Assembly (NCBI RefSeq): GCF_031200575.1
Contig: NZ_CP133597.1
Span: forward strand, 310,001-374,000
Length of the DNA: 64,000 bases
Reading direction: 5' to 3'
DNA from: Ferroplasma sp.
Lineage (GTDB): Archaea > Thermoplasmatota > Thermoplasmata > Thermoplasmatales > Thermoplasmataceae
Each line of letters opens with the position of its first letter. Within the stretch, counting starts at the first letter, position 1. Positions 1 to 64,000 of the stretch are shown piece after piece. The notes below the pieces were generated by a model. The model worked only from the letters and a program-made list of their open reading frames with translations, was not told the DNA's origin and ran no database searches. A program made the position numbers and the translations under genes.

Positions 1-1
1 T

Positions 2-1009
2 CCAGAATATCTGTACAGAAGAATGGTAAAGCTTGGCGGTATAATTTCTGATATAATAATAGGGAATTACGGTGAGGATTTTTATCTGAACAGGCTTGCA
101 GATCCATTCTGGTTCCATTCCCTGTCCCTGGCCATTGGCTTTGACTGGAATTCCAGTGGAACCACCACTGCAACCCTTGGCGCCCTGAAGGAATACATAA
201 ATAAGGGAGACAGCCTGAAAATACTGGGCGGGAAGGGCAGGCATATGGGGACAATAAAGGATGAATTTGATTCACTTGAAGCGGAAGGAAACATACCATC
301 CGGGAAAATAGATAGAATAAGAAAGGATGCAAAATTGATAGGAAGGGTTGATGAAAAACTACTGCAGGATGGGTTCAACCTGTATATGCAGTTCATAATA
401 ATGGATTATCATGGAAATTATACAATCGTGAACCAGGGAATGAATTCAGAATCGCATTTGGCGAGAAGGTACCACTGGAAGAACAGCAGCAGGGACCTGT
501 ATAATGATGCCAGAAACGGTATTTCTGGGTTTGAGAACATGATAAAGCTGGATCTGTCCACCAGGAAAAGTGATAGAAATAGGTCTGATATTATTGATAT
601 AATTAAAGATAATCCCCTAAAATACAGCAGGCAGAGGTCGCTGGATAATTTTATGGAATCAGCACCGGCTCTGGATTTGAATTATAGAATTGACTGGAAC
701 AGGATGAGGGAACTTTATGAGTATAATCCAGGGACTTTTCAGGAATTGATGGAGATTCCTGGGCTGGAAAAGTCCACCATAAGGGCCCTTTCATACCTCG
801 CAGAAATTATATACGGGGATGCGCCATCATTTTCAGATCCTGTAAAATATTCTTTCTGCCTTGGCGGGAAGGACGGGGTGCCAAAGCCGGTAAATGTCCA
901 CGATTACGATGTGGCCATAAATTTTTACAGGGAAATCCTCCACGGGAACCGGTATTATGGGGGAATAACAAGGAGGCTGTCAAGGATGATCCATGAAGGT
1001 TCACCATGA
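2..1009 (+). CDS. DUF763 family protein, 5' end outside the window
   Basis: The reading frame is open to the left edge: codons before the first ATG (position 23) read PEYLYRR and run into MVKL, which matches the conserved N-terminal part of DUF763 proteins. The true start is therefore outside the window. Family-typical stretches are LADPFWFHSLSLAIGFDW, the SSGTTT segment, the GGKG motif near residue 70, LQDGFNLYMQF, and the ARRYHW block near residue 150. The family is widespread in archaea and some bacteria and its biochemical role is not established. It ends 111 bp before hyuA and nothing here ties it to that pair. Confidence 0.85.
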   Translation, partial: PEYLYRRMVKLGGIISDIIIGNYGEDFYLNRLADPFWFHSLSLAIGFDWNSSGTTTATLGALKEYINKGDSLKILGGKGRHMGTIKDEFDSLEAEGNIPSGKIDRIRKDAKLIGRVDEKLLQDGFNLYMQFIIMDYHGNYTIVNQGMNSESHLARRYHWKNSSRDLYNDARNGISGFENMIKLDLSTRKSDRNRSDIIDIIKDNPLKYSRQRSLDNFMESAPALDLNYRIDWNRMRELYEYNPGTFQELMEIPGLEKSTIRALSYLAEIIYGDAPSFSDPVKYSFCLGGKDGVPKPVNVHDYDVAINFYREILHGNRYYGGITRRLSRMIHEGSP

Positions 1010-1120
1010 TAATTATTAATTTCCGGGCAGATGGCATTTATTGGAAATTTTTATCCATGGCCTCAAAAATTCTTAGGTTTTCGGGAAAATGTTAATAACG
1101 TAAAAACCAATCCCAATAGC

Positions 1121-3076
1121 ATGGTTACAGTATCTATAGATATTGGCGGGACATTTACTGATATCATAATAATAGATGGGGAAATACACTATTATAAGGT
1201 GCCGACAACACCCGCCAATCCTGAGCAGGCAGTTTTGGAAGGGCTGGGTAAATACCTCCATAATAATATTGATGAGTTTATACACGCCACGACGATTGCC
1301 ACAAATTCTCTTCTTGGCCAGTACGGGCTTGAGCTCCCGCGGACAGCACTTATTACAACAAAGGGCTTCAGGGATGTAATTGAGATAGGCAGGCAGAACC
1401 GGCCTGAATTATACAATCTTGACTTCCACAGGCCGAAAACGCTCATACCATCAAAATTCAGGTACGAGGCAGATGAACGTACGGATGTCAATGGGCACAT
1501 AATTAAGAAGCTGGATACCGATAGCATGGAAAACGTTAAAAATTCCCTTATAAAAAATAAGGTAAAATCTGTTGCAATATGCTTTTTACACTCATATATG
1601 AATCCAGAAAATGAGGTTAACCTCAAAAATTATCTTTCAGAATATTTTGACAATATATCAATATCATATGGCGTATCTCCCGAGCCCAGGGAGTATGAAA
1701 GGACGTCAACTACTGTTGTCAATTCAGTATTGATGCCCGTGGTGTCAGGATATCTCAAGAGATTGAAATCGGTTCTGGATAAATTCGGATCTCCTGAAAT
1801 AAATATGATGTCAAATGCCGGTGGCCTGGTATCAGTAGATGAGGTAATTAAAAAACCGGTCAATATAATAGAATCCGGCCCTGCTGCAGGTGTCATAGCA
1901 GCCAGTGAATTCTCATCCATACTGGGTATCGACAAAGTTATCAGCTTTGACATGGGAGGAACAACTTCCAAGGCCGGAACTGTGATAAATCATAATGTTG
2001 AGATTACTGCAGAATATGAGGTGGGGGGGTCATCACATCATGGCAGGATAGTTAAGGGTTCCGGATATCCTGTCAGATTCCCATTTATAGATCTCTCCGA
2101 GGTATCCTCTGGTGGGGGCACTGTAATATGGAAGGATAAAACAGGTGCCCTGAATATCGGGCCAATGAGTGCTGGATCAGAACCAGGGCCAGTTGCATAC
2201 AACCGTGGTGGGAAGGAACCCACGCTTACCGATTCAAACCTTGTAATGGGAATCATAAATGACAAAATGTCCGGGTCTGATAAAATACTGAGAAAGGACC
2301 TGGCCCTGAAGGCCCTTGAAAAACTTGGAGACCCCTATGAGGTTGCAGAATCTGCAATAAAGCTCGCAAACCTTGAAATGGCCAGGGCAATACGGCTTGT
2401 CACTGTGGAGAGGGGGCTGGATCCGGCAGAATTCACCCTTTTCGGATTCGGCGGTGCCGGGCCACAGGTTACAATGCCCGTGGCAGATGAACTGGGAATA
2501 AAGAATGTAATAATACCACCGGAGCCCGGAGTATTCAGTGCACTGGGGTTGATGCTTGCCAATATAAAATACGAGGCAAGGATGTCCTATCCAGAGGATC
2601 TGGAGGGTGGATTTACAGAGCTGGAGCAGAAGCTGAAATACCAGGTAAAGGAACCGGAGTTCCTGAGATACGCAGATTGCAGATATGTGGGTCAGGGGTC
2701 TGAGCTGACCATCCCTGTTAAAGTGGCTGACAGGGAAAGCATAATCTCTGATTTTACAGATACTCATAACAGAACATTCGGGTTCACCCTGGACAGGCCT
2801 GTTGAAATACTCACAATAAGAGTTTTTGCTGTTAAAAAGAGGATAAAGCCTGATATTAAATCAGGCAAAAATATAGAAAGCAAACCTGTTGAGAGGAAGG
2901 TCTATATAAATGGGAAATGGGAAAATGTTTATGTATACCAGAGGGAAGGCCTGCCAGTAGGGAAGGAAATTACAGGGCCTGCCGTAATTGAGGAGGATGG
3001 TTCAAGTACCTTTGTACCTCCAAAATGGAAGATATTCCGCGGGGAAAACAATGAATTAAGGGCGGTGAAATTATGA
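1121..3076 (+). CDS. hyuA: Hydantoinase/oxoprolinase subunit A (HyuA family)
   Basis: N-terminal DIGGTFTDIIIID is the nucleotide-binding signature of the HyuA/5-oxoprolinase alpha family. GGTTSKAG and GFGGAGPQ further on are the matching ATPase-fold motifs. Known members hydrolyse N-methylhydantoin or 5-oxoproline, or carboxylate acetone, with ATP and a partner B subunit; the substrate cannot be read from sequence. I chose the ATG at 1121, not an in-frame one 90 bp upstream, because the family fold begins with MVTVSIDIGGTF and the upstream residues (NFYPWPQKFL...) are unlike the family. That gives about 651 residues. The last codon and stop overlap the hyuB start (ATGA), so the two are translationally coupled. 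Confidence 0.9.
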   Translation: MVTVSIDIGGTFTDIIIIDGEIHYYKVPTTPANPEQAVLEGLGKYLHNNIDEFIHATTIATNSLLGQYGLELPRTALITTKGFRDVIEIGRQNRPELYNLDFHRPKTLIPSKFRYEADERTDVNGHIIKKLDTDSMENVKNSLIKNKVKSVAICFLHSYMNPENEVNLKNYLSEYFDNISISYGVSPEPREYERTSTTVVNSVLMPVVSGYLKRLKSVLDKFGSPEINMMSNAGGLVSVDEVIKKPVNIIESGPAAGVIAASEFSSILGIDKVISFDMGGTTSKAGTVINHNVEITAEYEVGGSSHHGRIVKGSGYPVRFPFIDLSEVSSGGGTVIWKDKTGALNIGPMSAGSEPGPVAYNRGGKEPTLTDSNLVMGIINDKMSGSDKILRKDLALKALEKLGDPYEVAESAIKLANLEMARAIRLVTVERGLDPAEFTLFGFGGAGPQVTMPVADELGIKNVIIPPEPGVFSALGLMLANIKYEARMSYPEDLEGGFTELEQKLKYQVKEPEFLRYADCRYVGQGSELTIPVKVADRESIISDFTDTHNRTFGFTLDRPVEILTIRVFAVKKRIKPDIKSGKNIESKPVERKVYINGKWENVYVYQREGLPVGKEITGPAVIEEDGSSTFVPPKWKIFRGENNELRAVKL

Positions 3077-4605
3077 CTGACTGGGAAATAATAGGAAAGG
3101 CTACACAGTTTATAGCCGAGGAAATGGGTGTTGCACTGAAAAGATCTGCCATTTCTCCCAACATAAGGGAGAGAATGGATCATAGTTGTGCCGTTCTTGA
3201 TGCCGATGGCAGGATCATTGCGCAGGCAGAACATATACCTGTCCATCTTGGGTCTTTTAAAATCGGGTCCAGAAATATTATTAATTACATGCGTGAGCAC
3301 GGTGTAACATTAAAGGAAAATGACATGCTCATAACAAACGATCCCTACATATCTGGGACACATCTCAATGATGTCACAATCATAGCACCTGTTTACCACA
3401 ATGGTAAAATATTCTGCTATGTAATAAACAAGGCACACAACGTTGATGTCGGGGGTCCTGTTTTCGGAAGCCTTAACCCGGATGCAAGAAATCTCTACCA
3501 GGAGGGCCTCATCATACCGCCGGTTATTATTACCGACGATATAATTAAGATAATCCTGGCAAATTTCAAGGATCCTGAAACTGCAAGGGGGGACCTGAAC
3601 GCACAGATATCTGCAAATAAAATGGGTATAAGCAGGATAAATGAGTTAAAATCAAAATACGGTGCGGATGAGATCCTCTCATCCTGGAATTCCCTTCTTG
3701 AACATTCACGGGAACTTTCACTGATGGCGTTAAAATCATGGCAGCCCGGGGAATACTCTGCTGAGGACTATCTTGAAAAGGGAATCGAGAAGATCAATAT
3801 AGATGTAAACCTTAAAATTAGTGGCGAGGGCGTTATAGCTGATTTTGAGGGCACACATGGTGAGATAGAATACCCACTCAACGCAGTTGAGGGTGTAACA
3901 TTTTCAGCAGTGGCGTATGCCATAAGAAGTGCAATGCGCTATTCCATACCTACAAATGATGGTTTCTACTCTATTATTACAATTAAAGCGCCACACAGAT
4001 CCCTGGTAAACCCCGAGAATAATTACCCGGTTTCCGGAGGAAATGTTGAAACCACACAGAGAATAGCAGATGTTACACTGAGGGCATTGAGTGAATTTCT
4101 GGATTATATACCGGCAGCCTCATCAGGTACAATGATGAATATGATGCTGGGCGGCAAGATAGGGAATAAATACTGGTCTTACTATGAAACCATAGGTGGC
4201 GGAAATGGAGGGAGGTATGATTCCAATGGAGAATCTGGCATACACAGCAATATGACAAATACCCTGAATACACCTGTGGAAATCGCCGAAAAGGAATATC
4301 CCTTCTTCTTCACAAGAAACAACCTGAGAAAGAATAGCTATGGCAAGGGAAAATACCACGGCGGAGAGGGAATCGTGAGGTCATTTAAGGTGAGAAGCAG
4401 GACATACATATCTGTAATTGCAGACAGGTTCATAATACCGCCATGGGGACTCAGGGGAGGATTCCCTGGAAAAACAGGAAAGCTATATATAATCAGCAAT
4501 GGAAAGAAAAAATCCATGCCCAGCAAGTTTTCCACTGTGCTGGAAGAGAATGATGAGGTTATAGTAGAAACTCCTGGAGGGGCAGCATATGGAGAAAAGA
4601 AATAG
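3073..4605 (+). CDS. hyuB: Hydantoinase/oxoprolinase subunit B (HyuB family)
   Basis: A 510-residue protein that aligns by eye with HyuB/5-oxoprolinase beta subunits: it opens WEIIGKATQFIAEEMG, has ERMDHSCAVLDADGRI (about residue 33), NDPYISGTHLNDV (about 90), and a Gly-rich C-terminal GKGKYHGGEGIVRSF segment. It works as a heteromeric partner of the upstream HyuA in ATP-dependent ring opening of a cyclic amide or a related carboxylation. The 4-bp overlap with hyuA supports a stoichiometric complex. The gene stops with TAG, and a promoter for the next gene follows. Substrate unknown; 5-oxoproline (pyroglutamate) is a reasonable guess in a peptide-eating organism, but that is inference. Confidence 0.9.
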   Translation: MTDWEIIGKATQFIAEEMGVALKRSAISPNIRERMDHSCAVLDADGRIIAQAEHIPVHLGSFKIGSRNIINYMREHGVTLKENDMLITNDPYISGTHLNDVTIIAPVYHNGKIFCYVINKAHNVDVGGPVFGSLNPDARNLYQEGLIIPPVIITDDIIKIILANFKDPETARGDLNAQISANKMGISRINELKSKYGADEILSSWNSLLEHSRELSLMALKSWQPGEYSAEDYLEKGIEKINIDVNLKISGEGVIADFEGTHGEIEYPLNAVEGVTFSAVAYAIRSAMRYSIPTNDGFYSIITIKAPHRSLVNPENNYPVSGGNVETTQRIADVTLRALSEFLDYIPAASSGTMMNMMLGGKIGNKYWSYYETIGGGNGGRYDSNGESGIHSNMTNTLNTPVEIAEKEYPFFFTRNNLRKNSYGKGKYHGGEGIVRSFKVRSRTYISVIADRFIIPPWGLRGGFPGKTGKLYIISNGKKKSMPSKFSTVLEENDEVIVETPGGAAYGEKK

Positions 4606-4686
4606 TTTTCCATAATTTTTATAATGACTCTTTTTATTTAAGCTATTAAATCATTTGCCCTTTGATGTTTCTTTAGATCATGGGCT

Positions 4687-4699
4687 TTTATATATAAAG
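4687..4699 (+). promoter_or_regulatory. TATA box of the exonuclease III gene
   Basis: TTTATATATAAAG is centred about 22 nt before the ATG at 4715. In archaea transcription starts about 25 nt downstream of the TATA centre, so this predicts a leaderless mRNA. No Shine-Dalgarno-like motif stands before the ATG. Confidence 0.6.
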
Positions 4700-4714
4700 T
4701 AACGATTCTAATCC

Positions 4715-5470
4715 ATGAAAATTATGTCGTGGAATGTCAACGGGCTGAGGGCTGCCATAAAAAACGGAATTATAGATACAGTTAAAGGTGAAAATCCGGA
4801 TATATTGCTCATGCAGGAGGTCAAGGTGGACAAGCTCAATATTCCGGAGGAGATACATCATCTCGGATATAAAATATATATAAATTCTGCAGATAAGAAG
4901 GGTTACAGTGGCACAATGGCCCTGACAAGGGATGAACCATTGAACTATCAGGAAGGGATCGGGAATCCCGAGTTTGACTCCGAGGGAAGGACGCAGACCC
5001 TGGAATATGACAATTTTTATGTGATAAATTCATATTTCCCCAATTCCCAGCATGGCCTGCCCAGGCTTGATTTTAAGATCAAATTCAATAAGGAAATTCT
5101 GGCATATATTGACAGGCTAAAGGAGAAAAAACCGGTAATAATTACGGGGGACTTCAACGTTGCACATGAGGAAATTGATATTGCAAGGCCCAGGGGTAAT
5201 GAAAGAAACCCGGGATTCACTGATGAGGAAAGGGAATCTATGACAGAAATGTTATCACATGGATATGTTGATACATACAGGTATTTTCATAAAGAGCCAG
5301 GGCATTATTCCTGGTGGTCATACAGGTTCAATGCCAGAGAAAAAAACATAGGCTGGCGTATAGATTATTTTGTTGTCAGTGAGAATTTCATGGGTCACGT
5401 TGAGGATTCAAGAATACTGGAAAGTGTTACCGGTTCTGATCATGCACCACTGGAACTTCTGATAAAATAA
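4715..5470 (+). CDS. xth: Exodeoxyribonuclease III / AP endonuclease
   Basis: 251 residues, normal for the ExoIII/APE1 family. MKIMSWNVNGLRAA at the N-terminus carries the metal-ligand Asn. LLMQEVKVD contains the catalytic Glu, ITGDFNVAHEEIDIARP has the D-x-N pair, and the C-terminal SVTGSDHAPLELLI holds the catalytic Asp-His. The enzyme cuts the DNA backbone at abasic sites in base-excision repair, which matters in hot acid where depurination is fast. It is a stand-alone gene with its own leaderless promoter, 4 bp from the convergent molybdopterin oxidoreductase gene. Confidence 0.96.
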   Translation: MKIMSWNVNGLRAAIKNGIIDTVKGENPDILLMQEVKVDKLNIPEEIHHLGYKIYINSADKKGYSGTMALTRDEPLNYQEGIGNPEFDSEGRTQTLEYDNFYVINSYFPNSQHGLPRLDFKIKFNKEILAYIDRLKEKKPVIITGDFNVAHEEIDIARPRGNERNPGFTDEERESMTEMLSHGYVDTYRYFHKEPGHYSWWSYRFNAREKNIGWRIDYFVVSENFMGHVEDSRILESVTGSDHAPLELLIK

Positions 5471-5474
5471 TAGA

Positions 5475-6083
5475 TCATTTATCTATTTCTGAATGCCTTC
5501 TAATCTTCTTCCAGGCAAATCCCTTGAATCGTTCCTGGTCCTCAACTTTTCCCCTTTCATGGTAACCATAGGCTTCCCAGTAACCATCCTCATATTTTTC
5601 CATCAATCTGATTTCTGTTATCCATTTTGCACTCTTCCACCCATATAGAGAAGGTATAAACGGCCTTGCTGGAAACCCGTGTTTGATTCCAAGTGGCTTA
5701 TCATCTATTTTCAGTGCCAGTATGCTTTTTTCATCCACTGCATCATCAAATGGAACAGGTGTATCATATCCATCTGCGCAAACAAACATAACCCACTCGG
5801 CCTCAGGTGCCGGTCCTGATTTCATTATTAGATCCCTCAATGATGGCCCTGTAAATTTTGCCTCCTTTATTGACCATTTTGTTACACAGTTGAAATCGGA
5901 TATATATTCAATTCCATTCATTCTGTTCAGTTCTTTATATGTATACTCTGCGGGTTTTGCCACCAGCCCTGTGATACGGAGAGACCATTTGTTCTCATCT
6001 ATTGCGGGCCCATCCAGTGCATCGTAAATTATCCAGTTGTTGACATAATACTGGCCAGGATTTTTTACCTCAATCTTTTCCAT
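5475..6083 (-). CDS. Sulfite-oxidase-type molybdopterin oxidoreductase
   Basis: 202 residues holding only the oxidoreductase molybdopterin-binding domain (sulfite oxidase/YedY fold). Cys66 in SDFNCVTKW is at the position of the conserved Cys that ligates molybdenum, and GFPARPFIPSLYGWKSAKW is the family's cofactor-binding block. There is no N-terminal signal, so it is probably cytosolic, unlike bacterial MsrP (YedY). There is no heme or dimerisation domain. The natural substrate is unknown; these short archaeal forms have been annotated as sulfite oxidase-like. Start is the ATG at 6083; the weaker possibility of a slightly later start is not supported by any motif. Confidence 0.85.
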   Translation of the reverse strand: MEKIEVKNPGQYYVNNWIIYDALDGPAIDENKWSLRITGLVAKPAEYTYKELNRMNGIEYISDFNCVTKWSIKEAKFTGPSLRDLIMKSGPAPEAEWVMFVCADGYDTPVPFDDAVDEKSILALKIDDKPLGIKHGFPARPFIPSLYGWKSAKWITEIRLMEKYEDGYWEAYGYHERGKVEDQERFKGFAWKKIRRHSEIDK

Positions 6084-6184
6084 TGTTTAACCATACCTAC
6101 CTAATATTTAACAATTTTTTAAAATAATTTTTGAGTTTTATGCAATTCCCCTGGCAATAACAATATATACAATATATTTATTCG

Positions 6185-6787
6185 ATGCCTATGATGGAAC
6201 TTTACCTCATTCTTCCCGTGGCAGTACTGGGTTTATCAATTCTGATAGCCTCCCTGCATATGATTGCACCGGACCACTGGACCCCCATCTTATCATATTC
6301 TATAAGCAGGAAGCTGAAAACCAGAAAAACAGGTTTTATTTCATTCAGCCTCGGCCTGATTCATGGAATATTTTCTGCCATACTTTCATTCGCCATAGCA
6401 ATTGTTGGGATGTACTTCTTTCCTGAACTGGACTTAAAATTATTTGCCGTGGCCCTTCTTGTTTTTGTTGCCCTTTATATAATATTCAATGCGAGGCATG
6501 AAGAAAAAACTGAAAAAAACAGGGAAATTGAAAAGTCTATACTATTTGTGAGCATTATCCCGGATCCTGCAATAGTCCCGATTATACTGATTGCAGTTGT
6601 CTACGGCATGCATTTCGTTTATTTTACACTGTCAGTTTTTGTAATTGCATCGGCAGCTGCACTCCTTCTGGTAACAATTGCACTGAGCAGGATACTGATA
6701 AAGAAACTTTCAACCCTTACCCCGAAAAGAATTGATTACCTCGTTGCAGCCATATTGCTGGGAACCACAATTTTTGTAATAATTTAA
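6185..6787 (+). CDS. Polytopic membrane protein with NicO/RcnA-like motif
   Basis: About six hydrophobic segments. The first helix runs into SLHMIAPDHWTPIL, a His-x4-Asp-His-Trp motif resembling the HX4DH metal-binding motif of nickel/cobalt transporters (NicO/RcnA family). GLIHGIFSA in helix 2 and YGMHFVYF in a later helix supply further membrane His residues. Role: likely transition-metal or small-ion transport across the cytoplasmic membrane, inferred from this motif only. The start could be the ATG at 6185 or the one at 6194. A TATA-like ATATATTTATT lies just ahead. The small membrane protein downstream may be co-transcribed. Confidence 0.6.
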   Translation: MPMMELYLILPVAVLGLSILIASLHMIAPDHWTPILSYSISRKLKTRKTGFISFSLGLIHGIFSAILSFAIAIVGMYFFPELDLKLFAVALLVFVALYIIFNARHEEKTEKNREIEKSILFVSIIPDPAIVPIILIAVVYGMHFVYFTLSVFVIASAAALLLVTIALSRILIKKLSTLTPKRIDYLVAAILLGTTIFVII

Positions 6788-6818
6788 AAACGTAATTATT
6801 TTTACTGCATTCAAATAT

Positions 6819-7061
6819 ATGTCTGTGTTAATTACGGCTTTGACGGTATACGGGTCTACGGTGCTTGCCATGATGATGGTATTTTATCTGATGGAATCAA
6901 GATCTCCTGTTTATTCACTCCTCTTTGCAATTATGTGTTTCTGCTCAGCAGTGTACGGAACGCTGGCAGGCGTGTATCCATTCGGTGTTATAGAAACTGT
7001 TTGGGGAGCATTCTCAGTTCACAGGTTTATCCAGAGGAGGAGAAAGGCCAAGGCCCAGTAA
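6819..7061 (+). CDS. Small membrane protein, unrecognised
   Basis: 80 residues with two to three hydrophobic helices (about 4-24, 31-48, perhaps 52-66) and a strongly basic tail ending RRRKAKAQ, consistent with a cytoplasmic C-terminus. A TATA-like ATTATTTTTAC lies about 25 nt before the ATG. No family recognised. It sits between two membrane transporter genes on the same strand. Confidence 0.6.
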   Translation: MSVLITALTVYGSTVLAMMMVFYLMESRSPVYSLLFAIMCFCSAVYGTLAGVYPFGVIETVWGAFSVHRFIQRRRKAKAQ

Positions 7062-7102
7062 AATGTCAGTAACGTTTATATCAGGTTATTAAATTTCTTG
7101 CT

Positions 7103-8215
7103 GTGAGAAGGGGCTATCTGGTCATAGGAATAGTTATTATGTCTTTTAATTCACTGTACCAGTATTCCTGGAATGTTTTTGAGCCACTCCTGAAGACAGG
7201 GCTCAATGTATCACTGGTACAGATTGAACTTGCCTTTACATTATTCGCAATATTTTCTACAGGATTTCAGGGGATAGGTGGGTACTTTGCTGATAGAAAC
7301 GGTCCCAGGAATATAGGCATATTGTCTGCCCTGCTCTCTGCAACCGGCTTTATAGGGACATCATTTATACACAGCCTGTACCTATTCTATATACTATGGT
7401 CTCTGGGCAGCATAGGAGAAGGAATCCTTTATGGTATAGCCACAAACCTTGCAGTAAAATGGTTCCGTGGCCGCAGGGGATTTGCTGTGGGTTTTGTCTC
7501 TCTTGGATTCGGCCTTGGTGCCGCAATTGCCAACATATTCATAGCCCGTGCTGTATCATTCAGAACTCCCATGCTTATAATAGGTGTGGCAGAAATAATC
7601 CTGCTGCCGGCACTTCTCATAATGGCAAAATACCCTGAATCCGGTACCATGACCGGTGAGAAAACGTCAAAAAACCTTAGAAACAAAAGATTCTGGATTC
7701 TATACATGTCATTCATCCTGGGAAGCGTTCCCCTTATAGTTGTATCAGCCTCCTTTGGCTATCTCGGGGAAACATTGCCGCTCTTCGAATTCACGGTGCT
7801 GGTCTCCCTGTTTCCACTGCTCAGCGGTGTCAGCAGGCCAATACTGGGTTATATATCCGATTTGATAGGCAGAATTAGGGTGGTTATGATCATAGACCTC
7901 TTTCTTATACTGGGTTCTGTATTCCTCATACTGCATGAATACCTCTTTGCCATAATATTCATAGGATTTTTTGGCGGTGCAATGATATCAATGTATTTCT
8001 CCCTGGTGGGGGATATTTTTGGATCAAAATTCTCAACAGCAAATAATGGCGTATTCTATACAGGGAAAGCAATATCGGGATTCCTTGGCAGTACACTGTT
8101 TGCGTCCTTATTTATTTTTGATCACAGGCTATCATTTGTTTTTGTCCTTGTTGCAAGCGTCGCTGCAATATTCTTTCTCATAGCCTCCATACCAAGAAAA
8201 AAGGTAAATGTATAA
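7103..8215 (+). CDS. MFS transporter, oxalate/formate antiporter-like
   Basis: 370 residues with about 12 hydrophobic helices. YFADRNGPRNIGILSALL after helix 2 is the MFS loop 2-3 signature (G-x3-D-R-x-G-x-R). FGLGAAIANIFIAR and the second-half loop YISDLIGRIRVVMI match the antiporter group around OFA (oxalate/formate antiporter) transporters. Substrate cannot be told; monocarboxylates are typical for relatives. The start is GTG at 7103; an internal ATG at 7139 would remove part of helix 1 and is less likely. Upstream AACGTTTATATCAGG (about 7070) is a plausible promoter. Confidence 0.85.
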   Translation: MRRGYLVIGIVIMSFNSLYQYSWNVFEPLLKTGLNVSLVQIELAFTLFAIFSTGFQGIGGYFADRNGPRNIGILSALLSATGFIGTSFIHSLYLFYILWSLGSIGEGILYGIATNLAVKWFRGRRGFAVGFVSLGFGLGAAIANIFIARAVSFRTPMLIIGVAEIILLPALLIMAKYPESGTMTGEKTSKNLRNKRFWILYMSFILGSVPLIVVSASFGYLGETLPLFEFTVLVSLFPLLSGVSRPILGYISDLIGRIRVVMIIDLFLILGSVFLILHEYLFAIIFIGFFGGAMISMYFSLVGDIFGSKFSTANNGVFYTGKAISGFLGSTLFASLFIFDHRLSFVFVLVASVAAIFFLIASIPRKKVNV

Positions 8216-8244
8216 TTTTTTATTTAAATAAACTATTATCATTT

Positions 8245-8937
8245 ATGGTAAATACAGATGAGGCAGTAATCGCAAGATTTGAATATGAAAGTTATAAATT
8301 TGAAATTCTCGTGGATCCTGATGCAACTTCCAGAATACGTGAGGGCAAAATAGATATTGAGAATGATCTGGCGCTTCCCGAGGTATTCAAGGACGCGAAG
8401 AAAGGTGAAAGAACCAATGAAGAAATACTCAAGAAGGTGTTCAAAACCACAGACATAGCCCAGATTGCGATAGAAATAGTGAAGAGGGGGCAGATACAGC
8501 TTACAACCGAGCAGAGAAAGGAGATACTGGAGACAAAACGGAGGCAGGTTATAAATGAGATTGTCCGGGAGGCAATAAATCCACAGACCAACACACCCAT
8601 ACCTGCAATAAGGATTGAGGAAGCCATGGACGAGGCAAAGGTCCGCATAGATCCCTTTAAAAGTGTTGAGGAACAGGTTCAGATGGTACTCAAGGCCATA
8701 AGGCCGTTAATACCCATAAGAATGGAAAAGGCCAGGCTGGCTGTAAGGTTATCCGGGGATGCCTACGGGAGGCTCTATGGAGACCTATCACGTATGGGGA
8801 TTATACTTAAGGAGGAATGGTCAAATGCAGGAGAGTATATGTGCGTTATAGAGATACCGGCCGGCATGCAGGGCGATCTGATAGACCTGGTCAACAGGAA
8901 AACAAACGGAGAGGCAGACGTAAAACTGCTAAAATAA
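8245..8937 (+). CDS. sdo1: Ribosome maturation protein SBDS
   Basis: 230 residues, normal length for archaeal SBDS, with the three expected regions: N-terminal FYSH domain (about 1-90, with LPEVFKDAKKGERTNEEIL), helical linker domain (about 95-165, TTEQRKEILETKRRQVINEI), and a C-terminal ferredoxin-like domain. In eukaryotes SBDS releases eIF6 from the large ribosomal subunit; the aIF6 gene lies in this same window at 36010. It heads the conserved archaeal exosome gene cluster. A TATA-like TTTATTTAAATAAAC ends about 17 nt before the ATG, consistent with a very short leader. Confidence 0.96.
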   Translation: MVNTDEAVIARFEYESYKFEILVDPDATSRIREGKIDIENDLALPEVFKDAKKGERTNEEILKKVFKTTDIAQIAIEIVKRGQIQLTTEQRKEILETKRRQVINEIVREAINPQTNTPIPAIRIEEAMDEAKVRIDPFKSVEEQVQMVLKAIRPLIPIRMEKARLAVRLSGDAYGRLYGDLSRMGIILKEEWSNAGEYMCVIEIPAGMQGDLIDLVNRKTNGEADVKLLK

Positions 8938-9043
8938 TTTAAAAACATGCACGTATTAAAATTATTTATATATTAATTTTAAATTAATGACAAAGATAAA
9001 TATATTACGAAGGTATATTTCATAAAGTAAAAGGTGTATTCAA

Positions 9044-9712
9044 TTGGAGACAAAAAAAATAGTTTATCCGGGGGATAAAATAGAAACAGGCGATTTAAAA
9101 CCCCGAAATGGCATGTACGAATATAATTCAGAATTCTTCTCTGAATACTTTGGAGTTATTCAGGAAAGTGAGAAATTTGTTGATGTGGCTCCTTTCAACA
9201 GCCCCTACCTTCCCAGGGTAAATGATAAAATCATTGGGAAGATAATGGATATCGGCCCAACAATGTGGACTGTTGATATAAATTCCCCCTATTATTCACT
9301 GCTGCATATGAACGATACCCCATGGCATGTTTCCTCAGGGGACCTTGAAAGATACCTTAAGGTCGGGGACTACGTTTATGCAAGAATATCAGTGTCCAAT
9401 GAAATAAAGGAAAGCTGGATTTCACTGAGGGATAATGGAATGAGAAAGCTTGAAACAGGAAGAATTATATCGGTTAAGCCCCCCAAGGTACCCAGGGTTA
9501 TTGGAAAGGGCGGAAACATGATCAATATCATAAAGACCTATACTGATACAAAAATAATAGTTGGGCAGAATGGATTCATATGGGTCGATGGGGAAATAGA
9601 TAATGTGAAAAAGGCTATTGATGCAATTAGAATAGTGGAAAAGGAGGCCCATACAATTGGCTTAACAGATAGAATGGAAGAATACCTGAAGAAGATGAAG
9701 GGTGAAAATTAA
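9044..9712 (+). CDS. rrp4: Exosome RNA-binding subunit Rrp4
   Basis: 222 residues. An N-terminal region with YPGDKIETG is followed by an S1-type domain (about 60-130) and a KH domain whose GKGGNMINII (about 155) is the G-x-x-G loop. Rrp4 forms the RNA-entry cap on the Rrp41-Rrp42 ring. The start is TTG at 9044, chosen because GGTG at 9033-9036 lies 7 nt ahead and the protein starts as the family does. The stop overlaps the rrp41 ATG (TAATG), so the exosome subunits are made from one message. Confidence 0.95.
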   Translation: METKKIVYPGDKIETGDLKPRNGMYEYNSEFFSEYFGVIQESEKFVDVAPFNSPYLPRVNDKIIGKIMDIGPTMWTVDINSPYYSLLHMNDTPWHVSSGDLERYLKVGDYVYARISVSNEIKESWISLRDNGMRKLETGRIISVKPPKVPRVIGKGGNMINIIKTYTDTKIIVGQNGFIWVDGEIDNVKKAIDAIRIVEKEAHTIGLTDRMEEYLKKMKGEN

Positions 9713-10434
9713 TGGAAGGAAATATTAAACTTATAAGAGATGATGGACTCAGGCTGGATGGCCGTGCAACCAATGAAATGCGCCCGATTAAGATACAAAC
9801 AGGCGTTGTGGACAGGGCAGACGGATCAGCATTTATAGAATGGGGTGCAAACAAGATTATTGTGGCAGTTTATGTACGGGAAGCATACCCGAAGCATGCA
9901 CAGAATATAGACCGCGCAATAGTAAAGGCAAGATACAATATGTCAGGCTATTCTGTGGAGGAAAGGAAGCGCCCGGGCCCGGACAGGAGAACCATGGAAA
10001 TATCAAAGGTGGTTTCTGAGGCACTTTCATCTGCTATTGTACTGGAAAAACTTCCCAGGGCAGAGGTGGATGTTTTTATTCAGGTTCTTGAGGCCGATGC
10101 AGGTACAAGAATAGCCAGCCTTACTGCCTCCTCTGTGGCAGTGGCAGATGCAGGAGTTCCCATGAGGGATCTTGTGGTTGGCTGCACAGCTGGAAAGGCG
10201 GATGGTAAAATTGTTCTTGATCTCTCCAAGGATGAGGATAATTTTGGGCAGGCCGATATACCCATGGCAATCCTGCCAAGAACAGGCAAGGTTGTCCTGC
10301 TTCAGCTTGATGGGGATGTTACAGAGGAAGAATTTAATCAGGCCACTTCAATGATGATGGAGGCAATGCCACGCATTTCAGAAATACAGAGGAATGCATT
10401 GATGGATAAATACAGTTTAGAGGATGGTGAATAA
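9712..10434 (+). CDS. rrp41: Exosome catalytic subunit Rrp41
   Basis: 240 residues, RNase PH fold. DDGLRLDGRATNEMRPI is the family N-terminus; GSAFIEWGANKIIVAVY and RPGPDRRTMEISKVV (RNA-binding and phosphate-binding Arg) follow; LDLSKDEDNFGQADIPMA holds the catalytic Asp pair. It performs phosphorolytic 3'-5' RNA degradation and tailing, active only in the hexamer with Rrp42. It overlaps rrp4 by one base, and its stop overlaps the ribosome site of rrp42. Confidence 0.97.
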   Translation: MEGNIKLIRDDGLRLDGRATNEMRPIKIQTGVVDRADGSAFIEWGANKIIVAVYVREAYPKHAQNIDRAIVKARYNMSGYSVEERKRPGPDRRTMEISKVVSEALSSAIVLEKLPRAEVDVFIQVLEADAGTRIASLTASSVAVADAGVPMRDLVVGCTAGKADGKIVLDLSKDEDNFGQADIPMAILPRTGKVVLLQLDGDVTEEEFNQATSMMMEAMPRISEIQRNALMDKYSLEDGE

Positions 10435-10435
10435 A

Positions 10436-11218
10436 ATGCCTATGGATGCAAGTGCAGTATTATCAGAAATCAGAAAAGGATTCATACTTGAAAGTATAAA
10501 AACAGGAAAGCGCCTGGATGGAAGGCGCCTGGATGATTACAGGGAAATAAAGATAACAGAAAATTTTGTGCCAAAGGCAGCAGGTTCTGCAATGGTAGAA
10601 ATAGGGAAGACAAAGGTTGTGGCAGGCATAAAGGTGGAGGAGGGAGACCCATTTGAGGATTCTCCGGACAGTGGCGTCATGGCCCTCAACATAGAGCTGC
10701 TCCCCATGGCATTCCCAACCTTTGAATCAGGCCCTCCAAGTGAGCAGGCAATAGAGTACTCCAGAGTTGTGGACAGGGGTATCAGGGAAAGCAAGATGGT
10801 AGACACATCAAAACTTGTAATAGAATCCGGTAAGCGTGTTTGGATGATATTCGTGGATATAGATGTCCTGAACTACGATGGCAATATAATAGACGCTGCA
10901 ACGCTTGCGGCTGTTACCGCATTGAAAAATACTGTTGTACCCGCCTCAAAGATCGGGCAGAAGGATTATGCGCTTCCGGTCAATGCAACGCCTGTTTCTG
11001 TTACAATGGTAAAAATTGGGGATGAACTTGTGTGTGATCCAGATCTGGAAGAGGAACAGGTTTCAAATGGCAGGATTACCGTTACAATCTCAGAGGATCA
11101 TAATATACATGCAATGCAGAAGGGTGATATAGGAGAATTCTCCCTTGATGAAATAAGGAAAGCTATAAAAACATCAAGTAATATAGGTAACAAGTTAAGG
11201 GAAACATATTTAAGGTGA
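10436..11218 (+). CDS. rrp42: Exosome ring subunit Rrp42
   Basis: 260 residues from the ATG at 10436. An upstream in-frame ATG at 10424 is rejected because GGTGA (10426-10430) lies 5 nt before 10436 and is a good ribosome site. [16 protein letters not shown] and [16 protein letters not shown] are RNase PH-fold motifs; the active-site Asp pair seen in Rrp41 is not conserved at the matching place, as expected for this non-catalytic partner. It alternates with Rrp41 in the six-membered exosome ring. Confidence 0.96.
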
Positions 11219-11222
11219 ATAT

Positions 11223-11480
11223 ATGACAAAACACACAGTAAAAGTAGGGGCCTCTGGTCGTTTTGGTCCAAGGTACGGTGTTACGGTAAGAAAGGCATGG
11301 AATAAGGTCTACAAGCAGAAAACCAGTTTCTATATATGCCCTTCATGTAAGCAGAAAAAGGTAAAGAGAGTTGCCAATGGGATATGGGAATGCAGGCATT
11401 GCGGCTATAAATTTGCCGGTGGGTCCTATACACCGGAATATAGCAGCGAGACTGTAAAGGAGATAAACAACCATGTATAA
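11223..11480 (+). CDS. rpl37ae: Ribosomal protein L37ae (eL43)
   Basis: 85 residues, basic N-terminus and one zinc ribbon: CPSCKQKK near residue 39 and [11 protein letters not shown] near 57, the four Cys that bind zinc. It is a component of the large subunit near the E site. It follows rrp42 by 4 bp and its stop overlaps the rpoP start, a placement shared with many archaeal exosome operons. Confidence 0.96.
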
Positions 11481-11604
11481 ATGTATAAGATGTGGTAGAC
11501 AGCTTGAAAAATCATTCGGAACCACTGATATCGAATGTGAATGTGGTTCAAGAGTTTTTATCAAGGAAAGGCCCAGCATTGAAAAAGTTGTGAAGGCCAG
11601 ATAA
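11473..11604 (+). CDS. rpoP: RNA polymerase subunit P (Rpb12/RpoP)
   Basis: A 43-residue protein. It begins [15 protein letters not shown] and continues with [13 protein letters not shown]; the four Cys form a single zinc ribbon as in Rpb12. The start ATG overlaps the last 8 bases of the L37ae gene in another frame, so the two are coupled. The subunit helps assemble the Rpo3/Rpo10/Rpo11 platform of archaeal RNA polymerase. A run of T follows the stop and may act as a terminator. Confidence 0.94.
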
Positions 11605-11617
11605 TTTTTTTATTTTT

Positions 11618-12760
11618 ATGAACGATATTCAGGACTTATTCTCAAATAAACTTTGCATGAGATGCACCGGCAGAATTTTCGCCTCCATTGATACTGGATT
11701 GACAGACTATGATCGGGGCCAGAAACTGGTATTCACTTACCGGGCATTTTTCGGGGAGATTGATATTCCTGAAAAATGTTATATATGCAACGGAATCTTC
11801 AGTAACCTGGACATGTATCTGAACATGGCAGTTGATGCCATAGGCAGCATGGAGTACAGCACATTTTTGATAGGATCCAAGTTCGACCCGGATATACTGA
11901 TTCAGGAGCAGAAAATACAGAACAAATACGGGAATAAGGGTGAAAGCATAAAGAAAGAATTCAACCGCGAGTTCGGAAAATATTTCTCTGATCATACAGG
12001 GAAAGAATTCTCTAAAAATCCTGATATACTGATTGAAATAAATACTGTGTATGACAGTGTGAGCCTAATAGTTAGACCTCTTTACATATATGGGACATAC
12101 TTAAAAAAACGCCGGGACATACCACAGACAAGGTGGATAAACGGCACTGGTGATTCAATAGAATCTGTGATAGGTGAATTGCTGTTAAAATATACCGGCG
12201 GGAAAAATTACAAGCTTCACGGTTCAGGGAGGGAGGATGTGGATGTTATGATGCTCGGCAATGGACGTGAATTTGTAATGGAAGTAGATGATCCTGTGTA
12301 CAGGGATATAAATCTGGAAGAGTTCATGAATGCGGTTAACCTGTCTGATTCAGGGGTATACATTTCCAATGTTGAATTTTCCAGCAAAAATAAAATCCGG
12401 GAAATAAAGGAAGCAGCGTATGATAAGATATATATGGCAACGGTGGAATGCGATGAGAATATATCCAGAGATAAAATGGAAAATACCGCCAATCAATTCA
12501 AAAATCTTGTAATTTCACAGAGAACCCCAACAAGAGTAATTGGAAATCGTGCTGACCTAATAAGAAAAAAAGAAATAAAATATATAAATATAGAAGATAT
12601 ACATGATAAGGAAGCCACAATAAAAATTTGTTCCCAGTCAGGAACATACATTAAGGAGCTTATCAATGGGGATAATGGCAGAACAGTACCGAGCATGTCA
12701 TCTATCTATGGTAAAGAATTGAGAGTAAAAAGCCTTGATGTAATAAAAATAATGAGGTGA
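11618..12760 (+). CDS. pus10: tRNA pseudouridine synthase Pus10
   Basis: 380 residues. An N-terminal zinc module (CMRCTGRIFA near 14, CYICNGIF near 55) and THUMP-like region precede the catalytic domain, where GSGREDVDVMMLGNGREF (about 205) carries the catalytic Asp. Pus10 makes pseudouridine at positions 54 and 55 of archaeal tRNA. The gene starts the second translation/transcription operon of the window, followed by L21e after 6 bp with GGTGA as ribosome site for that gene. Confidence 0.94.
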   Translation: MNDIQDLFSNKLCMRCTGRIFASIDTGLTDYDRGQKLVFTYRAFFGEIDIPEKCYICNGIFSNLDMYLNMAVDAIGSMEYSTFLIGSKFDPDILIQEQKIQNKYGNKGESIKKEFNREFGKYFSDHTGKEFSKNPDILIEINTVYDSVSLIVRPLYIYGTYLKKRRDIPQTRWINGTGDSIESVIGELLLKYTGGKNYKLHGSGREDVDVMMLGNGREFVMEVDDPVYRDINLEEFMNAVNLSDSGVYISNVEFSSKNKIREIKEAAYDKIYMATVECDENISRDKMENTANQFKNLVISQRTPTRVIGNRADLIRKKEIKYINIEDIHDKEATIKICSQSGTYIKELINGDNGRTVPSMSSIYGKELRVKSLDVIKIMR

Positions 12761-12766
12761 ATAAAC

Positions 12767-13063
12767 ATGACAAGAATGTCCAATGGAACCAGATCCGGTT
12801 CAAGAAGCAAGTTAACTAAGAAGATAAAACAGAGGGGTATGCCGAAGGTAAACAGCCTTTTAAAGAAATTTGAAGTGGGCGAAACAGTGGCTGTTGTAAT
12901 AGACCCAGCAATTCAGAATGGAATGCCTTTCCATAACTTCCAGGGGAGAACAGGAAAAATCATAGGTATGCAGGGAAGTTGCTACGTTTTAAAAATTAAA
13001 ATAGGCAACACCGAGAGAAAGATAATATCTGCTCCTGTCCACCTCAAGAGGTTGCCTCAATGA
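12767..13063 (+). CDS. rpl21e: Ribosomal protein L21e (eL21)
   Basis: 98 residues. The basic N-terminus (NGTRSGSRSKLTKKIKQRG) and VAVVIDPAIQNGMPFHNFQ followed by GRTGKIIG, an SH3-like barrel signature, are diagnostic. It is a large-subunit protein near 5S rRNA. Its GGTGA ribosome site overlaps the pus10 stop. The stop overlaps the rpoF start by 4 bp. Confidence 0.96.
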   Translation: MTRMSNGTRSGSRSKLTKKIKQRGMPKVNSLLKKFEVGETVAVVIDPAIQNGMPFHNFQGRTGKIIGMQGSCYVLKIKIGNTERKIISAPVHLKRLPQ

Positions 13064-13368
13064 AAATAACCTATAAAACCAACAGTGAGGTGTACGATTT
13101 ATTAGCAGGCATGGAAGACAGAACCCCCACGGAGAACGCCACCCTCGCATACGTTGAGAAATTTTTAAAGTATGGCCGTGATACCGACATTGCACAGCTT
13201 TATGCTGATATTGGGAAGGTACATAGATTTTCAAGGGAAGTAATAACAAAAATAATTGACATCAAACCTGCAACCCCCGAGGAATTGATAGCCATATTGA
13301 ACTCATATAATATCAACGTTGATAACAAAGTTTTAGATAGTATATTAGATATACTCAAGGGTTTGTAA
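13060..13368 (+). CDS. rpoF: RNA polymerase subunit F (Rpo4/Rpb4)
   Basis: 102 residues, mostly helical, with the HRDC-like C-terminal half ending KPATPEELIAILNSYNIN. The family identification rests on that segment, on TPTENATLAYVEKFLKYG and on the L21e-rpoF-DUF655-ksgA gene order found across archaea. With Rpo7 it forms the stalk of RNA polymerase, which binds emerging RNA. Confidence 0.9.
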   Translation: MKITYKTNSEVYDLLAGMEDRTPTENATLAYVEKFLKYGRDTDIAQLYADIGKVHRFSREVITKIIDIKPATPEELIAILNSYNINVDNKVLDSILDILKGL

Positions 13369-13917
13369 ATGGAAGAATATGCTTATATAATCGATTATCT
13401 GCCACAGGGCAGGGCAGAAGATAAAAATTTCAGGAAGTCGCCGCTCATAATAGCAATAGGGGAAAATGAATTCAAGCTTCTTGAAATCGTTCCAAAACCT
13501 GATGCCGTAATTACAGTTGGAGACAGGATATATATAGGGAAATCTCCAGAAAAAAGGGACAAAATTATTTCGATAAAAAGGAGGATCACATTTAAGGAGC
13601 TAACCAGCGCTGCCGTAAGCGAACTGCCATATGCAATAGAGAATATAATAGATGGAAACCAGAAGAGATTTATTGATTTCTTCAATAATGCCGAGGCTGT
13701 TAATACAAGAATGCATACCCTTGAGCTCCTTCCCGGGCTGGGTAACAAGAGCATGTGGGCCATCCTTGAAGAACGGAAAAATGGGCCATTCACCTCATTT
13801 GATGATATTATGGAACGGGTGAAGAGCGTGCATAACCCGAAAAAGATGATCGTTAACAGGATCATGGACGAACTGCAGAACAGATACGAGAAATATAAGT
13901 TATTTGTTGCAAAATGA
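13369..13917 (+). CDS. DUF655 RNA-binding-like protein
   Basis: 182 residues starting immediately after the rpoF stop. EEYAYIIDYLPQGRAEDK at the N-terminus followed by a small beta-barrel with GDRIYIGK, and a C-terminal helix-hairpin-helix-like LELLPGLGNKSMWAILEER, are hallmarks of DUF655. The fold suggests nucleic-acid binding and the constant position between rpoF and ksgA suggests a role in RNA polymerase or ribosome assembly, but function is unproven. It overlaps ksgA by 4 bp. Confidence 0.93.
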   Translation: MEEYAYIIDYLPQGRAEDKNFRKSPLIIAIGENEFKLLEIVPKPDAVITVGDRIYIGKSPEKRDKIISIKRRITFKELTSAAVSELPYAIENIIDGNQKRFIDFFNNAEAVNTRMHTLELLPGLGNKSMWAILEERKNGPFTSFDDIMERVKSVHNPKKMIVNRIMDELQNRYEKYKLFVAK

Positions 13918-14633
13918 CCGGAAATTTTCCCAAAAAATTCGGGCAGGTTTTTTTACGGGATAAGAATATTGCGGCCAAGGAGATAAGGTTACTGGCAATT
14001 AAGGACGGTGATGAGGTTCTTGAAATAGGCCCGGGAGATGGAATACTTACGGATATACTTCTTTCATATCCTGTAAAACTTACTGCAGTTGAACCTGATC
14101 ATAGATTTTACGAAAGCCTTGCAATAAAGCATGCAGAATCCATTTATACAGGTAAGTTTAAAATTCTAAAAGAAAGTTTCCTGGATATCCAGCCTGCAAA
14201 TTATAGCCACATAATAGGAAATATACCTTACAATATATCATCGCAAATACTTTTCCACTTGCTGGATTTTAACTTTGAATCGGCAGTAATGATGGTCCAG
14301 AAAGAATTCGCATTAAGGCTGGTTGCCAAACCTGGCACAAAAGATTATTCCAGGTTATCTGTAAACGCTGGCCTAAGGTCAAATATAAAAATAATTTCCA
14401 GTGTTAACAGGCAGGTATTCTCTCCGGTGCCCGGTGTGGATTCCTCAATAATAGAAATCAGGAAAAAACCCTACGATATTGATATAAAAAATTTTGATGC
14501 ATTTCTGATAAAAATATTTACAATGAGAAGAAAAAAATTATCAACAATACTAAATTATAACGGGCCTTTCTCAGAAAAGAGGCCCGGGGAACTCACAATA
14601 GACCAGTTAATTATGGTTTACTCCCGGATATAG
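13914..14633 (+). CDS. rsmA: rRNA adenine dimethyltransferase KsgA/Dim1
   Basis: 239 residues. GQVFLRDKNIAAKEI leads into the SAM-binding VLEIGPGDGILTDIL; NIPYNISSQILFHLL is the catalytic motif IV (N-x-P-Y); VQKEFALRLVAKPG and FSPVPGVDSSII follow. It dimethylates two adjacent adenines in the 3'-terminal helix of 16S rRNA late in small-subunit assembly. The C-terminal domain is shorter than in bacterial KsgA. The 3' end overlaps the convergent SPFH gene by 23 bp. Confidence 0.96.
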   Translation: MTGNFPKKFGQVFLRDKNIAAKEIRLLAIKDGDEVLEIGPGDGILTDILLSYPVKLTAVEPDHRFYESLAIKHAESIYTGKFKILKESFLDIQPANYSHIIGNIPYNISSQILFHLLDFNFESAVMMVQKEFALRLVAKPGTKDYSRLSVNAGLRSNIKIISSVNRQVFSPVPGVDSSIIEIRKKPYDIDIKNFDAFLIKIFTMRRKKLSTILNYNGPFSEKRPGELTIDQLIMVYSRI

Positions 14634-15456
14634 TGCTGTTGCCAACATTTCCGGTACTCTTGCTCAATATATTATTCAGCGCGGTTGCTGTAAAGAACTG
14701 TGATGTATCTCCTACTGTGGGTACATTTTGAGGTATCATTATAAGAGATCCCTTTCCTTCAAGCCCGATCTGGTATACTATATCCATCCATCTCAGCTGG
14801 AAGGCTGTTGGATTGTTTGCATACTGTTTGGCTGCATCAACCATTTTACCGGCTGCCTCTACCTCTGCCAGTGCAAGTGTTACCCTGGACCTTCTTTCCC
14901 TCTCAGCAGCAGCCTGCCTGGACATTGCGTCCTGCAGTGTCTGCGGTACAAGGACATCCCTGATTTCCACGGATGAGACCTTCACTCCCCAGTGCTCTGT
15001 TTTCTCATCAATTATCTGCCTTGCCGCCTCACCTATTTTCTCCCTCTCTGACAGTATTTCATCGAAAGATGATTTTCCCAGGACCTCCCTCAATGTTGTC
15101 TGTGCTGCAAGCTGTGTTGCTGCTGCATAATTCTCAACATTAAGCACTGCCTTGTCCGGGTCGATTATCTGGAAATACATAACTGCATCAACATTTACCG
15201 GAACGTTATCCTGTGTAAATGTAGACTCTGTCTTAAACGCAACCGCCTGTATTCTCGTTGATAAAACTACTGTAATCTTACTTATAATTGGCGTCACATA
15301 AACAATTCCAGGCCCCTTCAATCCCGTGTATCTTCCAAGTGTTAAAACCGGTGCCCTCTGCCATTCCTTTAATATATGTATACCAGAGAGTATAACTGCA
15401 ACAATTATTATCAGGACAAGAATTAATATCACTTCTCCCACATCTATAGCTACCAT
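14611..15456 (-). CDS. SPFH/Band 7 stomatin-like membrane protein (slipin)
   Basis: 281 residues. There is one N-terminal membrane helix (about 8-25), then an SPFH domain (GRYTGLKGPGIVYVTPII through VDAVMYFQIIDP) and a coiled, Ala-rich segment DAMSRQAAAERERRSRV (about 180-200). The C-terminus is Ser/Asn/Gly-rich. Slipins form rings on membrane microdomains and in archaea are often paired with an NfeD/STOPP protease; no such partner is adjacent here. The SppA-type peptidase in this window (38088) is far away. Confidence 0.93.
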   Translation of the reverse strand: MVAIDVGEVILILVLIIIVAVILSGIHILKEWQRAPVLTLGRYTGLKGPGIVYVTPIISKITVVLSTRIQAVAFKTESTFTQDNVPVNVDAVMYFQIIDPDKAVLNVENYAAATQLAAQTTLREVLGKSSFDEILSEREKIGEAARQIIDEKTEHWGVKVSSVEIRDVLVPQTLQDAMSRQAAAERERRSRVTLALAEVEAAGKMVDAAKQYANNPTAFQLRWMDIVYQIGLEGKGSLIMIPQNVPTVGDTSQFFTATALNNILSKSTGNVGNSTISGSKP

Positions 15457-15573
15457 ACTATAACAACGAGAAGTTCTATTTAAATATTTTTAATAAACCA
15501 TTTAAACTATAATACTTTCATGGCAGAAAAAACAATTTTAAATCGTTAATCAACGAATTATCTAACGTGAATT

Positions 15574-15584
15574 TTTATATATTT
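15574..15584 (+). promoter_or_regulatory. TATA box of the mevalonate operon
   Basis: TTTATATATTT is centred about 24 nt before the HMG-CoA synthase ATG at 15602, with no ribosome site between, predicting a leaderless message for the operon's first gene while the two following genes have GGTGA-type sites. Confidence 0.6.
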
Positions 15585-15601
15585 CCTAATACTATCCACT
15601 T

Positions 15602-16657
15602 ATGTCTGGAATAGTTAGTTACGGTTCATATGTTCCTGTATACAGAATTAAACCCGAGGAAATTGCCAGAATATGGGGCGATGATCCGGAAAAAATGAAA
15701 AACAATCTCTTTATACTGAGCAAATCAGTGCCTGCACCGGATGAGGACGTTGCCACAATTTCTGTGGAGGCGGCAAGGAATGCCCTGAAGCGAAAAAAGA
15801 TAAATCCTCATGATATTGGTGCCATTTATGTCGGATCAGAATCCCATCCGTACGCTGTAAAACCCACAGCAACGGTTGTTGCAGCCGCTATAGGGATGCC
15901 GCTGGAATATTTCGCTGCTGATTATGAATTTGCCTGCAAGGCCGGTACCGCAGGAATGCAGAATGTAAAGGCAATGGTTGATGCCAATTATATAAAATAC
16001 GGATTTGCCATAGGGTCAGACACATCACAGGGTGCCCCGGGAGATGCCCTTGAATACAGCGCATCAGCAGGAGGTACAGCCATGCTTATTGGCAAGGATG
16101 ATGTTATTGCAGAAATCAACGATACTTTATCTGTATCAACCGATACACCTGATTTCTGGAGAAGAGAAGGAGAGCCATATCCAAGGCACGGTGAAAGATT
16201 TACCGGCGAACCTGGTTATTTCAAACATGTTGTTGCTGCGGCAAAGGCCATGATGTCAAGAATGGGGACAAAGAGCAGTGACTATGATTACGTTGTTTTC
16301 CACCAGCCCAATGGGAAATTCCCAACAAGGGTTGCAAAAATGCTGAGTTTCACTGAAGATCAGTATAAAACCGGGTTGCTTACGCCGTATATAGGAAACA
16401 CATATTCCGGGTCAACCATGACCGGGCTTTCAGCAATACTTGATGAGGCAAAGCCAGGGGATAGAATACTGGCAGTCTCCTTCGGTTCCGGGGCAGGTTC
16501 TGACGCTTTTGATATAACCATAACGGAGAACATGAAAACCTATAAGCGGGAAAACGCACCTGGTGTGAGAAAGATGATAGAGAATGTTACATTTATTGAT
16601 TATGCAATATACACAAAGTTCAGAAAAATAATTGTTATGGGTGAAAGTCTTGAGTAA
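15602..16657 (+). CDS. Hydroxymethylglutaryl-CoA synthase, archaeal type
   Basis: 351 residues, standard for archaeal HMGCS. Glu80 ([12 protein letters not shown]), Cys112 ([12 protein letters not shown]) and His234 ([15 protein letters not shown]) occupy the catalytic triad positions. It condenses acetyl-CoA with acetoacetyl-CoA to HMG-CoA, the committed carbon skeleton for archaeal isoprenoid lipids. It is first in a three-gene operon with thiolase and a DUF35 protein, proteins known from a methanogen to form a single complex that channels acetoacetyl-CoA. Its stop overlaps the start of the thiolase gene. Confidence 0.96.
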
Positions 16658-17813
16658 TGAGGTATATATTATTGGAGCCGGAGAAACAAAATTCGGTGAG
16701 TTGTGGGATAAGTCTCTGAGAAACCTGGCTGTTGAGGCAGGATTGAAGGCAGTTGAAAATGCGGGCATATACTCAAAGGATGTGGATGCCATTTACGGTG
16801 CCAATTCACTGGCAGGCATTATAAATAAACAGGAAAATATTGGTGCATTGATAGCAGATTTTTCCGGTCTTTCAGCTGATGGAATCCCATCGTTGAGGGT
16901 CGAGTCGTCCACAGCTTCGGGAGCAGCTGCCCTGCGGGATGCATACCTTTCTATAAAATCTGAGGAGTATGATGTGGTGATTGTAGGAGGAGTTGAAAAA
17001 ATGACAGATATCCATGGCAGCGACATACTTGAAAAATCATCCTCCATACTTGATCGTGAATGGGAGGCCTTTTTTGGTGCCACACCTGCTGCCATGGCCG
17101 CACTGATAGCCAGAAAGTATATGCATGATTTTAATGTTGATAAGGAAGCATTATCAATGTTTTCCGTTAATGACCATCTGAACGGGTCTAGAAATCCGGA
17201 TGCACAGTTCAGGAACAAACTGACACTGCAGCAGGCCATGAACGCAACCGCCGTGGCAGACCCGCTTAATATGATGGACTGTTCCCCCCTGAGCGACGGC
17301 GCTGCAGCAGTGGTTCTTGCCTCGGAAAATTATATGAAGAAAAATAAAAAGGAGGGAGTGCACATACTGAGTTCAGCAGTGGCAGAGGACTATCTATCTG
17401 TTGGATCAAGGCAGTCAATATATACGCTCACATCCACAAAACTCGCAGCTGAAAAGGCATTCAGGAAGGCAGGCATAAAGAGGGATGACATCTCATTCAT
17501 GGAGGTGCATGATTCATTTTCAATATACGGGCTACTAGAACTTGAAGACCTGGGATTTGCAGAAAAGGGTAAGGCCAGCAAAATGGTATACGATGATATT
17601 AAACTTGAAGGGCGCCTCCCTGTAAACCCATCTGGTGGACTTAAGGCAAAGGGAGACCCTTATGGTGCAGTTGGAGTCGGGCAGGCAGTTGATGCTTACC
17701 GCCAGTTAACAGGAAAGGCGGGGGACAATCAGATAAAGGACGCAAGATATGGATTGCTGCATAACATGGCAGGCACCGGTGCCTCATCAATAATTCATAT
17801 ATTGGGTGAATAA
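16650..17813 (+). CDS. Acetoacetyl-CoA thiolase homologue with altered active site
   Basis: 387 residues from TTG at 16650, chosen because GGGTGA (16639-16644) sits 5 nt ahead; longer starts at TTG 16632 or GTG 16641 are possible. The fold is clearly SCP2-type thiolase ([48 protein letters not shown]). Two catalytic positions are changed. The usual x-C-[AG]-S-G reads STASG, placing Thr88 (codon ACA) where the nucleophilic Cys should be. The C-terminal GHP motif reads GDP, with Asp336 (GAC) for the catalytic His. In archaea this protein supplies acetoacetyl-CoA to HMGCS, and the operon position says the same here. Whether it is catalytic or only structural in the complex is open. Confidence 0.88.
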
Positions 17814-17815
17814 AA

Positions 17816-18217
17816 ATGACGGAACTATCAAGAATATGGAGGGAAACTGAATATAGGTATAATCTTATAGGGTATAAATGTAAAAACTGTGGGAATTCAT
17901 ATTTTCCACCCAGGGACGTATGCCCGAAATGCCATAGAGAATCCATAGGAAAAATGGAAAAGGTAAAATTCAGCGGCAATGGGGAGGTAATATCATACAC
18001 AGTTGTGCATGATGCACCACCATCCTTTAAAAGGCAGGTTCCCTATGTACTGGCACTTATAAAGCTTTCAGAAGGGCCAGTTATAACTGCCCAGATAGTT
18101 GATTCGCCTGAAGAAAATATCGATATCGGCACAAAGGTGCATATGGTATTCAGGAAAATAAGGCAGGATGGCGATAGCGGAATAATTGAGTATGGCTATA
18201 AGTTCGCAGTTAACTGA
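17816..18217 (+). CDS. DUF35 zinc-ribbon/OB-fold protein of the HMG-CoA complex
   Basis: 133 residues: an N-terminal zinc ribbon with CKNCG near 22 and CPKCH near 38, then an OB-fold with GNGEVISYTVVHDAPPSF. In the methanogen complex the homologue bridges thiolase and HMGCS and binds the shared CoA. It begins 2 bp after the thiolase stop. Its own acyl-CoA-binding role is known from family, not visible as a catalytic motif. Confidence 0.92.
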   Translation: MTELSRIWRETEYRYNLIGYKCKNCGNSYFPPRDVCPKCHRESIGKMEKVKFSGNGEVISYTVVHDAPPSFKRQVPYVLALIKLSEGPVITAQIVDSPEENIDIGTKVHMVFRKIRQDGDSGIIEYGYKFAVN

Positions 18218-18295
18218 TTGCCAAAAAATTTATAAATTTTGAATAATTTTCAAAGAAATAAAAAACACTTTTAACCATGTTGCAATTAATATTTT

Positions 18296-19111
18296 ATGAA
18301 AATGATAATAGCACATACACCTGACCCAGATGATGCATTTATGTTTTATGCCATGTTCGAACACAAAATAGAAACCTCCTTCGAATATGAACAGGTAGTG
18401 AAAGATATAGAAACACTTAATAAGGAATCAATAGACGGAAAATATGATGTAACCGCAATATCTGCGAATGGATACATGCATGTTTCTGATATATATGATC
18501 TGACAACGTCTGGAGCAAGTTTTGGCTTATCTTACGGTCCTCTGGTAATAGCCAAAAAGAATATTGATTTAAAGGGAAAGGTAATTGCCACTCCTGGAAG
18601 ATACACATCAGCTGAACTTCTATACAGAATGTTCGCACCTGAAGCAGGCGAATACAAGGAAATAAGATTCGACAGGATCGTTAATGCTATAATGAATGAT
18701 GAGGTAGATGCAGGAATTCTTATACACGATGAACAGCTCACATTCCAGGAGAAAGGCCTGGTTCCAGTACTGAAACTTTACGATGAGTGGAAGAAATACG
18801 CAGGAGACCTTCCCATACCACTAGGATTCAATGCGATCAGAAAAAATATGCCCCTTGAAAATAAACTGAAATATAAAAAGGATTTCGAAAATTCAATAAA
18901 ATATGCACAGGAACATCAGGATGACGCCGTGAAATATGCTATGAAATATTCAAGGTATGATGATTTCGAACTGGAAAAGAGGTTTATATTAATGTACGTC
19001 AATTCCCTTTCTGTAGACTTCGGGGATAAGGGCAGGGAGGCATTGACTCTCTACTATAAGAGGGCGGCAGACAGGAATATTGTGAAGCCATTTACACCCA
19101 CCATAGTTTAA
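18296..19111 (+). CDS. MqnA/MqnD-family protein, probable futalosine-pathway menaquinone enzyme
   Basis: 271 residues, periplasmic-binding-protein-like fold without a signal peptide. AHTPDPDDAFMFYAM at the N-terminus corresponds to the SPCPNDTFIF motif of MqnD (1,4-dihydroxy-6-naphthoate synthase); YDVTAISANGY, GPLVIAKKN and DAGILIHDEQLTFQEKGL are further matches. MqnD converts cyclic dehypoxanthinyl futalosine to dihydroxynaphthoate. It lies just before cytochrome bd, which oxidises quinol, a suggestive pairing. MqnA is a close relative, so the exact step is less sure than the family. CACTTTTAACC about 27 nt upstream may be the promoter. Confidence 0.8.
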   Translation: MKMIIAHTPDPDDAFMFYAMFEHKIETSFEYEQVVKDIETLNKESIDGKYDVTAISANGYMHVSDIYDLTTSGASFGLSYGPLVIAKKNIDLKGKVIATPGRYTSAELLYRMFAPEAGEYKEIRFDRIVNAIMNDEVDAGILIHDEQLTFQEKGLVPVLKLYDEWKKYAGDLPIPLGFNAIRKNMPLENKLKYKKDFENSIKYAQEHQDDAVKYAMKYSRYDDFELEKRFILMYVNSLSVDFGDKGREALTLYYKRAADRNIVKPFTPTIV

Positions 19112-19229
19112 TTTTTCATAATTGCGTTATTATGACTAAAAATTCATAGATATGATACTTTATTAATTTCTTTATTTATCAGTATAAAATTACCTTTAAA
19201 TATGACTTTGTAATTTATAAAAGATAAAC

Positions 19230-20729
19230 ATGTTCAACATATCATATCCGGTATGGGATAGTGCAATGTTCGCTTATACAATATCCTCGCACATACTGCT
19301 TGTGTCCCTTAGTATGGGACTGGCAATTATGGTCACAATTGCAGAATTCCTTGCACTGAAAAAGAAGGATAAGTATTATGATACGCTGGCATATAAACTT
19401 TCAAAGGCCCTGGTTATTTTCTTTGCCGTGGGTACAGCCTCAGGAACAGTAATGGCAATGGAGTTGTTCCTGTTCTGGCCAGCGTTTATGAAGCTTGTTG
19501 GTGAAGTTGCCATGGGGCCATTCTATGTGGAGGTATTTTCATTCCTTCTTGAGGCCATAGCCCTTCCAATGTACGTATACTTCTGGAAGGACTTCAAGAA
19601 TAGATGGGAGCACTGGGGTTTAAGCCTTGCAGTGACTATAGGAACCTACCTCTCTGCTTTCACTGTTACAGAAATAAATGCGTGGATGAACACACCTAAT
19701 GGATTCAACGTGGAGAAATTTGTAACAACAGGAGCTGTTACAAACGTGAACCCATTTGCACCCTTCATAACAGCGTCCACTGCAGCAGAAGAACTTCATA
19801 TGTCCGGAGCAGTTTATTATGCCGGAATTGCTATGATACTGGGTTATCTTATATATAAATACATGAAGACAAACAACATGCCAGAAAAAATGATTTACAG
19901 AAGAGGCATAAATATAGCCGCAGTTTTCATGATACTCGATATTATATATCTGGGCATAACAGGATCCAACGAGCTGTCCACATTAATGGTTATAGAGCCA
20001 ATAAAATACACTGCGCTGGAGCTTGACTTACACGCAACTGTAGGAACATCCTTTGCTACAATGGCACCCGAGCACATATTTGGAATACTGATAAACCATA
20101 AACTGGCATATGCGCCATCACTTCCTTATGCCCAATCACTGCTCGCCTTTCCATTGACATTCGGCAAGGGAAGCATTCCTGGACTAATTCCGTTAACCAC
20201 GTATAAAGGGGTTACTGATTACGGTGTATGGCCACCATACGCTGTTCACGACACACTGGATATCATGGTAGGATTTGGTGTTTTGATGGGCTTCTACTGG
20301 CTTTATGTTGTAGTACAGTACTTCAGGAAAAAAGATCCGTTGAGCCACAGATTCACCCTACTTGGCGGTATGGTTGTTTCAATAATGGGTGTGCTTACAA
20401 TGGAGGATGGCTGGTACACTGCTGAGGTTGGCAGGGTTCCATTCATTATTAGATCTCCTGTCCCCGGCGGCTTCGTCGTAAACGGGGTCAAGTATTATGG
20501 TACCATGACAATAGCACAGGCTGCCTCAACATCTCCAATTGTGTTCCCGCTTGGCATAGCCATTATAGCGTTCTATTTGATCATCTTCCCGGTAACCTTC
20601 TACTTTGCGGCAAAGGTTATGAAACTATCAAATGTGGAGGAAGATCTTAAGCTGGGAGAAGACGATATCAAAATGGAAGAGGAAAGAAAGAACAGAAAGG
20701 GCGTTACAGCAAAGGCAGGGATGAGGTGA
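19230..20729 (+). CDS. cydA: Cytochrome bd-type quinol oxidase subunit I
   Basis: 499 residues, about nine membrane helices. His21 (ISSHILLVSLSMG) and His190 (EELHMSGAVYYAG) match the heme-ligand positions, and Glu101/Glu108 in helix 3 (YVEVFSFLLEAIALPMYVY) match conserved acidic residues of the heme b595/d site. The periplasmic Q-loop region is short, the typical non-E. coli form. It transfers electrons from quinol to O2 with high affinity and is a membrane terminal oxidase. cydB follows after 5 bp with a GGTGA site in the cydA tail. Confidence 0.94.
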   Translation: MFNISYPVWDSAMFAYTISSHILLVSLSMGLAIMVTIAEFLALKKKDKYYDTLAYKLSKALVIFFAVGTASGTVMAMELFLFWPAFMKLVGEVAMGPFYVEVFSFLLEAIALPMYVYFWKDFKNRWEHWGLSLAVTIGTYLSAFTVTEINAWMNTPNGFNVEKFVTTGAVTNVNPFAPFITASTAAEELHMSGAVYYAGIAMILGYLIYKYMKTNNMPEKMIYRRGINIAAVFMILDIIYLGITGSNELSTLMVIEPIKYTALELDLHATVGTSFATMAPEHIFGILINHKLAYAPSLPYAQSLLAFPLTFGKGSIPGLIPLTTYKGVTDYGVWPPYAVHDTLDIMVGFGVLMGFYWLYVVVQYFRKKDPLSHRFTLLGGMVVSIMGVLTMEDGWYTAEVGRVPFIIRSPVPGGFVVNGVKYYGTMTIAQAASTSPIVFPLGIAIIAFYLIIFPVTFYFAAKVMKLSNVEEDLKLGEDDIKMEEERKNRKGVTAKAGMR

Positions 20730-20734
20730 ATTAA

Positions 20735-21808
20735 ATGACAAACTTACTTTATGGCATAAATTTCGACGTGCTCTTTTTAATCGTGGTAATAGCATCAATG
20801 GTTACAATGTTTGCAACCGAGCTAATGGCAGTGGTTCCCATAGCAACAAGGTTCAGGGATAATAAGATACGTGTCAACGTTCTTTCATACATCGTCCCTG
20901 TATGGGAGGTTGTAGGTACATTCTTCGTCCTGTGGCTTGTGGATATGGAAAATATAATACCAATACTGATGCCATCAATATCATATGCACTGTTTCCATT
21001 ATTTGCAGTATTCATATTTTTCCTGGTTACGCGGAACTCCTTTATAATATATGCAGAATTCGTATGGCATGAGAATAAATACTTTGATGAAAGGAAGTTA
21101 TATGTTATATATTCAGTGGCAACATTCATAATGGGAATTATGGCATTATCAATACTCGCTGCTATAGCGAGTGGTTACGGCGTACATCTTTATGGATTCG
21201 GAACAGAATCAGCAATAGCTTACTCGAGCAGTTATACAAACTTTGGTGTTTTCTATTCACATCTTGGGGTTATAGGGTTCATTATAGGCGCATTGATCCT
21301 GGCGAATGGAATAGGAATGGTATTCTACAGGCTTTCTGACATAAAAACCGCCCTTGGCAGATTCATGCCCCTGATACTGGTTATAATAGGGCTGGCAATA
21401 TTTATGCCATCCTATTATTCTATCACATCAAAGGACTATACAGTTAATTCGTCCCTGATAATAATACCCATAATACTGGCTTTAATCATACCAATACTCT
21501 ATGCATTCAGGCAGACAACCTATATCGCTTCATATAAGCCATTCGTTATACTTGTTACAATAATATCACTAACTTTCATTGAATTGAGGGAATACCCATA
21601 CGTATTCGGAAATGCCAATATTTCAGCCTATATACCGGCAGTAACAACTGATTCTGCTATGGAGTACCTGGCTTTTATAATCTCCGTTGTGGGCGGAATA
21701 TGGCTGGTTCTGATGATGATATATTATGGTTATGTATCAAATCACAGAATTGCTGGGCTTATACCGAAACGCCCGGATGAAAATAAAAATCCCGCGCCAA
21801 AGCAATAA
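20735..21808 (+). CDS. cydB: Cytochrome bd-type quinol oxidase subunit II
   Basis: 357 residues with eight to nine membrane helices; position directly after cydA and size fit CydB. Sequence match to CydB is weaker than for CydA, as is usual in Thermoplasmatales. NSFIIYAEFVWHEN (near 97) and GFIIGALILANG (about 177) are recognisable family-like segments. It binds no heme itself and supports the di-heme site of CydA. No cydX-like or CydDC genes are adjacent. Confidence 0.85.
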   Translation: MTNLLYGINFDVLFLIVVIASMVTMFATELMAVVPIATRFRDNKIRVNVLSYIVPVWEVVGTFFVLWLVDMENIIPILMPSISYALFPLFAVFIFFLVTRNSFIIYAEFVWHENKYFDERKLYVIYSVATFIMGIMALSILAAIASGYGVHLYGFGTESAIAYSSSYTNFGVFYSHLGVIGFIIGALILANGIGMVFYRLSDIKTALGRFMPLILVIIGLAIFMPSYYSITSKDYTVNSSLIIIPIILALIIPILYAFRQTTYIASYKPFVILVTIISLTFIELREYPYVFGNANISAYIPAVTTDSAMEYLAFIISVVGGIWLVLMMIYYGYVSNHRIAGLIPKRPDENKNPAPKQ

Positions 21809-21816
21809 ATATAAAT

Positions 21817-21825
21817 TTTATATAC
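21817..21825 (+). promoter_or_regulatory. TATA box of tRNA-Pro
   Basis: TTTATATAC is centred 26 nt before the first base of the tRNA. It overlaps nothing else and lies just after the cydB stop. Confidence 0.6.
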
Positions 21826-21846
21826 TTTTTTAAACTGTAGATGCAA

Positions 21847-21919
21847 GGGGCTGTGGGGTAGCTTGGTATCCTACGGGCTTTGGGAGCCTGAGACTCCGAT
21901 TCAAATTCGGGCAGCCCCA
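21847..21919 (+). tRNA. tRNA-Pro (anticodon TGG)
   Basis: The full cloverleaf can be drawn. Acceptor GGGGCTG pairs with CAGCCCC; anticodon stem CGGGC/GCCTG (one G-U) encloses loop TTTGGGA, so anticodon TGG; T-stem TCCGA/TCGGG encloses TTCAAAT. Discriminator base is A at 21919. CCA is not encoded and no intron is present. Confidence 0.95.
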
Positions 21920-21976
21920 TTATTCAATATTATAATATCTTATAAGATTAATATACAATAAAATAATAATCAAATA

Positions 21977-22038
21977 CCGCGATGATGATATTTATACAAA
22001 AATGAAAAAATGATTAATGACGGGCAAGCTGAGCGGTT
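21977..22038 (+). ncRNA. Box C/D sRNA candidate
   Basis: Between tRNA-Pro and the CDGSH gene a 62-nt segment has a terminal stem ACCGC (21977-21981) / GCGGT (22034-22038), a perfect box C ATGATGA (21983-21989) and a perfect box D CTGA (22030-22033). The guide next to box D reads ATGACGGGCAAG; by the box D plus five rule it would direct 2'-O-methylation of a C. Eight bases of it are complementary to GCCCGUCA, the universal decoding-site sequence of 16S rRNA (E. coli C1402 region), but the three bases nearest box D do not pair. Internal C'/D' boxes are degenerate. No experimental support is available here. Confidence 0.6.
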
Positions 22039-22045
22039 AAAAATT

Positions 22046-22255
22046 TCACTCTTTTTTATAAAATGAGGTTACCTCTATTCTGTTGCCTTCATGATCGTAG
22101 AGATATAACTTGTCGCCCTCATCGGTGGTTTTCATGTGATGGCCATCGCAGTATGGCTTGTTCTCTGAAAGGCCACAGGCGCACAGATGCAATTCTTTAT
22201 CTCCAACTTTTATCATATACGGCTTGTTTCTTTCATGCATTACTATTCTGGACAT
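22046..22255 (-). CDS. CDGSH iron-sulfur domain protein
   Basis: 69 residues. Cys25, Cys27, Cys36 and His40 lie in the pattern C-x-C-x2-S-x3-P-x-C-D-G-x-H, the 2Fe-2S binding motif of CDGSH (mitoNEET-type) proteins. A single minimal domain without membrane anchor, probably a cytosolic redox or cluster-transfer protein. A TATA-like AATTTATAG lies about 27 nt upstream on this strand, so the message is probably leaderless; the promoter region is shared with the divergent nnr gene. Confidence 0.93.
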   Translation of the reverse strand: MSRIVMHERNKPYMIKVGDKELHLCACGLSENKPYCDGHHMKTTDEGDKLYLYDHEGNRIEVTSFYKKE

Positions 22256-22345
22256 AGTTATAATATATGGTATTACTATAAATTTTTAACGTTTTATTAT
22301 CAGCTAAATATGGTACATTTAAGTATTTCCATTCAATATTTTATT

Positions 22346-23719
22346 ATGGACAATCTTGATGAGAAGTCTATGGATATTAATTATTCCTGTATATACGGTG
22401 ATACCTACGAACTTATGAAGAATGCAGGAAAGGCCATCGCACATTTCATTGAAACCACATTTTCAAAGGGAAAAGCAGTGGCTGTGGTCTGTGGAACTGG
22501 CAATAATGCCGGTGATGGAATCTGCTGTGCAGAGTTGCTCAGGGAAAATTATAAAGTTTCTGTTGCCCTCATAAAGGGTATAGCAGGGCTAAAAACCCAG
22601 GAAGCTAGAAGGGCTATTAATGACTATCAGGGCATCTATTATGGGATTTCATCCCTGGAGAACGTTATATCACAAAGTGATATTATAATAGATGCAATAT
22701 TGGGAATAGGAATAAAAGGGGAACCTAGGGAACCATATAATGAGGTTATCAGCACCATAAACAGGTCTGGAAAAACTATAGTTTCTGTAGATGTGCCCTC
22801 AGGATTCCCATCAGGTCTGGCCATAAAACCTGGCTTTACTGTTACATTCACAGATGTAAAAACCGGGATGGAAAAATCAAATAGCGGGAAAATTATAGTT
22901 GCAGACATAGGTGTACCGGACGCCGTAAAAACATCTACCGGGCCGGGAGATCTTGTATATATTCCGCCGCATAATCCCATGGCACATAAGGGCATCAATG
23001 GCGTGGCAGGAATTTTTGCAGGAAACACATTTCCCGGTGCAGCTATAATGGCCTCCATGGCAGCATACAGCACCGGCCCTGACCTTGTAAAGGTATTCTC
23101 ATCGAAATTAAATAGGGATATGATAGTTTCCCGGAATCCTGGACTGATGTTTTATGACGCTGATACAATTCGCAAAGAGGATATGGATGGGATCACATCC
23201 ATGCTTATAGGCCCGGGAATGGGGAGAAATGACCCATCCAGGAGACTTATAAATTATGTCCTGGATAACTTTACCGGACAGGTGGTTGTAGATGCGGATG
23301 CCCTCAGGCTTCTTTCACCTGACAGGATAGCCAGAAGAAATGCAATAATTACGCCGCATAGTGCTGAATTCAGGGCATTTACGGGACTTGATCCAACAGC
23401 AGAGAATGCTATTAAAATAGCAGGCAAATATGGCATTACTGTGCTATTGAAGGGTGTAACAGATATAATAACTGATGGGAAAAATACCAAATACTCCACC
23501 GGGGGAAATGGCAGGATGGCCATGGGCGGGACCGGGGATGTCCTTGCAGGTATTGCAGCAGGCTTATTATCCAGGGGAATGCCTCCTTTCAGGGCTGCAG
23601 TGGCATCTTCATATGTAAATAAAAGGAGCGGGGAAATGTCCTATAATAAATATGGATATTATTATAGCATTACAGATGTGATAAAGAATATAAAATACGT
23701 TTTAAATAATAAAATTTAA
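22346..23719 (+). CDS. nnr: Bifunctional NAD(P)H-hydrate epimerase/dehydratase
   Basis: 457 residues from ATG 22346. The frame is open further upstream, but those residues are Tyr/Phe-rich non-coding-like sequence and a TATA (TTTAAGTAT, 22318-22326) sits inside it. N-terminal YjeF epimerase domain (MKNAGKAIAHFI, VVCGTGNNAGDG, VSVDVPSGFPSG), then the ADP-dependent dehydratase domain (GVAGIFAGN, VDADALRLL, ITPHSAEF, and GGTGDVLAGIAAG with the catalytic Asp). It repairs damaged hydrated NAD(P)H, a useful activity in a hot acidic cell. A degenerate ANL-fold gene follows on the same strand. Confidence 0.95.
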   Translation: MDNLDEKSMDINYSCIYGDTYELMKNAGKAIAHFIETTFSKGKAVAVVCGTGNNAGDGICCAELLRENYKVSVALIKGIAGLKTQEARRAINDYQGIYYGISSLENVISQSDIIIDAILGIGIKGEPREPYNEVISTINRSGKTIVSVDVPSGFPSGLAIKPGFTVTFTDVKTGMEKSNSGKIIVADIGVPDAVKTSTGPGDLVYIPPHNPMAHKGINGVAGIFAGNTFPGAAIMASMAAYSTGPDLVKVFSSKLNRDMIVSRNPGLMFYDADTIRKEDMDGITSMLIGPGMGRNDPSRRLINYVLDNFTGQVVVDADALRLLSPDRIARRNAIITPHSAEFRAFTGLDPTAENAIKIAGKYGITVLLKGVTDIITDGKNTKYSTGGNGRMAMGGTGDVLAGIAAGLLSRGMPPFRAAVASSYVNKRSGEMSYNKYGYYYSITDVIKNIKYVLNNKI

Positions 23720-23742
23720 AACCATCCTGCTATTATAATATA

Positions 23743-24915
23743 ATGATTGGTGCCATTAAAGGACCCGTTAACATACCTGATTTATCTATATACACACTGC
23801 TTAGCAGGAATACAGAGGTAAGTGGAAGCAGGCCTGTGATGATATATTATGATAAATACATAACATACTCGCGAATTCTCTCATATGTAGATTCCATGGC
23901 ATATCAGTTGGAGCACCGGCTGAATATCGGGAAGGGCGATACAGTGGGAATATTACTTGATTTTTCCCCTGAATATGTTATTTCTATTATTTCTTCCATA
24001 AAAATAGGCGCAAAGGTTCTGGTAATTGATGAAAACACGGATGAAAAGATTATAAATAATTATGTGGAGTATCATAAAATAAAGGTTCTCATAATGTGCA
24101 AAAGAATGGCTAGGCTTGCCACAGCCAGTGATGTGAAATATATTATATCAGACCCAAATGATTTCCTTACCCTCGGCAAGGCCGTAATAAGAAGAATAAA
24201 ATATCGTTCAAGAGTCAGGTACAGTGAAAATATCCTGAAATTTTACGAGTTTATATATAGCGGCAAAAAATCAGATAAGTCCGAGAATCCAGAAACGTCC
24301 TGCATTATGTTTTACAGTGATAGCAGACTTATAAAATTCAGCATGAAGGATATAATTTCCTTTACTTTTATCCTCAATTACTGGATGCCCAAGATAGATG
24401 GCAGGCCGGTATTTTATTCAAACATCAGGCACTCCACTCCCCTGGGGCTGGTTTATTCAATTACACTTCCAGTATCATTTTCAGGCGCCACCGTGGTTAA
24501 CCGAATCGGCGGAATACTGAAAAACAGCCCGGATTTTATTATAGGAGATAAAAAACTCTATTCTTCCATAATTGACAAACACATATACCTGAATGGTGTA
24601 AAATACTGTATAATGCCATTTAATGATGTTAAAACAGAGACAGAGTTTAATAAATTTACAGGCGTCCCACTGATAACAGGAAGATCAGATAACATAACAT
24701 TAACAACCCATATGAACCCCTTCGATGATATAAGGAAAGGGTCATTCGGGATGCCCCTGAATTATGTGAAATATGACATTAATAATATTGGAGAAATGCT
24801 TGTAAAAACACCTTACATGCCAGAGATTTTTATGGATGGCAAAAAAATTTCCGAAGAATGGGTCAATACCCATATAAGGGTAAAGATAGTGGATGGTTAT
24901 TTCTATTCTGTTTGA
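23743..24915 (+). CDS. Degenerate ANL-superfamily (AMP-binding-like) protein
   Basis: 390 residues. The first third resembles the N-terminal domain of acyl-CoA synthetases: YITYSRILSYVDSMAYQLE, IGKGDTVGILLDFSPEYVISIISSIKIGAKVLVID. The adenylate P-loop (normally S-G-T-T-G-x-P-K) is replaced by CIMFYSDSRLIKFS, the later Y-G-x-T-E motif appears only as PLITGRSDNITL, and the C-terminal lid domain with the catalytic Lys is absent. It therefore probably lacks adenylation activity and may bind a ligand or a partner. It ends overlapping the convergent membrane gene by 13 bp. Confidence 0.6.
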   Translation: MIGAIKGPVNIPDLSIYTLLSRNTEVSGSRPVMIYYDKYITYSRILSYVDSMAYQLEHRLNIGKGDTVGILLDFSPEYVISIISSIKIGAKVLVIDENTDEKIINNYVEYHKIKVLIMCKRMARLATASDVKYIISDPNDFLTLGKAVIRRIKYRSRVRYSENILKFYEFIYSGKKSDKSENPETSCIMFYSDSRLIKFSMKDIISFTFILNYWMPKIDGRPVFYSNIRHSTPLGLVYSITLPVSFSGATVVNRIGGILKNSPDFIIGDKKLYSSIIDKHIYLNGVKYCIMPFNDVKTETEFNKFTGVPLITGRSDNITLTTHMNPFDDIRKGSFGMPLNYVKYDINNIGEMLVKTPYMPEIFMDGKKISEEWVNTHIRVKIVDGYFYSV

Positions 24916-25379
24916 ACAATATACCTTGAATTGTACCTGTACAGAAATTTTCCGAATAAAAGTGATAGAAAGAAATTGACAACAGCGTAGGATATAAAAT
25001 AATAGATCAGATCATATATTCCTGTTATCCCAAGGCTGTAGGCAGTTGTTATTACAAAGAACACAAGCCAGTATGCTATCACCATGAATCTGATTTTCCC
25101 GTTCAAAGTTGTTCTGGGTATAATTTCAAAATATTTGGCAAGAAGCAGGGAGAATATAACGCCGAAAAGAAGGCCGAGTATGAATATATCACGAACCTGA
25201 TATATGGTGAGTAATGTAAATAATAGGGAAAGCTTTGAGGATGATGTGGAAACGCCATAGGCTATGGCAAATTCCCCTGTAAAGATATAAATTACTATAA
25301 CATTTATTATTGAGGCAATGACAAAATATAGAAATCCGGCCTTAAGACCGGCAAATATACCTTCCTTTATGGATGACAT
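24903..25379 (-). CDS. Membrane protein, four predicted helices, unrecognised
   Basis: 158 residues with four to five hydrophobic segments (about 10-33, 62-80, 92-115, 120-145). It begins MSSIKEGIFAGLKAGFLYF, an amphipathic start typical of small archaeal membrane proteins. TATAAAGG about 30 nt upstream on this strand is a plausible promoter. It lies downstream of a winged-helix regulator on the same strand but is separated by its own promoter. No function can be offered. Confidence 0.65.
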   Translation of the reverse strand: MSSIKEGIFAGLKAGFLYFVIASIINVIVIYIFTGEFAIAYGVSTSSSKLSLLFTLLTIYQVRDIFILGLLFGVIFSLLLAKYFEIIPRTTLNGKIRFMVIAYWLVFFVITTAYSLGITGIYDLIYYFISYAVVNFFLSLLFGKFLYRYNSRYIVQTE

Positions 25380-25436
25380 ATATACTGATGCCTGTATTGG
25401 ATTAATACCTTTATATCAAAAATACCATGATCATCA

Positions 25437-25793
25437 TTAATCCTTGAAATTTTTGAGCTGGTTGATGGTATTTTTTATGTCATCTATTTTTTTCTCACGT
25501 TCATTTATTATCTCCTCAAGAATTTCATTGAAGTCCCTTGATAATTTATAACCGTGAATCGGCCTTCCCTTGCCTTCCTTCTTCATATTTCTTTTTACTA
25601 TCCAGTTTTTTCTCCGCAACCACTGCATTGCAATAGATACCTCTGGCTGTCTAAGGCCTGTTTCACGCTCTATTTCCACAGATGTTATTTCACCCTTGTC
25701 TTTTATATATACAAGTGTGTATGCCACGCTTCTGGGTATGTCGGACATCATTAAATACCTGGCTAATTTGTTAACTTCTTCTGAAAGTGCCAT
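25437..25793 (-). CDS. Winged helix-turn-helix transcription regulator
   Basis: 118 residues. Helix-turn-helix ITSVEIERETGLRQPEVSIA (about 36-55) is followed by a wing with KKEGKGRPIHGYKL (about 72-85) and a C-terminal coiled coil (EEIINEREKKIDDIKNTI) suited to dimerisation. Architecture matches short archaeal TrmB/MarR-like predicted regulators. Targets are not known; the divergent and downstream genes offer no clear hint. Confidence 0.8.
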   Translation of the reverse strand: MALSEEVNKLARYLMMSDIPRSVAYTLVYIKDKGEITSVEIERETGLRQPEVSIAMQWLRRKNWIVKRNMKKEGKGRPIHGYKLSRDFNEILEEIINEREKKIDDIKNTINQLKNFKD

Positions 25794-25892
25794 TCCAATC
25801 GTATAATAATATTATAATGTTATATATATTTAACTATACAAAAAAAAATTAATATAATAAAAATAAAGGTTTTCCCTATACTGCCAGGCATC

Positions 25893-26150
25893 TCATGACT
25901 TTGCAAGTGCTTCAAGCTTGCTTATTATGGTATAAATAGCCGCCCTTCCATGGGATGGTACATTGGGATCATTTGATATGTCATCAAGCTCTGATATGAC
26001 AGTGGCACACCTCAGATCCAGGCTTTCCTTGGTATCCTTCATTTTCTCCTTTGCGTCCGAAGACATCTTTCTCACATTTCTAGGTATGGAAGAATCATCC
26101 TCCAGATCATCCATCAATGCCATAACCTCATTATACAAATCTTCATCCAT
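25893..26150 (-). CDS. UPF0147 family protein
   Basis: 85 residues, all helical and acidic, with DDSSIPRNVRKMSSDAKEKM and LDDISNDPNVPSHGRAAIY, the conserved stretches of UPF0147, an archaea-specific family with no assigned role. It begins 4 bp after the stop of the Lrp-like ligand-domain gene, so the two form an operon. Confidence 0.93.
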   Translation of the reverse strand: MDEDLYNEVMALMDDLEDDSSIPRNVRKMSSDAKEKMKDTKESLDLRCATVISELDDISNDPNVPSHGRAAIYTIISKLEALAKS

Positions 26151-26154
26151 GGTC

Positions 26155-26454
26155 TCACCTCATATAAATATCCTTAATGATGGACAGTACCATCATTGTT
26201 TTGGATCTCCTTATACCCTGTATTGCATTAAGGTTATTAACTATAAACTTCTCCAGTGCAATATAGTCAGGGAATCTCACCTTTATTATCAGGTCATACT
26301 CACCGGTTACAACAAAAACCTCCTCCACATTCTTGTTTTCTCCAATAATCCTACCTATGTTGTCAACATTGTTTACATCAGCCTCTATGCCTATTAACGC
26401 CGTTATAATCTTATTATCATAATATTCCCTGAAATTTGTTATTTCTGCCTCCAT
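26155..26454 (-). CDS. Stand-alone Lrp/AsnC ligand-binding (RAM) domain protein
   Basis: 99 residues forming one RAM domain (ITALIGIEADVNNVDNIG, VFVVTGEYDLIIKVR, LNAIQGIRRSKTMMVL) without the usual N-terminal helix-turn-helix. Such small proteins bind amino acids and can form mixed oligomers with full Lrp regulators. A full-length Lrp-type regulator is encoded at 47716. First gene of an operon with UPF0147. Confidence 0.9.
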   Translation of the reverse strand: MEAEITNFREYYDNKIITALIGIEADVNNVDNIGRIIGENKNVEEVFVVTGEYDLIIKVRFPDYIALEKFIVNNLNAIQGIRRSKTMMVLSIIKDIYMR

Positions 26455-26615
26455 TAATCAACCCTCTATGCATTCATTATTATTTCCATCCACATAATAT
26501 TTTCTAAAATACATTTAATCCTTTTTTGTGGTAATTATACCGCGATTCTTTCATAGAAATAATGCACCACAGAATCTTGCAGTGAAAAACATATACAAGT
26601 TAACAATACAATGGT

Positions 26616-27218
26616 ATGAAGAATATCAGTATGGGCAGACTGGTGCTTATAACCGGCCCCATGTTCTCTGGAAAGACATCACGGTTAATTGAGCTTCTTG
26701 AGCGGGAAATACTTGCTGGAAGGAATACACTGCTCTTCAAACCGGAAATTGACAAAAGATATGACACCACATTTGTTACAACCCACAAGGGCATGAGGCT
26801 GCCTGCTATTGTTCTTAATACAGATAATGATGCTGTAAAAAAGATGTATGAATTATCAAAAAACGTGGATGTAATAGGAATAGATGAGGCACAGTTCTGG
26901 GATCATGATTCCATACTTCCAGAAGTTGCCGACAGGATAGCCAGTGAGGATAAAATTGTCTATGTTGCAGCCCTGAATAAAAACCACACCGGGTCACCTT
27001 TTAAAACGTCAATGGAAATAATTGCACGTGCGGATCAGGTTTATTCCCTTACAGCTGTGTGTGCAAAATGTGGTGAGGATGCCACATTCACCCAGAGGGT
27101 CATGAATGGAAAAGAGGTATTCGGGGAGCAGATAAAAATCGGCGGCACTGAAAGCTATGAGCCACGATGCAGAAAATGCTTTGTATATCCGGAAGAAAAT
27201 GAAATTAATAAGGCATAG
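26616..27218 (+). CDS. tdk: Thymidine kinase (type II)
   Basis: 200 residues. P-loop GPMFSGKTSRLIEL, Walker B-like GIDEAQFWD (about 90), and a zinc ribbon with CAKCGEDATF and CRKCF near the C-terminus are diagnostic of TK1-like enzymes, as is the lasso loop GSPFKTSMEI. It phosphorylates thymidine in the salvage route. Start either 26616 or the ATG at 26631 (MGRLVLITG), which is closer to the family's short N-terminus. Stand-alone gene. Confidence 0.95.
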   Translation: MKNISMGRLVLITGPMFSGKTSRLIELLEREILAGRNTLLFKPEIDKRYDTTFVTTHKGMRLPAIVLNTDNDAVKKMYELSKNVDVIGIDEAQFWDHDSILPEVADRIASEDKIVYVAALNKNHTGSPFKTSMEIIARADQVYSLTAVCAKCGEDATFTQRVMNGKEVFGEQIKIGGTESYEPRCRKCFVYPEENEINKA

Positions 27219-27224
27219 GATGGG

Positions 27225-28025
27225 CTAGTGTGAGATCTCTATGCCGCTATCCATGCTGCCAGCAGGTATTATTAATGATCTTCTTCCGCCTTTAGAAATG
27301 AAGCTTATAATCGCTTTTATCATGCTGCTGAAACCAGTGTCCCTATAATATCCTGACGCATACCTTTCCTGCAGGTCCTTATAATTTATTTTTATTACAC
27401 CGCCATTATTGTTATGCCATGTGTTTATGGACTTTAGAGGGACATCTGCTATAATCATCAGGGTATCAGCCTCCAGGAGGGTGGCCAGAAGTGATGAATA
27501 CATATTGGGATCTACATTCCCCTTAATGAATCTGTAGTACTGCAAATTCTTCACTACAGGCGCGCCTGGTGCAGATATTAGGGGCAGATAGCCATCGGCC
27601 ATGAGAGCCATTATGGCTGATTTTTCCAGTATATCAACTGGCTCGAGGTAATCGCCCTTATAAGATGAGTGTGGTCCTTCCACGCTGTTTCGATCTGCCA
27701 TTCCTGAATCCTCATTAACATCTATCCTCTTGGGATCACCTACTTCAACCCTTGTAAAAATGCTTATAATGTCCCTGGAATACCCGTTTATATACTTTAC
27801 CCTGTCATAGTTATTCAGGGTTTCCAGTATACTCTGCATGTCTGTGTATTTATTTTCCATGTTCATCAATACAAGAGCTACCTCATTTTCTGATATTATT
27901 TTTCCCGTGCCAGCGAATACATCCTCAAGCCTTTTGGTAATCTGGCAATCACCATTTTTGACCGAATTTCCACCATCTATTGCTATTACAAATCTTTCCA
28001 TGGAAAACCATCCATAAATATGCAT
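27225..28025 (-). CDS. Amino-acid-kinase-fold protein, divergent carbamate-kinase relative
   Basis: 266 residues. FVIAIDGGNSV near the N-terminus parallels the ALGGNAL phosphate loop of carbamate kinase. LEPVDILEKSAIMALMADGY then PLISAPGAPVV align with the segment before and at GGGGIPV, and LLATLLEADTLMIIADV aligns with the ADVLLILTDV strand. However the GGGG loop reads APGA, the lysine of the V-I-D-K-D motif is missing (NVDPNM), and G-S-M-G-P-K reads GFSSMIK. Ancestry is fairly clear; kinase activity is doubtful. Translation may instead start at ATG 28001 (MERFVIAIDGG). Confidence 0.6.
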   Translation of the reverse strand: MHIYGWFSMERFVIAIDGGNSVKNGDCQITKRLEDVFAGTGKIISENEVALVLMNMENKYTDMQSILETLNNYDRVKYINGYSRDIISIFTRVEVGDPKRIDVNEDSGMADRNSVEGPHSSYKGDYLEPVDILEKSAIMALMADGYLPLISAPGAPVVKNLQYYRFIKGNVDPNMYSSLLATLLEADTLMIIADVPLKSINTWHNNNGGVIKINYKDLQERYASGYYRDTGFSSMIKAIISFISKGGRRSLIIPAGSMDSGIEISH

Positions 28026-28063
28026 ATATGATAAGATTATTAAATTATCTGCAATAAGCTAGT

Positions 28064-28546
28064 ATGGGAAAAAAGGTTAGCGAATCTGAAGTACATTCTG
28101 AAATCATTGTTCTTCCCGGAGATACAAACATGTTCGGGGACCTTTACGGAGGAAGGCTTGTTGAATGGATGGATAATATAGGCAGCATAACAGCATTCAA
28201 GCACAGCAGAATGAAGGTGGTAACAGGCAGTATAGACAACCTGTTCTTTCTTTCTCCCATTAAACTGGGTTACATAGTACATCTGCATTCCTTTGTTACT
28301 TTTACTACCAGATCAACCATGGAAATAGAAATAGATGTATCATCTGAAAATGTAACAACAGGAACTACTAATGTCACAACAAGGGCATTCTTTACCTACG
28401 TTGCGCTGGATGAGAACGGCCATGCTGTAGAGATACCACAGTTAATTCCGGAGAATGACGCTGAAAAAGCAAAATTCAACGAGGGGAAATTAAGATCCGA
28501 ACATAGATTACAGCTATTGAACGATATAAAAAATGGCCTGAAATAA
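28064..28546 (+). CDS. Acyl-CoA thioesterase, hotdog fold (YciA/BACH type)
   Basis: 160 residues. LPGDTNMFGDLYGGRLVEWM is the family's conserved opening with the catalytic Asp/Asn region, and GSIDNLFFLSPIKLGYIVHL matches the second strand pair. It hydrolyses acyl-CoA to free acid and CoA. Divergent from the carbamate-kinase-like gene, with 38 bp between. The Hjc gene follows after 10 bp. Confidence 0.92.
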   Translation: MGKKVSESEVHSEIIVLPGDTNMFGDLYGGRLVEWMDNIGSITAFKHSRMKVVTGSIDNLFFLSPIKLGYIVHLHSFVTFTTRSTMEIEIDVSSENVTTGTTNVTTRAFFTYVALDENGHAVEIPQLIPENDAEKAKFNEGKLRSEHRLQLLNDIKNGLK

Positions 28547-28556
28547 GCTGATAATA

Positions 28557-29072
28557 ATGAATGGTAGCATATATGAAAGGGAATTAATGAACATCCTGAA
28601 TGGCACAAAGAATACCGTGGAAAGAATTGCCAAAAATCTTGATCCAGTATCAAGGGATACTGTATACACAATAATGGATAGGCCATTTTATGTGGCAAGG
28701 GCCGCAGGGTCATTCGGTGCAGATCTCGTCGCGCTCAGGGATGATTATTCCCTGATTATAGAGGTAAAATCCTCATCCAGGGAACAGCTCGCATTCAGTG
28801 AATCCTCAGGGACGAAACAGGAACAGGCAATAAAACTTCATAACAGGTGCATTTCCTCTGGACTTTTTATAACCTACGCATACCGGCTCAAGAACTATAA
28901 GGGTGATTTCTGGAGATTCTTTTCAATAGAAAGCGATTACAAATACAGTGGAAAAATGAAAGGGCTTTATGAGCTTCTTCCTAAACAGAAAATAACAAAA
29001 ACAGGGAATTTTATTTTGAAATGGGAGGACGGGCTCCCGTTGACAACACTAATATCCTATCTTAACTCATAG
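28557..29072 (+). CDS. hjc: Holliday junction resolvase Hjc
   Basis: 171 residues. GSIYERELMNIL carries the first catalytic Glu; VARAAGSFGADLVALRDDY the Asp; LIIEVKSS the Glu-x-Lys; and QAIKLHNRCISSGLFITYAY completes the nuclease core. Between the first two motifs there is an extra stretch (about residues 17-45) relative to usual Hjc proteins of around 120-140 residues, and the C-terminus is also extended. The enzyme resolves four-way junctions in recombination. The 3' end overlaps the convergent aminotransferase gene by 6 bp. Confidence 0.9.
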   Translation: MNGSIYERELMNILNGTKNTVERIAKNLDPVSRDTVYTIMDRPFYVARAAGSFGADLVALRDDYSLIIEVKSSSREQLAFSESSGTKQEQAIKLHNRCISSGLFITYAYRLKNYKGDFWRFFSIESDYKYSGKMKGLYELLPKQKITKTGNFILKWEDGLPLTTLISYLNS

Positions 29073-30419
29073 GCCTGCCTTTATGGAGCTGTCCAGTATG
29101 TCAATGGCCTCATCCACCTGTTTTTCATTTATGATCAGGGGTGGTATGAACCTTATGGCACTTTCCCCGGCCCCCAGAAGTATTAATCCTCTCTTATATG
29201 CATTTTCAATAGTTTTGTCTCTCAGAGCTGCAAAATGTGCCTTTGTCCTTCTATTTTTAACGAAGTCTATTGCCTGCATGAGCCCCAGCCCCCTAACATC
29301 GCCTATGGCATCATATTTTTCACTGAGCTCTTTAAGTCTTTTATTCAGATAGTTTCCGACATTTTTAGAATTTGTAAGCATATCCTTATTCTTTATCTCC
29401 TCTATTGTCGCCCTGCTTGCAACAGCAGCAAGAAGATTACCGCCGAATGTGTTTGAATGCAGCCCAGATTTCTCAAAATCATACTTGCTTTTGACAACAG
29501 ATGCACCCATGGGTATGCCGGATGCTATGGATTTCGCCACTGACATGATATCCGGATCAACATCAAAGTATTCAGATGCAAAGAAAGTCCCTGTTCTTCC
29601 GAACCCTGTCTGTACCTCATCCATTATGTAAAGTATCTCATTATCGTGTGCCAGTTCCATGAGTCTCTTATGGAAGTCCCTGGGAGGCACTATGTATCCA
29701 CCCTCACCCTGTATTGGCTCTACCAGTATCCCGGCAACACTATTAGATGGCAGGAAGCGTCCAAAAACATAATCCTCCAGGTAATCCAGCACTGCGTTTG
29801 TAAGATCTTCCGGGTTTTCATATCCATCTATGTTGAAAGGATTCCTGTATGGGTCAGGGAATGGTATATGTGTTACGCCATTCATTTCAGGGAAGAAACC
29901 CTCATGATGCACAGGCTGTGAGGCTGTGAACGCAAGGGCGCCCATGGTTCTGCCGTGGAATCCTCCGATAAAGCCTATAAACTGGGGTCTTTTTGTATAA
30001 CTCCTGGCAAGTTTCAGGGACGCTTCATTGCTTTCTGCACCGCTGTTTGCGTAAAAGACCTTTTTATCATGGCTCCCGGGTGCCACGCCTATGAGTGCCT
30101 TTGCAGCCTCTACCTGCTCCTCATAAAAGAAGTCTGTGCCGGCAAAATGCCAGAGCTTATGCAACTGTTCCTCGACCTTAGAAATTACATATTCATCGCC
30201 ATACCCTATATTTGTTGTGCTTATGCCGCTGGAAAAGTCTAGAAATACATTTTTATCAACATCTTCTATGTAACATCCATAGCCTCTTGATGCAACAACC
30301 GGCAGGGACTTGGTGGAGGTTGCAAGGTATTTTTCATCCTCGGCAATAACCTGTTTTGCCCTTGGTCCTGGCAGGTCTGTAACAATTTTCACTCCCTTTA
30401 GTACTGCACTGCTATCCAT
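29067..30419 (-). CDS. Class III aminotransferase (4-aminobutyrate/ornithine type)
   Basis: 450 residues. YANSGAESNEASLKLAR binds phosphate, IMDEVQTGFGRTG (Asp267) contacts the PLP ring nitrogen, and Lys296 in SVAKSIASGIPMGA forms the Schiff base. Length and motifs match the archaeal branch that includes GABA and acetylornithine aminotransferases and also broad-range amino acid racemases, so the precise substrate is undecided. Likely a catabolic enzyme feeding glutamate. Single gene with an AT-rich upstream region. Confidence 0.9.
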   Translation of the reverse strand: MDSSAVLKGVKIVTDLPGPRAKQVIAEDEKYLATSTKSLPVVASRGYGCYIEDVDKNVFLDFSSGISTTNIGYGDEYVISKVEEQLHKLWHFAGTDFFYEEQVEAAKALIGVAPGSHDKKVFYANSGAESNEASLKLARSYTKRPQFIGFIGGFHGRTMGALAFTASQPVHHEGFFPEMNGVTHIPFPDPYRNPFNIDGYENPEDLTNAVLDYLEDYVFGRFLPSNSVAGILVEPIQGEGGYIVPPRDFHKRLMELAHDNEILYIMDEVQTGFGRTGTFFASEYFDVDPDIMSVAKSIASGIPMGASVVKSKYDFEKSGLHSNTFGGNLLAAVASRATIEEIKNKDMLTNSKNVGNYLNKRLKELSEKYDAIGDVRGLGLMQAIDFVKNRRTKAHFAALRDKTIENAYKRGLILLGAGESAIRFIPPLIINEKQVDEAIDILDSSIKAGL

Positions 30420-30580
30420 AAAAATATAATGGTAGGATAATTAAATACTTTCTTATTGATACATTTACATAATATTATTAAATTATCTAAATAAATTTGG
30501 ATTCTCAATTTTTGTTATAAATTATCAAAGTCATGCAATAATACATTAACTGCAATACGCTATTATACTTTAGAGTATAT

Positions 30581-31273
30581 GTGCTTTTTATAGACAGGAA
30601 AAATGAGCTGAATATGCTTTACTCAGCATATAAAAGATCCATGGCAGAACTGGTTTTGATAACCGGTAGAAGAAGGATGGGAAAAACCGAATTAATCAAA
30701 AAATGTATAAATGAACATAAAGGTGTTTTGCTTACCTGCAGGGAGGAATCAGAAAAATTAATGCTTGAAAGGTCTTCTATTATTCTGGGAAATTATTTTC
30801 AAGATGATTTTATAATTAAAAATTCCATAAAAAGCTGGGATTCCTTTTTCGAATATCGGTATAAAAATACTTTAAATGAAAAATCAATAATAGCAATAGA
30901 TGAATTTTCATACGCTCTTAATAATAAGTCATTACAATCCCTTTTGCAGGATTACTTGGACAATAAATTGAAAAGCACAAGAATATTTCTTATACTTTCT
31001 GGGTCCAATATATCCATGATGTAAAATCTATCTGATTATAGGTCTCCATTATATGGAAGAAGAACCGGACAGATAACATTAAAAGAATTCCCATTTGTTG
31101 AGGTCTTACGTTACTTCGGCGATCCAGAATTAGCTGTAAAGTACTATAGTGTTTATGGCAGAACACCTGCATATATAATGGAAGTAAATAAAACCAAAAG
31201 CTTTACTGAAAAAATTTCAATAGGCACACCGAACTTCCTGAAAGGACTTTTATATAATTATATTATAACATGA
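30581..31273 (+). pseudogene. Archaeal-type ATPase remnant with in-frame stop and missing C-terminus
   Basis: A GTG-started frame encodes FIDRKNELNMLYSAYKRS and P-loop ITGRRRMGKTEL, the opening of the archaeal ATPase family whose full members have about 450 residues and a C-terminal DUF234. The frame meets TAA at 31022-31024 right after LSGSNISMM, yet the same frame continues with LSDYRSPLYGRRTGQITLKE and GRTPAYIMEVN, the next blocks of the family. A single G-to-T change in a GAA codon would explain the stop. It then ends for good at TGA 31271-31273, about half way along a normal protein. Both nonsense mutation and truncation are present, so the gene is dead. Confidence 0.85.
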
Positions 31274-31274
31274 T

Positions 31275-32264
31275 ATGGCTACAGATACCAACACCAAATA
31301 TCAGCTAAAATTTTTACGTGATGAATTAACCGATATGGTATTTTATACTTATCTCTACAGAAAAACCAGTGATCCAGAACTGAAGGAAGACTTCCGTAAG
31401 CTCGCAACCACAGAGAATGAGCATGCCAATTTCTGGGGCCAGGAATTAAAGTCGACAGATGTGAATGTCAATAAGGTATCCTACAGGAAGATAAAGTATT
31501 TTTTCATGAAAATAATAAGAAACCTGATTGGTGGTAGCCTGATTATTAATCTTCTGGAGCACGGCGAATACCAGTCTATTAAAAAATATAAGGAATATTT
31601 AGATAATTATACACAGGATGATAAATACAGGAACAAAGTCAACGAGCTTATAGTCTCGGAAATGCAACATGAGGAAATATTCGCAAATAAAATTTCAAGC
31701 AGTGCAAAGAATATTCAAAAGAGCAGGGATTTCCTCTACGGCATGAGTGACGGGCTGGTGGAGGTTCTTGCCACGCTTGCCGGGCTCTCTGCCATAATTA
31801 CCAGTCATATAGATATTGCATTGAGCGGCGTTGTGGTGGGAATCAGCGGAACATTTAGCATGACCCTGGGTGCCTACCTGGCCCAGAAATCAGAATCTGA
31901 ATATAAGATTGCCATGCTCAACAGAAAGCATATATTCTCTAAAAGCAAGGGCGTCCAGAAAATGATAGATCGTTACTCATCGGAAGCCACAAATTCGGCA
32001 TTGAATACAGCACTTTCATATATTACCGGGGCTGTTATACCCATACTCCCTTTTATATTCCTCTCTAAATTCATAGCAGTTATTCTTGCAGTAATCCTTG
32101 TTTTTGTTGCACAGGGCATTTCAAATTCTATCGTTGCCCTCTCGCTGAACACACCAATACTGAAATCAGGACTGAGGGCAGCTTTTCTGGCACTGGGGGC
32201 GGCCGCTGTTACATTTACTGCCGGGGAAATATTCCATTTAATATTCCACATATCTCTATTATAA
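31275..32264 (+). CDS. Ferritin-like domain fused to VIT1/CCC1 membrane transporter (Mbfa-like)
   Basis: 329 residues. The N-terminal half (about 1-140) is a four-helix ferritin-like domain with Glu/His pairs in TTENEHANFW and SEMQHEEIFANK. The C-terminal half has about five membrane helices with MSDGLVEVLATLAGLS and GISGTFSMTLGAYLAQKSESE, signatures of the vacuolar iron transporter family. Related proteins export or store iron or manganese. It starts 1 bp after the ATPase pseudogene, whose 3' end probably supplies part of its upstream region; TTATATAATTATATT just before the ATG is A/T-rich enough to hold its promoter. Confidence 0.9.
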   Translation: MATDTNTKYQLKFLRDELTDMVFYTYLYRKTSDPELKEDFRKLATTENEHANFWGQELKSTDVNVNKVSYRKIKYFFMKIIRNLIGGSLIINLLEHGEYQSIKKYKEYLDNYTQDDKYRNKVNELIVSEMQHEEIFANKISSSAKNIQKSRDFLYGMSDGLVEVLATLAGLSAIITSHIDIALSGVVVGISGTFSMTLGAYLAQKSESEYKIAMLNRKHIFSKSKGVQKMIDRYSSEATNSALNTALSYITGAVIPILPFIFLSKFIAVILAVILVFVAQGISNSIVALSLNTPILKSGLRAAFLALGAAAVTFTAGEIFHLIFHISLL

Positions 32265-32331
32265 TTTTGTAGTAATCCAGCAAATAATGATATAGCAACA
32301 AAAATATTTATAATATTGCTCACTATTTATA

Positions 32332-33108
32332 GTGTTGAACACCATAGAGATAAATAATATTTACAAGCGTTATGGTACCACTAATGCATTGAATGGCATA
32401 AACTTATCAATTCAGGGTGGCCAGATATACGGTGTGCTCGGCCCTAATGGGTCTGGAAAAACAACGCTTCTAAAGATAATAGCAGGAATACTGCCTGCCT
32501 CATCAGGGGATGTATCTGTCAATGGCATCTCAGTCAATGCAAATCCAGATGCCATAAAATCCATAACAGGCTATATACCGGAAACACCTGCACTTTATGA
32601 GTCATTGACGCCTGTTGAATATTTTAACTTCCTTGCCTCTGTATTTAAAATAGATGAACACGTACTCAAGGACAGGATTACTGCATTCGCAAACGCCCTG
32701 GAAATAGGAAAATATCTGGATGAATTCATAGGCTCGCTATCTTTCGGGACAAAGCAGAAGGTTGCTATCATAGGTTCCCTTATACACGATCCCCAGGTAA
32801 TAGTAATGGATGAGGGCATGAACGGGCTTGATCCAAAATCTTCTAAAATAATAAAGGAGCTGCTGAAAGATATAACGGCAAGGGGGAAAACTGTGATCTT
32901 CTCAACGCATATAATGGAAATAGCGGAAACTGTGTGTGATACAATTTCCATACTCTATAACGGGAACATTGCAGGAACCGGTAATCTCGCACAGCTCAGG
33001 GAAGAGGCAGGTTCAAGCAATAATGACCTTGAGGGAATCTTCCTGAAATTAACAGGCGATGAGGACCTTGATAACCTCCTGGATTCGTTGAGGGATTCCA
33101 TAAAATGA
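32332..33108 (+). CDS. ABC transporter ATP-binding protein
   Basis: 258 residues. Walker A GPNGSGKTTLLK (about 38), signature segment GSLSFGTKQKV (atypical, LSFGTKQ instead of LSGGQ), Walker B VIVMDEGMNGLDP, and switch His in FSTHIMEIAE. The start is GTG 32332 or TTG 32335. It overlaps the permease gene by 4 bp and together they form an exporter-type transporter with no solute-binding protein. Substrate unknown. Confidence 0.95.
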   Translation: MLNTIEINNIYKRYGTTNALNGINLSIQGGQIYGVLGPNGSGKTTLLKIIAGILPASSGDVSVNGISVNANPDAIKSITGYIPETPALYESLTPVEYFNFLASVFKIDEHVLKDRITAFANALEIGKYLDEFIGSLSFGTKQKVAIIGSLIHDPQVIVMDEGMNGLDPKSSKIIKELLKDITARGKTVIFSTHIMEIAETVCDTISILYNGNIAGTGNLAQLREEAGSSNNDLEGIFLKLTGDEDLDNLLDSLRDSIK

Positions 33109-34697
33109 ATAATAAAACATTATTTCTGAGTAAACTAATAATGGTAGAGCAGCGTTACCTTGCTTTAAAGGATACGCCGAAATTTCAGCAGAATGTGAAT
33201 TCAGGCAATAAACAGTCATATTTCATGCGAAACATCCTCATGTCCTATTTATCCAATGCAGTGCTCTTTACCATGATATTTCTACTGCTGGATTCAGTTT
33301 ATTTTGCCGAACGTGATACCGCGGCCCTGGCATCATTTGGCCTCATAATATTCCTTTATCTTTTCATAATAGGAATATATAATTCAATAGTTTTCCTCAA
33401 CTCTGTATATAACAATAATATAATGGCCCCACTTAAATCAATACCAATAAAGGTCAATGTCAATGTTCCATTTGCCTCATGGTTCATTTACAATTCATCC
33501 TCATACATTTTTGTAGTACTTCCATCTGCAGTGTTCTTTTATATTTTAACCGGGGATTATGAAACCATATTCCTTGCATTGCTGTATGCTTTTCTGGTTA
33601 TGATGCTCAGCTTTATCATATCATCCGTGCTTTTTATCTATTCAGGAAAGAAAGCCAAAAAACATACATCAATCAGAAATGTCATCCGTATCCTGATGTT
33701 ATTTGTGTTTCTCGGGCTGTTTTATCTCCTGCTGGAAAATCCTGCATATTTCGGATATGTCAGTGCAGCAATATCCTCTCTGCCATATTACGTACGCATT
33801 TTTGCGTTTCCCATAAATACCGAGTATATTGTATTCTACAATTACCAGCTGCCCTTGCTTTACAGGGTTCTGGAACTATTCCTGTCCATATTGTTCCTTG
33901 GCATTATCCTTTTTGTCTATTCAAAAATAAGGTACAAAATTTATGAAATTCTAATGACTTCCGAGGAGAACCAGTCCAGCGAAAAAATATTTTCCACTGT
34001 GAAAACCCATGGAATGCTAAGGGCTTTTCTGAATAAGGATATAAAGAGCACTTTCAGGAAAACACAGAATCTCTCATATATATTCCTACCCGTGCTTTTC
34101 GTAATACCATTCTTCTTCGCAGTTGACAGCGCATCTGCCCTCGATTCCGGGTTTTTTTCCCTGCTCTATCTGGTGGAGTTTGTATCATCATTTTATGCCA
34201 TTTTCCTTCTGGTTGTTGAGGGCAAGGGCATAGAGGTGTTGAATTCACTTCCAGTAACGAAGAGAGAAATAACTCTCTATAAAAGCATTTTCGGGCTCAT
34301 TATATTCTCTGTGATAGCCGCTGCCTTCGTCCTGGTTACTGCAATAATTTCACGGCAGGTTTCCATATATGACTTTTTTGAATTTTTTGATGGGGTTACC
34401 CTTTTTTATGCTATAATAAGCATAAATATCAGCAGGCTTCTAAATAAACTTCCACCGGGCACATCAAACCTCAATTATTATTCTTTTGGTACATATCCCA
34501 TGCTTTTTATTTTTATACTGTCACTGGCGATACTTGCCATATCCATGGTTTTTGCAGTTGGCCTATCATTTATTGCTTTTCGTTCCTTATTTTACTATGT
34601 TTACATGGATCTTCCTGTCAATATAATTATCCTGCTATTTATTATGGCAAAACCGAAATTTTTTAAAAATAACGAAAATGTTATAAATAGTTTATAA
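33105..34697 (+). CDS. ABC transporter permease, exporter type
   Basis: 530 residues with 10 to 12 hydrophobic helices in two halves separated by a cytoplasmic loop (about 270-320, with KIFSTVKTHGMLRAFLNKDIK). It has the general look of ABC-2 type exporters of large size, such as those paired with ATPases of the CcmA group, but no motif identifies a substrate. EGKGIEVLNSLPVTKREITLYK near residue 372 is a coupling-loop type segment frequent in such permeases. The gene runs directly into the promoter of the S19e operon. Confidence 0.8.
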   Translation: MNNKTLFLSKLIMVEQRYLALKDTPKFQQNVNSGNKQSYFMRNILMSYLSNAVLFTMIFLLLDSVYFAERDTAALASFGLIIFLYLFIIGIYNSIVFLNSVYNNNIMAPLKSIPIKVNVNVPFASWFIYNSSSYIFVVLPSAVFFYILTGDYETIFLALLYAFLVMMLSFIISSVLFIYSGKKAKKHTSIRNVIRILMLFVFLGLFYLLLENPAYFGYVSAAISSLPYYVRIFAFPINTEYIVFYNYQLPLLYRVLELFLSILFLGIILFVYSKIRYKIYEILMTSEENQSSEKIFSTVKTHGMLRAFLNKDIKSTFRKTQNLSYIFLPVLFVIPFFFAVDSASALDSGFFSLLYLVEFVSSFYAIFLLVVEGKGIEVLNSLPVTKREITLYKSIFGLIIFSVIAAAFVLVTAIISRQVSIYDFFEFFDGVTLFYAIISINISRLLNKLPPGTSNLNYYSFGTYPMLFIFILSLAILAISMVFAVGLSFIAFRSLFYYVYMDLPVNIIILLFIMAKPKFFKNNENVINSL

Positions 34698-34702
34698 ATA
34701 AA
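34691..34702 (+). promoter_or_regulatory. TATA box of the S19e-aIF6 operon
   Basis: TTTATAAATAAA overlaps the last codons and stop of the permease gene and is centred about 22 nt before the S19e ATG at 34719. GTGAT at 34711-34715 could serve as a weak ribosome site if transcription starts slightly earlier. Confidence 0.55.
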
Positions 34703-34718
34703 CCTGCATCGTGATAAT

Positions 34719-35171
34719 ATGGTGAATGTTAAAGAAGTTCCTGCAGATTTATTGTTAAATAAGCTTGCGTCAGAATTCAAGGAGAAAGATGTTAAGATGC
34801 CAGAATGGGTAAACTATCTCAAGGATGGCATCGGCAAGGAGAGGTCATGGGTACAGGACGACTGGTATTATACAAGAATGGCATCCATAATGAGAAAGGT
34901 TGCGCTGAACAGCAGCATAGGCATATCCAGATTGAGCCAGGAGTATGGCGGGCGCCAGGACAGGGGCACAAAACGCTACCACCCGGTGGAGGGAAGCAGG
35001 TACATAGTAAGGAACATACTGCAGACACTTGAAAAGCTGGGATATTTAAAAAACGACACAAAAACCGGCAGGTCGCTTACACCTGCTGGCCAGTCCCTGG
35101 TGGATAAGGCCGCAAAGGAGGTAATGAAAAACCTTGCTGAAAAGGACAAGGTTTTTGAGAAATACCTTTAA
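34719..35171 (+). CDS. rps19e: Ribosomal protein S19e (eS19)
   Basis: 150 residues. MPEWVNYLKDGIGKERSW and DDWYYTRMASIMRKV, then GIGISRLSQEYGGRQDRGTK-like sequence with RHHPVEG replaced by RYHPVEGSRY, are the conserved blocks. It is a small-subunit head protein in archaea and eukaryotes. It is first of five genes with PDCD5, L39e, L31e and aIF6, a gene order common in archaea. Confidence 0.96.
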   Translation: MVNVKEVPADLLLNKLASEFKEKDVKMPEWVNYLKDGIGKERSWVQDDWYYTRMASIMRKVALNSSIGISRLSQEYGGRQDRGTKRYHPVEGSRYIVRNILQTLEKLGYLKNDTKTGRSLTPAGQSLVDKAAKEVMKNLAEKDKVFEKYL

Positions 35172-35219
35172 TAACAAATCTTATGAATATTGGATTAATA
35201 TCTAACTCTGGTGTTGTAA

Positions 35220-35564
35220 ATGGATGAGGATGACGAGTTAAATAATATCCGGAAGCGAAAACTCGAGGAAATGCAGAGAAATGCCCAGCAGCAGAATCAA
35301 ATAGATGATGAAAGCAAAAGGCAGATGGAACAGGAGGAGGCAAGAAGGCAGCAGATCCTGAGGCAGATACTAACCACTGAAGCACGTGAAAGATTAAGCA
35401 CATTAAAACTCGTGAGGCCAGACCTGGTAAACAACGTTGAAAACCAGTTGATACAGCTGGCAGGCATGGGCAGAATCAACAGGGTTATAGGAGACGAGGA
35501 ATTAAAGGGTATACTATCACGTCTAATAGGAACTAAAAGGGAAACAAAAATAGAGAGGAGATGA
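35220..35564 (+). CDS. PDCD5-family DNA-binding protein
   Basis: 114 residues. A highly charged, Gln-rich N-terminal helix ([20 protein letters not shown]) precedes the compact three-helix core with [19 protein letters not shown] and [16 protein letters not shown], as in archaeal PDCD5/TFAR19 proteins. Its constant place beside S19e and L39e links it to ribosomes or translation, though DNA binding has been reported for relatives. GGAGATGA at its end provides the ribosome site for L39e. Confidence 0.93.
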
Positions 35565-35566
35565 AT

Positions 35567-35722
35567 ATGAGTAAAAACAAACCACTTGGAAAAAAATTAA
35601 GGTTAATGAAACACGTTAACTCAAATAGAAGGGTACCCGGATGGGTTATGCTTAGAACCGACAGGAAGATGACCCAGAATCCGAAAAGGAAGAACTGGAG
35701 AAGGTCAAACTTAAAACTTTAA
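35567..35722 (+). CDS. rpl39e: Ribosomal protein L39e (eL39)
   Basis: A 51-residue, very basic protein. It begins [16 protein letters not shown] and ends [11 protein letters not shown], with [11 protein letters not shown] in the middle, a full-length match to L39e, which lines the nascent-chain exit tunnel. GGAG at 35557-35560 lies 6 nt ahead of the ATG. It stops one base before the GGTG that serves L31e. Confidence 0.96.
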
Positions 35723-35732
35723 GGTGTTAGCA

Positions 35733-36005
35733 ATGGTAGAAAATAATGAATTATCAACAGAGGAGCTTATAAACATATCACTGAGGCCTGCAAGGGCATC
35801 ATCCAGAAGAAGAAGGGCAGATACGGCTATAGAAATAATAAAAGATGCTGTAGCCAAATACACAAAATCTGAGCCAGGCATGATATGGGTGGATAATAAG
35901 GTTAATGAGTTTATATGGAAGCGTGGGAGAGAGCACATACCTACAAAGGTAAGCCTGAAAATAATCAAACTCGAAGATGGCACAACCGAAGTAATTCTCC
36001 CGTAA
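35733..36005 (+). CDS. rpl31e: Ribosomal protein L31e (eL31)
   Basis: 90 residues from ATG 35733; GGTG at 35723-35726 stands 6 nt ahead, so the slightly upstream GTG at 35724 is the ribosome site and not the start. INISLRPARASSRRRRADTA and GMIWVDNKVNEFIWKRGREH are diagnostic. It is a large-subunit protein near the tunnel exit. aIF6 follows after 4 bp. Confidence 0.95.
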   Translation: MVENNELSTEELINISLRPARASSRRRRADTAIEIIKDAVAKYTKSEPGMIWVDNKVNEFIWKRGREHIPTKVSLKIIKLEDGTTEVILP

Positions 36006-36009
36006 TCCT

Positions 36010-36666
36010 ATGATTAAAAAATTATCCATATTTGACAGCGATTTCATTGGTGTATACGTAAAGGTGTTCAACGATTTTGCATTCGTCCCGAAAAACATTT
36101 CTGACGAGGCAAGGAGCTCTATTGAGGAAACATTAAAGGTCAAAACAGCTGGTGTCATAGTAGATAACTTCAGCCTAGTTGGCACAATGGTTGTTTTCAA
36201 TTCAAACGGCATAGTAGTTTCCGGACTATCCGGAATGGCTGATTTTTCACATGTTGATCTGGGCGGAAGAAGAATAGTTTTTCTGAAGGATAGGCTGAAT
36301 GCAATAGGCAATAATATTATAACCAGCGATAAGGTTGCCATAGTACATCCCTCCTTCACCGAATCATCTGAAAAAGTTATAGCGGATACACTGGGAGTGG
36401 AGGTTATTAAATCCACCATAGCCGGGGTAAAAACAGTGGGAAGTGTTGCGGTTCTGAATAATAAAGGAATGCTTGTATCTCCTGAGGCGACAGAGGATGA
36501 AATAAAAAACCTCAGTGAGCTCTTCCATGTCCAGGTTAAAACCGGAACAGCCAACTACGGAAGTTACTATATCGGTGCATCAATACTGGCAAACTGCAAT
36601 GGCATAATGGTGGGAAACGCCACCACATCCATAGAAATAGGGCGTATCGACGATACCTTTTCCTAA
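36010..36666 (+). CDS. eif6: Translation initiation factor 6 (aIF6)
   Basis: 218 residues made of five similar alpha/beta repeats, each with a V-x-N-x-x-G-type turn (VVFNSNGIVVS, AVLNNKGMLVS, ILANCNGIMVG). FDSDFIGVYVKVFNDFAFV opens the first repeat. It keeps large subunits from joining small ones and is thought to be removed with the help of SBDS, whose gene is at 8245. Last gene of the operon; a structured intergenic segment follows. Confidence 0.95.
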   Translation: MIKKLSIFDSDFIGVYVKVFNDFAFVPKNISDEARSSIEETLKVKTAGVIVDNFSLVGTMVVFNSNGIVVSGLSGMADFSHVDLGGRRIVFLKDRLNAIGNNIITSDKVAIVHPSFTESSEKVIADTLGVEVIKSTIAGVKTVGSVAVLNNKGMLVSPEATEDEIKNLSELFHVQVKTGTANYGSYYIGASILANCNGIMVGNATTSIEIGRIDDTFS

Positions 36667-36674
36667 GGCCATCT

Positions 36675-36749
36675 CCCCGTTAAGGCATGCTGGATGTCAG
36701 GTCCCCAGGAAAAACCTGACATTGCTGGCATAAATTTCTACCCATGGGG
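36675..36749. ncRNA. Candidate structured RNA between aIF6 and pyrE
   Basis: Between two convergent genes a perfect 8-bp stem ATGTCAGG (36694-36701) / CCTGACAT (36715-36722) closes a 13-nt loop. ATGC (36687-36690) / GCAT (36728-36731) extends it across an internal loop, and CCCC (36675-36678) can pair with GGGG (36746-36749) to close the whole. On the minus strand a TATA-like AGTATAATTT lies about 24 nt before 36749, so transcription from that strand is possible. A separate small inverted repeat GGAAAT/ATTTCC lies at 36793-36810. Strand, boundaries and class are undetermined; it could also be a 3'-end processing element of the aIF6 operon. Confidence 0.35.
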
Positions 36750-36857
36750 CATTGATCTTATTCTACAGTAAATTATACTGTATTTTCTACGGGGAAATCA
36801 TTGTATTTCCGCTCTAAGGTGGGTATTTTTGCAGATTCCCTTAAATTTCCATCAAAA

Positions 36858-37358
36858 TTATAGGAGTTCTGATATTTTGGCAACAGATACCAGTTTGATT
36901 CCGTTTTCACTGAGCAGTTCAGATCCGCCAGACTCCCTGTCCACAACACACACAGCATGGTCAATTACAGCACCTGCATCCCTTAGAATCTGGGCTGTTT
37001 TCAGTATTGAATTGCCGGTGGTCACCACATCCTCGATGATGTCTATTCTGGATCCAGGTTCAACTTTTCCCACAATCCTGCTGCCTGTGCCATGTGTACG
37101 TTCCCCTTTCCTCACAATAATATACTTTTTTCCGGTCTTGAGGGCAACCCCAACTATCAGTGGAACAGCCCCGAGCTCCATGCCAGCCACTGTTTCATAT
37201 ACTGTATGCCTGGCAAGGTCATCACATATTGAGGATAGTGTCTGAGGATCCGTGCACGCCTCCTTTATGTCTACATAGTAGCTGGATTTTTTCCCGGATG
37301 TTAGTGTAAAATCACCGAATTTTATCATTCCTGATTCTATAAATTTTTCCCTGTCCAT
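36858..37358 (-). CDS. pyrE: Orotate phosphoribosyltransferase
   Basis: 166 residues. FTLTSGKKSSYYVDIKEAC at the N-terminus and the PRPP loop IDIIEDVVTTGNSILKTA (about 109-126) identify OPRT. It converts orotate and PRPP to OMP in pyrimidine synthesis. Divergent from pyrF, the next pathway step, with 77 bp between the start codons containing promoters for both. About 190 bp without a coding gene follow its 3' end. Confidence 0.95.
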   Translation of the reverse strand: MDREKFIESGMIKFGDFTLTSGKKSSYYVDIKEACTDPQTLSSICDDLARHTVYETVAGMELGAVPLIVGVALKTGKKYIIVRKGERTHGTGSRIVGKVEPGSRIDIIEDVVTTGNSILKTAQILRDAGAVIDHAVCVVDRESGGSELLSENGIKLVSVAKISELL

Positions 37359-37435
37359 GGCTGCTGATTATTCATTTTTATATAACTGTATTCATACAGG
37401 TAGGATTATTATATAGTTCTGGTATACAGTTTTTA

Positions 37436-38071
37436 ATGGATAACAGAATCATATTTGCCCTGGATGTGTATGACCATGATACTGCCATAAGCCTGGCCCA
37501 ATCTATAGGGGACAGGGTATTCGCCATTAAGGTGAACTGGCCCATAATTCTTGAAAACGGGATTAAAATTGTAAATGAACTGTCAAGATACTCCAGCATT
37601 ATATGTGATTTCAAGCTGGCAGATATAGATAATACTGTAAGATTAATTACTGAAAAGGCCAGGGATAACGGTGCCTACGGGATAATCAGCCATTCATTCA
37701 CAGGATTGGGATCCCTTAGGGCTGTGGTAAAAAGTGCAGGTAACATGAAGGTTTTTTCTGTTGTTTCAATGTCCCAGGAATCGTATCTGGACAGCATAAC
37801 TGAAGAACTAATAAAAACCTCACGTGACGCCGGAGTTTTCGGGCTTGTTGCTCCTGGAAACCGCCCATACTACCTAAAAAAGGTAAGGGAACACTCAGAG
37901 GGCATGAAAATAATATCCCCGGGCGTGGGTGCTCAGGGGGGAGACATAGTAAGTGCCATTATGCTTGGTGCAGACTATGTCATAATTGGGAGATCCATAT
38001 ACTCCTCCCCTGACCCTGTGGGGGCACTTGATAATTATAATAAAAATCTTAACAATAATTTAAATAGATGA
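37436..38071 (+). CDS. pyrF: Orotidine 5'-phosphate decarboxylase
   Basis: 211 residues. FALDVYDHDTAISLAQSIG, the catalytic D-x-K-x-x-D in DFKLADIDNT (about 62), and the phosphate-binding C-terminal SPGVGAQGGD and DYVIIGRSIY are all present. It makes UMP from OMP. Length fits archaeal enzymes. The 3' end contains the TATA-like sequence for the peptidase gene downstream. Confidence 0.96.
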   Translation: MDNRIIFALDVYDHDTAISLAQSIGDRVFAIKVNWPIILENGIKIVNELSRYSSIICDFKLADIDNTVRLITEKARDNGAYGIISHSFTGLGSLRAVVKSAGNMKVFSVVSMSQESYLDSITEELIKTSRDAGVFGLVAPGNRPYYLKKVREHSEGMKIISPGVGAQGGDIVSAIMLGADYVIIGRSIYSSPDPVGALDNYNKNLNNNLNR

Positions 38072-38087
38072 ATGTATATATTAATAC

Positions 38088-38816
38088 ATGTATACAGCCA
38101 TTTTAAATGTGAACGGTACCATTAACAGAGGGATGCTGAACTCATATATGCCTGCACTGAAATATATGGAGAAGAAAAATAAGGTAAAAGGCCTTTTGCT
38201 GGTAATAAACTCCGGTGGGGGCGATGCAAATTCTACTGAAATTTTATATAACCAGCTGCTAAAAATATCTGACAAGAAACCTGTATATGCATTGATAGAG
38301 GGTGTGGGTGCCTCCGGTGCATACTGGCTTGCATGCTCGGCAGAGAAAATATTTGCAATGCGTACATCCATTGTGGGTTCCATAGGTGTTATAAGCATGT
38401 CACCTGATTTCTCTGAATTTCTGGAAAATTTAGGAATCAAAATGAGGATTAATAAAATCGGGAAATACAAGGATATCAATTCTCCATTCAGGGCCATGAC
38501 TGATGAGGAGAGCAAAATATACAGCAGCATAATGAACGATATTTACCTCGCCTTCCGGGAACAGGTGAAAATAAGGAGAAACTTTACAGATGAAAAAATG
38601 GACAGCATAGCCACAGGATTAGTTTTCTCAGCGGATCAGGCAAAGGGAGAGGGGTTGATTGATGGCATAGGGAATATGGACACGGTGATGGATCAGTTCA
38701 AGGAGAGAACCGGAACCGGTTCCATAAAAAACCTTACCCCAAAAAGGCCATTTGTATCCAGGATAATGTCCATGTCTATGGAGGCACTATCGGGCATTGT
38801 TGAAAATATTAGATAA
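38088..38816 (+). CDS. S49 family peptidase (SppA-like), no membrane anchor
   Basis: 242 residues. Ser76 in EGVGASGAYW and Lys128 in GKYKDINSP form the Ser-Lys dyad, spaced 52 residues apart as in archaeal SppA. The usual N-terminal membrane helix of signal peptide peptidases is absent: the protein starts directly with the beta-strand MYTAILNVNGTINRG. It may therefore act in the cytosol or be a peripheral enzyme. AATTTAAATAG about 26 nt upstream, inside the pyrF tail, suggests a leaderless transcript. Confidence 0.9.
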   Translation: MYTAILNVNGTINRGMLNSYMPALKYMEKKNKVKGLLLVINSGGGDANSTEILYNQLLKISDKKPVYALIEGVGASGAYWLACSAEKIFAMRTSIVGSIGVISMSPDFSEFLENLGIKMRINKIGKYKDINSPFRAMTDEESKIYSSIMNDIYLAFREQVKIRRNFTDEKMDSIATGLVFSADQAKGEGLIDGIGNMDTVMDQFKERTGTGSIKNLTPKRPFVSRIMSMSMEALSGIVENIR

Positions 38817-38873
38817 TGGAATGCAACTGTTCATTTGATAAAACATATATATCCAGTAATCTTCATTTATTTT

Positions 38874-39956
38874 ATGAATAAAATTGGAATACCCGATAGG
38901 CACAGGGCTGCATTTCTCGTCGATTTCAAATCTCCGCTGGAAATGGGATATACAGATACTGCCATACCAGTGGGAAACCAGGTACTTATCAGGGTCAGTG
39001 GGGCAGGAATATGCCACAGTGATGTTCATGTATGGGAGGGTATATGGTATAAGGGCGGTTCTCCGGGAAAACTGCCACACATACAGTCACATGAAATTTC
39101 AGGCACAGTAGCTGCCATAGGTGATTCTGTACCTGAAAGGATTAAGCCTGGAGACCCCGTTCTTGTATATCCATGGCAGTGGCTTGAGGACGACCGCTAC
39201 ACTGCAGCAGGGCTGACCAACGTCCCTGATAGGCCTGTGGTTCCAGGGATAAATATAGATGGGGGATTTCAGGAATATTTTCTGGTATCACATTACAGGT
39301 ACCTTGTAGATGCCAGAGGCATCGAAGATCTGCCAGCACTTGCACCGCTTTCATGTGGAGGCCTTACCACCTACAGGGCAGTTAAAAAGCTGGATGGAAA
39401 ACTACAGCCTGATGATTATGTTGCTGTTGTGGGGCTGGGAGGCCTGGGATCTTATGCGGTTCAGTACCTGCGCCTGCTGTTTCCTCAGGTGAATATAATA
39501 GGCGCAGATATAAGGGAAGATTCAATTGAATTTGCTGAGGGCATATGCAGGATGGATGGTTACATCAACCCGGCCTCCGGGGACACAAATAAGGCTATAA
39601 CAGAAATAACAAGGGGGCATGGTTTCCGGGGAGTAATTGACCTTGTGGGAAAAGGAACTTTATCTATATACAGCAGGGCCCTTTCTAAGGAGGGCATATA
39701 TGTCATGGTCGGGCTAATGGGAACGGGCATCCAGGAATCAATTTCTCCTTTCTTCACCGTGTCTATGGAAAAGACCATAACCGGTTCATATGTGGGCACC
39801 CTGTCAGAGCAGCATGAGGTGGTTGACCTTGCCAGAAAGGGGCTGATCAATTACAGAAAGCCTGTCAGTTCAAGAATTGCCCTGGAAAATGCTTCTAAGG
39901 GCCTTCAGAATCTGGAAGATGGAAAGGCGCTGGGCAGGCAGGTTGTGGTATTCTGA
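38874..39956 (+). CDS. Zinc-dependent alcohol dehydrogenase, MDR family
   Basis: 360 residues from ATG 38874; an earlier in-frame start at 38835 adds hydrophobic residues unlike the family. Catalytic zinc ligands are Cys in GAGICHSDVHVWEG, the His in SHEISGTV, and Cys in LAPLSCGGLTTY. The NAD loop is VVGLGGLGSYAVQYL followed by an Asp (IGADIRED), favouring NAD. The four-Cys lobe that binds structural zinc in most relatives is missing (sequence there reads PWQWLEDDRYTAAGL). It oxidises alcohols or reduces aldehydes. Confidence 0.92.
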   Translation: MNKIGIPDRHRAAFLVDFKSPLEMGYTDTAIPVGNQVLIRVSGAGICHSDVHVWEGIWYKGGSPGKLPHIQSHEISGTVAAIGDSVPERIKPGDPVLVYPWQWLEDDRYTAAGLTNVPDRPVVPGINIDGGFQEYFLVSHYRYLVDARGIEDLPALAPLSCGGLTTYRAVKKLDGKLQPDDYVAVVGLGGLGSYAVQYLRLLFPQVNIIGADIREDSIEFAEGICRMDGYINPASGDTNKAITEITRGHGFRGVIDLVGKGTLSIYSRALSKEGIYVMVGLMGTGIQESISPFFTVSMEKTITGSYVGTLSEQHEVVDLARKGLINYRKPVSSRIALENASKGLQNLEDGKALGRQVVVF

Positions 39957-40006
39957 ATTAACAAAAACTCAACCCACTGGATATCTCCCAAAGTTGTTCC
40001 CGGCTT

Positions 40007-41050
40007 TTACTTACCGGTGCTACCAGCCAGCCTCCTGTACACCTTCCCAATACTGTTATAGATAGATTTACTATCATTTCCAAGAATATGTGCAATTCCA
40101 AAGGCAGCCCCGAAACCTGTTCCTTCCTTCACATATCCCTCCTCGTAATATTCAAGGCCCCTCATGCCGGTGAAATCTGTGGTAGAATAAATTATCCTAT
40201 CCCCGGCAAGCTTTTCCATCAGGTCCTTTTTATCCTTCATAATATAGCCTGTTGTGAATACATACCTGTTTTTTCCACCATTGACTAGGCTGTCGAGATA
40301 TAATACTGTGGCCATCTGGGTACCACCAGAAAAGAATATACTGGAATTTTTTACTGCACTGCTTATGCCCAGTGCCACTGGCATCATGTAATCACCGGTT
40401 TCCCTTATTTTTTCTTCCACGCCTGCCTTTTTATCTATTCTTTCAAGCACTTTCATGGCAATTTCTCTTTTCATGCTGTCAGGTGAGTCTTTCATGGAGC
40501 TGCTTGTCATGTCCATAATACCCAGTGATGAAAGCACAGAATATGCTGTGGTTGTGCCACCCGGGACGCTCTCTGCAATGAATATGTATCTGTATCTTCC
40601 ATCAATTAAACCGCCTATGTATTTTCCGAATTCCAGTGCCCTGTCATAGTCAGGAAGTGCGGTCCTCTCGGAACCATTCAATGCCGGGCCGAGCCCTGTT
40701 TTCATAAATGGAATTTTTGGGTCTTCCACCAGGCCTGCATCCACAATGAGTGTCTCTATTCTCGATGCTTCTATGGCGGCCCTTGTAATTATTGATGGTG
40801 TGGGAATCCCGTTTTCAGTCATGGGAACAACATCATAGCTTATGCATTTTCCGGACCATATTATTTCGGAATCCAGTACCGGTGTCAAAGCTGTTAACTC
40901 AGGAGTTTCCCCTGCAGCAGATATTCCCCGTATCTTCGATATTTCAGTGGTTCCAGCCAGCAATATGAATAATATGCTATTCCTGTCCTTTATTTCACTG
41001 TATATTTTATTTCCATGCAGTATTGCCATAGGGCTTGATTGCCAGCACAT
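40007..41050 (-). CDS. CobT-like nicotinate-nucleotide phosphoribosyltransferase family (UPF0284)
   Basis: 347 residues. SKIRGISAAGETPELTALTP, DAGLVEDPKIPF, and the nucleotide-binding ESVPGGTTTAYSVLSSLG (about 175) are the conserved blocks of the archaeal CobT relative (UPF0284). In cobalamin synthesis CobT activates the lower ligand; the archaeal branch is less studied. No other cobalamin gene is nearby. The start may be the ATG at 41029 (MAILHGNK). Long 3' neighbour-free spacing is absent; it lies 51 bp from the convergent alcohol dehydrogenase. Confidence 0.85.
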   Translation of the reverse strand: MCWQSSPMAILHGNKIYSEIKDRNSILFILLAGTTEISKIRGISAAGETPELTALTPVLDSEIIWSGKCISYDVVPMTENGIPTPSIITRAAIEASRIETLIVDAGLVEDPKIPFMKTGLGPALNGSERTALPDYDRALEFGKYIGGLIDGRYRYIFIAESVPGGTTTAYSVLSSLGIMDMTSSSMKDSPDSMKREIAMKVLERIDKKAGVEEKIRETGDYMMPVALGISSAVKNSSIFFSGGTQMATVLYLDSLVNGGKNRYVFTTGYIMKDKKDLMEKLAGDRIIYSTTDFTGMRGLEYYEEGYVKEGTGFGAAFGIAHILGNDSKSIYNSIGKVYRRLAGSTGK

Positions 41051-41127
41051 TATAATATTTGTGCTGAAATCCCTTTTATTTCTACTGAAATCATCTTTCC
41101 TGGACCACGAAAATAAACAGGGTAAAT

Positions 41128-42069
41128 ATGGAAAATAAGCATAAAGTTCTAATAATAACTAACACTGGTATCAGTAATATGATAACCTATCTGAATGACT
41201 CCGACGTTAAAAATAATCTTCCCGTGAAAGAATGCGCCTCTGAGCTAAGGGAGGCATTTATCTCATGTGGAAAAAACGAATCATCCTCTTCTCCCAGGGA
41301 CAGAATATGCAGGAAGGATTTTGTTTTCAGCACGATGCCTGCATTTTACGGTAAACGTGGAATAGCAGGGCTGAAGACATATATAGCGGGAAAGAATGGA
41401 TACAGATTCTTTGTTTTAATATTTGAATCAGAACACCCTGAAAGGTTGTTTGCCATTGACGCAAACGTACTTGGCCAGATCAGGACAGGAGCAGTTGCCG
41501 CCATGGTAACATCAGAAATTGTGAAAAAGAAAAGAATAAACTATACAGTGATAGGGTCTGGATTTCAGGCAGAATCCCAGTTCGCAGCAATTTCAGAGTT
41601 TTATGATATTGATGATGCGTATGTATATTCAAGGAACATTGATCATGCAAGAAAATTTGCTGAAAAATTCGGGAATAAAATAAAACCAGTAAAAAGTTTG
41701 GAATGCCTTTCCGAATCAGATGTAATTTCATCGGCAACAGATACAGTAAAACCAATTTTTAATTATTCCATGCTCGGGAAAAATTACCATATAAACTTAA
41801 TAGGAGCAAATGTTCTTGGAAGCCGTGAGGCAGATAAGGATGTAATGGAAAAATCCGATACTGTCCTGGAGGAAAACTCAGAACAGTCTGAGCTGGAATC
41901 ATCAGAAATTTCTGAAATAGGGAACAGGCACAATGTTGTCAATCTCTCTGAATTTCTGCTGCAACCAGGCAAATACCAGGGGAATAAAACAGTTTTCAAA
42001 TGCCTGGGAATCGGGCTCGAGGATCTTGCTGCCGGGTATATATTATTGAAAAATATGAATTTACTATAA
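41128..42069 (+). CDS. Ornithine cyclodeaminase/mu-crystallin family dehydrogenase
   Basis: 313 residues. FSTMPAFYGKRGIAGLKTYI binds substrate, ANVLGQIRTGAVAAMVTSEI is the conserved helix with Arg and Thr, and YTVIGSGFQAESQF is the NAD(P)-binding loop. The family includes ornithine cyclodeaminase, alanine dehydrogenase and pyrroline-2-carboxylate reductase; the specificity is not settled by sequence. A LysE-type amino acid exporter follows on the same strand, and a proline racemase family gene lies at 51846. Confidence 0.9.
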   Translation: MENKHKVLIITNTGISNMITYLNDSDVKNNLPVKECASELREAFISCGKNESSSSPRDRICRKDFVFSTMPAFYGKRGIAGLKTYIAGKNGYRFFVLIFESEHPERLFAIDANVLGQIRTGAVAAMVTSEIVKKKRINYTVIGSGFQAESQFAAISEFYDIDDAYVYSRNIDHARKFAEKFGNKIKPVKSLECLSESDVISSATDTVKPIFNYSMLGKNYHINLIGANVLGSREADKDVMEKSDTVLEENSEQSELESSEISEIGNRHNVVNLSEFLLQPGKYQGNKTVFKCLGIGLEDLAAGYILLKNMNLL

Positions 42070-42099
42070 TTTTAAAATATCATAATTATATAAACAAGG

Positions 42100-42663
42100 A
42101 TGTTCCTTTATTCCTATGCACTGGGTATAATTCTGGGCCTATCGCTGGCAGGCCCTCCAGGATCAGTGAATTCTATAATAGCAAATGAATCATTAAAATC
42201 AAGACTTCATGGCATGGGGGTAGGATTTGGTGCAATGACCGCCGATTTGACCTTCTTTTTTATAGTGTATATAACAAATGGCATTATAAGCCCCGTAATA
42301 CTCAAGATAATTTATATTGCCGGAGGGGCTTTCATGCTCTATCTCGGATTCTCCGTGATGAGGTCAAGAATGCCATCAAAGACCAGGAAGGGGAATTACT
42401 TTCTTGGCCTGACAATGGGACTTACCAATCCATTCCAGATAATATGGTGGTTTACAGCAGGTTTCTTTCTACTGAAGGAGCTAAGCATATTTTCCGTTAC
42501 AGGATTATTCTCTGGAATAATTATATGGATATTCATATTTCCCTATGTGGTATGGCGCTTCGGAACAGGATACGAAAAATACATTAAAATTATCTCTGCC
42601 GCTATTATATTCGGCTTTGCAATATACATACTCTATGCAGGAACACTTTTGATTATAAAATGA
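42100..42663 (+). CDS. LysE family amino acid exporter
   Basis: 187 residues, six hydrophobic helices. GLSLAGPPGSVNSIIANES near the N-terminus is the LysE family opening, and YIAGGAFMLYLGFSVMRSR precedes the central loop; LGLTMGLTNPFQIIWW begins the second half. It exports a basic amino acid, homoserine/threonine or a related compound. It lies directly behind the ornithine cyclodeaminase family gene and its stop abuts the convergent purN stop. Confidence 0.9.
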   Translation: MFLYSYALGIILGLSLAGPPGSVNSIIANESLKSRLHGMGVGFGAMTADLTFFFIVYITNGIISPVILKIIYIAGGAFMLYLGFSVMRSRMPSKTRKGNYFLGLTMGLTNPFQIIWWFTAGFFLLKELSIFSVTGLFSGIIIWIFIFPYVVWRFGTGYEKYIKIISAAIIFGFAIYILYAGTLLIIK

Positions 42664-43272
42664 TCATTCTCTTAAAACCCTTTTTCCATTAATACTGTAC
42701 TTTCCTGTCATGATCAGATTAATAGAGTATACCAGGGATTTATGCTCTTCCACGTGAACCTTCTCCTCAAGGCTTTCAGGGGTATCGTCATCTGTTACTT
42801 CCACAATCCTCTGGTCTATGATGGGGCCATTGTCAACATCATTTGTGGCAAAGTGCACCGTGCATCCAGAATATCTTGTACCAGATTTTATTACAGCCTC
42901 ATGAACCTTTGACCCATAATAGCCCCTCCCACCGAAGGCAGGAAGAAGTGATGGATGCAGGTTTATGATTTTGAATGGATACCTATCTATTATATAATCT
43001 GGAAGAATCCTCATGTATCCATCAAGCAGGATGATATCTGGATTTTCTGCCTCCAGAACTGTGGATATAATTTTATTGTAATCACTGTTTTTTGTGTCCA
43101 CAATGATAGATTCTATCCCATTTTCCCTGGCCCGTTCAAGAACATAAGCCCTTTTGTTGTTGGATATAAGTTTAGAAATTTTTGCATTGCCTATGACACC
43201 GTTATCAATTGCGTCCACAACTGCCTGAAAATTTGAACCATTGCCTGATGCAAGTACCACTATACTGAACAT
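42664..43272 (-). CDS. purN: Phosphoribosylglycinamide formyltransferase
   Basis: 202 residues. VLASGNGSNFQAVVDAI binds the phosphate; IINLHPSLLPAFGGRGYYG contains the catalytic Asn-His region; GTRYSGCTVHFATNDVDNGP carries the catalytic Asp with the Ser-Gly-C-T-V-H signature. It transfers formyl from 10-formyl-THF to GAR in purine synthesis. Stand-alone gene abutting lysE 3' end with no spacer. Confidence 0.95.
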   Translation of the reverse strand: MFSIVVLASGNGSNFQAVVDAIDNGVIGNAKISKLISNNKRAYVLERARENGIESIIVDTKNSDYNKIISTVLEAENPDIILLDGYMRILPDYIIDRYPFKIINLHPSLLPAFGGRGYYGSKVHEAVIKSGTRYSGCTVHFATNDVDNGPIIDQRIVEVTDDDTPESLEEKVHVEEHKSLVYSINLIMTGKYSINGKRVLRE

Positions 43273-43324
43273 GGCATGTCATTGCCTTTTAAGTTAAAAA
43301 TTATTTGCTGATTTTCAATAAATT

Positions 43325-43339
43325 CAGTATACCATACTG
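43325..43339. promoter_or_regulatory. Inverted repeat CAGTAT-N3-ATACTG, operator candidate
   Basis: A perfect 6-bp inverted repeat with 3-nt spacing lies in the intergenic region between purN and the secreted-protein gene, upstream of that gene's TATA-like TAAATATATATAAA (43366-43379) by about 27 bp. Symmetry of this size suits a dimeric winged-helix regulator. No regulator can be assigned. Confidence 0.3.
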
Positions 43340-43396
43340 GTAAACTATTTATTAATATTATTACCTAAATATATATAAACATGCATTAATATTATT

Positions 43397-44212
43397 ATGA
43401 GAGAAAGGGTTAATAAAAAATTGGTGATTAGTGCTCTGGTGGTGATAATATTTATAGCACTGGCATGCATGCCTGCAGTTGACAATACACACATAGTTAA
43501 CAAACCGGAGGAAATAAGTTTTAATGGTAAGCAGGTTAAAACTTTGCTAACCATTGAGGGATATTCACATTATTTCAGAAATAATGATCTGACAATCAAC
43601 TTTACCTTTCATTACAGTGGAAAGCCATTGGGTGCCCAGCATGTGGTTAAAAATGGGGATTAGGGTATGGTGTCTGTATATTCTCATGGCAATACCATAA
43701 ATATGGATTTAACAGTCAGAATTGCCAAGAATATTAAGGGGGTTGCCGGTGACTGCAGTGGGACCTACTATAAATTACCCAAAAATCATGAGGCAGCGCT
43801 GGAAGTTGTAAAAATACCAGAAATATTTGGGGTTTCTCCTGCTGATATAATTGCTGTTTTTGGGACATCAGTTTCCAGAGGGGTAGGGGAACTCGGGTCA
43901 ACTGTAGAGGGGTTATCCATTCCAGCATATTTAGCAGTGAGTTCAGAAATAGCTGTTACTATTCTACCATTACCAATAGGTGACTATGTAGCACTTAGTG
44001 CATCTGCCCATTCTAACCATGACCCTACAGTATATTTTGACCTGGGTGTAAGCTGGGGCACAAAATGGTGGAATTTTGATGAAATAGGAGTGTATGGAGA
44101 GGAAGGTGCATTTCCTGCTAGTGACTCCCTGCTAAGGCTGGTTGTTGCCATAGCAATGGGCATCAATGAAGAATGGCTGTTAAGGAAATATATAAATATA
44201 GAGGTTGATTAA
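43397..44212 (+). pseudogene. Secreted or membrane-anchored protein gene interrupted by in-frame TAG
   Basis: The frame opens MRERVNKKLVISALVVIIF, a basic start and hydrophobic helix typical of a signal or anchor, then YSHYFRNNDLTINFTFHYSG. It stops with TAG at 43661-43663, then resumes in the same frame at once with an ATG (43667) and runs 181 more codons to 44212 (VSVYSHGNTINMDLTV, ..., GVSWGTKWWNFDEIG). Beta-rich extracytoplasmic character continues across the stop, so a single 270-residue protein disrupted by one nonsense change is the simplest reading. TAG is an ordinary stop for other genes in this window (hyuB, hjc, rfcS), so programmed readthrough is not indicated. No family recognised. 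Confidence 0.6.
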
Positions 44213-44285
44213 GGATAATGGTAAAGTGTCATTTGAATTTACAGTAAAAGTATTACATTATCCTTGTCCACTGTTCTCAGGACAA
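44211..44285. repeat. Inverted repeats downstream of the interrupted gene
   Basis: AAGGATAATG (44211-44220) and CATTATCCTT (44256-44265) form a perfect 10-bp inverted repeat with a 35-nt gap. TTGTCC (44264-44269) / GGACAA (44280-44285) forms a second hairpin beside it. They lie between convergent genes, so a terminator-like or RNA-protecting role is possible, as is a mobile-element scar. Confidence 0.35.
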
Positions 44286-44349
44286 ATTCAAAAATATTGA
44301 CTATAGAAATCCTTTTAATAAATTAATAAAAATTAACAATTTTTAAATT

Positions 44350-46554
<2,205 letters not shown>

Positions 46555-46584
46555 TTATTTAAAAAATAAAAAATTATTACTTAT

Positions 46585-46869
46585 TTAATCTCCTAGTTCT
46601 TTTAATTCCTTTTTGGAGAATAGTATTTCTTTTAATTCCCTGTCTAGCTCAGGGTCATTCCTTCTCAGGTACTCAAGGAGAAGCGAGAAATGCTCCTTCT
46701 CATCATCCCTGTTATGTTTTATTACATCCTTCAATACAGGGTCCTTTGTTGCATCTAATCTCTCATCATAGAACATTATTGCCTGCATTTCCTCTATTAA
46801 GGACTGCCTGGCCCTTGACATATCCTTTGTTTTCTCATCTAAGCTGTTTTCTGTTTCATACATTGGCAT
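46585..46869 (-). CDS. Encapsulated-ferritin-like (EncFtn) small ferritin
   Basis: 94 residues, two-helix architecture. SLIEEMQAIMFYDERLDA with Glu27 and Tyr34, and KHNRDDEKEHFSLLLEY with Glu57 and His60, match the iron ligands and entry Tyr of Rhodospirillum rubrum EncFtn, with identical spacing. Such proteins need to form an annular decamer to build ferroxidase centres and are normally inside an encapsulin shell. No encapsulin gene occurs in the window and the C-terminus (KKELKELGD) lacks an obvious shell-targeting tail. It lies between peroxiredoxin (1 bp away) and katG, so iron oxidation is probably linked to peroxide removal. Confidence 0.88.
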   Translation of the reverse strand: MPMYETENSLDEKTKDMSRARQSLIEEMQAIMFYDERLDATKDPVLKDVIKHNRDDEKEHFSLLLEYLRRNDPELDRELKEILFSKKELKELGD

Positions 46870-46870
46870 T

Positions 46871-47566
46871 TTAATTCACCTCCTTCATTCTTGAAACCTT
46901 CTTTGCCTCATCAACATCCTCTTTCGGTGCATCCTTATAGGTAAGCCACCAGGCGTATCCCTTGTACTTTTTCATTCTTTCCGGTATATCAGCCATGGTT
47001 GCCGGCGGGGGATTTATGAAAGAGTTCCCTATTATTTCATTGTCAGGCCAGTTCGCAGGGGTTGCAACCTTGAACTTATCCACCATCTGCAGTGCCTTTA
47101 TCATACGCAGTATTTCAGATACGTTCCTCCCTATTTCCAGTGGATAGTATAATATTGCCCTTACAATGGATTTATCGTCTACTATGAATACAGCCCTTAC
47201 TGTGGATGTTGCAGATTCTGCATGGATCATTCCCAGTGACCTTGCAACATTACCCATAGGGTCTGCTATTATGGGGAACTTTACATCTATTTTCAGGTTG
47301 TCATGTATCCAGTTGATCCATTCCATATGCGATATCTTTGAATCAACACTGAGGCCTATAAGTTCTGTATTCAGCTTCTGGAATTCATCGCTTCTCTGTG
47401 CAAATGAGAAGAACTCTGTGGTGCACACCGGTGTAAAATCTCCGGGATGGCTGAACAGCATGAACCATTTTCCCTTGTAATCGTCCGGCAATTTCTTTGT
47501 TCCCTGTGTGGTTACAACTTCCATTTCTGGGAACTTCTCTCCTATCAAAGGCATTCTGTTTTCCAT
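46871..47566 (-). CDS. 1-Cys peroxiredoxin (Prx6/archaeal thioredoxin peroxidase type)
   Basis: 231 residues. Cys48 in [14 protein letters not shown] is the peroxidatic Cys; the second and third Cys used by archaeal relatives for disulfides are absent, so it is a 1-Cys form. The conserved Arg in [11 protein letters not shown] and the C-terminal [15 protein letters not shown] extension fit the long Prx6 branch. It reduces peroxides with an unknown thiol donor. First gene of a peroxide/iron operon. TTTTATA on this strand (plus-strand 47594-47600) lies about 31 nt upstream and is the likely promoter. Confidence 0.95.
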
Positions 47567-47632
47567 TGTTATCCATACTCAATTGGTTATAAGTATAAAA
47601 GTATTGTGTATTTGTTTAGTAAAATTATACAT

Positions 47633-47668
47633 TAAATAATAAATTAATGAACATTTGATTATTATTTA
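47633..47668. promoter_or_regulatory. Inverted repeat between peroxiredoxin and Lrp genes, operator candidate
   Basis: TAAATAATAA (47633-47642) and TTATTATTTA (47659-47668) form a perfect 10-bp inverted repeat with 16 nt between, in the 149-bp divergent promoter region. The spacing suits a dimer or tetramer such as an Lrp-type regulator, encoded next door. A/T-rich sequence makes chance matches easier, so support is moderate. Confidence 0.35.
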
Positions 47669-47715
47669 TAACTTTATAAACATAAATTTTTATTCTTTAA
47701 CATAATAGAGGTAAT

Positions 47716-48138
47716 ATGGCTGACAGGCTGGATATGGAAATAGCCAGGTATCTGCTTGACAATTCTAAGCTGTCAATAAGGGATCTGGGAAAGCTCTGTG
47801 GCGTAAGCCCTGGGACAATACGGAATCGTCTTCAGAAGATGGAAGGCGATAAGGAAATAATAGCATATACCACAAGGTTTCAGGTCAAAAAACTGGGCAT
47901 AGACGAGGCAATACTGGGACTCGACATCATGCCTGAACAGTATACAAAGACACTGGAAACACTAAAGGATTTCGTTTTTGTAAAGAGCTTATTTTCAACA
48001 TCTGGAGACCATTCTGCAATAGCGATAATTGTATCGGGGCTGTATGGAATGGATCTTAACCAGTGCATACTGGAAATAGAAAACACAGCCGGTGTAAGAA
48101 ATGTTTACCCCTCAATTGTAAACAGCACCCTGAAATAA
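47716..48138 (+). CDS. Lrp/AsnC family transcription regulator
   Basis: 140 residues. N-terminal helix-turn-helix LSIRDLGKLCGVSPGTIRNR (about 19-38), linker, and a C-terminal RAM domain (FVFVKSLFSTSGDHSAIAII). GAGGTAAT at 47707-47714 is a plausible ribosome site, so this gene has a short leader, unlike many neighbours. Divergence from the peroxiredoxin-EncFtn-KatG unit suggests it may regulate that unit or itself. Confidence 0.9.
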   Translation: MADRLDMEIARYLLDNSKLSIRDLGKLCGVSPGTIRNRLQKMEGDKEIIAYTTRFQVKKLGIDEAILGLDIMPEQYTKTLETLKDFVFVKSLFSTSGDHSAIAIIVSGLYGMDLNQCILEIENTAGVRNVYPSIVNSTLK

Positions 48139-48152
48139 ACTGCATAGATAGG

Positions 48153-48165
48153 TTTATAAATAAAG
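48153..48165 (+). promoter_or_regulatory. TATA box of rfcS (and probably tRNA-Ala)
   Basis: TTTATAAATAAAG is centred about 25 nt before the rfcS ATG at 48184. No separate promoter is obvious just before tRNA-Ala, which begins inside the rfcS stop codon, so the tRNA may be processed from the rfcS message. Confidence 0.55.
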
Positions 48166-48183
48166 TAATTATCAAAAAAAAGT

Positions 48184-49140
48184 ATGCTAAATATCTGGAC
48201 AGAAAAATACAGGCCAACAAAACTATCCGATGTCATAGGTGAAAAAGAAAATATCAACAGATTAAATGCCTATGTCAAAGATAAGAATATACCACATCTC
48301 ATATTTGCAGGTTCACAGGGCACAGGCAAAACATCTACTGCCATCGCACTTGCAATTTCATTATTTGGAGATTCATGGAAAGAAAATTTTATGGAATTGA
48401 ATGCATCAAATGACCGGGGCATAGATATTATAAGGGAAAATATCAAGAATTTTGCAAAGATAAGGCCATCCAACGATCTAGGCTTCAAGATAATATTTTT
48501 GGATGAGGCTGACCACCTGACAGGCGATGCCCAGGCAGCACTGAGAAGAACCATGGAAATGTTCTACAATACAACAAGATTCATATTCTCATGCAATTAC
48601 TCATCGAAGATTATACCACCGATCCAGTCAAGATGCGTTGTACTGAGGTTCAAGCCCATTGACCGTGAATCAATGAAGGGCAGGTTGAAGGATATAGCAT
48701 CGAAGGAGGGTTTTGAAATAGATGATGATTCCCTGGATGCCATATACGAGATTTCCGATGGGGATATGAGAAAGGCAATAAATATTCTCCAGGCTGTTAA
48801 ATTGTCAGGGAAGGTCAGTGCCACCGGAATATACGAAATTTCCGGTGAGGTAAATAGAGATGAGTTCAAGAATTTAATAAATATGGCAGTTGAAGGCAAT
48901 TTCAACGATGCCAGGAACTACCTTGACAAGATGCTCATTGAATACGGCCTTTCCGGGATAGATATAATAAAGGGTATGCACTCATCCATAAGGGCAGAGC
49001 ATATAGCACCTAAGCAGAAGCTTGCCATTATTATGGCACTGGCCGAGGCTGAATTCAGGATAGTAGAGGGTGGAACTGACAGCATACAGATGGATGCACT
49101 TCTTGCCCGGCTTTCCCACATCGGCAGTGAGATCAATTAG
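48184..49140 (+). CDS. rfcS: Replication factor C small subunit
   Basis: 318 residues. TEKYRPTKLSDVIGEKENI opens the clamp-loader core; Walker A is AGSQGTGKTSTAI, Walker B IIFLDEADHLT, and IIPPIQSRCVVLRF holds the SRC arginine finger. The C-terminal collar domain is complete. It loads PCNA on primed DNA with RfcL. The stop codon TAG at 49138-49140 shares its final G with the first base of tRNA-Ala. Confidence 0.97.
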   Translation: MLNIWTEKYRPTKLSDVIGEKENINRLNAYVKDKNIPHLIFAGSQGTGKTSTAIALAISLFGDSWKENFMELNASNDRGIDIIRENIKNFAKIRPSNDLGFKIIFLDEADHLTGDAQAALRRTMEMFYNTTRFIFSCNYSSKIIPPIQSRCVVLRFKPIDRESMKGRLKDIASKEGFEIDDDSLDAIYEISDGDMRKAINILQAVKLSGKVSATGIYEISGEVNRDEFKNLINMAVEGNFNDARNYLDKMLIEYGLSGIDIIKGMHSSIRAEHIAPKQKLAIIMALAEAEFRIVEGGTDSIQMDALLARLSHIGSEIN

Positions 49141-49211
49141 GGCCGGTAGATCAGCGGTAGATCGCTTGCTTCGCAAGCAAGAGGGCTCGGGTTCAAATCC
49201 CGACCGGTCCA
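49140..49211 (+). tRNA. tRNA-Ala (anticodon CGC)
   Basis: Cloverleaf complete: acceptor GGGCCGG/CCGGTCC with one G-U; D-stem GATC/GATC; anticodon stem CTTGC/GCAAG with loop TTCGCAA, anticodon CGC; T-stem TCGGG/CCCGA with TTCAAAT; discriminator A. It starts on the last base of the rfcS stop codon. Its 3' end is duplicated 805 bp downstream, marking it as an integration target. Confidence 0.95.
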
Positions 49212-49213
49212 TT
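49197..49213 (+). repeat. attL: 17-bp direct repeat at the tRNA-Ala 3' end
   Basis: ATCCCGACCGGTCCATT covers the T-arm 3' strand, the acceptor 3' strand, the discriminator and two following bases. The identical 17 bp recur at 50002-50018 in the same orientation. This is the layout left by site-specific integration into a tRNA gene. Confidence 0.75.
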
Positions 49214-49220
49214 CTGTAGC

Positions 49221-49628
49221 TCATATCTCAATAACTTGTACGCCCATCTTCTTGCATTTTTTGGACAGGGTCTTATCAAAAGTCACTAAGGGTACATTTC
49301 TTGAATGTGCGTCAAAGGCGATTATCCAATCGTTGAAATCCCTGAAAGTGAGGCCGTTTTCAGCAATGAATGTAGACGCCCCTTCGAGCATGCCCCTCGA
49401 TAGCCAGGAAACTGTGAAGTAATCGCTGTGCAATAACTCTTCAAGCTTCATCTGAACACTTTCATTGTCTAGTCCGTATCTAGGAAGCACGAAGCCAAGT
49501 TCAATGATCGAAAGCGAATTTATCAGGGGATCCCCAGACTTATCGATAATCTTACTTGCATTGTCATGATGTGGGGAATTTTCTATAGAGTCATATACCA
49601 GAACATTTGTGTCAACCAGTATTGTCAT
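49221..49628 (-). CDS. vapC: VapC-type PIN-domain ribonuclease toxin
   Basis: 135 residues. Asp6 (LVDTNVLVYDS), Glu43 (SLSIIELGFV), Asp97/Asp100 (TFRDFNDWIIAFDA) and Asp118 (VTFDKTLSK) are the acidic metal-binding residues of PIN nucleases. VapC toxins cut tRNA or rRNA. The start overlaps the vapB stop by 4 bp, the standard antitoxin-toxin arrangement. The gene is inside the segment bracketed by the att repeats. Confidence 0.9.
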   Translation of the reverse strand: MTILVDTNVLVYDSIENSPHHDNASKIIDKSGDPLINSLSIIELGFVLPRYGLDNESVQMKLEELLHSDYFTVSWLSRGMLEGASTFIAENGLTFRDFNDWIIAFDAHSRNVPLVTFDKTLSKKCKKMGVQVIEI

Positions 49629-49861
49629 TTACTGCTCTCCTCCCATCCCTTTCTTATCTCGTTGTCCGCATCGAGCGATGCAAGGTCTTCCCGGACCTTG
49701 AACACGATTCGCTTTCCACTTTTCCTCGCATCTGCTTTTTTATTCCTAAGGCGCTGGTTAATGATTTTTGATATATTCTTGGTGCTGCCATACTTTTCTA
49801 TTGATTCTTTGACTATTTCTGCATAGATTTCATCATCAAGATTAATCGTAGTTTTGACCAT
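49625..49861 (-). CDS. vapB: VapB-type antitoxin, ribbon-helix-helix
   Basis: 78 residues from ATG at plus-strand 49861. VKTTINLDDEIYAEIVKESI is a ribbon-helix-helix start and GSTKNISKIINQRLRNKK the helix pair; the acidic C-terminus (EDLASLDADNEIRKGWEE) is what neutralises the toxin in relatives. A longer start at 49882 is possible, but a TATA-like ATGTTTATAT lies about 24 nt before 49861, favouring the shorter, leaderless form. Co-transcribed with vapC and probably autoregulated. Confidence 0.85.
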   Translation of the reverse strand: MVKTTINLDDEIYAEIVKESIEKYGSTKNISKIINQRLRNKKADARKSGKRIVFKVREDLASLDADNEIRKGWEESSK

Positions 49862-49997
49862 GAACATTGATTGTGTTGACATATAAACATTTAACGGTTA
49901 ACTGGCGTAGGAAAACAACTCAACAAAAACACTCCACTAACTTCATACTATTGCCAGTCTTGAAGTTCTCTGTCAAGGTATTCGCTTAAAACTTTAA

Positions 49998-50216
49998 TCA
50001 GATCCCGACCGGTCCATTTCGTAAACTTTGTTTGCACTGAATTTCTATGGATTTTTTAAATTTCCTTTCATGGCTTAAATCTGATTCTAACCAGAGAATA
50101 CTGTCATAATACCCCCACCTGATCAATCCACTTTGAAGACTATAAATCGATATTCTTAAAGGCTGTTCAAGTTCTGGAAGTACAACAACCATTTCCATGC
50201 TTGAAACCCAGCTCAA
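49998..50216 (-). pseudogene. Truncated ORF that reads into the att repeat
   Basis: A 72-codon frame with TTG start contains protein-like text (LRISIYSLQSGLIRWGYYDS, ESDLSHERKFKKSIEI) and ends only because it enters the att repeat, where the translation becomes NGPVGI and stops. It looks like a gene whose 3' part was replaced on integration, or simply an open frame; the family is not recognised. This stretch and the rest of 49883-50408 hold no other gene. Confidence 0.3.
50002..50018 (+). repeat. attR: second copy of the tRNA-Ala 3' end
   Basis: An exact copy of 49197-49213 with no tRNA attached. It closes an 805-bp segment whose only genes are vapBC. No integrase gene is present, so the element is either a remnant, mobilised in trans, or a TA-only cassette. 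Confidence 0.75.
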
Positions 50217-50408
50217 ACACCAAATATTCCCTAGATATTTCTATGCCATCTTAGATCTGGATAGTTTAAAGTTAAACAAACCTAAAGAGATTATATAACA
50301 TATACTTTATATAAACATATATTCCCTCATTAATCATAAAAAATCGACCAAATTTTGACTATCCTCAAAAAATCAAAAAGTTTAATATATATGGCTAATT
50401 AAGAAAAT

Positions 50409-50924
50409 ATGATTACGGTGATCGGATCAATTGATAATGCATCCATATGGGATACGACCTACCATCTTATATTCACAAAGGAGGAAATATACCAATTCCT
50501 GGTAATGGATAAAAAAGAGAGGCGCTCGGATTTGTATTATTCATATATGGGTAATCCTTCCAGAATGGTCCCCGTGGAAGGCGAGATTTCAAATTATAAG
50601 GTAAATCAGGATGCTGTTAGAAACCTGGTTACAGAAAATCTAGAAAGAGGAAAAGAAATAGAAGCCAATCTTGAATCAAAACTAAAGGAAGTACCCCCAA
50701 AATTCACAGTTATCCAGTGTTCGAGTATTGATAGAGTTGAACTCACAAACGGAACTCCATTTTCCTTACCCCACCTTTTACTGGAATCAAAGGGAGAAAA
50801 AATTAAATTTCACCTTGTACACAATAATTTCAAGGGAAGGGGAAAGCTGCAAGATGAGGTATTTTTAAGTTATGAAAATATCCTGCGGGAAATATTTGGT
50901 GATAAGCTTACTGTTAAGAATTAG
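50409..50924 (+). CDS. Unrecognised 171-residue protein
   Basis: Mixed beta-strand/helix protein without membrane helices. It starts MITVIGSIDNASIWDTTYHL and ends YENILREIFGDKLTVKN. The pattern IDRVELTNGTPFSLPHLLLE then GEKIKFHLVHNNF resembles the strand order of small pleckstrin-homology-like domains, but this is a weak impression. TTTAATATATATGG about 17-30 nt before the ATG may be its promoter. It is the first of three unrecognised genes behind the att repeat; the next is convergent and overlaps by 11 bp. Confidence 0.6.
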   Translation: MITVIGSIDNASIWDTTYHLIFTKEEIYQFLVMDKKERRSDLYYSYMGNPSRMVPVEGEISNYKVNQDAVRNLVTENLERGKEIEANLESKLKEVPPKFTVIQCSSIDRVELTNGTPFSLPHLLLESKGEKIKFHLVHNNFKGRGKLQDEVFLSYENILREIFGDKLTVKN

Positions 50925-51486
50925 CCTTTAGCGCCATGTAACTTGCGACATACCTAATTATTTTTCTTTTACAGAACGGACAGGTCACTTTATCTGCAGC
51001 CTCTACCTTCACTTCTTCTCCCAGTGCTTTTTCTAATTCTTTGAAAGTACCATAAAAAGAACTGAGTAATCCACGGTTTCCAATAAAAATTTTGAATGAA
51101 AAATAATTCTTGCTTTCGATCTCAAATTCATCAATATAGGATTCGATCCCGTATTCCTCCCCAACATCATTGAGATATTTTTCCAATTCATTTCCCAGTC
51201 TGTCACTGGCATCTCCCTGGTCAATTCTTGCATTAACATTCCTGACAATTTCTGATTTTTCCTTTTCAGTTAATGTTTTCATCATTTCGACTATATTCTC
51301 TCTGTCTATGTGAATATCTGAATCATAATAATTAATTCTGGTCTCAGGAAAGAATTGAATCTGATCAAACAATCCATCATAAGTTTTAGACTTCTGGCAG
51401 TACCCGGATAAATAATCAGAAATATCGCTTTTAAGATCCTTACGTTTCTTCTTATCGGCTAAACGCCTTCTGCCTCTATATTGCAA
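50914..51486 (-). CDS. Unrecognised charged protein with C-terminal half zinc knuckle
   Basis: 190 residues, very basic start (QYRGRRRLADKKKRKDLK), acidic middle, and VTCPFCKRKIIRYVASYM near the C-terminus: a single C-x2-C knuckle that would need a partner for zinc. ENIVEMMKTLTEKEKSEIVR is helical. It overlaps the upstream gene of the same strand by 28 bp and the convergent gene by 11 bp. No family recognised; nucleic-acid binding is a guess from charge and knuckle only. Confidence 0.55.
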   Translation of the reverse strand: MQYRGRRRLADKKKRKDLKSDISDYLSGYCQKSKTYDGLFDQIQFFPETRINYYDSDIHIDRENIVEMMKTLTEKEKSEIVRNVNARIDQGDASDRLGNELEKYLNDVGEEYGIESYIDEFEIESKNYFSFKIFIGNRGLLSSFYGTFKELEKALGEEVKVEAADKVTCPFCKRKIIRYVASYMALKANS

Positions 51487-51731
51487 AATCCTGGCTTTAC
51501 CTCTTCAGTATCCAGCCCCTCTGCCAGAATCAACTGTGCCACTTCGTTTCCAGATGTCCATCCATAGGCTGTTAGTACCGAATCTGTTTGTCCCTCCAGT
51601 ATCCTGATAAACTTATTTATGTCCTGATCTGGACCCACATCAGGGTCAATATGGAACAGGAGTTGTGCAGTTGAAATGCCCTTCTTACGTTTATTTTTAT
51701 CTTTGCTGATATACAGCATTTTTATGTTCAT
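51459..51731 (-). CDS. Unrecognised 90-residue protein
   Basis: A small soluble protein with basic N-terminus (KDKNKRKKG) and acidic rest (HIDPDVGPDQDINKFIRILE, LAEGLDTEEVKPG). It overlaps the downstream gene's start by 28 bp, so the two are probably translated together. No motif recognised. It lies at the far edge of the accessory region, before the proline racemase family gene. Confidence 0.45.
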   Translation of the reverse strand: MNIKMLYISKDKNKRKKGISTAQLLFHIDPDVGPDQDINKFIRILEGQTDSVLTAYGWTSGNEVAQLILAEGLDTEEVKPGFCNIEAEGV

Positions 51732-51845
51732 CCATCTGTAATCCGCCCTATAATTGATTCTAATAATAATTCTGGAATATAAAAACTATGCCTGTTATCT
51801 GCTTATAGTCAAGAATAATCTATTGCACCATTCCAACCATAACCA

Positions 51846-52838
51846 TCACTGTACAAGAAATCCATGTTTCAATGGATCTTCAGGATTCACTATAATTTTG
51901 CATAGCTGTGTAATCCATGCCCTTCCTGTAATTTCCGGCACAATGATAATATTGCCGTTAACCTTTTCAGATGAGATTATTCTGCACGTAAATCTGGACC
52001 CTATTATGGATTCATTGGTGTACTGCCCGTTCACATCCAGTTTTCCATCATGGACAAGCAATGCAGCCCTTGCAGCTGTACCTGTTCCACATGGAGACCT
52101 GTCAAAGCTATTCCCTGCAAAGGTAACAACTGCACGGTAATCGTGCCTGCTATCTGTAATCATCGCTAAAGGCTCGAGATTTTTTTTACTATCCCGGTAC
52201 ATCTCCCTGATGGTCTGCTTTGATTTTTCCCTGATGATTTTTCCGTATTCCAGAAGTTTTCCTATGTTTGCAGGTTCAACACCAATTCCTAAAGAATCAG
52301 ACTCCACTATGGCATAGAAATTGCCACCGTATGATATGTTTACAGGTATGCTTTTTCCCTCAATGTCTATGCTGATTTTCTTTACAAAATAGGATTTTAC
52401 ATCCACTATGGATACTGAGACCGGTTCTCCATTCTCTACCCTCACCCTTGCCTTCACCGTACCTGCCACGGTATCATATGTAATTACTTTTTCACTTCCT
52501 TCATATTCAACATATCCAAGTGCAACCAGTGCGGTGCTTACGCCTATTGTGGCATGCCCGCACATATCCAGATATGAATCTGTTGTCGGGTATATTACCG
52601 TGTAGTTGCTTCCCGGATTTACCGGAGGAAGCAGCACAGCACCGAACTGGTCCTTGTGCCCCCTGGGCTCCTGAAGTAAAGTTGTCCTTATATAATCATA
52701 GTGCTGGATGAAATAGTTCCTTACTGATAATGCGTCCGGCAGATTTTTAGGTATATCATTCCAGAAAATTATACGTGTGGGTTCACCCTCAGTATGTGTA
52801 TCTATAACATCAAGGGTTAATTCAGATTTGAGGCTCAT
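51846..52838 (-). CDS. Proline racemase/4-hydroxyproline epimerase family
   Basis: 330 residues. Both catalytic cysteines are present: Cys93 in DMCGHATIG and Cys250 in RSPCGTGTAARAA. Retention of both argues for a racemase or epimerase; the related trans-3-hydroxyproline dehydratases replace the first by Ser or Thr. Substrate may be proline or hydroxyproline, fitting the peptide-using gene set and the cyclodeaminase family gene at 41128. Start ATG at 52838; the gene is preceded by a small gap with a TATA-like TTTAAGAA. Confidence 0.93.
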   Translation of the reverse strand: MSLKSELTLDVIDTHTEGEPTRIIFWNDIPKNLPDALSVRNYFIQHYDYIRTTLLQEPRGHKDQFGAVLLPPVNPGSNYTVIYPTTDSYLDMCGHATIGVSTALVALGYVEYEGSEKVITYDTVAGTVKARVRVENGEPVSVSIVDVKSYFVKKISIDIEGKSIPVNISYGGNFYAIVESDSLGIGVEPANIGKLLEYGKIIREKSKQTIREMYRDSKKNLEPLAMITDSRHDYRAVVTFAGNSFDRSPCGTGTAARAALLVHDGKLDVNGQYTNESIIGSRFTCRIISSEKVNGNIIIVPEITGRAWITQLCKIIVNPEDPLKHGFLVQ

Positions 52839-52879
52839 GATATTGAAATTATTGCTTTCTTAAATAGTTTGGGATGCAT

Positions 52880-53482
52880 CTAAAATAACTGGCCCTTTAT
52901 TAAAATATAATAAAGCATCTGCACCGCTAAAATAGCTATCGGGGTTAATACCAGCAACATCTCATAATTATTCTCGATATCCAGGCCTGTTAATGATAGG
53001 ATGCCGGTAAATAGATATATCGTAGAACTGAAAGCTATTAGATTCCTGTTCTTCAGGTAAATTTTATTTCCACGGGTTTTTAATCTTTTAGAGAGTATGG
53101 CTATGTAAATCATTACCGGAACTATATACTGAGGATCATCCACATCTATGTTTACCTCTTTTCTGAAAACATTGATAAAAGCTACCTCTGTTTCTCCTGA
53201 AAAGATATAAAAATTTATTTTGTTCATCTTTAAATTTTTAAGCCCCTCACGATCAATATTGAAAGTTTTCCCTTCATATTCCATTACAGAATTCTTTTTA
53301 ACATATCCCTCTTCAAGATAATTATGCCTTATTATGTACACTCCATTTTCAAGTGAGAGACTGATATTGATGCTGCCTTCTATAGAAATTTCCCTCCAGC
53401 GGTTTTCCTGTATAATTTCTGCAGAGAAGCCATTCTCCCCCGTGATTTTTCGGTTTTCATATGTATATATTTCCTCAGGCAT
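52880..53482 (-). CDS. Membrane-anchored protein with beta-rich N-terminal domain, unrecognised
   Basis: 200 residues. The first 110 are beta-rich and soluble (SIEGSINISLSLENGVYIIRH, MEYEGKTFNIDREGLKNL, NKINFYIFSGETEVAFINVF); the rest contains three hydrophobic segments (about 117-130, 147-163, 174-195). The outline recalls tubby/scramblase-like proteins but is not enough for a call. Separated from both neighbours by short spacers. Confidence 0.6.
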   Translation of the reverse strand: MPEEIYTYENRKITGENGFSAEIIQENRWREISIEGSINISLSLENGVYIIRHNYLEEGYVKKNSVMEYEGKTFNIDREGLKNLKMNKINFYIFSGETEVAFINVFRKEVNIDVDDPQYIVPVMIYIAILSKRLKTRGNKIYLKNRNLIAFSSTIYLFTGILSLTGLDIENNYEMLLVLTPIAILAVQMLYYILIKGQLF

Positions 53483-53558
53483 TCTATATGTTTTATAATT
53501 TCAGGGTAAATAAATTTAATCACAATTTTCAGAAGAAAATATAAAAATAAATGTTGAA

Positions 53559-54716
53559 CTATTTATTAAGAATGCTCATTGCCGCCTCTTTCAGTATTCT
53601 GGCTCCTGTATATAGCTGATCCTCATCCACATCAAATGTGGGAGAGTGATTTGGTGAATTTATCCCTTTCTTAACATTCTTGGCACCGAAGAAATAATAG
53701 GCTCCCGGTATCTTCTGGAGGTAGTATGCAAAATCTTCCCCGCCCATATCCGGCTTCGGATGTTCGATATTCTCCTTTCCCAAAATTTTTTCAGCCACCT
53801 CTTCTATATCTCTGGATATTTTTTCATTATTTATTAAAACAGGGTAACCTTTCTTATATTCATACTCATATTCTATTCCATAGGTTGATTTCAATCCCTC
53901 CAAGACATCTTTAATTCTTTTTATTATCTTTTCCTGCACCTCCAGGCTGAACGTTCTCACTGTACCCGTTAGTTTGGAATGTGCAGCTATTATGTTATAT
54001 CTATATCCTGCATTTATGGTTCCAACTGTTATCACTGCAGGGTCCCTGGGGTCTATTTCCCTGGATACTATAGTATTCAGCATTTCTACCAGGTGTGCAG
54101 TGATATATATGGCATCTATTGCATCCTGCGGGGCAGAACCATGTCCGCCCTTTCCATGTACTGTGATATCAAACTCATCAGCATTTGCCATCATCTCCTT
54201 ATAGTATATTGCCACATGGCCGGCTGGCAGAAATCCCATTATATGCTGTCCGATGATGTAATCAACATTATCAAGTGCACCGTGTTTTATCATATCCACG
54301 GCACCTCCTGGAGGCAATTCCTCAGCAGGCTGGAAAATCAGCCTTATATTCCCATTCAATTTTTCCTTATCTGCAATAAGCATTTTGGCTGCGCCCAGAA
54401 GCATTGCCATGTGTGTATCATGACCGCAGGCATGCATAACTCCCTCATTCCTGGATACATACTGCACCTTATTTTCCTCTGTTACCGGTAATGCATCTAT
54501 ATCTGCCCTGATTGCCACGGTTTTGTTTCCCTTCCCCTTTATATCTGCTATTATTCCTGTTTCGGTTATCCTTTTAGGGGCAAGGCCCATTGCCTTCAGC
54601 TCCTCCTCAATTTTATCTGCTGTCTTATATTCTTTGAAGCTCAGTTCAGGATATTCATGAAAATATTCCCTGGTCTTTATTATATATTCATCTATTTCCA
54701 TAGGTAATAAATTCAA
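53559..54716 (-). CDS. M20 family metallo-amidohydrolase/carboxypeptidase
   Basis: 385 residues. Metal-binding Cys97/His99 in VMHACGHDTHM, catalytic Glu in FQPAEELPPGGAV (132-133), a later His in IIGQHIMG and the C-terminal NHSPTFDVDED are the family pattern of hippurate hydrolase/thermostable carboxypeptidase enzymes. It splits N-acyl or peptide bonds at a C-terminal amino acid. A near relative lies at 58198 on the same strand. Confidence 0.94.
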   Translation of the reverse strand: MNLLPMEIDEYIIKTREYFHEYPELSFKEYKTADKIEEELKAMGLAPKRITETGIIADIKGKGNKTVAIRADIDALPVTEENKVQYVSRNEGVMHACGHDTHMAMLLGAAKMLIADKEKLNGNIRLIFQPAEELPPGGAVDMIKHGALDNVDYIIGQHIMGFLPAGHVAIYYKEMMANADEFDITVHGKGGHGSAPQDAIDAIYITAHLVEMLNTIVSREIDPRDPAVITVGTINAGYRYNIIAAHSKLTGTVRTFSLEVQEKIIKRIKDVLEGLKSTYGIEYEYEYKKGYPVLINNEKISRDIEEVAEKILGKENIEHPKPDMGGEDFAYYLQKIPGAYYFFGAKNVKKGINSPNHSPTFDVDEDQLYTGARILKEAAMSILNK

Positions 54717-54874
54717 TAAGGCATATTAATTATTTTGATTTAAAACCGGCAAATCGGTAAAAACAATTTCTGAATATGTTACCATGCTTGCTTATGCACA
54801 AATCTCTGTATTCATTACCCTGAACCTGAATATTTATCACAAAAAAATTGTGTCGAGTAATATAAAAATAAAAA

Positions 54875-55150
54875 TTATTTTTTGCCTTTCTTATTGGGAT
54901 TGTATGCATAATTATTGTATTTAGAGCGGTACCATACGGCAGTCATGATTATTGTTACTATTACAAAGAAGCCGGTTATGGCTACAGAATAGGCATCAGG
55001 GTCATAACCGCTGTATGTTCCCGATGTAAGTGCTGCGGTAATTATGGTAATTCCTGTCATTACTATGATAAATGCCTTTATCCCCGCCTCGCTCCTGCAT
55101 TTAGGTTCTTTTTCCTCTCTGTCCTTTTCATTATTTTCTATGGTTTCCAT
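54875..55150 (-). CDS. Small two-helix membrane protein linked to YedE
   Basis: 91 residues. Charged N-terminus (NNEKDREEKEPKCRSEAG, one Cys), two hydrophobic helices (about 24-44 and 53-73), and a basic/Asn-rich tail ending NKKGKK. It starts 1 bp after the yedE stop, so it is co-transcribed and probably works beside that transporter. No family recognised. Confidence 0.65.
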   Translation of the reverse strand: METIENNEKDREEKEPKCRSEAGIKAFIIVMTGITIITAALTSGTYSGYDPDAYSVAITGFFVIVTIIMTAVWYRSKYNNYAYNPNKKGKK

Positions 55151-55151
55151 T

Positions 55152-56369
55152 TTAATCCACCACCTTTCTGTATATTATGTGTGCAACAATCAGCAGTGAT
55201 ATCATCACGATTATGAAGAATTCCAGGCTGCTTACTGCCATCTGCAAATCTCCGCTAAGTATATGCCCTGATGCACATCCATCTGCCATTCTTGCACCCA
55301 GTAGCATAAGGAAAGCACCGGAGAATGCACCTGCTGCTCTTTTTATCTGGCTGTTCCCGAATCTCTTCTCCCATGAAGGGGGTATCACATTATTGAATGA
55401 CTGGAACCTCCTTGTAAAGAATATGGATGCCAGGAATGCACCGAATAATGTGCCTATATCACTGAATGGCTCCCATCCTATAGTATGTACAACCAGTGTG
55501 CTGTATTTCCATGTGCCTGCAGGAAGCCAGATTTTTGCAACTATCCACGAATATGTTGTTGATTCTCCGAATATCTGGTGCAGGAACATTTCAAGCACCA
55601 CAGTCAATCCTATTATTATGCCCACAGACATCATGACAACTCCGAAGAGCTTGGATGAAACCGTCCAATGGTAATTCACCTTCTCCGGAAGATTATGCTT
55701 GCCCAGGGGCATTGAGGCACCTTCAAGAAGCATTCCCGCCGTTTCCACGTATTTGCCCTGTTCCTCCGGACTTAGGGTTTTCTCCTTGTGAAGCGAATTA
55801 TAAGCACAGCTTTTCCCGCCCTTATATCTTGGAAGGAAGTACGCCACTGAAAACATGATAATTGCCCATACAATTGCTATACCGAAACCTACATACAGAT
55901 CTGTGTCAACGGTTCCACCGAAGTAGATCTGGCCAAAATTATCGTATGTTACAAGCCAGTGCCCGAAGGATGTCTGATAAATCAATGTCCATGATGCCGC
56001 ACCAAGCAGTCCGCCCAGGACAGCATATACCGCATCTCTCCTGCCTTCACCGAGGGCCATCCAGACTGTACCCGGGACGTATCCTGATATTGCTATTCCT
56101 GTTCCGAATATGGCTGCACCCAGTGCAACTCCCCATACATAGTCAGGCTTAACTCCCCAGTGGAAGGATACTCCAAGCGCTGCAAGTCCGTATAATGCCA
56201 GTGCACCTGCACCGATTGCAATTGCTATACATCCTACAAATAAACGGTCTTTCCATCTGCCTAGCCTGATCAAAACTTCCGGGTTTGAAATACCCCATGC
56301 CTCTGCCAGGCCACCAATTAACATGCCGATGAATAGGCCAATCCATTCCCATGCTGTTACGGAAATCAT
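55152..56369 (-). CDS. yedE: YeeE/YedE (TsuA-like) sulfur-compound transporter
   Basis: 405 residues, about ten membrane helices in two repeated halves. The C-terminal half carries GARMADGCASGHILSG, the hallmark YeeE/YedE segment with a central Cys; the first half has the matching GTGIAISGYVPGTVWMALGEG. The best-studied relative, TsuA, imports thiosulfate through stacked Cys residues. Here the first-half Cys is replaced (GYVPG), so mechanism may differ. No TusA-like gene is adjacent. Inverted repeats overlap the promoter. Confidence 0.9.
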   Translation of the reverse strand: MISVTAWEWIGLFIGMLIGGLAEAWGISNPEVLIRLGRWKDRLFVGCIAIAIGAGALALYGLAALGVSFHWGVKPDYVWGVALGAAIFGTGIAISGYVPGTVWMALGEGRRDAVYAVLGGLLGAASWTLIYQTSFGHWLVTYDNFGQIYFGGTVDTDLYVGFGIAIVWAIIMFSVAYFLPRYKGGKSCAYNSLHKEKTLSPEEQGKYVETAGMLLEGASMPLGKHNLPEKVNYHWTVSSKLFGVVMMSVGIIIGLTVVLEMFLHQIFGESTTYSWIVAKIWLPAGTWKYSTLVVHTIGWEPFSDIGTLFGAFLASIFFTRRFQSFNNVIPPSWEKRFGNSQIKRAAGAFSGAFLMLLGARMADGCASGHILSGDLQMAVSSLEFFIIVMISLLIVAHIIYRKVVD

Positions 56370-56379
56370 TTTAGTTCAC

Positions 56380-56413
56380 AACGAATTATTTCTAAAAAGT
56401 ATTTTAATTCGTT
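56380..56413. promoter_or_regulatory. Inverted repeat AACGAATT-N18-AATTCGTT over the yedE promoter
   Basis: Perfect 8-bp arms (56380-56387, 56406-56413) span the place where the yedE TATA box should be (TTTTTAGAAA on the minus strand, about 26 nt before the ATG at 56369). A repressor bound here would block TBP or TFB. Confidence 0.4.
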
Positions 56414-56460
56414 ACCTTATATGTTAACTGATTTATTTAAATATTAAAATGGTTCAGCTT

Positions 56461-56495
56461 GTGAATCAATTAAATTCACGTTACTTTGTTGTAAC
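56461..56495. promoter_or_regulatory. Two adjacent short inverted repeats between yedE and a small membrane gene
   Basis: GTGAAT (56461-56466) / ATTCAC (56474-56479) and, directly next, GTTAC (56480-56484) / GTAAC (56491-56495). They lie in the 225-bp divergent spacer that holds no gene, and could be operators for either side. Confidence 0.3.
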
Positions 56496-56594
56496 CGAAC
56501 AGGCACTCACCTTCTCTGACAACTACTAAAATAAAAATAAGCGCTATACTTAAACAGCATAAAGATTAATATACAGGGTGTAAATGGGTTTATC

Positions 56595-56786
56595 ATGGAC
56601 AGGCTTGCCATGGCAGATTATGCTATCGGTGCTGTAGCGGTTATTCTGGTAATTTACAGTGCCATATCAAACATTTTCTTTTCATTCAAATATTTCACTT
56701 ACTATGCCGCACTGCCAACCCTGATAATTCTGGTGCCACTGTATCTTTTGCACAGGCATATATACAAATTGAGAAATTCAAATTAA
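56595..56786 (+). CDS. Small two-helix membrane protein, unrecognised
   Basis: 63 residues, hydrophobic segments about 7-24 and 35-52, ending with a basic HRHIYKLRNSN. A weak TATA (AAGATTAATATAC, about 56562-56574) precedes it by about 27 nt. No family recognised; divergent from yedE. Confidence 0.5.
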   Translation: MDRLAMADYAIGAVAVILVIYSAISNIFFSFKYFTYYAALPTLIILVPLYLLHRHIYKLRNSN

Positions 56787-56872
56787 AAAAATCACCTATA
56801 GTATTAATATCCGTTATTATGATGGTTCCCATTAACGGAAGAATTAAATATCATGTATGATTTAGTTTATAT

Positions 56873-58111
56873 ATGAGTGAGAATCACACGCAAATCGACG
56901 TAGTTAAGGAGGCGCAGACAGTTGGTGGCGCCTTAAAGGTGATTATACCCGTGGCTTTAGGTATGTTCCTTGTTGGCTTTGATGCTGATCTGTACTTTTT
57001 TGGCGGTACATTTATAACTAGTATAATACATGTAAATGCGTTTTATATCGGCGTAGCGTCCTCTGGATTTGCAGCAGGTATTGCAATATTTAGTATTATA
57101 GGAGGGTTTATATTTGATAAAATTACTACAAGAAATGGCATAATTATCTCTCTTGCCATAATATCAATTTTTTCTACAATGACTGGTTTTGTGACAAATG
57201 AATATGAACTTGTTGCATATAGATTCCTCGTTGGATTCGGAACAGGCATGATTCAACCGGAGATAATCGCTTTCCTTGGAGATATAAGGCCGAAAAGAAG
57301 ACAAACTGTTATAGCCTCTGAAGGCATAGCATTTGGACTTGGATTATTTGTCGCACCTTACATATTTTCTGCGTACTCAACCTTGGCAACCTTTGATATA
57401 CCATTTATAATAGCGGGTATTGCCGGGGCTATTTTAATAGTTGTTGTATTAGCTTTGGTTCCATCCAAGTACAAAGCTTATAAGAAGCCAGAAAAAAGTA
57501 TGATTGAAATCATAAACAAACCCCTCATATTTATATCAGCGTCATTTTTATTTTTTGGTATTTCCTATTTTGCTTTTGATAGTTATGCAACTCCCTACAT
57601 GGAATTTTATGGATTTTCGAAGGGGGCTGCGGCAGTGGCATTCTCGACATTTGGACTGGCACTACTAATAGCAACACTTCCGGGGGGCATTATTGGAGAC
57701 AAATTTAAAAGAAAATTTGTGATCATAGTTTCAGCGCTTATAATGTTAATAGCCAATGTAATAATGTTCGTACACACACCCATATTTCTTGTAATTACAA
57801 TAAGTATAATTCTATTTGGAGCTGGCTATGGCATATATGGAAATGTATCAGCCTTTGCTCAGGAAACAGTAGAAGATCAGTGGAGGGGCTCTGCTGTAGG
57901 CTTTATGTTTTTAATATTTAATATCGGCTCACTTATAGGGGGCACTCTAATGGGTGCTGCGGTGAGTCTATTCGGGTACCAGCTGGCAGGCTTGTATGTG
58001 ATGATTATACCTATGTTATTGAGCTTCATATTGATAACATTAACCCCAAAGATTAAGATTCCATCGGGAGATAAATCTGCTAAACCAAACAAAGCAATGG
58101 AGGCGGAGTAA
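56873..58111 (+). CDS. MFS transporter, sugar-porter-like
   Basis: 412 residues, 12 helices. The loop 2-3 motif appears as GGFIFDKITTRNGII, helix 4 has YRFLVGFGTGMIQPE, and the second-half loop reads GGIIGDKFKRKFVII. General match is to the sugar-transporter/metabolite:H+ group often expanded in Thermoplasmatales; peptides or amino acids are equally possible. GAATTAAATATCA (56841-56853) is placed for a leaderless message. A/T-richer third positions than the genes before 56 kb. Neighbours on the minus strand are peptidases. Confidence 0.88.
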   Translation: MSENHTQIDVVKEAQTVGGALKVIIPVALGMFLVGFDADLYFFGGTFITSIIHVNAFYIGVASSGFAAGIAIFSIIGGFIFDKITTRNGIIISLAIISIFSTMTGFVTNEYELVAYRFLVGFGTGMIQPEIIAFLGDIRPKRRQTVIASEGIAFGLGLFVAPYIFSAYSTLATFDIPFIIAGIAGAILIVVVLALVPSKYKAYKKPEKSMIEIINKPLIFISASFLFFGISYFAFDSYATPYMEFYGFSKGAAAVAFSTFGLALLIATLPGGIIGDKFKRKFVIIVSALIMLIANVIMFVHTPIFLVITISIILFGAGYGIYGNVSAFAQETVEDQWRGSAVGFMFLIFNIGSLIGGTLMGAAVSLFGYQLAGLYVMIIPMLLSFILITLTPKIKIPSGDKSAKPNKAMEAE

Positions 58112-58197
58112 TAATATTATTTTATATACTTGTATAAAGATAATAATCCATATTTCAATTCTTATAAAAATATCATGTTGGTAAAATTTTTAACTTT

Positions 58198-59349
58198 TTA
58201 AGATTCTGTAAGTCTTAAAGCAACTTTTAACAAAAGACATACACCCATTTGAAGAGCAGCCTCATCAATATTAAACTCCGGGCTATGATTGGGTGCAATT
58301 ATACCCTTTTCTTTATTTGATATTCCTAAGCGATAAAATGTGCCTTTTCTATGTTGGAGATAATAACCAAAATCTTCTCCTCCAAGTGCCTGATTGACTT
58401 CTATAACATGATCCTTGCCAATTAAGTTCTCAGCTTCCTCCTTAAGTATCGATGTTACATATGAATCATTTATCATCACTGGATAACCATATTCATATAT
58501 GTACTCATAATCTATGCCATACGCCGCCTTTAATCCGTTCATAATATTTTCTATAGATCGCTTTGCCTTATCTCGCTCTTCATCTGAAATTGTTCTTACT
58601 GTACCGGATAGATCAACCCTATCTGCAAGTACATTATGTCTATATCCTCCGTTAAATGTTCCAACAGTTATTGTGGAAGCAGATGTTTGAGAAAGAATTC
58701 TCGATATAATCGACTGAAGCATAACAACAAATTGAGCAGCGACATAAATTGCATCGATTCCCCTTTCTGGCATGGAGCCATGTCCACCTTTACCTTTAAT
58801 TTTAATATAAAAAGTATCTGAATTTGCAGAAACTGGACCAGCCCTATACCCAACAAATCCACTTTGGAGCCTAGAATCTACATGCTGACCTATTACGTAA
58901 TCTACATTATTTAAAAGACCATCCTCTATCATTTTTATTGCACCACCCGGGGGGTTTTCCTCAGCAGGTTGGAAAAACACTCTTATAGTTCCACCAAATT
59001 TAATTTTTTGGGATGTTAATTTCTTAGCCAGACCAAGAACCATGGCAGTATGGGCATCATGGCCACAGGCATGCATAACACCTTTATTTAAAGATTTATA
59101 TTCCAACTTATTTGCTTCCTGAACAGGCAACGCATCTATATCTGCTCTAACTGCAACAGTTTTGCCTTTACCCTCTCCTAGTACGTCGGCATAAACACCC
59201 GTACCTGCTATTCTTACTGGTTTTAGCCCCATCTTTTTAAGCTCTGTTACAATGAACTCTGATGTTTTTTCTTCTTTAAAGGATAATTCAGGATGGGCAT
59301 GAATATATCTCCTAATTTTTACTGTATAATCTTCAATTTCTGAACCCAT
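58198..59349 (-). CDS. M20 family metallo-amidohydrolase, second copy
   Basis: 383 residues, same architecture as the enzyme at 53559: RYIHAHPELSFKEEKTSEFI, VMHACGHDAHTAM, FQPAEENPPGGAIKM, GGHGSMPERGIDAIY, and NHSPEFNIDE at the C-terminus. The two are clear paralogues with many changes throughout, and this copy uses more A/T-ending codons. Probable role: releasing amino acids from peptides or N-acyl amino acids. It stands at the 3' side of a run with two further hydrolases. Confidence 0.94.
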   Translation of the reverse strand: MGSEIEDYTVKIRRYIHAHPELSFKEEKTSEFIVTELKKMGLKPVRIAGTGVYADVLGEGKGKTVAVRADIDALPVQEANKLEYKSLNKGVMHACGHDAHTAMVLGLAKKLTSQKIKFGGTIRVFFQPAEENPPGGAIKMIEDGLLNNVDYVIGQHVDSRLQSGFVGYRAGPVSANSDTFYIKIKGKGGHGSMPERGIDAIYVAAQFVVMLQSIISRILSQTSASTITVGTFNGGYRHNVLADRVDLSGTVRTISDEERDKAKRSIENIMNGLKAAYGIDYEYIYEYGYPVMINDSYVTSILKEEAENLIGKDHVIEVNQALGGEDFGYYLQHRKGTFYRLGISNKEKGIIAPNHSPEFNIDEAALQMGVCLLLKVALRLTES

Positions 59350-59415
59350 ATATCTTCAATAGTTATGTGTATATAAACTAATTCATTCTCTTAATGGAAT
59401 ATATTTTGTTTTCTA

Positions 59416-60723
59416 TTATTGAAATTTTGATAAAAAGTTTTTTGTATGTTCTACTGCTAGTTTAAAATTTTCTATACTAATGCTTTCATTGGGCGCATGT
59501 GCCTTTGATAGGTTGTCGCCAACTCCAATGGCACTGATCGCGTTTTTGATTCCAAGTTCCCTAGTAAATAGGGCCATTGGCTGTGTACCCGGAGAATTGA
59601 GCATAATAATCGGTTTGCTACCATAAGTTTGTATAGCCGATGAAATCATTTTTTGCGCCAGCTCTGTGTCAGGTGCTGTTCTTACTGGGTTCTCCATACC
59701 TAATGCATTGATTTCAAGATCAAAACCCAGATTATGTAAATATCCTTTCATTGATTTAAATATTGTTTCAGGATCCTGATCGGGAACCAGCCTGAAATCT
59801 ATTTTTGCCATAGCCTCGGCTGGTAATACGGTTTTTGTGCCTTCTTCTATGTATCCAGATATAATACCAGCTATATTACATGTGGGACTTGTAAATAATT
59901 CTCTAATTAAATTATCTTTTTCATTAAATTTGAAATTTTTTAACCCGTATGAATCTCTCATTTTTTCAATATTAAACGGGTAATCTTTTAAAATGTTCAT
60001 GTCCTTATTGCATAATGGAGTAATATTATCGTAAAAACCGGGTATTTGCACTTTTTCACAATCCTGTATACTTTTTAATGCATTTATCAAGTTCCACGCC
60101 GGGCTCGGTGCTATGGCAGCCAGTGAAGAATGTAGATCTGTTGTGCCAGTTCTACTTTTAAGTTCTATGTATAAGAGGCCTTTGACTCCTAGTGCAATAA
60201 CTGGTCTATTTTCCTCTCCTATCTGACTTCCTTCCATTATCACATCATCAGCAGCAAACCTATTTTTATTTTTTATTATAAAATCCTTAAGGTGCGGACT
60301 TCCGATTTCTTCTTCCCCCTCGTACAAAAATTTTAAATTTACATGTAGTTCATTGTCCTTGATAGCTTCCATAACTCCGAAAATTCTAGCCATTAGTGTT
60401 CCCTTATTGTCTGCTGCCCCCCTAGCGTAAATCCTCCCATTTTCTTCTGTTGCCCCGAAAGGTGCATGTGTCCATTTATTTTCTGGGTCTATTGGTTGAA
60501 CATCATAATGGTTATACACTAAAAGTGTTCTAGGAGCATCTATAAAATACTCTCCATAGACAACTGGGTTTCCTGATGTGTGCATTATTTCACCCTTAAT
60601 TCCCATATTTTTGAGTAACGAATTGAGGTACGATGCTGTTTCATTTATACCTGTTGCCTTCGCAGATATCGATGGGATTTTAAGAATTTTTTTGTACTCA
60701 TCTAGCATTTTATTAAAATCCAT
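59416..60723 (-). CDS. M20 family dipeptidase (ArgE/DapE/CNDP-type)
   Basis: 435 residues from ATG at 60723; GAGGTG in the end of the upstream gene stands about 7 nt ahead, so the earlier in-frame ATG at 60738 is less likely. Metal ligands: VYNHYDVQPIDP (His-x-Asp), RGAADNKGTLMARI (Asp), YEGEEEIGSPHLKDF (catalytic Glu and ligand Glu), and the C-terminal KAHAPNESI His. The lid domain has the dimer His (TTDLHSS). Substrates are dipeptides, often X-His or other. Coupled with the amidohydrolase upstream. Confidence 0.92.
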   Translation of the reverse strand: MDFNKMLDEYKKILKIPSISAKATGINETASYLNSLLKNMGIKGEIMHTSGNPVVYGEYFIDAPRTLLVYNHYDVQPIDPENKWTHAPFGATEENGRIYARGAADNKGTLMARIFGVMEAIKDNELHVNLKFLYEGEEEIGSPHLKDFIIKNKNRFAADDVIMEGSQIGEENRPVIALGVKGLLYIELKSRTGTTDLHSSLAAIAPSPAWNLINALKSIQDCEKVQIPGFYDNITPLCNKDMNILKDYPFNIEKMRDSYGLKNFKFNEKDNLIRELFTSPTCNIAGIISGYIEEGTKTVLPAEAMAKIDFRLVPDQDPETIFKSMKGYLHNLGFDLEINALGMENPVRTAPDTELAQKMISSAIQTYGSKPIIMLNSPGTQPMALFTRELGIKNAISAIGVGDNLSKAHAPNESISIENFKLAVEHTKNFLSKFQ

Positions 60724-60724
60724 T

Positions 60725-61924
60725 CTAAAACACCTCATTTCCGCCTAGGTATACATGGTCAATTTTAGCGATATCTGAAATATTTTCAGATGGTTCCCCA
60801 TTAATAATTAAAACGTCTGCTTTATACCCTATGGATAAACGCCCTCTGTGGATTCCAATATTATTGACATTTCCTGTAGCAGATCTTAAGGCTTCAATGG
60901 CATTCATATTGCCATATTTGGTCATAAGTATAAGTTCATTCCAGTTTTTTCCAATATCTATATCTTTTCCTGTTTCAAACCCAAGATCGGTGCCACACAA
61001 GATATTTATTCCAAGATTTTTGGCTTTTGGTAATACCTGCTTTATACCATCTATTACGTTTGTAATTTTTTCTAAGCCCCATGAATTTACGCCGATTTCC
61101 CTACCATATTTAAACAGTAGTTCCTGTATTGAAAGTGTTGGGGTTAGTGATACATTTTTTTCCGCCATTAATTTAAGAGTTTCATCGGATGCCATGGTGG
61201 CATGTTCTATGGATTTAACTCCAGATATTACTGCATTTTTTACACCCTGATCACCGTGTGCATGAGCTGCAACATAAGTTCCAGATTTTCTTGCTTCGTT
61301 AACAATGGCTCTTATCTCTTCAACTGTAAATTGTTCTTGGTCTGGTCTATCACTTTGTGAAAGCACACCTCCTGTACTGAAAATTTTTATGAAATCGGCT
61401 CCCTGCCTTAGTACAGTTCTAGCTCCTTTAATGCATCCTTCAGTTCCATCACATATCTCCGACATTCCACGATCCTCGTTCCATTTTATAGGTATAGTAT
61501 GTGAAAATTCTCCATGTCCGAATGTTTGGCTTAAAGGTTTTCCGGCTGCAATTATATCTGGCCCGGTTAAATAGCCATTTTTTATTGCATTTCTAAGGTA
61601 GATTGCGTTTGTTCCACCACAGTCGCGTACAGTGGTAAATCCAGCCTTCAATATCTTATTTAGCCATGGAATGGTAGCAAGGAGCTTAATATTGGGATCT
61701 TCTATTAACGATTCCATAATCAGATTCCCAGATTTGGCCCCAGTAAGATGTATATGTGAATCAATCATACCCGGCATTATAAATGCACCTTTATACTCTC
61801 TCACATCATCAGATTTAATGTTATTCCCCACCTCTTTAATTATGCCATCTTCAATTAACACGGAATTCGCGTTCAAAATATTATTTCCATCAAATAGAGT
61901 TTCTCCCTTTATAACATACTTCAT
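60725..61924 (-). CDS. Amidohydrolase, prolidase/imidazolonepropionase-like
   Basis: 399 residues. Metal site His-x-His in MIDSHIHLTGAKS, a carboxylate-or-Lys region GADFIKIFSTGGVLSQ, His in YVAAHAHGDQGVKN, and Asp in ILCGTDLGFETGKD. The TIM-barrel amidohydrolase subgroup includes Xaa-Pro dipeptidases and other cyclic-amide hydrolases; adjacency to dipeptidases favours X-Pro or N-acyl dipeptides. First gene of the three-gene minus-strand unit. Its stop precedes the dipeptidase start by 1 bp. Confidence 0.88.
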   Translation of the reverse strand: MKYVIKGETLFDGNNILNANSVLIEDGIIKEVGNNIKSDDVREYKGAFIMPGMIDSHIHLTGAKSGNLIMESLIEDPNIKLLATIPWLNKILKAGFTTVRDCGGTNAIYLRNAIKNGYLTGPDIIAAGKPLSQTFGHGEFSHTIPIKWNEDRGMSEICDGTEGCIKGARTVLRQGADFIKIFSTGGVLSQSDRPDQEQFTVEEIRAIVNEARKSGTYVAAHAHGDQGVKNAVISGVKSIEHATMASDETLKLMAEKNVSLTPTLSIQELLFKYGREIGVNSWGLEKITNVIDGIKQVLPKAKNLGINILCGTDLGFETGKDIDIGKNWNELILMTKYGNMNAIEALRSATGNVNNIGIHRGRLSIGYKADVLIINGEPSENISDIAKIDHVYLGGNEVF

Positions 61925-62060
61925 AAAATTATAACGTTAATTTAACTATAAATGTATCGGTAACTATCCTTGATTGTGTATAATATTGCTGATATTATTA
62001 AATCTGATATACCAAAATTTCCATTAGAGCGCATCAGAGTTTCCAATACTCATTGTAAAT

Positions 62061-62070
62061 TTATTTAATT
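62061..62070 (+). promoter_or_regulatory. TATA box of the S9 peptidase gene
   Basis: TTATTTAATT is centred about 25 nt before ATG 62090, supporting that ATG as start of a leaderless transcript rather than the GTG at 62084. Confidence 0.5.
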
Positions 62071-62089
62071 TAGTATTCAATAAGTGATT

Positions 62090-63853
62090 ATGAAAGGGAA
62101 CGATGCTTATAAAATAACCTTAGTTGGAGAGATTTTTTCCAGTGAGGGGAGAATATTCTTTACCAAAAGAGGAATAGAGAATGGAAAGTATACCTCACAT
62201 ATAATGGAATTAGGCGATAAATTAAAACAGGTCACCTCAGGTGTAAATGAACATTTACCAGCATATAGAGACGGTATGCTGTATTATGTAAGATATGACG
62301 AAAAAGGAGAAAGCCTAATGAAAATGGATCACCAATCAGAACCTATTGAAGTTGCTAGATTTAGAAAAATTAAAAAATTTATAGTCATGGATGAATGGGT
62401 TTTTGTGATTGCAAGTGAAAATGAGAAAAATGATGAACCATTTATAACCACTAAAATTAAATATAGGTTCAACGGTGTAGGGTTATTCAGAAGCCGATAC
62501 GCGTTGTATAAAATAGGAGAGAGCATTTCAAAAATTTACTCTGGGAATTTTGATGTAGAGGATATACAATCAGGGAAGAATAGGATAGTAATAAAAACAA
62601 CAGAAAATATGGATGATTATGGCATGGCGGATCTGTATGAGATTGATAAAGATGGGAACAAGCTGATAAGAATTACTGAAAAATCTTTGGTGATTAATGG
62701 GTTTGCAGTTTCGGATTCTGGTAAAATTGCCCTAAGTGGGCATATCGATCTTGATCCATGGGAAATCAATACTATTATTTATCCTGAGGAGGGAAAAACC
62801 ATTAAAATTGCAAACGATTCCTATGATTCCGTGTTGTCAGATCTATTCTTTACCTCTGCTTACAAAATAAAATTTTATGGTGATGATTTGTACTGCATAG
62901 GTCAGAAAGAGTCTTCATCTAATATATATCGTGTATCAGGAAACACAGTAAGCCAAATAACAGAAATAGATGGGAAAATTATAGATTTTGACATTGTAGA
63001 TGATGGTAAACTGGTTTATACCTATACTGATGCCACTCACCCATCTATAATTAAATATAAAACTGGTTATAATTTTAACGAGGGCATTAATCCAAGTATA
63101 GCAGATAAAATTGCACTTGATGGTGGTGAAGTTTTCTTTATGTTCAAGGATAAAAATTCCACTACCATAGTATTTATACACGGGGGTCCACAGACGGCCT
63201 ATGGGCATATATACTATATTGAATTTCAGTACTTCTATTCTAATGGCTATAACATACTTTATACAAATCCGCCAGGAAGCACAGGATACGGGCAAGAATA
63301 TGAAAAAGAATGTGTTGGAGACTGGGGAGGAAATGATTTTGAGTATATAAAGAAAGCAATGAAATTTGTAGTGAATAAATATGGCATATCAGATAGTTTT
63401 GCCCTTACAGGAGGGTCATATGGAGGTTTTATGACAAACTGGATCGTAACACATAGTAATATATTTAAATGTGCCATCTCTGAAAGGAGCATATCAAATT
63501 TGCTGAGTATGATAGGTACTAGTGATATTGGATTTTGGTTCAATTCACTACAAATGAATATAAAAGATCCATATAGTAAGGAAGGCATGAAAAAACTCAT
63601 GGAATACTCTCCTATAACTTATGTTAAAAATGTAAAAACCCCAGTTTTATTAATCACTGGAGAAGAGGATTACAGGTGTCCAATAGAACAGGCGGAGCAA
63701 TTTTTTGTGGGATTGAAACTTAATATGGTAGATAGCGAACTGATAAGATACCAGGGAGATAACCATGAACATGCGAGAGCAGGGGTGCCTAACAATATGG
63801 TCGACAGGCTTGAGAGAAAACTTGCATGGTTCAATAAATATATGAAAAATTAA
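62090..63853 (+). CDS. S9 family prolyl-oligopeptidase/acylaminoacyl peptidase
   Basis: 587 residues: an N-terminal beta-propeller (about 1-330) and an alpha/beta hydrolase. Ser443 in LTGGSYGGFMTN, Asp527 in ITGEEDYRCPIEQ and His559 in GDNHEHARAG form the triad; VFIHGGPQTAYG is the oxyanion region and NPPGSTGYGQEY follows. The start at 62090 fits the TATA spacing. The family removes acylated or oligopeptide N-terminal residues and works with dipeptidases downstream in peptide use. Codon use is A/T-rich (for example AGA for Arg), as for its neighbours. Confidence 0.95.
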   Translation: MKGNDAYKITLVGEIFSSEGRIFFTKRGIENGKYTSHIMELGDKLKQVTSGVNEHLPAYRDGMLYYVRYDEKGESLMKMDHQSEPIEVARFRKIKKFIVMDEWVFVIASENEKNDEPFITTKIKYRFNGVGLFRSRYALYKIGESISKIYSGNFDVEDIQSGKNRIVIKTTENMDDYGMADLYEIDKDGNKLIRITEKSLVINGFAVSDSGKIALSGHIDLDPWEINTIIYPEEGKTIKIANDSYDSVLSDLFFTSAYKIKFYGDDLYCIGQKESSSNIYRVSGNTVSQITEIDGKIIDFDIVDDGKLVYTYTDATHPSIIKYKTGYNFNEGINPSIADKIALDGGEVFFMFKDKNSTTIVFIHGGPQTAYGHIYYIEFQYFYSNGYNILYTNPPGSTGYGQEYEKECVGDWGGNDFEYIKKAMKFVVNKYGISDSFALTGGSYGGFMTNWIVTHSNIFKCAISERSISNLLSMIGTSDIGFWFNSLQMNIKDPYSKEGMKKLMEYSPITYVKNVKTPVLLITGEEDYRCPIEQAEQFFVGLKLNMVDSELIRYQGDNHEHARAGVPNNMVDRLERKLAWFNKYMKN

Positions 63854-63857
63854 ATAT

Positions 63858-64000
63858 TTACAAACCCTCTTTTGTTTGCTCTTTTACAATTTCCGATGTT
63901 CTCCCTGGAAATTTCATAAAAATCGTGATTATCACTGAGATAGCCGCAGGAATAACCATAAAGTATAGCATACCCGTTCTGAACGTTTTGATACTAATAT
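63858..64000 (-). CDS. C-terminal end of a membrane protein, probably a transporter
   Basis: The last 46 codons before the window end, read on the minus strand. They contain one hydrophobic helix (GMLYFMVIPAAISVIITIF) and a charged tail MKFPGRTSEIVKEQTKEGL. The helix-plus-basic tail is what one expects from the last helix of an MFS or other transporter. The rest lies outside the window. It is 4 bp from the convergent S9 peptidase gene. Confidence 0.5.
   Translation of the reverse strand, partial: ISIKTFRTGMLYFMVIPAAISVIITIFMKFPGRTSEIVKEQTKEGL

Follow-up and report, generated by a model that had tools for sequence, protein, structure and literature searches.

A box C/D small RNA of Ferroplasma and its relatives with a predicted 2'-O-methylation target at C1402 of 16S rRNA

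The locus, its neighbours and the parts of the small RNA

The window, a stretch of 64,000 nucleotides, comes from a 1.86-Mb single-contig Ferroplasma genome. Between a tRNA-Pro gene with anticodon TGG (21847-21919, plus strand; ARAGORN, with an Rfam tRNA score of 53.4 bits) and a convergent downstream gene for a CDGSH-type iron-sulphur protein (22046-22255, minus strand; Pfam PF09360, E 2.9e-10) lies a spacer of 126 nt, 62 nt of which are taken up by a box C/D sRNA (21976-22037, plus strand). The first-pass annotation had given the spacer as 62 nt and had placed the RNA at 21977-22038; the first figure was too small and the coordinates were off by one. The CDGSH gene is not thought to be part of the sRNA's function. 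Further back, positions 19230-21808 hold a gene for subunit I of cytochrome bd oxidase (PF01654) and then a 357-aa membrane ORF that has no hit in Pfam and may be a divergent subunit II.

The sRNA reads ACCGC G ATGATGA TATTTATACAAAA ATGA AAAAA TGATTA ATGACGGGCAAG CTGA GCGGT, all of its parts lying on the plus strand. The 5' arm of its terminal stem, ACCGC (21976-21980), pairs with the 3' arm, GCGGT (22033-22037), and the evidence for both arms is the same. Just inside the stem are box C, ATGATGA (21982-21988), which is kept in nearly all homologues, and box D, CTGA (22029-22032), which is invariant in a 16-sequence alignment. These boxes and the 5-bp stem are present as the first-pass annotation described them. 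Two further elements were absent from that description: a box C', TGATTA (22011-22016), exactly 12 nt before box D, and a degenerate D' box, ATGA (22002-22005), which is CTGA in most other genera. Box C and the D' box enclose a degenerate D' guide, TATTTATACAAAA (21989-22001), whose complementarity to helix 27 (h27) of 16S rRNA is gone. The 12-nt D guide, ATGACGGGCAAG (22017-22028), is assigned by pairing and by guide-target covariation.

This layout matches that of archaeal C/D sRNAs: an RUGAUGA box C and a CUGA box D near the ends with a terminal stem (kink-turn), internal C'/D' boxes with guides of 10-12 nt, here a 12-nt D guide behind C' and, in Ferroplasma, a degenerate D' (ATGA, 13 nt), and an rRNA-complementary guide with a Watson-Crick G-C pair at +5. 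A core-protein search that covered fibrillarin and Nop5 found both encoded in the genome (E 6e-61, and E 3e-33 for the Nop domain). We also searched both strands for five Watson-Crick stem pairs with RUGAUGA and CUGA at the spacing of the sRNA; this pattern occurs once in the 64-kb window, at the sRNA itself, versus 0 occurrences in 60 dinucleotide shuffles. Chance matches to the guide pattern in Bacillus, Rhizobium and Paenibacillus were ruled out, as they have neither box C nor the stem. An Rfam search of the sRNA returned no family at its gathering threshold; the best score, 25.1 bits against a cut-off of 45, was for sR1 (RF01152) and reflects generic box similarity. A literature search, with most subscription journals outside its scope, did not turn up any account of this RNA from Thermoplasmata. 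Judged from its sequence, the molecule appears to be of an ordinary kind, and the evolutionary evidence for its predicted target is unusually good.

The distance between the sRNA and tRNA-Pro varies among relatives. In Acidiplasma and the sister genus g13 (G001, G002, G003, G054, G055), the sRNA stem begins 2-3 nt past the discriminator base of tRNA-Pro, and in three other Ferroplasma-genus genomes the gap is 10-16 nt. Such gaps leave no room for a promoter, so that a tRNA-Pro-sRNA dicistron is the natural reading there. Dicistrons of this kind have been described for tRNA-Pro in Thermoproteus tenax, tRNA-Val in Nanoarchaeum equitans and tRNA-Ser in Ignicoccus hospitalis (PMC7994747), and the sRNA directly behind tRNA-Pro in Acidiplasma and g13 resembles them. 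In contrast, the gap in the window is 54 nt and contains a TATA-like element, CTTATAAGATTAATATAC (21939-21956, plus strand), a putative sRNA promoter ending about 20 bp before the stem. Six Ferroplasma-genus genomes have a similar element at the same distance. Two genomes keep the element with tRNA-Pro about 770 bp upstream (G020, G021), and in another that has it (G022) no tRNA-Pro was found within the 2.8 kb examined. Given the 54-nt gap and an element kept where the tRNA is so far off, expression from an own promoter is the more likely reading for the window, with read-through from the tRNA possible. Elsewhere in the order, the sRNA is unlinked to a tRNA or apparently separately promoted. 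A sigma-70 promoter scan was disregarded because it uses a bacterial model unsuited to archaea. The earlier suggestion that the sRNA could be co-processed with tRNA-Pro thus holds in part: from the gene arrangement, co-processing is likely in Acidiplasma and g13 but less likely in the window species.

Conservation across Thermoplasmata

By DNA search, eight further genomes of the same genus, and neighbouring genera too, carry the element with its boxes and D guide intact. The first-pass annotation had proposed comparing this spacer among relatives, and the boxes are kept in every relative found that retains the tRNA-Pro neighbour. A first covariance model, built from 16 sequences, had matches in 99 of the 117 genomes of the order, including 48 of 51 good genomes and 31 of 33 genera; on inspection, the three weakest of these matches (G077, G080, G066) were false members. 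The good genomes of the order with no match to this model were G027, G089 and G096. For G027, which belongs to the same genus and is 96% complete, neither an sRNA match nor the CDGSH gene was found, so that either the locus has been lost or the assembly has a gap there. A second covariance model, run over the class Thermoplasmata, had matches in 265 of the 300 genomes. Of the 175 good genomes 162 had one, as did 84 of the 91 genera, and across these 84 genera the homologues occupy unrelated genome positions.

The terminal stem covaries. Among 91 distinct homologues, changes occur on both sides at all five pairs, and 97.8% of stem cells are paired. Double-changed cells number 68, where shuffles gave 15.1 and slid controls 2-21, in an alignment fitted to the covariance model, which gives some favour to the stem. 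A MAFFT alignment of the first 16 sequences has double changes at three of the five pairs; in the same sequences C' is TGATTA or TGATGA, 12 nt before box D. In the wider set, box D has a single variant, CCGA (G091). Conserved boxes together with compensatory stem changes bear out the original assignment of this stretch as a C/D sRNA.

Some observations from these searches stand by themselves. The second model gave two matches in the window's own genome, the listed one being the present site, and a second C/D sRNA may lie elsewhere in that genome, outside the window. One genome (G040) carries two diverged copies of the sRNA (L111 and L130), whose D guides are AACGACGGGCAGA and ACCGACGGGCAGA with a flanking A. 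In genome G064, a fluoride riboswitch (RF01734, 44.2 bits; L120, 813-884) lies shortly downstream of the sRNA.

The guides and their 16S rRNA targets

Positions +4 to +11 of the D guide (22018-22025) form eight Watson-Crick pairs with 16S rRNA 1401-1408 (ACCGCCCGUCAA), while +2 and +3 are unpaired in the window species. The +5 base (22024) faces C1402 and the +7 base (22022) faces 1404. Both the eight complementary bases and the C1402 equivalent five from box D had been pointed out from the sequence of the window, and both are there. Numbering is anchored on an E. coli 16S copy that reads one below the standard numbering, set by A1492/A1493. The match is the sole 8-bp Watson-Crick match of the D guide in the genome's own 16S and 23S rRNA; 23S, scanned as an alternative, has no such match and was set aside as a target. 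About 0.3 chance 8-bp matches are expected by our estimate in 4.4 kb of rRNA, and eight pairs fall short of the usual prediction threshold of nine (PMC4644070). Taken alone, the 16S match is weak and could be due to chance.

Comparison of guides and targets across genomes is more telling. In 95 guide sequences, positions +4 to +6, +9 and +10 are invariant, the +5 base opposite C1402 among them, while +8 is C or U and +7 is G or A. Most of these archaea have C at 16S position 1404, and some have U. It had been held against the 16S target that +7 is A in some genera and 1404 is usually C. This objection was dropped because the 16S rRNA of those very genomes has U1404, and it became the main support for the target. 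Within the order, +7 is A in 12 of 12 U1404 genomes and G in 40 of 40 C1404 genomes with a readable guide, a count that leaves aside order genomes such as G034, G036, G101 and G112. Beyond the order, +7 is G in all 38 further C1404 genomes of the class among those listed, the count being made without G119, G149 and twelve further U1404 genomes of the class (families f14 and f15). For the U1404 genomes of f14 and f15, among them G145, G135, G258 and G136, A is predicted at +7, as it is for G244, the sole U1404 member of its genus among the genomes listed. On a 16S tree built without site 1404, guide +7 and 1404 both switch five times and agree in every row. A sign test on independent pairs gives 5/5 with p 0.0625, the minimum possible for five pairs, and a Fisher value of 5e-12 for +7 against 1404 ignores relatedness. 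With five pairs only, the strength of the evidence lies in the complete concordance and the pairing logic rather than in the p value. Predicted energies of the guide-target duplex are -16.8 kcal/mol for C1404 with G at +7, -15.3 for U/A, -14.6 for U/G and -10.6 for C/A. The claim of a 16S target at C1402 thus stands on firmer ground than the eight pairs alone would give it.

The change at 1404 has a counterpart within the ribosome. All 12 U1404 sequences of the order also have A1497, so that the 1404-1497 pair of helix 44 (h44) changes from C-G to U-A. While C-G is the pair in most of the archaea compared, at least five lineages of the order have U-A, and so do further genomes that belong to families f14 and f15 (16S loci L065, L072, L208, L209, L210 and L239-L243). 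A complete and similar C/D sRNA also lies on a Candidatus Micrarchaeota MAG contig (JALWQW010000001.1; L314, about 3385-3440, minus strand), flanked by a gene on either side. Its stem differs, its D guide is ATGACAGGCAGG and +7 is A, from which we predict that the 16S rRNA of this bin has U1404.

The D' half has a history of its own, as seen in a comparison of D' guides at sRNA loci L075-L174, made without one genome with an irregular box C (G037). Most genera have a canonical CTGA D' box and a 12-nt D' guide, and in most genera other than Ferroplasma and its closest relatives this guide is TTCAGCCT plus 3-4 nt, complementary over 8-10 bp to 16S 899-908 in h27, with G902 at +5. In Ferroplasma, Acidiplasma and g13, the 16S rRNA carries G903A, which would weaken the D' pairing from -17.5 to -10.3 kcal/mol as predicted, and the D' regions are AT-rich and non-complementary, with a degenerate ATGA box. 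The D' guide is also gone, though its target is intact, in genera g5 and g15 and in one genome of g9. These comparisons suggest that the ancestral sRNA was a double guide with a predicted D' target at G902, that the D' guide was lost several times, and that the window's RNA can be read as a former double guide now acting through its D half only.

Proposed working, rival readings and known counterparts

We conclude that the 62-nt sRNA is very probably a C/D guide for a predicted 2'-O-methylation of 16S C1402 in the decoding centre. Going by what is known of the family, the 5-bp stem would close boxes C and D into a kink-turn for L7Ae, and Nop5 and fibrillarin would join the L7Ae-bound sRNA. The D guide would then pair with 1401-1408, on the decoding-site strand of h44, and fibrillarin would 2'-O-methylate C1402 (E. 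coli numbering) opposite the fifth guide base. With its ancestral h27 target gone, the RNA would act as a single guide in the Ferroplasma lineage. In the window species, it would be expressed from its own TATA-like promoter, again as expected from the rules of the family.

A genuine C/D sRNA at this site might act mainly as a folding chaperone, holding 1401-1408 apart from 1491-1501 as assembly proceeds, while any methylation would be secondary. The pairing always spans h44 nucleotides whose partner strand changes with them, archaeal guides have been proposed to act as chaperones too (PMC4644070), and covariation tests pairing rather than catalysis. However, an invariant +5 base in 95 sequences and the known occurrence of Cm at C1402 in all three domains (PMC11542601) point to methylation, and we consider a mainly chaperoning role improbable. 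It is less probable still that the sRNA is directed chiefly at some other RNA, be it a tRNA or 23S rRNA, and that the 16S match is incidental. An 8-bp rRNA match does have an appreciable probability of arising by chance, and the target scan covered 16S and 23S rRNA; yet an incidental match would hardly track 1404 through five switches without exception, which strongly disfavours this reading, and the genome's own 16S and 23S offer no second 8-bp Watson-Crick match.

AT-rich surroundings and a degenerate D' half could also be taken to mean that there is no RNA gene here at all, only a stretch of AT-rich spacer that looks C/D-like by chance, or the trailer of a tRNA. Against the 0 of 60 shuffles, the homologues at unrelated positions in 84 genera and the covarying stem, we give this idea next to no credence. 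A guide that nearly all genomes of an archaeal class have kept, and that has followed changes in the decoding centre on five independent occasions, is natural evidence that methylation of C1402 is selected for; here evolution identifies a target where an 8-bp match alone would not. A covariance model is now available for annotating this guide.

Cm at the C1402 equivalent has been reported in E. coli, yeast, human, Arabidopsis and Pyrococcus abyssi (Cm1369) (PMC11542601 Table 2). Reports of this methylation come from all three domains; bacteria make it with protein enzymes, eukaryotes with guide RNAs. E. coli C1402 is methylated by RsmI/RsmH (m4Cm1402) and the Arabidopsis nucleotide by guide U43 (PMC11542601). 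The bacterial enzymes 2'-O-methylate the same 16S nucleotide as predicted here, but they are stand-alone proteins that use no guide RNA (PMC11542601).

The closest known counterparts are archaeal sR12, yeast snR70 and human U43; the present sRNA places the C1402 equivalent at +5, as expected of a guide of this group. Gaspin et al. predicted that sR12, known from Pyrococcus and Sulfolobus, guides the snR70-equivalent site, the E. coli C1402 equivalent (PMC3511168). The literature found describes sR12 in these two genera only, and the likeness lies in the predicted site; the Thermoplasmata RNA differs in having its own D' history at G902 and a D guide that follows changes at 1404. A seven-species survey without Thermoplasmata found predicted h44 sites to be sparse (PMC4644070). 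Yeast snR70, human U43 (SNORD43) and AtU43 (Rfam clan CL00059) guide Cm1639, Cm1703 and Cm1645 of 18S rRNA, respectively, the same nucleotide (PMC11542601, PMC3511168). The SNORD43 model of Rfam, however, scores the sRNA at 13.1 bits (cut-off 45), with a match that starts 30 nt inside it. By analogy, the sRNA and snR70/U43 would share a function, and homology between them, as with sR12, is only conjectural. We tentatively raise the idea, which we hold to be rather doubtful, that the sRNA is the Thermoplasmata branch of one sR12/snR70/U43 RNA predating the archaeal-eukaryotic split, its guide flipping with each flip of the h44 1404-1497 pair from C-G to U-A. If this were true, Cm1402 would have been selected strongly enough for three sites on two RNAs to change together. 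Common descent of the archaeal and eukaryotic Cm1402 guide RNA, as represented by sR12, snR70 and U43, now becomes testable.
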